Part shown: piece after piece, positions 1-40,292 of the stretch | How positions within the stretch are numbered: the first letter of the stretch is position 1 | Layout: each line of letters opens with the position of its first letter | NCBI GenBank assembly: GCA_001577715.1 | Contig: LQAA01000087.1 | Location: 1-40,292, forward strand | Direction of reading: 5' to 3' | Length of the DNA stretch: 40,292 nucleotides | Origin: Candidatus Adiutrix intracellularis | GTDB lineage: Bacteria; Desulfobacterota; Desulfarculia; Adiutricales; Adiutricaceae | Notes under the pieces: generated by a model | The model's database searches: none | What the model saw: the letters and a program-made list of their open reading frames with translations, nothing else | What the model was told of the DNA's origin: nothing | Program-made: the position numbers and the translations under genes

Positions 1-11
1 ATTTAAGATAT

Positions 12-17
12 AAGGAG
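12..17 (+). promoter_or_regulatory. Ribosome binding site of the NifU-like gene
   Basis: AAGGAG lies eight bases before the ATG at 26 and fixes that start. It is one of the best Shine-Dalgarno sites in the window. Confidence 0.75.
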
Positions 18-25
18 TTAGTATC

Positions 26-271
26 ATGAGAGAACAAGTAGAAGCAGTGCTGGCTAAAGTACGTCCTACCCTCAAAGCTGACGGCGGCGACATTAAATTA
101 ATTGACGTAAAAGACGGCGTGGTCCAAATTAGCTTAACGGGAGCCTGCAGCGGCTGTCCCATGAGCCAAATGACCTTAAAACACGGAGTGGAAAAAGCTC
201 TCAAAGAAGCTATTCCCGAAATTAAGTCGGTGGTATCAGTCGACAAAAATGCTGTCGGCGGTTGTTGTTGA
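26..271 (+). CDS. NifU-like Fe-S cluster scaffold protein (Nfu domain only)
   Basis: An 81-residue protein consisting only of the C-terminal NifU (Nfu) domain, which binds a [4Fe-4S] cluster and passes it to apo-enzymes in the cytosol. Visible signs are the early VRPTLKADGGDI stretch and the cluster motif CSGC at residues 41-44 followed by PMSQMTL. Single-domain Nfu proteins of 75-90 residues are common in anaerobes. The sequence ends in GGCC, an extra cysteine pair that is not part of the usual motif. The start is fixed by AAGGAG at 12-17. A hairpin terminator follows at about 300-329, so it is probably transcribed separately from bioY. Likely clients in this window are IspG, aconitase and RlmN, all Fe-S enzymes; that link is inference. 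Confidence 0.93.
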   Translation: MREQVEAVLAKVRPTLKADGGDIKLIDVKDGVVQISLTGACSGCPMSQMTLKHGVEKALKEAIPEIKSVVSVDKNAVGGCC

Positions 272-294
272 CCTTAAATTTCCAGCTGAGCCGC

Positions 295-329
295 TTTTTC
301 CGGCGTCGCGCCAACGGCGCCGGATTTTT
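295..329 (+). terminator. Rho-independent terminator after the NifU-like gene
   Basis: CCGGCGTCG (300-308) pairs with CGGCGCCGG (315-323) across a six-base loop, giving a nine-base stem with one G-T pair. T runs flank it (296-299 and 325-329), so it could act in both directions. It separates the NifU-like gene from bioY. Confidence 0.75.
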
Positions 330-359
330 GCCTAAACCTTTTCAGAAGGAATACTTTTT

Positions 360-986
360 ATGAGTTATTTTACAGCAACCTGGAGTGATTGGCAAAATAT
401 GACTCACCACAAACGCCAGTCTTTTTATGCCTGGCGGGACGAGCTCACTCTTTTTGGCCGCATCGGATTTTTGATGGCCTCGGCGGCCTTTATTGGCCTT
501 TGCGCCCAGATCAAACTGGTTTTACCTCTCACTCCGGTTCCTCTAACTCTTCAAACTTTTGCCGTGGCTACCGTAGCGGTGACCTCCGGCGGACTCTGGG
601 GAACTCTTGCAACGGTCGTTTATATTGCTCTGGCCACTCTAGGTCTACCCTGGCTAGCCGGAAGCCACGGCGGCTGGGCGGTCATAACCGGATCCACGGG
701 CGGCTATATTGTTGGCTTTATCTTAATGGCAACGTTTATAGGCCGTTTTACCGATAAGCCGACCCGTTGCGCCTGGTTACCAACATGGGCAGCCTTGTTC
801 GCGGCCGATGTATTTTTGATTCTTATCCCGGGCACCTTGTGGCTATGGTTCAACATGGAGGCCGATGGGCCTCTACTAGAAACTCTAGGGCAAGCTTTCA
901 CCCAAGGGGTTGTCCCATTCATTCTGGCGGATATCTGGAAATCAGGGGCTACTTCCCTTATAGTAGCCTGGCTAGGCCGCCGTTAA
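360..986 (+). CDS. bioY: BioY, biotin-specific S component of an ECF transporter
   Basis: A 208-residue integral membrane protein of the BioY family, which binds biotin and works with a shared EcfA/A'/T energising module. About six hydrophobic segments are visible. Family signatures include LPLTPVPLTLQTFAV around residues 52-66, a glycine-rich GSTGGYIVGF loop near 110-119, and ADIWKSG near the C terminus, the counterpart of the conserved (G/A)D-x-x-K segment. The Shine-Dalgarno AGAAGGA lies about ten bases before the ATG. No EcfA or EcfT gene is in the window, so the module must be elsewhere or BioY must act alone. Presence of BioY suggests that the cell imports biotin; whether it has also lost biotin synthesis cannot be seen here. 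Confidence 0.93.
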   Translation: MSYFTATWSDWQNMTHHKRQSFYAWRDELTLFGRIGFLMASAAFIGLCAQIKLVLPLTPVPLTLQTFAVATVAVTSGGLWGTLATVVYIALATLGLPWLAGSHGGWAVITGSTGGYIVGFILMATFIGRFTDKPTRCAWLPTWAALFAADVFLILIPGTLWLWFNMEADGPLLETLGQAFTQGVVPFILADIWKSGATSLIVAWLGRR

Positions 987-1249
987 AACACCCCCAAAAT
1001 TTTCTTCCCTTCACAGCCGCCTCCACCTACGAGCGGTAACAACCAGAGTAATCCCGGACACAGAATTCAGATCATACAGGGTCATAATAAACATGATACT
1101 AAATGTAAGACCGCGTCCACCAGCATTAAAGGTAACCTAGCGGTAGATCTTTATTTTATCTAAAATATGAATCGAATAATCTTTCCCTCCTAAAAAAGGA
1201 ACTGGACCAGGTGTTCTCAAATTTATTATAACATTAATACAAACGAAGC
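987..1249. other. Intergenic region without recognisable gene
   Basis: Between bioY and the hydrolase I see no open frame with protein-like content, no tRNA and no clear hairpin terminator. A short AT-rich run at 1145-1245 could hold the promoter of the next gene, but I cannot point to convincing -35 and -10 boxes. Confidence 0.5.
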
Positions 1250-2152
1250 ATGTTAAAGGTTGAATTTTATCCAGGAATTACCAAACGTCAGGAAACCATG
1301 AATCAGTTTGGGAGCTGGCTAGCTGAGAGCGCCGGACGGATCTTTGTGGTGGATACGGGGGTGGGCGCAGGCGCCGCTAATTTGACCCGCCGTCTTAAGA
1401 AACGACTGGGGGGGAAAAAGCTAAACTATATCTTACTGACCCATATCCATCTGGATCATGCCGGGGGAGTTCGAGAAATTCTCAAAGCCTGGCCGGAGGC
1501 CCAGGTGGTGGTACACACCCGGGGCCTTAGTCATCTGACCAACCCAACCCGATTGTGGGAAAGGACGCGTCTAGTTATGGGCGAATTGGCCAATTTGTAC
1601 GGCCGCCCGGAACCCCTTAACCCAGCTTGCCTCATAGCCCATACTAAGGCTAATCTCCCGGGGCTGTTCATTATGGAGACTCCAGGACACGCTTCCCACC
1701 ATCTGAGCTTTCAACTTGACAAAACCTGGTTTGTGGGCGAGGCCGGGGGGTGCCCTTACCGTTGGTCCGGTCGTCTGCACAGCCGACCAGCAACCCCACC
1801 ACATTACGACCCCAGCCTAACCCTAGCTTCCATAGATCGTCTATTGCAGGAAACCGATAACCAAGCATATTTTGCCCATACGCCCGAGGCCCTACCCTTC
1901 CACGAGGTTCTTAATCTTTACAAAAGACAACTAGCTAAATGGGCTGATTTTATGCGTCGCCCAGAGTCGAACGCTCGCCCCGACGAAAACCGCTCCGAAC
2001 ACTTGAACCGTTTAGCCAACGACCTTTTTCGCCTGGATCCCAACCTTAGACCTTTAAACTACTTATCTCCAGAGGATCTTAAACAAGAGAAACATTTTAT
2101 TTGTAATTCCATTGAGGGCTTTCTAGAATATCAGAAAAAAGAAATTAGATGA
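1250..2152 (+). CDS. Metallo-beta-lactamase-fold hydrolase
   Basis: A 300-residue protein of the metallo-beta-lactamase superfamily. The metal motif T-H-I-H-L-D-H-A-G-G gives H65, H67, D69 and H70; H147 lies in ETPGHASHH and H210 in YFAHTPE, completing the expected ligands. The position normally held by the metal-bridging Asp is a Glu (E164 in VGEAGG), which is unusual. The C-terminal 90 residues form a charged helical extension. The substrate cannot be inferred: thiolester hydrolases, lactonases and nucleases share the fold. The ATG at 1250 has only a weak Shine-Dalgarno (ACGAAG). It stands alone between a 263-base spacer and a decay zone, so it is probably a single-gene unit. Confidence 0.85.
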   Translation: MLKVEFYPGITKRQETMNQFGSWLAESAGRIFVVDTGVGAGAANLTRRLKKRLGGKKLNYILLTHIHLDHAGGVREILKAWPEAQVVVHTRGLSHLTNPTRLWERTRLVMGELANLYGRPEPLNPACLIAHTKANLPGLFIMETPGHASHHLSFQLDKTWFVGEAGGCPYRWSGRLHSRPATPPHYDPSLTLASIDRLLQETDNQAYFAHTPEALPFHEVLNLYKRQLAKWADFMRRPESNARPDENRSEHLNRLANDLFRLDPNLRPLNYLSPEDLKQEKHFICNSIEGFLEYQKKEIR

Positions 2153-2772
2153 ACCAGGACTCAAAAGAAAAGAAAGGTTAATTTTATCCAACCATTCGGC
2201 ATTTTTTCTAGCCGTTCCAAAATCAATTCATACTTCCAGCATGTCAATCTTTTCCCACAACCAGCTAACTAACTTAACTCCAGATTAATACCGATACTTT
2301 TTTATTTCCGACAAAAAATTAACCATGGCACTGGAAGAACAAGTTCGGCTAACAACTAGCATTTATTTTATCGACTCTGGATCCGGGGCAAATTTACCGA
2401 ATAGATTCTTTTTCCCCGTACCATTTCGATTCACCAATTTACATAATAACTCATCTATATAATTAAGAAGTTTTTTAACCGTTTTCAATAAGGTTACATT
2501 ACCGAATTCATAATGTAATTAAATTCTAACACACATTCATTAAGAGTAATTTTATTTCTTTTATTTTTCCGATAGTATTAATTTTTTTGTTATAATATTA
2601 TATAATTATAATACTAGCCTACTAAACTAGTTCCTTTACTCCCCATTATATTAATCGAGCTTCTAAAATACTAATTAATTTTTTAGTCAGCTAGAAAATT
2701 TAATAAAAAAATAAGTTATTTTATTTTTATAACTAGTCGATTCTTTAAAAATATTTTAGAACAAGCATCAAA
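2153..2772. other. AT-rich decayed region, no gene recognised
   Basis: Very AT-rich, with a short 46-codon frame from the ATG at 2325 that I cannot assign. No protein family, tRNA or repeat was recognised. It reads as eroded sequence between the hydrolase gene and the dead IS5 element. Confidence 0.5.
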
Positions 2773-3830
2773 TCACTCGTTGCGGATTCTATTGACGTAA
2801 CCCACGGTTAAAAGTCTCGAAATCACCAGATGCAAATAAAGCTTTGCCTCCCGCACCCATTTCATGGAGTTAAAAGCAGTGGTAGCCATAAATGCGTTAA
2901 TTTTATCTCCTAAGATCCCTTTCAGAAAGTTTTAAAATATTTAAGTATCTAATTTAAGATATCTAATAACTAATTCTATTTTACTACGTTATTTATTGCA
3001 TTTTCTATTTTTTTGTTTTTTAAATTCGCTATTTTTTTAACCTCAATTTTCTGGTGTTAATGTTTGGACCCCCTCAACTATTTTGCGACCTCGATAACCT
3101 AGGTTACAAAGCCCTAAATCTGATTTATAGTTCAAAATCATGACCATTTTTTGATTATATTACCAACCGTATTACTATGGTAGAAGTTTCGATTAAAATT
3201 TTGGTAGCTATAATCACACCATGAATCTTAGCCACCACTATTGAAATTTTCGAGCCAACCTTATACCTCTTATGCTTTTTACCTTTGGCTATACAGAATA
3301 TTTTCAACTAATGTAACCTGTAAATTTTATTTTTATCTTTTTACTATTAAGTCAAAAATATACTCAACCAACTTGAATCATTCTTTATAAATTCCTAAGT
3401 TAACCATTGTTTTTTTTACTTGCTTCCATGAAACAAGGTTAAAGGAATAACCTTAAGGCGGCGCTTATCCTTCTTTACTCTTTTTAGGACTCCTGCAGAA
3501 ATTAATCGTTCTAATTATTTTCTTTATTTTTTCCTTATAGTACGACATAAAGAAAGACCTGCAAACGACATCATCTTACAAAATTAAATTATCCTTTTTA
3601 ATTGCAACTTAGGATTAATCGGAAAAATAATATTTTTTTCTTGAACGCTAATGTTAAAGAGAGATTCTTTCTAAAATCCTTCCTCTTCATACAACAAAAT
3701 AAAACCCTTGAAGATTTTCTTCACCCCTTCAACTTCAATATTTTAACGAAAACAAGTTGAATCAGACTAAATAATTATAATATTTTACAATTAGAATACT
3801 CTTTTAGGCGTGATTTCAAATTTATTTGAT
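2773..3830 (-). pseudogene. IS5-family transposase, heavily decayed (copy A)
   Basis: Read on the minus strand, several IS5-type transposase blocks appear in the right order although frames shift and stops interrupt them. They are an N-terminal EGVKKIFKG block (about 3700-3750), SVQEKNIIFP matching the usual TTVQEKNITFP (about 3620-3650), KGKKHKRYKVGSKISIVV (about 3230-3290), GYRGRKIVEGVQT around the second catalytic region (about 3070-3115), and the C-terminal NFLKGILGDKINAFMA (about 2885-2940) ending at TGA (2773-2775). A functional transposase of this group has about 450 residues. It is clearly inactive. Shorter copies of the same element occur at 17588-17800 and 30310-30510. Confidence 0.75.
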
Positions 3831-4139
3831 ACCCAAAAAAGTTCAATTTTAGAACTTCTCCTAACGAATGTATACTAAACGAATACATTAACCCCATTAA
3901 GTGTAAATCAGTAACCAGAGACAAAAAATAGCCCTTTAGGAATAAACCTATAAATATGGTACACTTGGCAAGCTATTCAATACGTCATCAGACGCTGCCG
4001 TACCAAAACTCCCTTATAGGAAGTAACCAAGCCACTTACCGAGCGGGTGATCCCTATTCCTGTAGCGCCTTCACTGGCACACTAAACTAAGATGGTTACC
4101 GCCTCTGTTATCTGCAGCGGTTAAACCACGTACAAAGAC
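3831..4139. other. Decayed spacer between IS5 remnant and glycerate kinase remnant
   Basis: From about 3960 the base composition changes to G-poor, C-rich on the + strand, as expected for the antisense of a former minus-strand gene. The sequence just past the end of the glycerate kinase similarity may belong to its former downstream neighbour, but I recognise no family. Confidence 0.4.
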
Positions 4140-5010
4140 CATTCCGATTTTAATAACACTCATAACCCAATCGACTACTTCTTCCAACAAATCTCCACCC
4201 TCAGCCATAGCTTTAGCTAAAAATACCGCTTTATCGACGGTATTCATAGTGAAATCTACCCGTCAAATATATACAGCTTCGACCCCTTCTCTAATGCTGC
4301 CGACAATGGTTAATACAAGCGGGTTACACTTCTTCACCCTCTCCACCACCTCGACGGAACCCTTACCATAAACAAACTAACAGCTCATTCCCCCCTCACC
4401 TATAATAACGAGATCGTATTTTTATAAACACTGGCTAACCCTAACGTAATCAAGAATAATTTTAATGCTAGCTTTCACTTAATCCCCGCAAAAGATCATT
4501 AAACCGTAACCCAGACTCCCAACGACCCTCGCCCCGAAAGTATCCGCCAAATCAAGACTAAACTGCGTTTTAACTTTCAAGGCGAAGTATTCAAACTTTT
4601 CATCAAAAATTTTAACGACGCCTGCATCCGAACCCTTCTGATCTGAGACCCAAATACGACCGAAATCCCAGTAAGGCCGCATAAATACGACCTTATATCT
4701 GAGACTATAATTATCTGCATCTCCACTATATAAGCATCTAACCTAAACCAGTCAATAGCAGCCAGTTGCTTAAGTAAACCCTCGCTAAAGTCCAGTTTAT
4801 TACCACCTCGACCTTTGAAAGATACCCCCAGCGTGATAAATCAAAACCTCCACCGTATCCTCACCGCCATCAACGATAGAAATCTTTTTAGTATAAGCCT
4901 GTGGAAATACCTTCTTAACGCCCGTGTTAATATAAATCGCAACCACCATATTGAAATTACTTTCTTTAAACGAATCAAGAACAACCAGTATATAACTATT
5001 CAGCTGTAGG
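4140..5010 (-). pseudogene. glxK: Glycerate kinase (GarK/GlxK type), pseudogene
   Basis: Minus-strand reading gives recognisable type I glycerate kinase blocks in order: DSFKESNFN (usual DSFKGSL), KVFPQAYTKKISIVDGGEDT (usual VADGGEGT), then a jump to GNKLDF...LAAIDWFRLD, WVSDQKGSDAGVV (usual FGPQKGA), YDLVIIGEGG (usual DLVITGEGRID), PLVLTIVGSIREGVEAVY (usual ALAGSIGEG) and a C-terminal helix LLEEVVDWVMSVIK. About 90 residues between the ADGGEG region and the middle domain are missing, so an internal deletion has removed part of the active site. In-frame stops replace several residues, including the Gln of the usual DGQT motif. The enzyme phosphorylates glycerate to 2-phosphoglycerate; that route has been lost here. 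Confidence 0.72.
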
Positions 5011-5879
5011 CTAAAAATGGAATAAAACTAATCAAAAAAATACTTAACCTAATTTTGCGAAAAAGAGCTTATTGAAGTAATGATTGTTGTAAAGCATCAT
5101 TACTATAACTCTATATTCTAATCAAAACTCACCATCTTATAGTTAGCAGGCCAAAAGTAAGAACCTCTATTTAAATACGTATCCGGTAATTTTAAGACTA
5201 CTTCTTTCATATAAAACTAATGGCATATTATTTTCGAAACATAAACACCAGTAGTCTTTATAATTATCAAAGGCGCAAATGATAAAAAACTTATCGAAAG
5301 TATCCGCCGCCTGATGGTCACTAAGCATCGTCTGCCATCTACCCTTAAAATAGCTATCGAACTCCTTTTAATCTTATACATGCTTCTCATAGAACACTTA
5401 CTAAAAAATTCAAAGAACAGTAGTACACCACTCACCCAAAATCCTAATTACTAAAAAAATCTGAAGCTAAAAACTAACCCCATTACAGCGCTCAACTGAG
5501 CCATTAAAGTAAAAATCTCACTCCAGTAGACCAACCATATTATATCGAAATACTGGAAGTGAGCCATTTAAAATTACAAAACGGATCCAACATAAAAATA
5601 GATATATAAGTCACCAGATTTTTGAAACTAAACTCTCCACCGTTGTCATAAAATACAGAGCCTAGATTCTCGACACTGAACAAAGACAAAAGATAACCAC
5701 CACTTCCCCTACGACGTAACCCTTGCCACTCAATATGAGAAGTTCGTTAAGATGCAAACCGTTTACCACTTACAATTTTAGATGTTTCCCTATGAATAGC
5801 GCACAGACTATTTCGCAAACTAAATATTTCTATTGCCTAGCATTGGCAGTATCTTTAATTACAATTAAAAGGGTTATAA
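5011..5879. other. Decayed region, no family recognised
   Basis: Contains short frames on both strands (for example 5217-5435) that mirror each other, so the original coding strand is unclear. A + strand frame starting near 5559 reads VSHLKLQNGSNIKI before its first stop, but I cannot assign it. No RNA gene or repeat was seen. Confidence 0.4.
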
Positions 5880-6690
5880 GCTCTTAGAAAAGTTTGAACA
5901 GTTACTCAAGTCAAAGCTGATTAATAACCCTGTTCTAAATAATAATGCAGATGAACCCTCATATAGAATATAGCTACCAAAAAAGTCTGGCTATATCTGA
6001 CCTCAGCGCCTCTCTATATCAGGTATTCCTTACACCAAAATATAGTCTTGAAATAATGACCGAAATAAGCACACTACCTAAATAGTCAGGACTATTCCTA
6101 TCATGGCCACTAGAAACTTTACTATACTTATACCGAAAATCTCCATGTTCTCTAAAACGCACCCCATTTAAAAAAACATATTACCGCTAAAAAAGACGCT
6201 AGCTAAAGTTAGGCAGGGAAAATAGTTTCACTACTCAAATATCTGAATAATAAATTGAAACCGCCGATAGTCATCTGAATCCTTTAAAAACTGATAAAAA
6301 TGGGACCGCTACTAGAGAATTCTATAAAATACTAAACTGGAATACTCGGAAATAATACGACCATTGAGCAAGACAAATCAAATCTCCCAGTTAAAATCAC
6401 GCAATATTTTAATGCAGCTACAAAATTATAAAGACGACCCCCTTCAATTTATAATTCGTAAAGACGTACCCTTTACTAAATCTAACCTAGCAAAAAACAA
6501 TCTCCGATTAATAAAAGTACAGCAAAAAAATGTTAGATTATCTCAGAACCTAAAATAAGGCAAAAATATTCCGCCATATTAGAAGCTATCTCTCTACATG
6601 CCGTAAAAATAATATCCCCCCTTCTGAAGCCCTCAATTCACTCTTCTATGAAAAACTTCCTAATTTTATCTATTCACTGACTACCCCATC
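5880..6690 (+). pseudogene. IS66-family transposase (TnpC) remnant
   Basis: Plus-strand translation shows IS66 TnpC blocks: LINNPVLNNNADEPSYRI near 5915-5980 (usual PVLHADET), NILMQLQNYKDDPLQFI at about 6393-6450 (usual NLLDRLRDYKDDVLRF), a VPFTKSNLAKNNLRLIKVQQ block at 6469-6530 (usual VPFTNNQAERDLRMVKVKQK), and after a frame change AKIFRHIRSYLSTCRKNN near 6562-6615 (usual FCRIRSYLSTARKQG). The Glu of the NQAERDLRM motif is Lys or Asn here. Stops and frameshifts between the blocks make it non-functional. The accessory genes TnpA and TnpB were not found. Confidence 0.75.
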
Positions 6691-7697
6691 TGAATAATTA
6701 CATCAATATATTTATATCTTCCCTCCCCTAGACAAACCTAAAGCTCCTGGCTAAACTAGCACCACGTTAATCAGAACGTTTCTAACAAAAACGACAAGGT
6801 TACTCACAGCGATATCCATGATCCGACGTCAGTACTAAAGCGAAGTTCAGGAACTATACGGAGTGATGAGGTGTTCTTCAGCCTTCAGCAACGAATTTTC
6901 CGGTCTATAGTTTCCTTTCTATGGAAGGAGTTAAGTTACAGTGCAGCCTAATAATATCCGTCCGAACCAGTATCTCATCCAGCGAAATGTATTAACCGAT
7001 GACTCACCCCATTTCGTCGGAACGCTCACCAATAACCAGAATTCGTATCCCGATGACCCTAGCCATGCGCCCATAGCCTACCCAATGCGACTAAAACTGA
7101 TAACAGCCAACGCTTACCCAGAAAGTTCCATTAGAGGATAGTCTAAAAAATACCATTCCAAGCTAGCGGACCGGCGCCCCTTTTTAATAATCTAAATATA
7201 ATAATTCACCCAGCTGGTAACTTTCCAGGAGTAGGGTTATAGCAAACTGAATCACCACTTCAATACCATAAACGAACCCGTTAAAAATAACTAGATCCTT
7301 TTCTTTAGCCGCTACCAGTCAATTATATCATAGCCGATGAATAGAAGCCCCATATAACGAAGGCTGAGGTAGACCTCTAGAATTTCCCGCGATAGCAAAT
7401 TTTATTTATAATGACGACCTCTACGCAGCTGGTGCATCTCACGATTACTGTTTTGAGCATATAATTATACATCATAGTTCAGCCGAAGACCGAAAAACCG
7501 ACCCAGCTTAAATCACCAAATTTTTCTGCGTATCCACCCAAAGCTACTGTTTCCATCTAATTTTATCCCTTTTGATCTGATCCGATTGTAACAACCCCGC
7601 GCCATCCTAATATTTAATTACAATTAATTACTTTATAAAATGAGCTTTGACAAAGCAAGCTGCTTTTATTAAAATCAAATTTAGAAAAAAATAAATT
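6691..7697. other. Decayed region, probable former minus-strand gene
   Basis: Moderate GC from about 6770 to 7560 suggests former coding sequence. A plus frame at 6941-7141 (66 codons) and a Trp-rich minus frame over the same stretch mirror each other. I favour neither strongly and recognise no family. The last 140 bases are AT-rich and lead into the next gene. Confidence 0.4.
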
Positions 7698-7889
7698 ATG
7701 CACATGAGGAAATCATGGTTGGAAAAATTACCCTTAGCCGGACTTACGCAAGCGAAGACCCTACCCATACCGAAGCCCCAGCCCTGACGAGCTTGAAAAG
7801 AAGCCGACACGGCGCAAGTACTTTTAAGACGAAAAAATGGATAGCTCAATCTAAAAAACCAGATAGCCTAGGATCGACCGGAAGATTTA
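7698..7889 (+). pseudogene. Possible stop-interrupted 5' part of the unknown gene at 7890
   Basis: In the same frame as the following gene, reading from the ATG at 7698 gives 64 codons with protein-like content (for example WLEKLPLAGLTQAK and ADTAQVLLRRKNG) broken by four stops: two TGA and two TAG. All four are one transition away from Arg, Trp or Gln codons and there is no frameshift before 7890. A competing 61-codon frame (7715-7900) overlaps it. I think this is the lost N-terminal part of the downstream gene, which would now start internally at 7890. Confidence 0.4.
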
Positions 7890-8915
7890 ATGAAAAATGA
7901 ATTTTTGACAGGCCAAAATTATTTGCCCGCGCTAGGCCGAACCTCGGAACTCAGAAAAAGAACCGACCAAATTCTGGTAGCCACCCAGAATACCCCTACC
8001 CTAACCACTCCAAAGAGCAGGAACTCTTTTATAACTAGTCTATCACCACATATATCGTATCTAGTGAAGGACAGCAGCTCCTACGTCGAGGTCACCTCCT
8101 CTAAAGCCCGCCTGGTTTTAGACGCTGATATCAACCTAAGAAAGCTAGGCCTAGAACTTAGCAACAGCCAAGATTTTTCGGAAAACGACTTCTACCTAGT
8201 GCTGAATAAAGACCAGCCCCCCCCAATTTTCATCTCCGCCGCCGAAAGCCTGAATCATCTCAACCTCACCTTTCTGCCCAACTATACTTACTGGAATCAT
8301 ATTCAAGAGCTATCTTTTTTTGCCTCAGCTTTTATGGCCGACAACCGTCTACCCTTCATCAACCATAACGACGAACAGCTACACCAAACTCTTAAATATC
8401 AACAGTACACCCCTAACCACTTTCCCATTCTCCTAGAAGGTATATCCGCGAATATAACTTTTCGCAGTTTCCCAAAAAAGGACTTTCAACTAAGCGATCT
8501 GACCATGTCCACTTCCTCTCTGCCCCACCGAGGTGACAATCTCGCCTCTCGCTTCCACCAAAGCAACCAAAACATAGTTTACGTAACAGATTATGAATTC
8601 CCAAATAACGATACCAATGAATCCAACCATTTTATCGAATTAATCATCAAAGCCAACGTCATTATTAACAACGCTCAGTATCTCTATCTGGAGAACGTGG
8701 CTCAAGAGGGTTGGGACCTTTTCCAGTTCCTTCAGCACAGTCTGTTTACCCCTAAAGGCCAAGGTGAATTTTTTTTGCTTTTTCACCACAACCTCGAACA
8801 ACGACCTAAAACTTCCGACAGTCTTAAAAAAATCCAACCTTATCACCATATTATCAGCGACCATAGGCCAGTGCGAATAGAACTGGCCATTAAAAGCCTG
8901 ACTCTGGAAGTCTGA
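7890..8915 (+). CDS. Unknown 341-residue protein coupled to ispG
   Basis: An uninterrupted frame of 341 codons that I do not recognise. It is polar, rich in Asn, Ser, Leu and His, with no signal peptide, no clear membrane segment and no cysteine. Its stop codon overlaps the ispG start (TGATG at 8913-8917), so translation is coupled to ispG and the gene heads the ispG-proS-rel-rlmN operon. Codon use matches its neighbours. The ATG at 7890 has a weak GGAAG upstream. Sixty-four codons further upstream stay in the same frame but carry four stops, so the present protein may be an N-terminally truncated survivor. In many deltaproteobacteria rseP or dxr precedes ispG, but no HExxH protease or DXR motif is visible here. 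Confidence 0.6.
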   Translation: MKNEFLTGQNYLPALGRTSELRKRTDQILVATQNTPTLTTPKSRNSFITSLSPHISYLVKDSSSYVEVTSSKARLVLDADINLRKLGLELSNSQDFSENDFYLVLNKDQPPPIFISAAESLNHLNLTFLPNYTYWNHIQELSFFASAFMADNRLPFINHNDEQLHQTLKYQQYTPNHFPILLEGISANITFRSFPKKDFQLSDLTMSTSSLPHRGDNLASRFHQSNQNIVYVTDYEFPNNDTNESNHFIELIIKANVIINNAQYLYLENVAQEGWDLFQFLQHSLFTPKGQGEFFLLFHHNLEQRPKTSDSLKKIQPYHHIISDHRPVRIELAIKSLTLEV

Positions 8916-9979
8916 TGCCAACCCGAAGCCTGCGACTAGGGTCACTCCGTCTCGGGGGCGGAGCCCCGGTGAGCGTTCAGACTATGACCAATACTGACAC
9001 CTACGACGTGGCCAATACTCTAGCCCAAATTCGGAGCGTGGTCAAGGCCGGAGCCGAAATAGTCCGCCTAGCCGTCCCCGATAACCGAGCAGCCGAAGCA
9101 CTTCGAGAATTAGTTCAAGAAGCACCGGTACCTCTCATTGCCGACATCCACTTCGACTGGCGCCTAGCCGTAAAGGCTCTAGCCTCCGGCGTAGCCGGCC
9201 TCAGAATCAACCCCGGTAACATCGGTGGGCCGACTAGAGCGCGGAAGGTAGCCGAAGCGGCCGGAGCGGCCAACGCGGTTATCCGGGTGGGGGTCAACAG
9301 CGGCTCACTGGGAAAAAAAAATCTGTCCCACTTCTTGAGCCACCCTAACCCCCAAATCCTAGTAGAAAGCGCTCTAGCCCAGGTTAAAATTCTAGAAGAA
9401 ACAGGCTTTCGCGCCATCAAAGTCTCCCTAAAAAGTAGCCAGGTCATGGAGACCGTGGCCGCAGCCCGCCGCTGGGCCGCGCTCAGCGATATTCCCCAGC
9501 ACATAGGAATCACCGAGGCCGGAAACGCTGCTAGCGGGGCAGTAAAGTCGGCCGTGGGACTAGGTATCCTTCTAACCGAAGGGGTAGGCGATACTATACG
9601 GGTCTCTCTAACCGCCCCCCCGGAAGAAGAAGTGCGGGTAGCCTGGGAAATTCTACGGGCGGCCGGACTTCGTGCCCGCGGGGTCGAGGTGATCTCCTGT
9701 CCAACCTGCGGCCGCACCAAAGGCCCTCTAATCCAGATGGCCACCGAAATTAAAAAACGCTTAGCCGATGTCACTCAGCCTTTAAAAGTGGCCGTGATGG
9801 GCTGTATAGTTAACGGGCCCGGTGAGGCTAGGAACGCCGACGCGGGTATCGCTCTAGGTCAAGGCCACGGTTCTTTTTTTGCCGGTGGCCGCCTTGTAGC
9901 TAGCCGAGTTCCTTACGAAAATCTACTTTCCTTATTAGAAGAGGAAGTCCATAAAATGGAACAGACACATGCCAATTGA
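8915..9979 (+). CDS. ispG: IspG, 4-hydroxy-3-methylbut-2-enyl diphosphate synthase
   Basis: A 354-residue cytosolic enzyme of the MEP isoprenoid pathway. It reduces methylerythritol cyclodiphosphate to HMBPP using a [4Fe-4S] cluster. The N-terminal TIM-barrel domain shows SVQTMTNTDT, LIADIHFDWRLA and GLRINPGNIG. The C-terminal cluster domain carries the three cysteine ligands in SCPTCGRT and MGCIVNGPGEA. Length and motifs match the short bacterial form. The ATG overlaps the stop of the unknown gene, and the C terminus overlaps the proS start by 11 bases. As a low-potential Fe-S enzyme it fits an anaerobic cell. The N terminus (MPTRSLRLGSLRLGGGAP) is normal for the family. Confidence 0.97.
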   Translation: MPTRSLRLGSLRLGGGAPVSVQTMTNTDTYDVANTLAQIRSVVKAGAEIVRLAVPDNRAAEALRELVQEAPVPLIADIHFDWRLAVKALASGVAGLRINPGNIGGPTRARKVAEAAGAANAVIRVGVNSGSLGKKNLSHFLSHPNPQILVESALAQVKILEETGFRAIKVSLKSSQVMETVAAARRWAALSDIPQHIGITEAGNAASGAVKSAVGLGILLTEGVGDTIRVSLTAPPEEEVRVAWEILRAAGLRARGVEVISCPTCGRTKGPLIQMATEIKKRLADVTQPLKVAVMGCIVNGPGEARNADAGIALGQGHGSFFAGGRLVASRVPYENLLSLLEEEVHKMEQTHAN

Positions 9980-11729
9980 AATAAAATTTAACGCCCAGGG
10001 GCAGTCCCTGGGCCTGAGACTATCCCGGAGCTTTGCCCCAACCTTGAAGGAAGACCCGACCGAAGCAGAGGTAATCAGCCACAAACTACTCATCCGGGCC
10101 GGTTTTATTCGTAAACTTTCAGCGGGTATTTATAGCCTCCTACCTTTCGGTCTGCGGTCCCTACGTAAACTAGAACGCATCATCCGCCAAGAAATGGACC
10201 GGGCTGGAGCCCTGGAACTCTTGCTCCCAACCGTACAACCCGGAGAACTCTGGAAGGAAAGCGGCCGCTGGAAATATTACGGAAAGGAACTGCTCCGCTT
10301 CCACGATCGCCATAACCGAGACTACATCATCGGTCCCACCCACGAAGAAGTCATCACCGACTTAGCTCGCCGCGAAATTCATTCCTGGCGGGATTTACCC
10401 ATGAATCTTTACCAAATTCAAACTAAGTTCCGCGACGAAATCCGTCCCCGTTTCGGCCTGATGCGTGGCCGAGAATTCATTATGAAAGACGCCTACAGTT
10501 TCGACGCTGACGAGGCCGGAGCCGAGCAAAGCTACCGGGCTATGTATGAAGCCTACAACCTCATCTTTCAGAACTGCGGCCTTAAATTCGCAGTGGTGGA
10601 AGCCGACAGCGGAGCTATCGGGGGAAGCTCTTCTCACGAATTCATGGTGCTGGCCAAAACTGGCGAAGATAATCTAATTTTCTGCGACTGCGGTTTCGCA
10701 GCTAATCAAGAAAAAGCCGAACTTAAAGACTACGCTACCCTAGCCCCGGAAGAAATGAATCAGGCTCTGGAAAAAATTTACACACCAAATTGCCACCATG
10801 TACCAGAGCTGGCCGCCCTTCTAGATATCCCCACTGGACGCATTATTAAAACCCTGGCCTTTAATGCCGCCGGAAACCCACTTCTAACCCTGATCCCCGG
10901 AGATCGGAAAATAAACCTAACTAAACTCAAAAATGCCTGCAACGGGGCGGAACCCCGCCTACTAACCCCCGAGGAAACTGAAAAAATTACCGGCGCTCCT
11001 CTAGGTTTCATTGGACCGATTAAAACCAAACTACGAGTCCTAGCCGATCTAGGGGTCAAACGTCTAGACGGCGGAGTTATCGGAGCCGGGGAAGCGGATT
11101 GGCACTACCGACATGCCCGCCCAGATCGAGATTTTAAAGTGAACCAATGGCTAGACCTAGCCATAGCCGAAAACGGCGATCCCTGCCCCCGCTGCGGACA
11201 ACCTCTTTCTACCCAGCGAGGTATTGAAGTCGGCCATATCTTCAAACTGGGCGCAAAATATTCCCATGCTCTGGGCGCACTCTATTCACGAGCCGACGGC
11301 CTGGAGGCTCCCCTGATTATGGGCTGCTACGGCATCGGTCTAGGCCGCACCCTAGCCGCCGCGGTTGAGCAAAACCACGACCATAACGGTATCATTTGGC
11401 CTCTACCCCTAGCCCCCTATGAAGCAGCTGTTCTACCCTTACAAGTTCAGAATAAAAATATGACCAGCGCCGCGGAAACCCTTTTTCAGGAACTTCTAAA
11501 CGCGAGAGTGGAAACCGTACTGGATGACCGCGACGAACGACCAGGCTTGAAATTTAAAGATGCTGATCTTATCGGGTACCCCTTTCGAATAACTATTTCC
11601 GAAAAATCTCTGGCTTTAGGCCAAGTGGAATTAAAACGCCGCAATACCCAGGAAATAACCATGCTACCCCTAACCAGCGCAGCTGCGGTAATAACCCAGC
11701 TACGCAACGAAACCGGTATAACGGCATGA
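9969..11729 (+). CDS. proS: ProS, prolyl-tRNA synthetase (bacterial type with editing insertion)
   Basis: A 586-residue class II aminoacyl-tRNA synthetase that charges tRNA-Pro. Motif 1 region: PTLKEDPTEAEVISHKLLI and AGFIRKLSAGIYSLLPFG. Motif 2 region: RPRFGLMRGREFIMKDAYSF. The editing (INS) insertion lies roughly at residues 225-385. Motif 3: GCYGIGLGRTLAA, followed by the anticodon-binding domain. The length is typical of the E. coli-like form. The N terminus is about 17 residues longer than usual (MPIEIKFNAQGQSLGLR), but no later ATG precedes the conserved region, so the ATG at 9969, which overlaps ispG by 11 bases, is kept. The stop overlaps the rel start as ATGA. Position in the operon suggests co-expression with Rel and RlmN. 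Confidence 0.97.
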   Translation: MPIEIKFNAQGQSLGLRLSRSFAPTLKEDPTEAEVISHKLLIRAGFIRKLSAGIYSLLPFGLRSLRKLERIIRQEMDRAGALELLLPTVQPGELWKESGRWKYYGKELLRFHDRHNRDYIIGPTHEEVITDLARREIHSWRDLPMNLYQIQTKFRDEIRPRFGLMRGREFIMKDAYSFDADEAGAEQSYRAMYEAYNLIFQNCGLKFAVVEADSGAIGGSSSHEFMVLAKTGEDNLIFCDCGFAANQEKAELKDYATLAPEEMNQALEKIYTPNCHHVPELAALLDIPTGRIIKTLAFNAAGNPLLTLIPGDRKINLTKLKNACNGAEPRLLTPEETEKITGAPLGFIGPIKTKLRVLADLGVKRLDGGVIGAGEADWHYRHARPDRDFKVNQWLDLAIAENGDPCPRCGQPLSTQRGIEVGHIFKLGAKYSHALGALYSRADGLEAPLIMGCYGIGLGRTLAAAVEQNHDHNGIIWPLPLAPYEAAVLPLQVQNKNMTSAAETLFQELLNARVETVLDDRDERPGLKFKDADLIGYPFRITISEKSLALGQVELKRRNTQEITMLPLTSAAAVITQLRNETGITA

Positions 11730-13930
11730 ACGAAAAATATCTACCTCTAGATAATTTCCCGGTTTACGGAGGCAAGCCAGTCCGAATAGAAGATATTCTG
11801 GATTCACTGCAGATCAACCACCCCAAATCGGACATAACCCTAGTACAGCGAGCCTATATCTATGCCGCTAGCGCTCATCAGGGCATGATGCGCCGCTCGG
11901 GAGAACCCTACCTTAACCACCCCCTGGCAGTGGCTGGTATTCTTTGTGACATGAAGATGGATATGCCCACCGTGGTCGCCGGGCTTCTGCATGACACTAT
12001 AGAAGACACTGAAGCCACTCTGGAAGACGTGGCTAAAAGATTCGGCCGAGACGTAGCCAACATCGTTGACGGGATCACCAAGATCAGCCAAATGAATTTT
12101 TCCTCGGCTAAAGAACGTAAAGCTTCCAATATGCGGAAGATGATTCTGGCTATGCTCACCGATCTGCGAGTTATTCTGGTGAAACTAGCTGACCGGCTAA
12201 ACAACATGAGAACTCTGGGCTACATGCCCGAAGACAAGCAACTGCTCATAGCCGCCGAAACCCTAGAAATTTACGCCCCCCTAGCTTCGCGACTAGGTAT
12301 TCACAAAATCCAAACCGAACTAGAAGACCTCTGCCTCTATTATCTAGAACCCAACACCTACAGCACCATCCGTCTCAATCTCTCCGTCGGTCAATTAAAT
12401 CGTCAGGCCTATGTTGAAGAAGTCATAGAATATCTAGCCCGCCGGGTTAAAGAATTCCACATTCAAGCCCAGATCGAGGGCCGCTCCAAACATATTTACA
12501 GCATCTGGCGAAAGATGTGTGACCAAAACCTAACCTTTGAACAGATTTACGACCTGACCGCCTTCCGGATTATTGTCGACAACATCCAAGACTGCTACGG
12601 AGCTCTAGGGGTCATTCATTCCATTTTTAAAGCCATCCCGGGACGCTTCAAAGATTACATCAATTTACCCAAAGCCAACGGCTACCAATCTCTCCACACC
12701 GCAGTTATCGGTCTCAGAAACACCCGCATGGAGATACAAATCCGTACCCATAATATGCACAACTACGCCGAAAACGGTGTGGCCGCCCACTGGCGCTATA
12801 AAGACGGTAAAGCTATAAGCACTGAAGAAACCCAGCGTATTACCGCCCTGCGCTCCGTTCTAAGCTGGCAGGAAACCTTAATTAACCCTGATGCCTTTCT
12901 TAATTCGGTACGAGAAAGCCTAGCCGAACGCGAAAGTATTTACGTCTTCACCCCCGCCGGTAATGTCAAAGAACTACCCGCTGGAGCCTGCCCTATCGAT
13001 TTCGCCTACTCCATCCACACTATGGTGGGACATAACTGCATCGGGGCCAAGGTTAACGGAGCCATCGCGCCCCTACACCACAAGCTGGCTAACGGCGACA
13101 CCGTAAAAGTACTGACTAACCGTTCCGGTGCCCCTTCCCGTGACTGGCTCTCTTATACAGTTAGCCCCCGAGCTAAAGCTAAAATCCGCCAATGGTTCGC
13201 CTATGAAGAAAGAACTAAGGCGATCGCTTTCGGGCACGATCTTCTGGAAAAAGAAATGCGACGGGCCAAAATAACAAAAGCCCGATTAGACAACCCGGAA
13301 GTTCTAAAAAAACTAGGTTTCTCTAATCTAGATGAGCTAAACGCCGCCATAGCTTTCGGTAAATTTCCCGTGGGTCGGATTCTGCAAATTCTGGCCCCAG
13401 AAAAATACAAACCCGCCTCCCCCCCACCCCAAAAATTCGCCTCTATCCCCCCGGCGGGAAGAACGGCAGAAGCTAACCACGGTATCCTCGTCTCCAACCT
13501 CAGCGATGTCTTCATGCGACTAGCCAAGTGCTGTTCACCCATTGCCGGCGAGCCTATCATCGGCTACATTACCCAGGGGCATGGGGTCTCAATCCACTCG
13601 GCCGCCTGTCTATCCCTAGCCGGCCTGGATCCGGATCGTTTTGTTAACGTTAGTTGGAATAACCAGACGGAAAATAATTTCGAAATCTATTTCCAAGTGC
13701 GCGGGAGCTGCCACCCCGGACTATTTATGGAAATTATGGACCTCATCAACCCTAGAGTGGAAAATATTCTGGAAGCTCACCTAAACGATGACAATCAGGA
13801 AACCCGAATGTTATTCCGCCTTGTCGTTCGCAACCAGGCTCAATTTGAAACTATTCGAATGTTAATAAAAAAAAATCCAGCTATAAAACAAGCCGAACGC
13901 TTCTTCCCCGCCGAAAAAATTGGCTATTGA
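11726..13930 (+). CDS. rel: Rel/SpoT-type bifunctional (p)ppGpp synthetase/hydrolase
   Basis: A 734-residue long RSH protein that makes and degrades (p)ppGpp in the stringent response. Domains in order: HD hydrolase (about 40-200) with H65, H89-D90, E93-D94 and D156; synthetase (about 240-370) with RSKHIYSIWRKM, RFKDYI and NGYQSLHT; TGS (about 410-470, YVFTPAGNVKELP); and a C-terminal zinc-finger/ACT part (CCSPIAGEPIIGY, then ACT at about 655-730). RFKD is the motif of the Rel/SpoT class rather than RelA. All metal ligands of the hydrolase are kept. One oddity is KLADRLNNMRT at 153-163, where the usual KLADRLHNMRT has His at position 159. Starts in an ATGA overlap with proS. Confidence 0.95.
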   Translation: MNEKYLPLDNFPVYGGKPVRIEDILDSLQINHPKSDITLVQRAYIYAASAHQGMMRRSGEPYLNHPLAVAGILCDMKMDMPTVVAGLLHDTIEDTEATLEDVAKRFGRDVANIVDGITKISQMNFSSAKERKASNMRKMILAMLTDLRVILVKLADRLNNMRTLGYMPEDKQLLIAAETLEIYAPLASRLGIHKIQTELEDLCLYYLEPNTYSTIRLNLSVGQLNRQAYVEEVIEYLARRVKEFHIQAQIEGRSKHIYSIWRKMCDQNLTFEQIYDLTAFRIIVDNIQDCYGALGVIHSIFKAIPGRFKDYINLPKANGYQSLHTAVIGLRNTRMEIQIRTHNMHNYAENGVAAHWRYKDGKAISTEETQRITALRSVLSWQETLINPDAFLNSVRESLAERESIYVFTPAGNVKELPAGACPIDFAYSIHTMVGHNCIGAKVNGAIAPLHHKLANGDTVKVLTNRSGAPSRDWLSYTVSPRAKAKIRQWFAYEERTKAIAFGHDLLEKEMRRAKITKARLDNPEVLKKLGFSNLDELNAAIAFGKFPVGRILQILAPEKYKPASPPPQKFASIPPAGRTAEANHGILVSNLSDVFMRLAKCCSPIAGEPIIGYITQGHGVSIHSAACLSLAGLDPDRFVNVSWNNQTENNFEIYFQVRGSCHPGLFMEIMDLINPRVENILEAHLNDDNQETRMLFRLVVRNQAQFETIRMLIKKNPAIKQAERFFPAEKIGY

Positions 13931-13940
13931 ACCCACCGTT

Positions 13941-14993
13941 ATGACCGACCCCCGCCCCAATCTCTTTGACCTGACCATAACTGAGCTATCAACCTTAGCC
14001 GAAAGCCTAGGGGAAAAACCATGGCGAGGTCGTTCATTAGCTATCTGGCTTTTTAAGCGCGGGGTTACAGACTGGAATCTAATGACAGATATGGCCCGAA
14101 GTTTTCACCTGAAGCTAGCCAAGGCAGCCCGACTGGAACTACCGACAGCCCTTGATTTGACTGAAGGCGACGGGGCCCGGAAAATATTATGGCGCCTAAC
14201 TGACGGTCTGAAGGTGGAAAGTGTATTGATTCAGGAACGGGGGCACCAGACTCTCTGCCTATCGTCTCAGGTGGGCTGTGCTCTAGGCTGTCGTTTCTGT
14301 CGAACCGGGACTATGGGCTTCACTCGCAACCTAAGCCCGAGCGAAATTTTAGGGCAAATTATTGGGGCCCAACGCTTTCTAACCCCTAACGAAAATATTA
14401 CCAACCTAGTATTCATGGGCATGGGCGAACCGCTATTAAACCGGACCAACGTAGTTCATAGCCTTAAAGTTATAGGTGATCCCGATCTTATGGCCATATC
14501 TCGCCGGCGTCTTTCCCTATCTACCGTAGGCATTGTACCCGAACTTTACGAACTAGCCCGAACCAGATCAGATTTAGGCCTCACCGTCTCCCTGTCCGCC
14601 CCAGATGACAGATTGCGAAGCCAAATTATGCCCATAAACCGGCGCTACCCTATGGCCGAACTGAAAAAAGCTCTAGCCGCCTGGCCCCTAAGCCACGGGC
14701 GGCGCATCACCATAGCCTATGTTCTTCTAAGAGGGATAAACGACGAACCGGCTCAAGCAGCTAGCCTGAGTCGCTTTCTAGCCGGACTCAAAGTTAAAAT
14801 AAACCTAATCCCCTTCAACTCCTGGCCTGGAGCTCCTTTTGAACCATCAGATCCAAAACGAGTAGCTGCCTTTCAAGAAATTTTAACCCAGAAACACTAC
14901 ACCGCTATTATCCGCTGGTCTAAAGGCGACCGGGTTTCCGCCGCCTGCGGCCAGCTGGCTACAATAAATAAGGAAACCACTATTTTTAAATAA
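13941..14993 (+). CDS. rlmN: RlmN, dual-specificity 23S rRNA/tRNA adenine-C2 methyltransferase
   Basis: A radical-SAM enzyme that methylates A2503 of 23S rRNA and A37 of some tRNAs. From the ATG at 13941 it has 350 residues. The radical-SAM cluster motif is CALGCRFC (C113, C117, C120), preceded by TLCLSSQVG; the methyl-carrying cysteine is C336 in VSAACGQLA. Glycine-rich VFMGMGEPLLN and LSLSTVG segments are present. An in-frame TTG at 13920 would add seven residues and overlap rel by 11 bases like other junctions in this operon; I prefer the ATG, ten bases after the rel stop, but neither has a strong ribosome site. It is the last intact gene of the operon. Confidence 0.95.
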   Translation: MTDPRPNLFDLTITELSTLAESLGEKPWRGRSLAIWLFKRGVTDWNLMTDMARSFHLKLAKAARLELPTALDLTEGDGARKILWRLTDGLKVESVLIQERGHQTLCLSSQVGCALGCRFCRTGTMGFTRNLSPSEILGQIIGAQRFLTPNENITNLVFMGMGEPLLNRTNVVHSLKVIGDPDLMAISRRRLSLSTVGIVPELYELARTRSDLGLTVSLSAPDDRLRSQIMPINRRYPMAELKKALAAWPLSHGRRITIAYVLLRGINDEPAQAASLSRFLAGLKVKINLIPFNSWPGAPFEPSDPKRVAAFQEILTQKHYTAIIRWSKGDRVSAACGQLATINKETTIFK

Positions 14994-15619
14994 TTTTACT
15001 AGCGATGATAGCTATCTTCTGCTGGGACCGAATCTAAACCAATCGGAAAGCTACGACATCACCATAAACTACACATACCAGGCTTCAACCGAACTCTCTA
15101 ACATCTCGATAACATTAGTTATACTCTTGCTGTCGCATATTATTTTGACCCGCAGTAGATAACCGATCCAAAATTAGTAAATACACTTGGGATCGACGAT
15201 AATTTTGTCACTCTCCTACAAGTTCAGCAACTTGCCTAAGTCTAGCAATACTGCCCGCTTCCATAAGTGTTCATAATCTTATCTCTCTTATCACGATAAT
15301 GTTTATCAACTGCTTTTGCTTTTAAATAATCCAAGCTGGCTAAAGATGCTTAGAAACTAGCCGTTAATATAATACTTAAGTTCCCATCTCATATGTGCCA
15401 ATCTGCTCTCATCCATTTTACATCCTCCTTGTATCTTCTTGATACTGTTGGTAACCCTTCATCGTTTTAACATTCAAAGATTTTTTAAGCTTAGCACTAA
15501 AGCTAAAAAATACCTACCATTAACATAGCTGATGGTTTTTTAAACTTACTTACATAAGAAAATACTTTTTTAGATATTATTTTAAATCTATTTACGATGA
15601 TTTTCATAACGAATATTGA
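14994..15619. other. Decayed region downstream of rlmN
   Basis: AT-rich, with broken frames on the minus strand. One short piece near 15410-15370 reads MDESRLAHMRWELKYYI, faintly like the start of an IS200-type transposase (usual LAHTKWNCKYHIVF), but the following sequence does not support it. No terminator with a clear T run follows rlmN. Confidence 0.35.
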
Positions 15620-16350
15620 CCTCCTTAAACTCCAGTAATTCATATAAATTAATCCATTCTGTGGATTTCTCTCGCGTATTAGCTTAACAAACGAATCTCC
15701 TATTTTTTAAATGAATTATCGCTACTTAGGCCCTTGAAAACCGCTTCTCCAAATTAATTCCAAAAAGTTGTTTTATTTTTCTTCGCAATCTCCAAAAAAC
15801 GGATGATAACTCATTTTTGCCTGACTTTAGCGTAGTTAAAACTTATTTCATAAAACGAATAACGTTCGTCATTTTAGCTAGTTATCAATCTATTTTCCTA
15901 ATTAAGCAAGACTTCCGATTCCGTTAAAGTCGCAGAAACATGCAATATCTAATACGAACCAAAATTGACAAGATTGACTTTGATGTAAGGGGCCGCATCA
16001 GCAACAAAGTTTATAACTTCATCGTTGATTAGTGTTGCTCGAAGTCCACTTCGTATCTAAACCATAACTTCTTTTAAAGTCTGCTGATCGGAAATATTAT
16101 CCGAAAATATTTTCATAAAAAGTGAATTACTCTGATTATTTGAAATCAAATCAAGAATAAAACACTTTAAGTACCAACGTCTATCCTTAAGGTGACTAGG
16201 ATTAATTTGAACGAACGGCTCCCCTAAGGTAGATTCCACTAATTCTGATTCTCCAATATTGTAATCACCCCAGACGCTGAAATTGGTAGTGTCCGTGTGG
16301 AAATTGGTTAGGTCGATTTTTTCATAATTTAATATGTGAAACATCATTAG
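15620..16350 (-). pseudogene. IS1634-like DDE transposase (COG5421 type), decayed
   Basis: The minus strand gives, in one long frame, blocks of the IS1634/COG5421 transposase: DLTNFHTDTTNFSVWGDY (usual xxHxDTTSFSVxGEY, first catalytic Asp), HLKDRRWYLKCFILDLI (usual HRPDLKQFVL), NISDQQTLKEV (usual GNxSDKTLxxE), INFVADAAPYIKVNL (usual YVADSALVTxENL, second Asp), and RYSFYEISFNYAKVRQK followed by a stop where the family has Trp (QRW). Reading with stops ignored, the frame stays open from 16347 to about 15650, so the breaks are mainly nonsense changes. The C-terminal third is unreadable. Confidence 0.72.
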
Positions 16351-16879
16351 TTAAAAAAGTTTAGTCGAGCCGAAATTGTAAATTTTATCCACTAACTTAC
16401 CTATAACGGTTTCATTTAAGCCGCTAGTGCCAACATCTTAACCAAGAAATTTAACTACAGATAGATTTTGGAAAAAATTAAAAACCAAACGTGAAACTTC
16501 AACTTAATTTTAGTTTTCCCCCTATTCATCCCGCCAGACCACCCGCGATAATTTTCTAAAATTACTACTGACTCTAAGGTTGGCTAGAAAAATAAGGACA
16601 GAATCTAAGAAAAATTAATGACTAAAAGCAGAGAGCGCGAAGCCACCCTAAAGATAATAAAGAACCCTTACGGGATGCAGACCAACACAAACTCGGCATA
16701 AAAAGCAATACTAAACCTATTAATGCTACCATCACCGAGACCCACATAAACAGTACAGAAGTTACTAGTGATGAACGCAATATAACCCTATCTAAGCTAG
16801 ATGAGATATTAACCAAATTAGCCGTTAAAGCCGCTCACTTCTTATTTATATCGTTTTGTAGATTCGAAAGTAACCCATT
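16351..16879. other. Decayed region, mirror-image frames
   Basis: A hydrophobic minus frame (16622-16816) and a polar plus frame over the same bases are mutual shadows. I cannot tell which was real and recognise neither. Confidence 0.35.
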
Positions 16880-17160
16880 ATAAGCAGCTACTACCAACAA
16901 CTGCTTCTACTATAGCCATTTTAAAAACTTTTGCATATAACATTACTAAAAGACCACTAGTGCCATCATTATAATACGAAGGTATGACTAGCTAACCAAC
17001 ATCAGAATATCAGGTTCAAAACCAGCACTACTAATAAAACTAACGCCAACCAATGAGTCAAATACCACATATAACCCATCCTCCATTATGGCTCTAGTCA
17101 AATCAAGCTCTAGTTCTTTATACTACCTTTACCAGCCTTCAATATCACCCGAGCGAACAT
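16880..17160 (-). pseudogene. Possible STAS-domain protein remnant
   Basis: Minus-strand reading gives DLTRAIMEDGLYVVFDSLVG then VSFISSAGFEPDILML, which resembles the STAS core (L-DLSGVSFIDSAGLxxLL) of anti-sigma-factor antagonists and related regulators. Upstream ISRCYVRSGDIEGW could be the first beta strand. Several stops interrupt it. The match rests on one motif, so it is tentative. Confidence 0.3.
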
Positions 17161-17587
17161 AACACCTAGAGATATTGACGCTACCTATACCATTACCCCT
17201 CCACGACCGTCAATAATATAATTTCTACTGTGCTAGGGTTTATTAGCGCCAGCATCACAACACCCAGTAGTGTTAAATTTATACTCTAACCCACCATTAC
17301 CTAACTTAACCTATTCGCTGACCGAAAAACAAAAATAACTCTTCCTTCCTTACCTACATCCTCCAACTTATATATATTTTAGCCTGATACACCAATAATA
17401 TATTATACTACCGATCCACAGAATCGTACCGCGGACCCCCAATTATTCTTATCTTCACCACCGTCTCTAACCGAAGCTAATTTCCCAAGGCATATCAAAG
17501 TAATAATCGAAAGTTAAACCTACTTAGATCTCTGATCGACTGCTACTATAGTCAATCCTTAAACAATGTTTTAAAACAGACATCAAC
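17161..17587. other. Decayed region, probable former minus-strand coding sequence
   Basis: The minus strand reads YKFNTTGCCDAGANKP and RNYIIDGRGGVMV with few stops, so this was probably coding, but I cannot name a family. It lies just upstream of the STAS-like remnant in transcription direction. Confidence 0.35.
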
Positions 17588-17800
17588 TTAAACGTTACGG
17601 GTTCTATTAATATAAAATATGGTTAAAAGCCTTAAAATCACAAGCTGCAGATAAAACTCTACCTTCTACATCCATTTCATGAAAATAAAATACAAGCCTT
17701 ACTTTCTTCTCCACCCCTTCAATCTCAATATGTTGATGGAAATGAGTTAACTTAGATGACGCACAAAATACGCTAATTGAAAAATCATCTCTCCACAAAA
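17588..17800 (-). pseudogene. IS5 transposase deletion derivative (copy B)
   Basis: The minus strand reads SSKLTHFHQHIEIEGVEKK, matching the N-terminal part of the IS5 transposase of copy A, and then continues directly, in a different frame, into the C-terminal tail that ends INRTRNV. About 300 residues in between are absent. The 76-codon frame at 17607-17837 is this fusion read partly out of frame and should not be taken as a gene. Confidence 0.65.
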
Positions 17801-17979
17801 ATATTAAAATAAGGATCGCGTATCTACTCTTGAACAATATTGATCATCAATCAAAATTTCAAATTATTTTATGACTAACAACCCGCTCATCAAACAAATA
17901 TTTTAACTAGGGGACTACAGTCGGGATAGCACTCTTAAGAAGCGACTACTATAATGCTGATCCAAACCTACCAATAACA

Positions 17980-18560
17980 ATGGTACTAGAATCTACTCCA
18001 ACCCCGCGCTCTAACCTTTTGGATCACTATCCAAGTGGTCACCCCGATCAAAAACGCTAATATTATCTTCATACCGCTGCTCAAAAGTCGTCTTAACCGC
18101 TAAATTCCAACAAAACGACAGCTACCCAGTTAACCGAGCATCTCAACTCTCCATCATCTTTTCCTCAACCATAGTCGGATCATAATTTTAGAATTCTTCC
18201 ATCCAGACAGCGACGTGTAATAATTCACCACCACTCGTAACCAGTCATACCAATCTTCTACATCTATACCTCTACGACTATGAAAACATGTAAAAACATA
18301 ACCCAAAACGTTACAACTAAAGACTAATTTTTAATTTAAAAACCGCCACCCTAACCCAAAATTCCCGATCACCCGATCCCCACTCACAGTACATAACCCC
18401 AACTGACTAAATACTGTCGTACCTTCCGTACCATATATAGGTAATAAAAAATCTCAATGATTAATGGCATGCCCTTCTAGATTCAGGCTTAAATTGAACT
18501 GAGTCTTCCCATAACTACCCAACCAATCCTCAACCTAGGAAGTCACCACCCTACTTCCCA
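17980..18560 (-). pseudogene. Primase remnant with PriCT-2-like segment (phage or plasmid type)
   Basis: Two minus-strand frames together read IDVEDWYDWLRVVVNYYTSL, then AVWMEEFQNYDPTMVEEKM and DARLTGQLSFCWNLAVKT, with Gln put in for the stop after EEF. This resembles the PriCT-2 region of phage or plasmid primase-polymerases (W-x-x-VGMAL ... LW-x-x-WS-x-x-S-x-x-YD ... KW-x-SF). Many in-frame stops are present. Such proteins start replication of mobile elements, so this may be the trace of a prophage or integrated plasmid. No integrase or attachment site was found. Confidence 0.35.
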
Positions 18561-18879
18561 TTAATACCGCTTATTGCAAAAAATACTCGTTGAAGTTGGT
18601 AGAGTTAAACTGAACTAAACTAACTGATTAACGGCCATACAAACCATTAAAATTCTAGCTACAAATATCGACGTCAGATCTTAATTCCATAACAACCATG
18701 GCAACGCCACCACTTTTACTCCCAAGATATCTTTATTTGAACACTTAATTACGATACTTTAATTTAACTTAATCCCAAAGTTAAGCGCGTAAGAACAGAA
18801 CGACAGAAACATCGGCGCTACAACTTCGAAAATAATACCTAACTTCAAGAATTTAAAACACTTATTTTTTATACACGAG
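18561..18879. other. Decayed region before the intact insertion sequence
   Basis: No gene recognised. The minus strand keeps scattered coding-like stretches that may extend the primase-like pseudogene upstream. Confidence 0.35.
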
Positions 18880-18945
18880 TACACAAAAAAATAGTCACTA
18901 AATTTGAACTCTCTGTTATACTATCTCCTGTTCGAATTTGAGTAT

Positions 18946-18951
18946 GGGAGG
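18946..18951 (+). promoter_or_regulatory. Ribosome binding site of the transposase
   Basis: GGGAGG lies six bases before the ATG at 18958 and decides that start over an upstream in-frame TTG at 18904. Confidence 0.65.
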
Positions 18952-18957
18952 GTTTAT

Positions 18958-20493
18958 ATGGAAACCGATGCAACTAAACAAAGCAAATCCACAACTTCGC
19001 CTGCTCTACACGATCTAATCAAAGTATATTCTGAACTTCAGCAGGATTGCCTAGAAAGTCTCAATCTTGAAATTATTAAAAAATCCCCTGAAGATTTTTT
19101 TAACCTCATAAAGGAAATTAGGCAAGGAACAGCCGAAACCGAACATTTTTTAACTGTGACCCAGATGGAAAATGTAATGCTACAGCTTCAAGAGAACCAA
19201 AAAAGCCTAAATCTAAAGCTATTGTGCAATGAAATCCTAAAAATTAATGAGGCTAATTTGATAGATAAAAAAAAAATCGAATACCGCGAAAAAGGAATCA
19301 AGCTAAGGAAATACCGGCTCTTTCCCAGGACTATTGTGACAATGATAGGCAAGCTACCATTCACGCGAATGGGCTTAATCTCCTCGTCCTCAACTGACGC
19401 CGAAAAACTAAAAGAACTAACAAGTAAAAAAATAATTTTCCCTCTTGATGAAGCCCTTGGTTTAGATGTACTCCCGTTTAAAATAACCGTTCAAGTCATG
19501 CTGAAAATAGCGTATTGGGTACAAGAGTCAACCTCTTATGCGACGGCTAAAAAAGCCTTAACCCACAACACATCCATAAACGTAAACGAAGAAACCATAC
19601 GAGCCGTGACCAATACCGTGGGGAAGCTGGTATTCAGAAACGATGAAGCCACAGCCGAGAAAGTTTATAACTGCCTAAATTCTGGAAAATTATCATTTCC
19701 GAAGATCAAAAATAACCATACGCTGTACCTTAAAGTCGACGAAGCCCTGCTACACACTAGACAAAAAGACGAAGAGGGATTAACTTGGAAGGAAAATAAA
19801 CTCGGTATGGCTTTCTCTACTGAATTCTTTACCTACAATCACGATAATAATGGTAAGAGGTGCCCCCAAGTTGGTAAAAGGGAATACATAATGCTCCTCG
19901 GAGATACCAACGCTTTCAAAAAACACATGTTCGCTTTGGCTCTTCGCAATGGTTACGGAACCTATCGACACACCGTTCTGTTAAGCGATGGGGCTGCTTG
20001 GATCCGAAACATGAAGGAAGAATTGTTCCCGGATGCTCAACAAATCCTCGATTTCTTTCACTTACGAAAAAACGCCTTAATTTTTGCTAAGGCCATATTT
20101 AGCAACGATGAATCTAAGTACCGCCCTTGGACCGATAGACTATGTGAACTCGTAAAGACCAGCAGAATCGCAGAAGCCTTAAGCAAAATAAGAAACCTTA
20201 ATAAACGTCAGCTAGTTAAGAGTAAGTTCGACCTAACTAGATACTTAGAGAACAACAAAGACAACATCGATTATGCTTCGTATTTAAAAAAAGGTTGGAT
20301 TATCAGCAACGACACTATTGAAAGCGGGAACAGAATCGCCCTCCAACAACGTTTAAATCAACCTGGGATGCGTTGGAATATTGAAAGTGGTCAGTACATT
20401 CTAACCTTAATATCTAAAGCCAAAAGTGGACTTTGGAAACAAGATGTTGAAGAAGCTCTCTTTAAGTATTACAACCTTGAAAGAAGTATCTGA
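18958..20493 (+). CDS. ISKra4-family-like transposase
   Basis: From the ATG at 18958 the protein has 511 residues. The catalytic triad of a DDE transposase can be placed: Asp in YLKVDEALLHT, Asp in VLLSDGAAWIRNM and Glu in NDTIESGN. Around them lie QILDFFHLRKNA and QQRLNQPGMRWN...SGLW, the pattern of ISKra4 transposases (QILDFYH; QRLKxAGMRW...SGxW). The N-terminal 150 residues are helical and charged, probably DNA-binding. An ISLre2-type assignment is the alternative, as the families share the fold. An upstream in-frame TTG (18904) would add 18 residues but lacks a ribosome site. Codon use is more AT-rich than the neighbouring housekeeping genes, fitting recent acquisition. Confidence 0.85.
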   Translation: METDATKQSKSTTSPALHDLIKVYSELQQDCLESLNLEIIKKSPEDFFNLIKEIRQGTAETEHFLTVTQMENVMLQLQENQKSLNLKLLCNEILKINEANLIDKKKIEYREKGIKLRKYRLFPRTIVTMIGKLPFTRMGLISSSSTDAEKLKELTSKKIIFPLDEALGLDVLPFKITVQVMLKIAYWVQESTSYATAKKALTHNTSINVNEETIRAVTNTVGKLVFRNDEATAEKVYNCLNSGKLSFPKIKNNHTLYLKVDEALLHTRQKDEEGLTWKENKLGMAFSTEFFTYNHDNNGKRCPQVGKREYIMLLGDTNAFKKHMFALALRNGYGTYRHTVLLSDGAAWIRNMKEELFPDAQQILDFFHLRKNALIFAKAIFSNDESKYRPWTDRLCELVKTSRIAEALSKIRNLNKRQLVKSKFDLTRYLENNKDNIDYASYLKKGWIISNDTIESGNRIALQQRLNQPGMRWNIESGQYILTLISKAKSGLWKQDVEEALFKYYNLERSI

Positions 20494-20566
20494 ATTAAAA
20501 AATAAAAGGTGCTTCTTTTTGTGTATCTTTTATCCACTCCCGGTCGTCCTACGGCTAGATACTTTG

Positions 20567-20575
20567 TGCTATAAT
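20567..20575 (+). promoter_or_regulatory. Extended -10 promoter element upstream of rfbD
   Basis: TGCTATAAT is a perfect extended -10 (TGnTATAAT). No good -35 lies 17 bases upstream, as is common for this class. It would start transcription about 160 bases before rfbD, so the leader would be long. Confidence 0.4.
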
Positions 20576-20738
20576 ATTTAATTTTTTAACTTGCTTAATT
20601 TTTTATAAATCTAGATAAAATTTATCTATTAGTGTGAACGGGAAGCTCAAAAAAAATAATTCGCCTACTTCAAAGTTTCAGGCCGAAATAAGAACAAAAA
20701 ATCTAATAGGCTAATTTTTAGATATGAGGTAAAGCTTT

Positions 20739-21722
20739 ATGAACATTCTTCTCTTGGGCGCTCAGGGGCAGTTAGGCTGGGAACTTGGCGCCAGCCTTTC
20801 CACTCTGGGTTCAGTTATTCATTACGGACGAGGCGAAGCCGACTTTACCAACCTGGAAAAGCTAGAAGAACTAGTAAGATTAGCTAAACCTCGAGTCATT
20901 ATCAACGCCGCCGCCCATACTAAGGTTGATCAGGCTGAAACCGAACCTCTCGTGGCCCACCTAATCAACGCTAAGGCTCCGGCACTACTAGCCAAGCTAG
21001 CCCGAGAACTATCAGCCTGGCTAATCCATTATTCTACAGATTATGTATTCGACGGCCTCAAAAACGACCCCTATACCGAAGAAGACATCCCAACCCCCTT
21101 AAATGTTTACGGCCACAATAAACTTGACGGCGACAAGGCCATTCTGGTCTCCGGCTGCCGCCACCTCATCTTTCGTACCAGTTGGGTCTTTTCTTTTCAA
21201 AGCTGCAATTTCGCCAAAAATATTCTGGAATTGGCCAAAAAAGAAACCTCTTTCTCCGTGGTAGCCGATCAATACGGCAGTCCCACTGGAGTGGAACTTT
21301 TATCCAGCGCCACAGCTCTAGCCCTGCACCAAGCCCTGCACTCAGAAAAGGACCTCTCGGGACTTTACAACCTGGTGGCCGCGGGCGAAACCAACTGGCA
21401 TGGTTATGCCCTCTATCTGATACGGCGGGCCCTAGAAATAGGCTGGGTTCTAGCAGCCAGCCCGGAAAGAATATATCCCCAGGAAAGCAGTAAAATCCAA
21501 CCGCCACAAATAGCCCAGCGACCCGCTAATTCCCGCCTCAACACCGCCAAGTTTACCTCTGTCTTCGGCCTCACCCCACCCCCTTGGCAATATTACGTCG
21601 ACCGGGTATTGTGGTCCTGGAGCCGCTTCAGAAATATCGAAATGTCACCCCCAGCTCCACCAAACAAGATTATCGACCTTAAATTTATACCTCCCCTGAA
21701 CTACCAACCGATCCACCGGTAA
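20739..21722 (+). CDS. rfbD: RfbD, dTDP-4-dehydrorhamnose reductase
   Basis: A 327-residue extended short-chain dehydrogenase that makes dTDP-L-rhamnose, a sugar for surface polysaccharide. The nucleotide-binding motif is GAQGQLG (residues 7-13). STDYVFDG at 99-106 and the catalytic Y124-x3-K128 in YGHNKLDGD are family hallmarks. NAAAHTKVDQAE (56-67) matches the usual NAAAYTAVDKAE. The C terminus runs about 25 residues past the usual end with a proline-rich tail. GAGG about nine bases before the ATG is the ribosome site. RfbA, RfbB and RfbC are not nearby, so the pathway must be completed elsewhere or the gene has become detached from its cluster. Confidence 0.92.
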   Translation: MNILLLGAQGQLGWELGASLSTLGSVIHYGRGEADFTNLEKLEELVRLAKPRVIINAAAHTKVDQAETEPLVAHLINAKAPALLAKLARELSAWLIHYSTDYVFDGLKNDPYTEEDIPTPLNVYGHNKLDGDKAILVSGCRHLIFRTSWVFSFQSCNFAKNILELAKKETSFSVVADQYGSPTGVELLSSATALALHQALHSEKDLSGLYNLVAAGETNWHGYALYLIRRALEIGWVLAASPERIYPQESSKIQPPQIAQRPANSRLNTAKFTSVFGLTPPPWQYYVDRVLWSWSRFRNIEMSPPAPPNKIIDLKFIPPLNYQPIHR

Positions 21723-21779
21723 TTTGCCCTATCGAATCAAATATGATATAAAAAAATTAGATTCAACATAGGAACGGCG

Positions 21780-22559
21780 ATGAAATTCTGTGATTATTTA
21801 AAAACTTTCTGGACCGCTCTAGGCTTTTTGAGTTTAGCGCCCGTTGGGCGCCGCAAACCTCTATCGCCGGATGAATTAGGCCGCCTGCCTGCCTTTTTTC
21901 CAATGATAGGGCTAGTTTTTGGAACGGGTATGTTCATTATCTGGCAGGTAGGCACCACCCTAGCTCTGCAACCGGATCTCACGGCTCTGTTGGTAGTCGT
22001 CTTTCTAGTCGTGATTAACCGGAGTTTTCATCTCGACGGTCTAGCCGACACCGCTGACGCCCTCTTTTCCCATAAACCCCTAGCCCAGAAATTGCTTATT
22101 CTTAAAGATAGCCACCAGGGCACTTTCGGCGTGCTGGCTATTGTATTAGATATAATGATTAAAACTCAGCTAGCAGTCTGTCTTGGCATCGCCACGCCCT
22201 GGGCTCTAATTCTTTGGCCTGTCTGGGGTCGCCTGGGGGTCTCGGTGATATCGGTGCGTAGCAACTATGTAGGAACCGAAAATGGCCTAGGCCGCTGGTT
22301 AGTGGAAAAATCAAGCCCACGGGAACTTTATATAGCCACGCTCTTCGGTCTGATTTTCAACCTGTTTTTTGGAATCGCCGCTTTTCTAACTACTCTGGCC
22401 GCCGGGGTTTTCGGGCTGTTTCTAGTCTGGCTCTGGCGCCGAGCTCTAGGCGGAGTGACGGGTGATCTCTTAGGGGCTAGCGTAGAATTAACTGAAATAT
22501 TTTCTGCTTTTATCTTTTACTTATTAAAAATTTATTCATCGGGAGTTTCTACCATATGA
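21780..22559 (+). CDS. cobS: CobS, adenosylcobinamide-GDP ribazoletransferase
   Basis: A 259-residue polytopic inner-membrane protein that joins alpha-ribazole to adenosylcobinamide-GDP in the last steps of cobalamin synthesis or salvage. Typical features are FHLDGLADTADAL (residues 83-95), LKDSHQGTFGV (about 107-117) and GGVTGDLLGASVELTE near the C terminus, with five to six hydrophobic segments between. AGGAA precedes the ATG. The stop overlaps the icd start as ATGA, so cobS and icd are translationally coupled even though their functions are unrelated. Without cob precursors nearby, salvage of cobinamide is at least as likely as full synthesis. Confidence 0.95.
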   Translation: MKFCDYLKTFWTALGFLSLAPVGRRKPLSPDELGRLPAFFPMIGLVFGTGMFIIWQVGTTLALQPDLTALLVVVFLVVINRSFHLDGLADTADALFSHKPLAQKLLILKDSHQGTFGVLAIVLDIMIKTQLAVCLGIATPWALILWPVWGRLGVSVISVRSNYVGTENGLGRWLVEKSSPRELYIATLFGLIFNLFFGIAAFLTTLAAGVFGLFLVWLWRRALGGVTGDLLGASVELTEIFSAFIFYLLKIYSSGVSTI

Positions 22560-23758
22560 CCAACATTGTGACCCTAGGGGTGGACGGCACATTCATCACC
22601 CCCGAAAAACCCACCCTACCCGTTATCGTCGGCGACGGCATCGGACCGGACCTATGGAGGGCGACTCGCCCTGTTTTAGAGGCCGCCATAGACCGGAGTG
22701 GTCATGCGCCGGTAACCTGGTTGGAAGTTCCAGCCGGCCTTAAGGCCAAAGAAGAAAGGGGTAGTTTTCTACCGCCCGAAACCCTGGACGCCTTACGTGA
22801 ACACCGCATCAGCCTTAAAGGTCCCTTAAACACCCCAGTGGGTGAAGGCGTTCGCAGCCTTAACGTGGCCATCCGACGAGAACTAGATTTATACGCCTGC
22901 CTTCGTCCAGTCAAATGGATTCCCGGTAGCCCTAGCCCAGTCCGACATCCGGAAAAAATGGACATGATAATTTTTCGAGAAAATACTGAAGATGTTTACG
23001 CCGGGCTAGAATGGCCAGCCGCCAGTCCTGAAACCAATCAGCTTATAAATTTCGCCAGAGAAAAACTTGGTGCCACTATCCGCCCCCACAGCGCGGTGGG
23101 CCTCAAACCTATGAGCGAATTCAGCTCTAAGCGCCTCATCCGCCTGGCTCTGAAATGGGCCCTAGCTAAAAAAGCCCCAAACCTAACCTTAGTGCACAAA
23201 GGCAACATCATGAAATTCACCGAAGGTGCTTTCCGAACCTGGGGTTATGAGCTGGCCCGGGATGAATTCGGTAACCAGACTATACCCGAAAGCGAAGCCA
23301 CCGCCGCTTCATCCAAACTCATCATCAAAGACCGCATCGCCGACAACATGTTTATGCAGACTCTTCTGAGACCGGATGAGTATTCAGTTCTGGCCATGCC
23401 TAATCTGAACGGCGACTATCTCTCCGACGCCCTAGCTGCTCAGATCGGAGGGCTAGGACTAGCCCCCGGTGCCAATGTGGGCGACGGCCTAGCCATTTTC
23501 GAGGCCACTCACGGCACCGCCCCAAGGTATGCTGGTCAGGATAAAGCCAACCCTGGTTCCCTCATTCTTTCCGGTGCCCTAATGTTGGAATTTCTAGGCT
23601 GGGGCGAGGCCGCTGACCTAGTACGGGTCGCTGTCGCCGAAACCATCGGCACTAAAATCGTCACATATGATCTGGCCCGCCAGATGGAAAATATAACTCC
23701 AGTTTCCACTACGACCTTTGGACAAGCGGTCACAGAACGGATTAGAAAGAAAAATTAA
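22556..23758 (+). CDS. icd: Isocitrate dehydrogenase, probably NADP-dependent
   Basis: A 400-residue cytosolic enzyme converting isocitrate to 2-oxoglutarate, CO2 and NADPH. GDGIGPDLWRAT, the substrate loop GEGVRSLNVAIRRELDLYACL (S101 corresponds to the phosphorylatable Ser113 of E. coli), FRENTEDVYAG and EATHGTAPRYAGQDK are visible. The last segment has R324-Y325 where E. coli has K344-Y345, consistent with NADP rather than NAD use. It overlaps cobS by four bases and ends one base before acn. With acn it forms the oxidative branch from citrate to 2-oxoglutarate, probably for glutamate synthesis; the rest of the TCA cycle is not in the window. Confidence 0.95.
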   Translation: MTNIVTLGVDGTFITPEKPTLPVIVGDGIGPDLWRATRPVLEAAIDRSGHAPVTWLEVPAGLKAKEERGSFLPPETLDALREHRISLKGPLNTPVGEGVRSLNVAIRRELDLYACLRPVKWIPGSPSPVRHPEKMDMIIFRENTEDVYAGLEWPAASPETNQLINFAREKLGATIRPHSAVGLKPMSEFSSKRLIRLALKWALAKKAPNLTLVHKGNIMKFTEGAFRTWGYELARDEFGNQTIPESEATAASSKLIIKDRIADNMFMQTLLRPDEYSVLAMPNLNGDYLSDALAAQIGGLGLAPGANVGDGLAIFEATHGTAPRYAGQDKANPGSLILSGALMLEFLGWGEAADLVRVAVAETIGTKIVTYDLARQMENITPVSTTTFGQAVTERIRKKN

Positions 23759-23759
23759 A

Positions 23760-25688
23760 ATGAACCTAGTTCAAAAAATCATAACCGCCCACCTTAAAGC
23801 CGGCGAAATGACCCCGGGCCGGGAGATTGGCCTAGCCATTGATCAAACTTTGGTTCACGACGCTACCGGGCAAATGGCCCTGCTCCAGTTTGAGGCCCTG
23901 GGATTTTCCCGAATTAAAACTATCCGTTCTCTAATTTACACCGACCACAATATTTTGCAGGTTGGTTTTGAAAACGCCGACGACCACGCTTTCCTAGCTT
24001 CGGCTGCCCGTAAATTCGGGCTTTACTACTCCAAAACTGGCAACGGTATCTGCCACCAATTAAACCTAGAACGCTTCGCTATCCCCGGCCAGACCCTTTT
24101 AGGGGCCGATAGCCATACCACCACTGGCGGTGCAGTGGGAGAGCTGGCCATCGGGGCCGGCGGCCTAGATGTGGCCGTGGCTATGGGTGGACTCCCGTTT
24201 TTCCTACCCCTACCGGAAATTATGAAAATAGAGATCTCCGGCCGCCTGGCCCCGTGGGTCACAGCCAAAGATGTAGCTCTAAAAATTTTAAACCGCCTAT
24301 CCGTTTCCGGCGGACGAAGTCGAATTCTGGAATTCACAGGCGAAGGACTAAAAAACCTGTCGGTAACCGAAAGGGCCACTATTGCTAACATGAGCATTGA
24401 AACCGGGGCCATTACCGCTATTTTCCCTTCCGATGAAAATACCCGAGATTTTTTCCGACGCCAAGGTCGAGAGAGCGATTACCAACCTCTGGCGGCCGAC
24501 CTGGAGGCCGTTTATGATAAAGAAATAAGTCTGGACCTAACCGACTTAGAACCTCTGATCGCCGTACCCCATTCGCCGGATAATGTCAAAAAAGTTTCTG
24601 AACTAGCCGGACTTAAGGTAGATCAAATTGCCATCGGCTCCTGCACCAACTCCTCCTTTCAAGACTTGATGACCGTGGCTGCCATTTTGAAGGGCCGAAA
24701 AATCCCAACTCACCTAAGCCTGGTCATTGCCCCCGGCTCTCGCCAGGTTTTGTCAGAACTGGCTAAACGAGGTGCCCTGGCCGACCTTATCGCCGCCGGG
24801 GCTAGAATTATGGAAGTAGCCTGCGGTTTTTGCAACGGCGTCGGCCAAGCCCCTAAAACTAAAGGAGTGAGTCTCAGGACTTCCAACCGCAACTTTCCCG
24901 GCCGAAGCGGCACTAAAACCGCCGAACTTTTCCTGGCCAGCCCCCAAACGGCCGCAGTCAGCGCCCTCAACGGCTTCATCACCGACCCCCGGACTTTCGG
25001 CCCTCCCATCATCATCTCTTTACCAGCGCGCTTCGAACTGGACGACGCCCTCTTCGTGCCCCCAGTCCCAGCCGAAAAAACCGAAGCTATAATTATTGAA
25101 CGTGGCCCCAATATTAAACCCCTACCTTGCTTTGACCCCTTAAGCGATACTCTGGAAGGTGAAGTGATGCTAGTTTTGGGCGATAATATCACCACCGACG
25201 ATATTTTGCCGGCTGGGGCCCACATTCTGGCCTTACGCTCCAACATACCAGCTATTGCTAACTACATCTTCTCCAACCTCGACCCCACTTACCCCGCCCG
25301 CCAGAAGGTAACCGGGCCCGGGTTCGTCGTAAGCGGGCGGAATTACGGTCAGGGTTCTAGCCGAGAACACGCCGCTCTAGCCCCCCGCTATCTCGGCCTG
25401 AGAGCAGTTTTGGCTGAAAGTTTCGCCCGCATCTGCAAAGCTAATTTAGTCAACTTTGGTATTCTACCCCTGGAATTTACCGACCCTGCTGCCCGTTGGG
25501 ACATCCACCCCGGCCAGAGACTGGCCCTAACCGAATTGGATAAACTGGCCGCCGGCTCAACTCTAACCGTTAAAAATCTAACTACCGGGACCCCTTTCAA
25601 AGTAAAATTGGATTTATCCGAGCGGCAGGTTAGCATTGTTAAAGCCGGGGGGCTTCTAGCTCAAGCCGCCAAAAACCACCTGATCTAA
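23760..25688 (+). CDS. acn: Aconitate hydratase (short bacterial type)
   Basis: A 642-residue enzyme interconverting citrate and isocitrate. The [4Fe-4S] ligands are C295 in IGSCTNSSF and C355/C358 in ACGFCNGVG. LLGADSHTTTGGAVGELAIG (113-132) and TSNRNFPGR (375-383) are further signatures; the C-terminal swivel domain begins around 480 with GDNITTDDILPAGA and contains QGSSREHAAL. The length matches the aconitase group common in deltaproteobacteria and Firmicutes rather than the 850-900-residue AcnA/AcnB. An in-frame TTG at 23718 inside icd would add 14 residues, but the ATG one base after the icd stop begins at the conserved N terminus. It is cotranscribed with cobS and icd. Confidence 0.95.
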   Translation: MNLVQKIITAHLKAGEMTPGREIGLAIDQTLVHDATGQMALLQFEALGFSRIKTIRSLIYTDHNILQVGFENADDHAFLASAARKFGLYYSKTGNGICHQLNLERFAIPGQTLLGADSHTTTGGAVGELAIGAGGLDVAVAMGGLPFFLPLPEIMKIEISGRLAPWVTAKDVALKILNRLSVSGGRSRILEFTGEGLKNLSVTERATIANMSIETGAITAIFPSDENTRDFFRRQGRESDYQPLAADLEAVYDKEISLDLTDLEPLIAVPHSPDNVKKVSELAGLKVDQIAIGSCTNSSFQDLMTVAAILKGRKIPTHLSLVIAPGSRQVLSELAKRGALADLIAAGARIMEVACGFCNGVGQAPKTKGVSLRTSNRNFPGRSGTKTAELFLASPQTAAVSALNGFITDPRTFGPPIIISLPARFELDDALFVPPVPAEKTEAIIIERGPNIKPLPCFDPLSDTLEGEVMLVLGDNITTDDILPAGAHILALRSNIPAIANYIFSNLDPTYPARQKVTGPGFVVSGRNYGQGSSREHAALAPRYLGLRAVLAESFARICKANLVNFGILPLEFTDPAARWDIHPGQRLALTELDKLAAGSTLTVKNLTTGTPFKVKLDLSERQVSIVKAGGLLAQAAKNHLI

Positions 25689-25715
25689 GACACGAGCGAC
25701 AGAGAGGAAATTCAT

Positions 25716-26609
25716 ATGTCTACAGCTTTTATTTTTCCTGGTCAAGGCGGGCAATTTATCGGTCAGGGTTGCGCCTGGCTGGAAACAAATCCCGAACTAA
25801 AAGAAATACTGACTCTAGCCGACAAGGTCTCCGGCCGGCCCATCACCCGGCTGTGCCTGGAAGGGCCGCTGGATGAACTATCCCGTACGGCCAATCTACA
25901 GCCAGCTATTTTAGCCGTAAGTCTAATGGGTCTGCGGCTAATGAAGGCGCAGCAAAAACCAGATTTTACCTGCGGTCACTCTCTAGGCGAATTCGGTGCC
26001 CTCTGCGCGGCCGAGGTGCTGGACGAAAAAACTGCTCTAACCCTAGTCAGCCACCGGGCCGTACTAATGGATGAGGCGGCTCGAAAGAACCCCGGAGCCA
26101 TGCTGGCTGTTATCGGCCTTACGCCGGAAGTTTTAGAAGGTATCTGCGAACTAGCCCGTAACGAGGGTCCGGTGGGCCTAGCCAACTTCAATACCCCGGA
26201 TCAGATTGTTATTTCAGGAAGCATCCGAGCTATAAGTGCAGCAGGTAAATATGTCAAAATGAAGAACGGTCACGTCATACCTCTACCCCTTTCTGGGGCT
26301 TTCCACAGCGAACTAATGACCGAAGCGGCCGAAAAATTTGCCACAGAATTAGCCTCCCTGGACTTTCACCCCCCCGTCTGTCGAGTAGCGCCCAACGCTA
26401 CCGGTGAACCCACCGTCGATCCGATTGAGATTAAGGCCCGCCTGCTCAGCCAAATTACTTCGCCCGTCCTCTGGACCAAGACGATACAAAACCTAGCTCG
26501 AGCCGGGGTTACCGACTTTCTAGAAGTCTGGCCCAAACCCTATCTAACCAATATAGTAAAAAAATGTCTACCTCAAAAGGCCACTTTCAATGTAAAAGCC
26601 TGGGCATAA
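25716..26609 (+). CDS. fabD: FabD, malonyl-CoA:ACP transacylase
   Basis: A 297-residue cytosolic enzyme loading malonyl groups onto acyl carrier protein for fatty acid synthesis. FPGQGGQF at 7-14 forms part of the oxyanion hole, the nucleophile is S89 in GHSLGEFGAL, R114 lies in SHRAVLMDEA, and the catalytic His is H197 in LSGAFHSELM. The length is typical of the family. GAGAGG about ten bases before the ATG is a good ribosome site. It follows acn by 27 bases, so it probably belongs to the same transcript. Other fab genes are not adjacent, which is unusual for fabD and suggests rearrangement. Confidence 0.95.
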   Translation: MSTAFIFPGQGGQFIGQGCAWLETNPELKEILTLADKVSGRPITRLCLEGPLDELSRTANLQPAILAVSLMGLRLMKAQQKPDFTCGHSLGEFGALCAAEVLDEKTALTLVSHRAVLMDEAARKNPGAMLAVIGLTPEVLEGICELARNEGPVGLANFNTPDQIVISGSIRAISAAGKYVKMKNGHVIPLPLSGAFHSELMTEAAEKFATELASLDFHPPVCRVAPNATGEPTVDPIEIKARLLSQITSPVLWTKTIQNLARAGVTDFLEVWPKPYLTNIVKKCLPQKATFNVKAWA

Positions 26610-27049
26610 CATAAGTTAGAAACTTAACCTTATTCGCGTTTTAACTAAGTTAAAATAGAGTTTTTCCACTTCTCGGCCGCTGCTGCTCTAATTGGTTACC
26701 TAGCTTTGCTTCTAGCTAGAAATGCTGCTCCTCTCTTCAGCATCTTTTCGAAACTAACCGGGATCTGGTGGTAGTGACCCCTAGTTTATATACCTGCCGC
26801 TGGCCTGTTTCTGAATCAATTTCATAAAAAATAATGGGGCGAGTACTTAGGACAGCGGCGTTCAACAAATGGTAGCCGTTATCCAGACAGCTAAAAATCG
26901 GCTCTCATCTCCTAGTTCATTAATCTACACCTAACGACGGCCAATTTTCCTACCCTCGTTTTCAACTTAAATTCCAGTTTCGTAATGATTCTATAAGACT
27001 TCATTATCTAATTAGGGACCGGCCTTATGCTTTTCTTCCTATATTTTCT
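26610..27049. other. Decayed region after fabD
   Basis: Contains TAAGTT-AGA-AACTTA (26612-26626), a weak hairpin without a T run. The remainder has former-coding composition but I recognise no family. Confidence 0.35.
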
Positions 27050-27690
27050 GTCTCTTGAAGATACTGTTAAGCGTCGTCTAATGCTCCTCCCCAGCGACGC
27101 GGCGTCGAGTCTAACGGCGGCTTTCGATCTAGCTCTGGTCACCGTCATCAATGCTCTAGTGGGCGATTTTTCCCTCTAACTGATCATCAGGGCAGGCTAC
27201 CAACTGTCCGCCGCTGGGCTATCCCCTTAAACGATAAACAACCTTACCTTTCCATCGCTCTTTGCGCCCTAGAGATAGTCGTTCTGGACCTAGGCACCTC
27301 CATCTTTAGCGGCAGGACTGATATCTCACCTGTCTCATGCTCCATTTAGAAAGTCCAGGTCACATGATATTATCTGCCTTTAAAGTTTACCACTCTGATT
27401 ATTACCTACTGACCTCAACTATATTCCCAGAAGCCTTTTCACCCCTACCTTTCTCTAAGCTCCGGAGTAGCTAATTAGCTTCTGATGCTAACTAACCCAG
27501 AATAACATAACGAAATCATAGCTATCAATCTGGTCACAGTTCTGACCGTGGCCAACCCCGCACCCCCCCTGGGACCCCCGCCGCCTTTATTATTATGGGA
27601 GTGACCACGGCCAGCTACACCTTCATTTTAACCATCCTAACCTCAACCATAGTCGCCACTAATCCCTCCACTAGTCTTTTCTAAATTTAC
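27050..27690 (+). pseudogene. Decayed integral membrane protein, possibly SpmA/SpmB-like
   Basis: Plus-strand frames read hydrophobic stretches such as AAFDLALVTVINALVG, LIIRAGYQLSAAGLSP and ASYTFILTILTSTIVA, interrupted by stops and frame changes. The order and spacing loosely resemble nucleoside-recognition (spore maturation SpmA/SpmB) membrane proteins, which also occur in non-spore-forming deltaproteobacteria. This rests on pattern only; another multi-pass transporter is possible. Confidence 0.25.
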
Positions 27691-27809
27691 TTTAACAATA
27701 AACTGGCGTTAGCTAGCCTAAGTGAGCTACCTCCGCAATTTAAAGAATTATCTGAAATATGAATACAAGCCAACCGTCAACAGAGCGGGCGCTACTGAGG
27801 ATATATTTT

Positions 27810-27838
27810 TTGATTTCGTTTATTTTATACGGTATACT
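27810..27838 (+). promoter_or_regulatory. Strong sigma-70-type promoter before the AbrB remnant
   Basis: TTGATT (27810-27815) and TATACT (27833-27838) are separated by exactly 17 bases. A good ribosome site (AAGGAAAGG, 27852-27860) and an ATG (27868) follow. The regulatory region is intact although the gene it serves is broken. Confidence 0.65.
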
Positions 27839-27867
27839 AATTACATAATTAAAGGAAAGGTTTTCTA

Positions 27868-28152
27868 ATGGAGGTTGTAAAAATAGAAATAATATCTCTT
27901 AGAGAATTCACAATTCCTTTTGAAATTTGTGAAACATTGGGCCTAAATAATAGAGGTACAATTTAGTTTATTAAAGATAATAATAGCCGCATAATAATGA
28001 AGAATACCAAAATATCCGCTTTCAAGAAAGCTTAAGAAGTATTTAAAAGTGTTAAGGATGAACTTGTGACTAAGATTAAAGAGAATACAGTTTAACTAAT
28101 TGAAAAAATTCGTTAAAAATATAGGCCAAACAAATATACTCTTCATAATTAA
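27868..28152 (+). pseudogene. AbrB/SpoVT-type antitoxin interrupted by four stops
   Basis: From the ATG a single frame of 94 codons reads like an AbrB-fold antitoxin: MEVVKIE, then FTIPFEICETLGLNNRG (usual ITIPKEIREKLGLKEGD), RIIMKNTKISAFKKA and EVFKSVKDEL, and a basic tail. Stops occur at 27964 (TAG), 28033 (TAA), 28093 (TAA) and 28114 (TAA) with no frameshift. The second sits where relatives often have Gln (KAQEAF). Such proteins bind DNA through a swapped-hairpin N-terminal domain, neutralise a PIN-domain RNase toxin and repress their own operon. A toxin remnant overlaps the 3' end, so this was a complete type II toxin-antitoxin module. Confidence 0.7.
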
Positions 28153-28536
28153 TACCAATCAATGCCCTTATCTACGTACTATTATTTCTTACCTCCAAAT
28201 ATGAAATATCTTATAAAAAATTACACCAGAATATCATCTTGTATCGGCGTCATATATAGTTAATGAGTTATTAACGATGGTCAATCATAAAATTAAACAA
28301 CACCTACCCAACGTAATAAGATTATCAAAATATTTACTGTATAAACGAATTGCTGTTCCAAAAGAGTAAAAAACAGGCCTTTTTAAAATCTGTAATAATT
28401 AAAGCCCTCTAATGCTATATCAGCTATTATTAAAAATATTAATGTGTTAGTTACCAGTAACAGAGACTTTAATAATTTGGACTTAACTAGGTCAACCATT
28501 GTCAATCCAGCAAAATTTATTAACTACTATTGCTAG
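28100..28536 (+). pseudogene. PIN-domain toxin remnant (COG1569-like)
   Basis: Frames following and overlapping the antitoxin read NILFIINTN (usual VxDTNVL, the first acidic residue lost), VSASYIVNELLTMVNHKI (usual VLSEEILEELREVL) and, after a frame change, VLVTSNRDFNNLDL then IVNPAKFINYY (usual IVTGDKDFLxL ... IITPAEFL). PIN toxins are metal-dependent ribonucleases with four acidic residues. Here at least one of them, several frames and the start codon (TTG or lost) are damaged, so it is inactive. Confidence 0.6.
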
Positions 28537-28595
28537 CCAACCTTATCAGGATCATTTTTACCCTTTAACCAACCCCTATAGGAGCCCATACCGCC

Positions 28596-30128
28596 ATGCC
28601 TGACAATAAAGTGCTAATCATTGATTATGGCTCGCAGGTCACCCAACTCATTGCCCGGCGAGTGCGGGAGGCTGGAGTCTATTCAGAAGTGCTACCGTCC
28701 TGGACCACCGCCCAAGAAATAAAGAGCCGCGACCCGGGGGCGATTATTCTTTCAGGCGGCCCGGCCAGCGTTACAGACCCGGGGGCCCCGGGTCTGAATC
28801 CAACGGTGCTGGAACTCGGAGTACCGATCTTAGGCATCTGTTACGGTCTCCAACTACTAACCCACCACCTAGGCGGCCGCCTAGCCAGATCCGAAGATCG
28901 GGAATACGGTCCGACTCAACTAGAAATAACCGCCCCCAGCCCCCTGTGGAAGGATTTGCCCCGCTTCGCCCGGGTCTGGATGTCTCACGGCGACAAAGTA
29001 GATATGCCTCCGCCCGGCTTTACGGTGACGGCAACTACCCCGAACTTAGCTGTGGCCGCCCTAGCCTGTGAGGCTCGCCGCCTTTACGGCGTACAATTTC
29101 ACCCGGAGGTTCATCATACGAAAATCGGCCCCGGACTTATCCGCAACTTTCTGAACCTAGCCGGTCTGAAGGCAGATTGGAACATGACCTCTTTCGTAAA
29201 ACACACTCTAGTCAACCTAAAAACTAAGATCGGGAATGGTCAAGTTATCTGCGGACTTTCCGGCGGCATTGATTCCACCGTAACGGCAATATTGCTTCAC
29301 CAAGCTATCGGTAAACAACTTCACTGTCTATTTGTGGATAACGGTCTTTTACGCCAAGGTGAAACAGACGAAGTGCGAAAATTGGCCGACCATTTTAGGC
29401 TGGACTTCACCGTAGCCGCTGCCGCCAAACTTTTTCTGAATCGTCTGAAGGAAGTCGTAGATCCAGAGCAAAAACGTAAAATTATCGGCCGTACTTTTAT
29501 AGAAGTTTTTGAAGCTGAAGCAGCCCAATTCGGCCAAGTGGATTTTCTGGCCCAGGGTACCCTTTACCCCGACGTCATCGAATCCGTCTCCCCACAGGGG
29601 CCGGCAGCGGTCATTAAAAGCCACCACAATGTGGGAGGACTTCCGGACGACATGAATCTAACCCTAATCGAACCATTACGAGATCTATTCAAAGATGAAG
29701 TCCGAGCCGTGGCCGCCGAATTGGACCTGCCAGAAAATTTTATTTGGCGCCAGCCCTTCCCCGGCCCGGGCCTGGCCATTCGAGTTATCGGTGCAGTGGA
29801 TGACGAACGGCTAACTATTCTACGCCAGGCCGATGTTATCGTACAACAGGAACTAAAAGAAACTGGTCTGTACCGTCACATCTGGCAGGGTTTCGCTGTA
29901 CTGCTACCTCTCAAAACCGTCGGCGTCATGGGCGACGGCCGCACCTATGAAAATATAGTGGCCATTCGGGCCGTAGAAAGCGTTGATGCCATGACCGCCG
30001 ATTGGGCCCGTCTCCCCTACGACTTTCTGGCCACCCTTTCCCGGCGTATTATCAATGAAGTCCAAGGCGTCAATCGCGTTGTCTACGATATTTCCTCTAA
30101 ACCCCCCAGTACTATTGAGTGGGAATAA
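28596..30128 (+). CDS. guaA: GuaA, GMP synthase (glutamine-hydrolysing)
   Basis: A 510-residue two-domain enzyme that converts XMP to GMP. The N-terminal class I glutamine amidotransferase has the triad C82 (GICYGLQLL), H169 and E171 (FHPEVHHT). The ATP-pyrophosphatase domain has the P-loop SGGIDST (222-228), and the C-terminal dimerisation domain ends PPSTIEWE, the normal family ending. The length is typical. GGAG lies 11 bases before the ATG, slightly far but usable. It stands alone between two decay zones, and no guaB is nearby. Its integrity among so much decay argues that GMP synthesis is essential to this cell. Confidence 0.97.
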
Positions 30129-30309
30129 TTAGATAAAATACTGAAGCGGCGTCTATTCCCATTTTAGGACTCCCAAGCTATCATAAAAAGTGTTATTTTA
30201 ATACGAACGTAAAAAAAAGAAAATTATCACGAAATACAGATGCCAACTGCATCAGTTTAATATACACTATATAATCATTCCTTAAAAAGTATTTAAATCA
30301 GATATTAAC

Positions 30310-30510
30310 TCAAATATTACGGGTTCTATTGGCATAAAATGCAGTCAAAAGTCTAAAAATTACTAAAAGCAAATAAAGCTTTATCCCTAATATCTACTTC
30401 ATAAAGTTGGAAATGGCGGTAGCCATTAAATTATTGATCTCATCCCCCAAAGTTTCTTTCAGAAAATTTCGAAACCTTCAAAACTATGGTTTAAAATATC
30501 CGCTAACTAT
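30310..30510 (-). pseudogene. IS5 transposase C-terminal fragment (copy C)
   Basis: The minus strand reads RNFLKETLGDEINNLMATA, then a stop at a Trp position and the tail LLTAFYANRTRNI before TGA (30310-30312). It matches the C-terminal 60 codons of copies A and B; the nucleotide string GGGTTCTATT is shared with copy B. The rest of the element is missing. A plus-strand frame at 30407-30619 is its shadow. Confidence 0.65.
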
Positions 30511-32779
30511 TCTTAAAGAACAAATAACATGCCTGTATCCGAATCCTATGGGTACCATTAATAACTCTGCTGACAAGCAAGAAATATTAGTGTATACTAT
30601 TTATTATATTAGTTTTTAACAGCTCTATTTGTATTTTAGCTGTAATTTTTTCTTATATACTAAATAACGTGACTATCTATATTAGAGCGTAGCACAATTT
30701 ACTTATTATATTTCTTAAAAAATTTATAACTAAAGAAATCCCAAAAATTACACCTTTTTATAACGGGCCCTTGCTACTGAGTGATTCTCACTCATTCTTT
30801 CCGAAGGGAAGACCCAATGGCGCTGCAAAAGAACTATCAAATGGGTATTGAGTATATGTTAATTTAAATATTCCTTAACTAGTCAATGTAATTAGCGACC
30901 TGTGTTCTTACTGCGGTATTAAGTTATACGCCAGATGATGTAAATATAACTTTTATACAAAAAAAGAATATTGAATACCGAGATGTTTAATAAAGTATCA
31001 ATTTTTGCGAGTAAAATTATTTAACAATGGGTTAGGACCTATCTACGCGAGACACATCCTGATCGGAGCAACCCTTATATTTTAATGCATTATTCTGATG
31101 TATACTTTTTGAAAAATAATAGTGTAAGTATCGATCTGTTGGAGAGCCTTATATCAAAGAAAACGTTACAATATACTCATAATAAATTTCGTAACTATTA
31201 AATGGATATTAGCAAAATAAATAATTCCGAAAATAATACTTAAAACCTTTTCAAAATAAGATTAATTTTGAAATTGACGATACTCTGTAAACATAGCTAA
31301 ACTAATGATCTTTCGCTACAACAATGATATATACTTCCTATCTAATAAGATTATTAACAACACTGTTATAGTGAATTAAATTTGTTTTTAAATAATTATA
31401 TTGAAAATATCGGATACTTTTAGTTAGGGTACGTTTATAAGTTGTTTACTAGAAAATTCAATGTTGCCATTATTTGTGGTTTAGTTGATTATAATAAAAA
31501 GTAAACTAGATCACTTTGTGAGCGTAGAAAAATATTTATTTACTAACTGACAAACAAAAGAGCTATACGATATAGATATTAAGCGTTACGACATAACCTA
31601 CATCGCATTTTCAGAATGAAAAGACTCGATAGCTTTGCTTAACATTTATCACCGCGTATTATTATTGTCCGTGCCTGTGATATTCAGTGATACTGATATG
31701 GAACTACCCGATACCTACAAGATATGAGAGAAAATTCAAATACAATACCCTGAGCGAAAGTTTATTTGTACCAAAATTGAAAGCTCCGCTCTCAAAGATT
31801 AGCGCCGTTTTACCCCGCCATTACGAACTGTTCAGTGATATTACACTATTTACAAAAATACACCTGCACTTATACTCTTGAAAGATAACATCCATAAACC
31901 CGCTATAAGAGTAATAACTTTTCTTGGTGTTAGCAGCAATAAAAGTTATAACTATACCTTTTACAACGGTTCTGTTAGCTAGATAAAAAACATCTCGCAA
32001 CTTAATCGTATGTCGATATTAAACTGGGGGTCACACGAGCTATATCTATATATTTTTACCGATGATTTTTCAGTGAGCTGCACATATAAAAAAGACATTC
32101 ACCATATCGGGAGCATCATATGTCTTAAATCTTCAACGCGATATATATGATTTACCGAAAATTGAGTCTTCTAATAACTTGAGCCGAGTAAACCATCCGT
32201 TTTATAATTCTGGATAAAACCGTTACTCAAGGATCCTATTTTTAAACTGGGTGTAACTAATCAGAGCGGATCTAAACGACTATTGCCACTTACACACTCC
32301 CTCTTTCTATTTCTGCGTCAAGCTATTAAACTTTTCCCATACAAAGCAAGTATGTCCCTCGCCACCCAAATTATATCCCTTCTCCTACAAAAAAATACAA
32401 GACGTAAATGGTTACGAGTAAAGATAGCGATACTTTCTACTCACTTCGCTAAAATCAGAATTTTAACACGAGAACTTCAATACAAGACTTACCATAAAAT
32501 AATTATCTAAACTGAGTTTCTATCGATTTTTCCACTATAATATACTAAAATTATTATTAAAGAATCTATTTATTTACAATGTATCTACCCATTTAGATAA
32601 TATTTTATTATTAGTTTATATCAGATATTATGTTATTATTAGGAAGAATTTAACAAATTAGATTTTTTATTCAATAAAAAAGCTATTTAAAAGTAAATCT
32701 ACACTCTACTTTTAATATTTTATGAAGAAACAGCCTTTCAATAAACCGCACCTTATGTGTTTTTTTAATTTAATTTATT
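30511..32779. other. Long AT-rich decayed region
   Basis: About 2.3 kb without a supportable gene. A plus-strand piece near 30890-30950 reads LCSYCGIKLYA, a possible zinc-binding start of a transposase-like protein, but nothing around it confirms this. Short frames at 31687-31881 and 32283-32510 look accidental. One perfect hairpin lies at 30778-30794. Confidence 0.4.
30778..30794. repeat. Perfect 7-base hairpin
   Basis: TGAGTGA and TCACTCA are separated by TTC. No T run follows, so it is not a classical terminator. It may be a leftover of an insertion-sequence end or an operator. Confidence 0.4.
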
Positions 32780-34200
32780 TTTATTAACATATTGAAATTA
32801 AAAAATAGAGAAAGATTTTAAAGCTTCTGTTTTATTGCATAAAGAAAAAATACTTAAGAAAGAAGTTCCCTTTGACACTACCGTTCAAGAAAAAAATAGT
32901 ATCTTTCTAACTAATTTTAATTTGAAACAACCGTATTTTACGCTAATATAACACGCAATGCTTGAGTTAATACTTGTTTTAAATACCTTCTATGCCGAAG
33001 GCGGATACTGTCCTTTGACCCAATATGGGTACAGCCGCAGCAAAAAGCATGGTAACTGGTAAATTAATTATAGACTTCTGACCGATAAACGCAGGCACCC
33101 AATATTCATAAAAACTTGGCCTGAAAACACTTCCGATACTATAAATTTTTTGTCGACCGTAGAAAAAACTCGTCATGCTTTTGGGCTGGAAACAATAGTT
33201 ATAGTTAGTAATCAGGAGATATTAAATTTTAAAATATTGAAATTATGAAAGCTGAAAAAAATATTAACTGGATTACCACTTTACGCTCAACTTCAATTCA
33301 AGAATTAATTAAAAGTGGAAACCTGCAACTAAATCTCTTTAGCAAAAAAATTATACGATTTTAATGCTCCAAGCGCTTTCCCGGGGGAACGCCTGCTTAC
33401 TTATTGTAGCCTCTTTCTAGCCAATAAACGTCTTCACACCTACAAAGAACTTTTGAATAGCACTGAGAAAAATCTGAAAAAATCCATAACCGTGTAGAGG
33501 CTGGACGTTTACGGAGACAAAATGCAATAAGTTTTACCGTTAACCAGGTTATAAATAAATACCTCCCGAAAAAACACTTCGATCTTAAAATTGAAGATGA
33601 CATTTTCCTCTTTACGCGAAAGAATAAAAACATTATCACAAAATCCATTCTTTAATGATATCTATATTATTAGAACCTCGATTGTACCATAAAAAATGAA
33701 TACCAAAGACTACAATCGCAATTATAAAAAATTATCCTAAGTGGAACGAGCCTTCCATACCATGAAAAGCATCAGCGAAAAAATCACCCCAATTTATCAC
33801 TCTACAGAATCGAAAGCTCGGGCGTATTTATTTTTGTGCATATTAATCTACTATTTTAAATGGCACCTGCGTGAGGTCTGGATTAAATTAACTTTTACCT
33901 ATTGAAGAATTAATTCGAAAAGAAACCCATACTCTCGTAGTGCCAACGCAAAGCTTAGACAGCACCAATCAAAAAGTAACAAAGAGAATAACGAAGGATG
34001 GATTCCCCGTTCTTACCTTCGCCGGTATTTTAACCAAATCTTGCCACCATTAACTTTAATATATATAAAACAAGCTGCAACGCACAGAATAACACCAAAA
34101 AACTTTCTACTTTCAACATCATCACCCAGGCTTCACTCTATCAATAAAAAGCCCCCAAACCGATTCAATCTATAAATCCTACCCAGTAACCTACCTACTA
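32780..34200 (+). pseudogene. IS1634-family transposase, decayed
   Basis: Plus-strand frames contain a clear series of IS1634 transposase blocks: VLNTFYAEGGYCPLTQYGYS (32965-33030, usual DxTxTYFEGxCPLAxxGYSRD), RHAFGLETIVIVSNQ (about 33148-33220), INWITTLRSTSIQEL (about 33265-33310), an NAISFTVNQVINKYLPKKHF block (33520-33580), VERAFHTMKSISEKITPIYH (33740-33800, usual VERAFRxLKTxxLxxRPIYH) and YLFLCILIYYFKWHLREVW. Several frameshifts and stops separate them; for instance the Gln before VERAF is now TAA. The C-terminal region is readable to about 34190. It is a different element from the minus-strand remnant at 15.6-16.4 kb. Confidence 0.8.
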
Positions 34201-34284
34201 TTGTTTGATAATCAATTAAAAATACATTTAAATAAATATGCTATGTTGTAGAAATTCAGATCGAAAAATAAGCCGAAAAAAAAG

Positions 34285-34313
34285 TTGACTCTTTTATTGT
34301 ACAAGTATATTAT
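34285..34313 (+). promoter_or_regulatory. Sigma-70-type promoter before the tssF remnant
   Basis: TTGACT (34285-34290) and TATTAT (34308-34313) are spaced by exactly 17 bases, close to consensus. Transcription would start about 50 bases before the tssF remnant and continue into the orphan gene at 34744. Confidence 0.65.
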
Positions 34314-34371
34314 ACATAATCGTAATTTAGGTTAATTTAGTATAAAAGGTTAAAATTAAAAGCTCAGAATT

Positions 34372-34722
34372 ATGCTTAAGGATTTTTACCAGGAAGAATT
34401 GGGTACTCTAAGGGAAATAACGGTTGAATTTGCCAGAACCTACCCAGCCCTGGCCCCAATACTGAGGGCCCAAGGCGCCGACTCGGATGTAGAACAACTA
34501 CTGGAAGAGGTGACTTTTTTATCTAGCCTGGTTCGTCAGCGGCTAGCCGAAAGCTTTCCTGACCTCATTCAGTCTTTGCTGCAAATTTTCTATCCCCATC
34601 TTTTGCACCCTATGCCTTCCTATACCCTAATGCGTTTCAAGTCGGTGCAAAGTTTTACGGGAACCGTCCGTCTACCTAAGGTCTCCGAAGTAGCCTCTAT
34701 TCCGGCATCAACATTAAATTGA
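34372..34722 (+). pseudogene. tssF: TssF (type VI secretion baseplate subunit), N-terminal fragment
   Basis: The 116-codon frame matches the N terminus of TssF/VasA: MLKDFYQEELGTLREI, FARTYPALAPIL, SDVEQLLEEVTFLSSLVRQ and FPDLIQSLLQIFYPHLLHP are close to family consensus (FARxYPxLAxxL; DPxVERLLEGxAFLxARxxxKLDDEFPEL). Functional TssF has about 600 residues, so over 80% is missing. The fragment ends abruptly after SEVASIPASTLN, and the next gene begins 21 bases later, which suggests a deletion that removed the rest of tssF and its neighbours. No other T6SS gene is in the window. There is no clear ribosome site. Confidence 0.8.
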
Positions 34723-34743
34723 TAAACAATGAAATGACTGACA

Positions 34744-35310
34744 ATGAACAATAAAAAAATTATGCTAGGCGTAATGCTAATTTGGCTAGCAGGAGTTATC
34801 TTTATCGTGCAAGGCATCAGTGAAACCCCATTGCCACCCACCCTACTTGGGGTAGTGACAGCGGCTTCACCTCCGCCTTCGGCCTCGACAGTGACGGAGA
34901 TACCGCTTAATGAATTACAGGATTTTTTAACCTGCCGAAACGGCCAGACTGCCGGCCAGGGTACCTTTCAGAACTGGCATAGCTATTATGACGACCAGGG
35001 TCGCTATGTTGTCCTAATCCATTTTGAAGGCCACCTAGGAGACTATACCCCCCACCTCCTCGATTTGGCGGCGACCAGCGTCGTGTATGTGGATTTTCAC
35101 GGAACCTGGGAATGGTCTCAAGAAAAAATCTTGGAAAAGAACGGACCCGTAAGCCTGGCGCACCTGGGAAAACATAAAGAATTTATTCGCCTGAGCATCA
35201 ACTTCAATGAAAAAGAAACACCTGCTGCGGTAAGCGTCGAGGTTCTGCACAAAGACCAGGTTCTGGCGTTACGTTTTATCTTTACCAAGAAAAAACCGGA
35301 TAAAAAATAA
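34744..35310 (+). CDS. Unknown membrane-anchored 188-residue protein
   Basis: An intact frame with no family I can name. Residues 1-8 are basic, 9-27 form one hydrophobic segment (IMLGVMLIWLAGVIFIVQG) with no obvious cleavage or lipobox site, so it is probably a signal anchor; residues 35-55 are Pro/Ser/Thr-rich, and the remainder is beta-rich with YVVLIHFEGHLGD, VVYVDFHGTWEW and RLSINFN repeats of alternating hydrophobics. The C-terminal half faintly recalls AMIN-type periplasmic domains. GC and codon use match the intact genes. It follows the tssF stump and a good promoter, so a role in a former type VI secretion cluster is possible but is inference only. Confidence 0.7.
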   Translation: MNNKKIMLGVMLIWLAGVIFIVQGISETPLPPTLLGVVTAASPPPSASTVTEIPLNELQDFLTCRNGQTAGQGTFQNWHSYYDDQGRYVVLIHFEGHLGDYTPHLLDLAATSVVYVDFHGTWEWSQEKILEKNGPVSLAHLGKHKEFIRLSINFNEKETPAAVSVEVLHKDQVLALRFIFTKKKPDKK

Positions 35311-36059
35311 TCTGAGTAACCCGCCCACCCTCACATGTAGTTAATAAAACTGACCTTAGTAGTAAGGCCGGTAACCCCATACAGGCTTTTATAACCGGTT
35401 TATGTATTTTCTAAACCAATAAGTAAATTAGAAAAATTAACGTTTTTAATACAACTTAACATAATTTCAAAACTAAACTACTACTACTCTAAATTATTAG
35501 TTACAACCTGATTTCTGATCTACTTAACTCCGATCTATCTTTTAATAGGAATTACCTTTTCTATAACCACCGAACCTTAGGCAACTACTTCCCCACCGCT
35601 TCGGTATCATTATTGTTATGCGCTTAAGCTTAAAAAAAATACCAGCTATGCTGGTGGGAAGCGTTCTTTAGCTTTAGCTCTTAAATTAAAGACGCTTCCG
35701 AGTGTTAAAATTATGAAGGGTTACCAATCGCATTAAGAAGACATAAAGAGACTGCCCGAATAGACGAGAGCAGCTTAGCACATGCGAAATGGAAATATAA
35801 ATATCACATAGCCTTTATAGTAATTCTCCTTTTAAGGTTACTTGAGAATAATAAGGTCTAAATTAGTGTATTTGTTATGATGGGACGTTTCATATAATAG
35901 CCCTGAGGAACATATTTCGGGAGATAAGAACGTGGTACACGTTAATGAACCAGAGATAAACGAAAAAATAATTTTTGGCACTAAAACTGTTTTGCAATTT
36001 CTATTATGATGTTTTGATTAACCAGCAAACGCTGTACCTGATAAAGACTAACAAATTAA
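35311..36059. other. Decayed spacer with two adjacent inverted repeats
   Basis: No coding frame recognised. The notable content is the pair of hairpins at 35641-35699, listed separately. Confidence 0.45.
35641..35699. repeat. Two adjacent hairpins
   Basis: ACCAGC-TAT-GCTGGT (35641-35655) is a perfect six-base stem with a three-base loop. It is followed at once by GGAAGCGT-T-CTTTA (35657-35670) pairing with TAAAG-ACGCTTCC (35687-35699), an interrupted 13-base stem with one bulge. There is no T run after the second stem. The function is unknown; it could be a structured RNA or an insertion-sequence end. Confidence 0.5.
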
Positions 36060-36610
36060 ATGCCCCCTAAAGCACAATAAGAGTTTCTTTCTTACATTCG
36101 AAATTATATTCTAAATTGTGGTTATTGTTTTTTGAGATATTAAAGGCCTTTTTCTATTTTCCATCGATTTCTACAGCACCCAAGAAAACTCTCAATATTA
36201 TCTTTAGAAGAACTAATATTGCTAATAAAGCTATAGATCAAAAGCTTTGTTTTACCAGTAACGCCTATTACTTCAAGACCAACCTAGTTTACTTTCAAAA
36301 ATTTTTGTCATCGTGAATCGGAATTTTTCCCAGCCATTTGTATCGATATTTTCTTCGGCTTTTGCCTGGAATAGACTTACACAAAAATAAACTATCCAGC
36401 TCAGCTCCAGAAAAAATAATCTTATAAAGCCTTATGATTAGAAAGATTACAAGTAAAGATAAAGTTGAACTCAATCTGCAAAATTTTTTCGCGAAATAGC
36501 TGATAGGCATAAAGATCGTCATATAGAAAGATGGAGCACAGTTCTTTGACTTTTGTTGCTTACTTACCCAACTAGCGTAAGGTAACTTTTTATTCGCAAT
36601 CTTGTTTCTT
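36060..36610 (-). pseudogene. DDE transposase remnant (IS4-superfamily-like)
   Basis: The minus strand reads FLYDDLYAYQLFREKILQI then FNFIFTCNLSNHKAL (usual GDDLYxxQPFCExxL ... FIFVCKPxSHKTLY), KYRYKWLGKIPIHDDKN (usual YRWLNDVPLRDDKD), and NISSSKDNIESFLGCCRNRW then KIEKGL (usual TKENVxELxxxGRARWKIENEGF). These are the central catalytic and C-terminal blocks of a DDE transposase. They fall in two or more frames with stops, so it is dead. The 107-codon frame at 36295-36618 is partly this gene and partly out of frame. Confidence 0.55.
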
Positions 36611-37149
36611 ATCCTCATCTTGCAGAGTTATAAATCATTGAAATCTTCAGGCCCATCCAAATCAATTAAATAGCTATCACCAAATTATTTAAATAACTTC
36701 AGGTATTTATCAGATATAAGTTAGAAAGAATATTAAAAAAATACTAAATTAAAATGGTTAGTTGGATTTCCACCCAGCATCTAGCGGATATAATTATCAA
36801 AAATAGTTATACATTTTTTAAAATGGTCTATAAATTGGAACGACTATGCAGTCCTTAAAGAATACGTTAAGGAGCTAAAAAAGAAGAACTCCGCATGAAA
36901 AAAAATAGAAACTACAACCATGCATATGTCAGACATGTAATAATGGGTATTTTGAACAAAACGCTTGTTCACGCCTTTTCAATCTACTCCTAAAGCAAGA
37001 ATATATATTTCTCCAAATACCTTATAAATAATATTTTAATATAAATTAATATAAGATTACGTATAATTCAATAAATCTAAAATAAAATATATCAAAATGA
37101 AAATCGCTATAGTATTTGTGCTGAAGTACCATAAATAAGTAATCTATAG
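36611..37149. other. AT-rich decayed region
   Basis: No gene, RNA or repeat recognised. GC rises sharply at about 37140, marking the edge of the next pseudogene. Confidence 0.45.
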
Positions 37150-38830
37150 GAAATTTAAGGACGCTGTGGGCAAAATGCAAACCACTCGCTAAGTAAACGG
37201 TCCTAATTCAAAGCCCATAGAAGACGCTGGGCTGGTGCCCAGAATATTGTTGTCAGCTCCCTACTACCCACTAGAACACTGCTCCTAAAGGAGTATTCAG
37301 GTCGGTGCGATAATGAAAGCTAGCATTTATACCCACCCTCTTTTTTATCGCCGTGGGACCAGCCCACGAGCACCTCAAAATGCCACCCACCTATAAAGGC
37401 GTGCCGTCAAGAATAAAACGTAGATTAACCTCATGCTAAAAAACAGCTTCCTCGTTATTACTAACGCCAAGCCAGATAATACCGTTGATATACACCACCT
37501 TTACCTTAGAGCTATCATCTAGCCATCGTTCAGGCTAGGACTAACCTGTCATCTAGTCAATGTAGGTAGTATTATAATTGATAGTTGCTCTCGACTACGC
37601 TCCTGGAGATAGTCGTAGCTATGCGACCATCAACTGGCACAGGCGTAAAGGAGAAAGGCCGATTGCTAGACTACCACCGCATACAGATCTACAGTACCGT
37701 CGGAATAAAGAGATAACGTAGTTATGACCAAATGCACTACCATGATGGGGCTAGCTAAACTGCTTTCATAACGAACGGTGGCTATACTCTAATAACTGTC
37801 TGCGAAATAGAAAATTAGATCAGCGCTGGTCTGGTGATGTAGCTAACGCCGACTTTCTTCACGCCGGGGCTTTTATTCAAGCTATCCATCGACCCCTATT
37901 CATCGCCTAATAAATGATATTGAGGTCGCTCTAGCCCGGAGCCGTGTAATTGAAACTGGCATTAGCCGTAACGTAGCCCAGCGGAGTTATAACAGTTTTC
38001 TATTCACCTGATAGAGTTCGTTCATACTAAGCACCCAGCATTCCATTTTATCAATAAAATCGTTACCGCCCTCATAGTAATTGATTAAATCATCCATTCC
38101 TAGTTAATCGGCCAGCGAATAATAGTCAATGACACTCATATTGTTAGTAGTCGTACTGATGAGCTTACCCGTCGCGTCTATAGGTAAATGTTATAGGAAT
38201 TACCCCTCAATAACGATGGGTTCGTTATTAACAAACGGCAAACTCTCAAGTATCTTGTATTCTACACGAAGATCATTACCTCACATATCCTAATAGCGAA
38301 TAGTAAAAGATAGATCGTTAGCCCGGTCGGGGAGGCTGGTAATCAGAGAAGTGTGACTCAAAAAACTGTTGTACAACATACCACCGATTTTATATTCGCT
38401 AGTGGTAAAACTCTAAGGCGACTCCCAGGTTTTACCGCCATCCTGCAAGACCCGAAAGAGGACCAGCCGGGCGTAACCATCAACTAGACGGATAACAGCA
38501 AGGTAATTTTTATTTTATCGTCGCCGCTATTGCTATTAACTATTTCATAGGTCTAAAGAAATACAATAATGGTACTAGTGGCCGCACTCCAAACAACTGT
38601 AGTGTCGGCAGAGATACTATAGGCGTAAACAATATAAATCGATCGAGGTATTATTGCCGGTGATCGCATGGCTGATACGGCTGTGTCACCTACTCCGGTG
38701 GCACTATTAACTCCTACTCCGATCACGAATCTTATTTTAATATCATTGTTAACTCGGATCTTCGCCAATATTTTTAAGTTATAGCTCGTACCTTTGATTT
38801 GAGCGATATAAATACTGAAAGTATTGGAGT
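37150..38830 (-). pseudogene. Long stop-riddled gene, phage-tail or surface-protein-like
   Basis: The minus strand carries about 1.7 kb of GC-richer former coding sequence. It reads, with stops ignored, KILAKIRVNNDIKIRFVIGV, YAYSISADTTVVWSA, VLQDGGKTWESP, YKIGGMLYNSFLSHTSLI, MDDLINYYEGGNDFIDKME, VKVVYINGIIWLGVSNNEE and LRFILDGTPL. At least one frameshift occurs near 38510. DGGKTW resembles an Asp-box (BNR) motif, and the style suggests a phage structural or extracellular beta-propeller protein, but I cannot name a family. Stops are TAG, TAA and TGA, most one transition from Gln or Trp codons. The 71-codon frame at 38553-38768 is one uninterrupted piece. Confidence 0.5.
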
Positions 38831-38834
38831 ACCA

Positions 38835-39190
38835 ATGGAAACCAACTTCGCCAGCTTAAACGACCTCTATCAGAAAATTCTGACTCTGAGTGGGCAAATC
38901 CGGCTGGTTATTAAAGACGAGGTCACTATACTTCTGTACCTAGCCGATTTATTTTAAAGAAATTTCGTAACCAACGATGACCTTTTGGGTCTCCACCTAC
39001 AGGGAAAGAGACTGGATGCTAACCCACTAACTGAAAAAGATATGGCTTTCGCCTATTTTACTGTCGCTAAGTTGAATAAATAGCTGAAAAAACTGCTCAA
39101 CCTTGGTGACAATGATAAATTTTTAGTTAGCGCTGTAGATATTTATTACCCCCTGTCTAGCTTTGATATAAATCTAATCTAGGGTTCCTT
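38835..39190 (+). pseudogene. Stop-interrupted unknown frame
   Basis: Beginning at an ATG preceded by GGAG, one plus-strand frame runs for about 118 codons with three stops only (TAA, TAG, TAG) and protein-like content such as NFASLNDLYQKILTLSGQI, LHLQGKRLDANPLTEKDM and NLGDNDKFLVSAVDIYY. I do not recognise it. The exact mirror frame on the minus strand is also fairly open and joins the pseudogene at 37150-38830, so strand assignment is not certain; the plus frame has fewer stops and a plausible start. Confidence 0.4.
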
Positions 39191-39565
39191 TAGTACTCTA
39201 TAGGCTGTTACTAGAGTTAGCCAGTCAGGTGTCAGATACAGACAATATTAGTGTATTATTGTCAATTACCGGAAGGATAGAGCGCGCACACACCACCTTA
39301 ACCGCCCCGGAAGGGTCAGCGGAAGGCATATTAATACACTACTCCAAGACTATCTAGTTAGTAAGCTAGGCAATACAATAACTTAGCAGCTCTAAGTTTT
39401 CGTTGATATTCCTATAGATAATCCGATGTACGATACCATAAATTATACATTCGTCAGGAGGAATTTCATAATTGAATTTTTTACCCACTAATCAAATCTA
39501 AAGAGGTTGGCAACCCGGCTGACTAATAAAATACAAAAACCGAGCTAACAGGGGAAAAACAATAT
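39191..39565. other. Decayed spacer
   Basis: A further plus-strand piece (39230-39350) reads NISVLLSITGRIERAHTTLT and may continue the preceding pseudogene after a frameshift. A good Shine-Dalgarno (AGGAGG, about 39458-39463) is followed by ATA rather than ATG, hinting at a lost start codon. Confidence 0.4.
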
Positions 39566-40198
39566 TTACCCGACTAAGTGAGAAAACAGAGGCAGAAAGC
39601 CTGCTCTTTAGCAGACTTCGCAACGAGAGCGATGGGCCAAGCAGAGAGCCCGGCCATAGGTAATAGTCTAGTAGGAAAAAAGAGTCTATTTTTTACGGGA
39701 GGTCAGGTCGACTAAATTGGTTTCCATCTGTTCCAGGTTCTAGCTGACACTAAAGTCCAGGTAGCGACTGCCCCGATCCAGAGGTGGATATCCCCCCCTT
39801 TAAACCTAGCAAACCAAAGGTTTTACCCCGCACCACGTTAGCGATTTTGTAACCCACGCCAGGAAGTTTGAGCAGATCTTGAAGATCGCGAGACACCTGG
39901 CCCCATATTTAAAAGTGAACGCCTAACTCAGGACGATGAAGTTTTTAGCCTTAAATACGGAGAAAACTACAGGACCAAATCAAAACCTCCATCGCGCCCG
40001 AATCAGCGGTGGCTAGAGCAGTCGCATACAAATAACTCTAAAAAAGGACCACGGTGGTCTGATTAATCCAAGTATCGATCCACTGAGCTGAAAGCGCCAT
40101 AGCCGCCAGAATCTAAAAAAAGATAGCGCGATCTAGGTCGTATTCAACCGCAGGATAATATTTATCAAAAAAATCAACTTTTTACCTCGGGTCATCAT
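39566..40198 (-). pseudogene. nth: Endonuclease III (Nth), pseudogene
   Basis: The minus strand shows almost the whole of Nth in order: ATG at 40198 after AGGGGGTT, DKYYPAVEYDLDRA, ALSAQWIDTWIN (usual LSAQTTDKRVN), YATALATADSGAMEVLI, the helix-hairpin-helix LLKLPGVGYKIANVV carrying the lysine position, VDIHLWIG (usual VDTHVLRV, catalytic Asp), LEQMETNLVDL, and CLAHRSRCEVC of the Fe-S cluster loop. The fourth cluster cysteine is missing, the catalytic lysine site (usual GVGRKTA) reads GYKIA, and stops and at least two frameshifts break the gene. Nth removes oxidised pyrimidines from DNA as a glycosylase/AP lyase. Its loss means weaker repair of oxidised cytosine. Confidence 0.78.
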
Positions 40199-40292
40199 AA
40201 CCCCCTAAGCACCGGGGCTTTCAAAAATTATACGATGGTTAACTAGATTCATGCTTTTAATGTGCCCAGCTAGTATTTTCTGCTCACCAAAA
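40199..40292. other. Window end, no gene recognised
   Basis: The sequence upstream of the nth remnant holds its former ribosome site and no other recognisable signal. Confidence 0.4.

What the first reader, a model, noticed from the sequence alone, without database searches (positions are those of the whole stretch)
39566..40198. Loss of endonuclease III could explain the stop-codon spectrum of the pseudogenes
Seen: nth is a clear pseudogene. Known: Nth repairs oxidised pyrimidines, and unrepaired oxidised cytosine gives C-to-T changes. Seen: most stops in the recognised pseudogenes are one G:C to A:T transition away from Gln, Arg or Trp codons. Inference: the repair loss and the decay pattern may be linked.
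Basis: inference. Interest (0 to 1): 0.55.

Follow-up and report, generated by a model that had tools for sequence, protein, structure and literature searches.

The report
Broken nth gene in eroding symbiont
A termite-gut symbiont has lost its endonuclease III repair gene and its dead genes mutate mostly from C to T, but that pattern is what bacteria with intact repair also show, so the repair loss may add to the decay without being needed to explain it.

Summary
The window lies in a decaying 2.07-Mb genome of the genus Candidatus Adiutrix. nth is a real pseudogene: minus strand 40178-39611, next to cooT, with 6 in-frame stops and 4 frameshifts; the six held congeners each have a strong Nth-type match without stops. 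No other HhH-GPD protein and no Nei was found. Fpg, MutS and ExoIII are intact. The "stop spectrum" is largely forced by the genetic code: every stop lies one G:C>A:T transition from Gln, Arg or Trp, and no other transition from a sense codon makes a stop. I therefore rebuilt ancestral bases at conserved sites in three pseudogenes. The bias is real: 105 of 166 changes are G:C>A:T transitions; implied equilibrium GC is 0.19 (95% interval 0.12-0.26). Published values for repair-intact Salmonella typhi are 0.19-0.24, so nth loss is not needed. The C>T excess follows the DNA strand rather than gene orientation, and G:C>T:A stays low although MutY appears missing too; both favour cytosine deamination over oxidation. 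The family's only UDG-like protein lacks the UDG motifs, an older rival cause. nth itself shows the highest G:C>A:T share (26/33 against 61/111, P=0.015; 0.07-0.18 in stricter tests), so a modest contribution stays open.

The parts
39611..40178 (-). nth (endonuclease III) unitary pseudogene: 184 aligned codons, 6 in-frame TAG, 4 frameshifts; main frame break between 39801 and 39781
   Evidence: tblastn; frameshift-tolerant profile alignment; the G003 relative is an nth equivalog (253.9 bits, cut-off 211.7)
40202..40291 (-). C-terminal end of cooT, cut by the contig end; a short ORF matching it lies upstream of nth in three relatives, so the pseudogene sits at the ancestral nth locus
   Evidence: 68-72% identity to upstream ORFs of G001, G004, G006; PF10133, E 5.9e-4
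4140..4991 (-). glycerate kinase (PF02595) pseudogene used for the spectrum; the aligned part is 4140-4854
   Evidence: 10 of 10 relatives aligned; many segments are weakly alignable
31602..32123 (+). PAPS-reductase-domain remnant (PF01507) with 5 in-frame stops; dropped from the spectrum because the profile alignment was weak
8915..14993 (+). intact ispG-proS-relA-rlmN block, syntenic in congeners; used as the living-gene control

Best explanation
nth is one of many genes lost during genome erosion of an Adiutrix lineage. Its decay, and that of its neighbours, follows the ordinary AT-biased mutation of bacteria, mostly cytosine deamination in single-stranded DNA at replication (inferred), now visible because selection no longer removes it. 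The stop codons follow from that bias and the genetic code; TAG dominates because the GC-rich ancestors wrote Gln mainly as CAG. Nth loss is a passenger that may add modestly to the C>T rate. Shown: pseudogene, missing backups, spectrum, strand asymmetry, living genes under the same pressure. Inferred: deamination as the lesion, passenger status.
For: Equilibrium GC from the three pseudogenes is 0.187 (0.118-0.256), overlapping published values for repair-intact S. typhi (0.186-0.238) and Y. pestis (0.241-0.278). The code allows only G:C>A:T among transition routes to stops. Living genes of this genome show the same pressure at conserved codon positions 1 and 2: 99 G:C>A:T of 1310 GC sites against 14 A:T>G:C of 1150 AT sites. 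C>T exceeds G>A on the coding strand of the minus-strand pseudogenes nth and gk (41/88 against 24/121, P=7e-5) and G>A exceeds C>T in plus-strand living genes (80/762 against 19/548, P=1e-6); GC skew of the plus strand is negative in 20 of 20 2-kb steps. The bias therefore follows the DNA strand, not transcription. NamZ, on a contig with mostly positive skew, leans the matching way (24/71 against 16/90, P=0.027). G:C>T:A is only 20 of 166 changes although no MutY was found. nth is about as decayed (33/153) as NamZ (51/275).
Against: nth decayed only in an nth-deficient cell and has the largest G:C>A:T share (26/33 against 61/111, P=0.015; with the local-quality filter P=0.069 and 0.087; against NamZ alone P=0.10 and 0.18). 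Transition:transversion at GC sites is higher in nth (32:3) and NamZ (40:7) than at fourfold sites of living genes (54:28; P=0.005 and 0.023), as expected if the spectrum shifted recently, though multiple hits on the longer branch would do the same. No Nei backup was found, and the only genus member without nth is also the AT-shifted one (43% against 53-62% GC).
Confidence: 0.68

Rival explanations
1. One reading: loss of Nth, with no Nei behind it, leaves oxidised or reduced cytosine derivatives unrepaired and raises C>T mutation enough to shape pseudogene decay and the fall in GC.
For: No other nth and no nei; C. jejuni precedent; nth's own decay is the most G:C>A:T-rich; only the nth-less member of the genus is AT-shifted and pseudogene-rich in the stretches sampled.
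Against: Bias no stronger than in repair-intact bacteria; few G:C>T:A changes in a genome apparently without MutY suggests low oxidative load; strand pattern fits deamination; one lineage only, so loss and AT shift cannot be ordered.
Confidence: 0.2
2. Loss of uracil repair is the main cause: the family's only UDG-superfamily protein has lost the UDG motifs, so deaminated cytosine is poorly repaired throughout the family, and the AT shift appears where selection is relaxed.
For: Eight of 9 family genomes searched (G000-G005, G007, G008) have one UDG-like match and G006 none; all eight lack the motif A GE.PG and the motif B HP that two outgroup proteins keep. The own protein scores 43.6 bits against a family-4 UDG cut-off of 125.3.
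Against: GC-rich congeners have the same protein yet keep 53-62% GC, so it is not sufficient. Other uracil repair routes (endonuclease V, ExoIII-type incision) were not tested. Loss of motifs was not tested biochemically.
Confidence: 0.12

Closest known systems
Endonuclease III (Nth; TIGR01083, PF00730 HhH-GPD)
   Same: Homologous over 184 codons; found beside cooT as in congeners; the two invariant Lys, two invariant Asp and 3 of 4 C-terminal Cys columns still read the same
   Different: Six stops and four frameshifts: not a coding gene; retention of those residues is near what 68% overall retention gives by chance
C. jejuni nth deletion mutants (PMC6467930)
   Same: A nei-less bacterium losing nth; the expected signature is C>T and G>A
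   Different: C. jejuni has Ung and MutY and is microaerobic; here MutY was not found, canonical UDG motifs are missing, and the genus lives in the largely anaerobic termite gut (recalled)
Repair-gene loss in Desulfovibrio symbionts of Trichonympha (PMC7608387)
   Same: Termite-gut symbionts with pseudogenes and lowered GC, where loss of dnaQ and fpg was proposed as direct cause
   Different: Other genes lost; fpg is intact here
Universal AT mutation bias in bacteria (PMC2936535)
   Same: G:C>A:T transitions dominate; equilibrium GC about 0.2
   Different: Measured from SNPs in repair-intact clonal pathogens, not from old pseudogenes

Membership tests
Unitary pseudogene of nth | Homology to Nth above chance | tested here: met
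   Profile score 258 against 23-30 shuffled; tblastn to 22 of 22 relatives
Unitary pseudogene of nth | Open frame destroyed | tested here: met
   6 in-frame stops, 4 frameshifts in 188 alignment steps
Unitary pseudogene of nth | Neutral decay (no excess protection of codon positions 1 and 2) | tested here: met
   Three pseudogenes pooled: G:C>A:T 87/321 at positions 1 and 2 against 18/49 at position 3, P=0.18
Unitary pseudogene of nth | No intact paralogue in the genome | tested here: met
   0 HhH-GPD matches at E<=0.001 in an assembly 91.6% complete; ancestral locus next to cooT
nth-type mutator spectrum | G:C>A:T transition excess above the bacterial background | tested here: not met
   Equilibrium GC 0.187 (0.118-0.256) overlaps repair-intact S. 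typhi 0.186-0.238
nth-type mutator spectrum | Excess confined to the period after nth loss | tested here: inconclusive
   nth 26/33 against others 61/111, P=0.015; filtered P=0.069-0.087; against NamZ alone P=0.10-0.18
nth-type mutator spectrum | No Nei backup | tested here: met
   Single Fpg/Nei-family protein is an Fpg equivalog (223.9 bits, cut-off 203.3; Nei model 68 of 252)
Family-4 UDG (the UDG-like protein) | Motif A GE(A/G)PG and motif B HPS.. | tested here: not met
   Alignment; motifs as given in the abstract of PMC10359453 (search listing)

The most novel reading that the evidence does not exclude
This lineage may be a natural bacterium with no working pyrimidine-acting DNA glycosylase at all: UDG motifs lost in the whole family, no Nei, no MutY found, and Nth, the last one, now dead. 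The nth loss would then be the step that tipped the genome from about 60% GC to 43% and shifted the pseudogene spectrum further to C>T.
Probability: 0.2. Interest if true: 0.6.

Novelty: new member of a known kind. Interest (0 to 1): 0.32.

Why it matters
Which repair losses drive AT enrichment and gene decay in symbionts, and which are passengers, is an open question. This genus offers a compact test: one nth-less lineage and six nth-bearing congeners, most of which share the loss of canonical UDG motifs and, apparently, of MutY. The case also shows that counting stops one transition from Gln/Arg/Trp cannot support a mutator claim.

Tried and rejected
(1) Pseudogene candidates dropped before counting: the PAPS-reductase remnant (profile score 49 against 25-41 shuffled); a 535-aa G003 query whose frame carries stops in most relatives, so an antisense artefact; a metallophosphoesterase-like candidate at 25% identity not followed; other weak candidates not followed. 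(2) Antisense long ORFs of the GC-rich relatives produced false pseudogenes; a codon-position GC filter removed most. (3) Recoded TAG: all 6 nth stops and 5 of 7 NamZ stops are TAG (P about 0.03), but TAG ends 14 of 126 long ORFs, frameshifts and TAA stops are present, and PylS was not found above cut-off in this genome; rejected. (4) Mismatch-repair or ExoIII loss: MutS, MutS2 and ExoIII-family ORFs are intact. MutL, UvrABC, endonuclease IV and V, AlkD, Tag and Ada were not tested. (5) Pfam on the read-through frames did not recognise nth, so profile scans undercount pseudogenes here. (6) Paper searches gave no hits. One search (terms Adiutrix, base excision repair, endonuclease III, nth; at least 2; 8 of 1,248 hits listed) listed no paper on Adiutrix repair genes; this is not evidence that none exists.

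Full report
WHERE IT IS. The window is contig C86 (1-40292) of a 2,072,414-base, 154-contig assembly, 91.6% complete. RelA of the window is 71% identical to 'Deltaproteobacteria bacterium Smac51' and 70% to 'Candidatus Adiutrix sp. TD116_bin19'; six genomes of the same genus are held (G001-G006). The species itself is unnamed in the tools. The pseudogene regions of the window (20.7 kb) have 35% GC and the intact genes 52%. Sampled stretches of the genome have 43% GC, with 60% in long open frames; sampled congeners have 53-62% GC and 87-94%.

THE OBSERVATION. nth is a pseudogene on the minus strand, 40178-39611. Nth proteins of relatives match in two frames. The frameshift-tolerant alignment to 22 relatives gives 184 codons, 6 stops and 4 frameshifts. 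A cooT end lies just upstream, as a matching short ORF does in three congeners, so this is the ancestral locus. The genome has no other HhH-GPD match at E<=0.001, whereas 39 of the 39 relatives searched have at least one (whose tally of 39 of 40 counts the own genome). The Fpg/Nei family has one intact member, an Fpg equivalog; Nei is not found. MutS, MutS2 and an ExoIII-family ORF are intact. MutY: among the six congeners only G006, with a partial match at a contig edge, has a second HhH-GPD match above 40 bits, and the three-contig genome G002 has none; genus-wide absence of MutY is my inference from those counts.

WHY THE STOP COUNT IS WEAK EVIDENCE. Enumeration of the code shows 23 single-base routes from sense codons to stops; five are transitions and all five are G:C>A:T, from Gln, Arg or Trp. 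Every stop in any pseudogene therefore lies one such transition from Gln, Arg or Trp. With ancestors inferred, 8 of 17 stops in three pseudogenes sit at positions where congeners agree clearly: 7 Gln or Trp, 1 Glu. Unbiased mutation of these genes would make 24% of stops by this route, the measured spectrum 66%. The bias is real but must be measured over all sites.

THE SPECTRUM. I used nth, the glycerate kinase pseudogene of the window, and a NamZ (PF07075) pseudogene just downstream of fpg on contig C22. Sites counted are identical in all congeners available (at least 3) and in at least 80% of the other family members; codons within 3 of a frameshift or indel were dropped. At codon positions 1 and 2: 605 sites, 144 changes, 87 G:C>A:T. 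At all positions: 654 sites, 166 changes, 105 G:C>A:T (0.284 per GC site), 20 G:C>T:A, 10 G:C>C:G, 12 A:T>G:C (0.042 per AT site), 10 A:T>C:G, 9 A:T>T:A. Leave-one-out controls with living copies in congeners changed at 1.5-6.4% of sites with a G:C>A:T share of 0.12-0.35, so misread ancestors cannot make the pattern. The implied equilibrium GC is 0.187 (0.118-0.256). For repair-intact pathogens the published values are 0.186-0.238 (S. typhi), 0.241-0.278 (Y. pestis) and 0.265-0.34 (B. anthracis) (PMC2936535, passages read). Those come from SNPs and mine from old pseudogenes, so the comparison is rough.

TESTS OF THE LINK. Every neutral change in nth happened without Nth, which makes nth itself the cleanest sample. 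Its G:C>A:T share is 26/33 against 61/111 in the other two (P=0.015). With segments of poor local alignment removed P is 0.069 (positions 1, 2) and 0.087 (all); against NamZ alone 0.099 and 0.176. Glycerate kinase aligns worst and has the most transversions, so part of the contrast is probably alignment noise. nth and NamZ are about equally decayed (0.216 and 0.185 of sites), so NamZ may also have decayed mostly without Nth, which weakens the test. Against fourfold sites of four living genes, transition:transversion at GC sites is higher in nth (32:3 against 54:28, P=0.005) and NamZ (40:7, P=0.023); against positions 1 and 2 of the same genes (99:26) it is not significant for nth (P=0.14).

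WHICH LESION. In the minus-strand pseudogenes C>T exceeds G>A on the coding strand (41/88 against 24/121); in plus-strand living genes G>A exceeds C>T (80/762 against 19/548). Both mean more C>T on the minus strand, the strand richer in G in 20 of 20 steps of the window. At fourfold sites of the same living genes the rates point the same way (G>A 17/39, C>T 37/134). The asymmetry therefore follows the DNA strand rather than transcription, the usual mark of cytosine damage in the strand exposed at replication (general knowledge). Deamination and oxidation of cytosine could both do this. Two facts favour deamination: G:C>T:A is rare (20/166) though no MutY was found, and PMC6467930 reports that mutY loss raises mutation over 100-fold in C. 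jejuni, mainly as G:C>T:A, far above the effect of nth loss (passages). PMC2936535 also reports, citing others, that repair-deficient Salmonella strains show more transversions than transitions, the opposite of what is seen here. Nth also acts on some non-oxidative pyrimidine lesions such as dihydrouracil (recalled, from no call), so its loss could matter without oxygen.

AN OLDER REPAIR LOSS. The UDG-superfamily search finds one weak member in 8 of 9 family genomes searched (G000-G008; none in G006), against strong members in 4 of 4 other genomes of the order. Aligned, all eight lack the motif A pattern and the motif B His-Pro kept by two outgroup proteins. If this means no uracil excision, the whole family is UDG-deficient, and the GC-rich congeners show that such a loss alone does not lower GC while selection is strong.

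VERDICT. The pseudogene and the bias are real; nothing found replaces Nth; the claim that the loss explains the stops is unnecessary, since code plus ordinary AT-biased mutation suffice. A modest contribution of the nth loss is not excluded. Published precedent: PMC7608387 proposes loss of dnaQ and fpg as direct cause of pseudogenes and lower GC in Desulfovibrio symbionts of Trichonympha (passages), so this kind of proposal is not new.

Noticed in passing
L037:486-1250 and L110-L116: The only UDG-superfamily protein of the Adiutrix family has lost the family-4 motifs A and B in all eight genomes where it was found; it may have a new role.
   Followed up: partly
L170 (G002); G004:C43; G008:C180: Pyrrolysyl-tRNA synthetase (TIGR02367 above cut-off) occurs in two Adiutrix congeners and one family relative but was not found above cut-off in the window's genome.
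   Followed up: no
window 39611-40178; L036:4747-5909: TAG makes up 6 of 6 nth stops and 5 of 7 NamZ stops, slightly more than the measured spectrum predicts (P about 0.03); C>T is also highest at CpA (20/39 against 39/164 at CpC).
   Followed up: partly
window 1-40000: GC skew of the plus strand is negative in 20 of 20 2-kb steps although most intact genes lie on that strand, so these genes seem to run against the leading strand.
   Followed up: partly
window 18904-20493: Intact 529-aa ISKra4/ISLre2-like transposase inside heavily decayed DNA.
   Followed up: no
window 34372-34722: N-terminal remnant of type VI baseplate gene tssF, followed by an intact 188-aa ORF (34744-35310) of unknown kind.
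   Followed up: no
window 17951-18588 and 16351-16485: Remnants of an inverse-autotransporter beta-domain and of a DUF4277 domain, minus strand.
   Followed up: no
window 7890-8915: Open 341-aa frame beside ispG with no Pfam match.
   Followed up: no
L042: relA of the small congener G001 carries one TGA inside the match: sequencing error or the start of decay.
   Followed up: no
L106:9022-9118: A tRNA-SeC gene is kept in the decaying genome.
   Followed up: no
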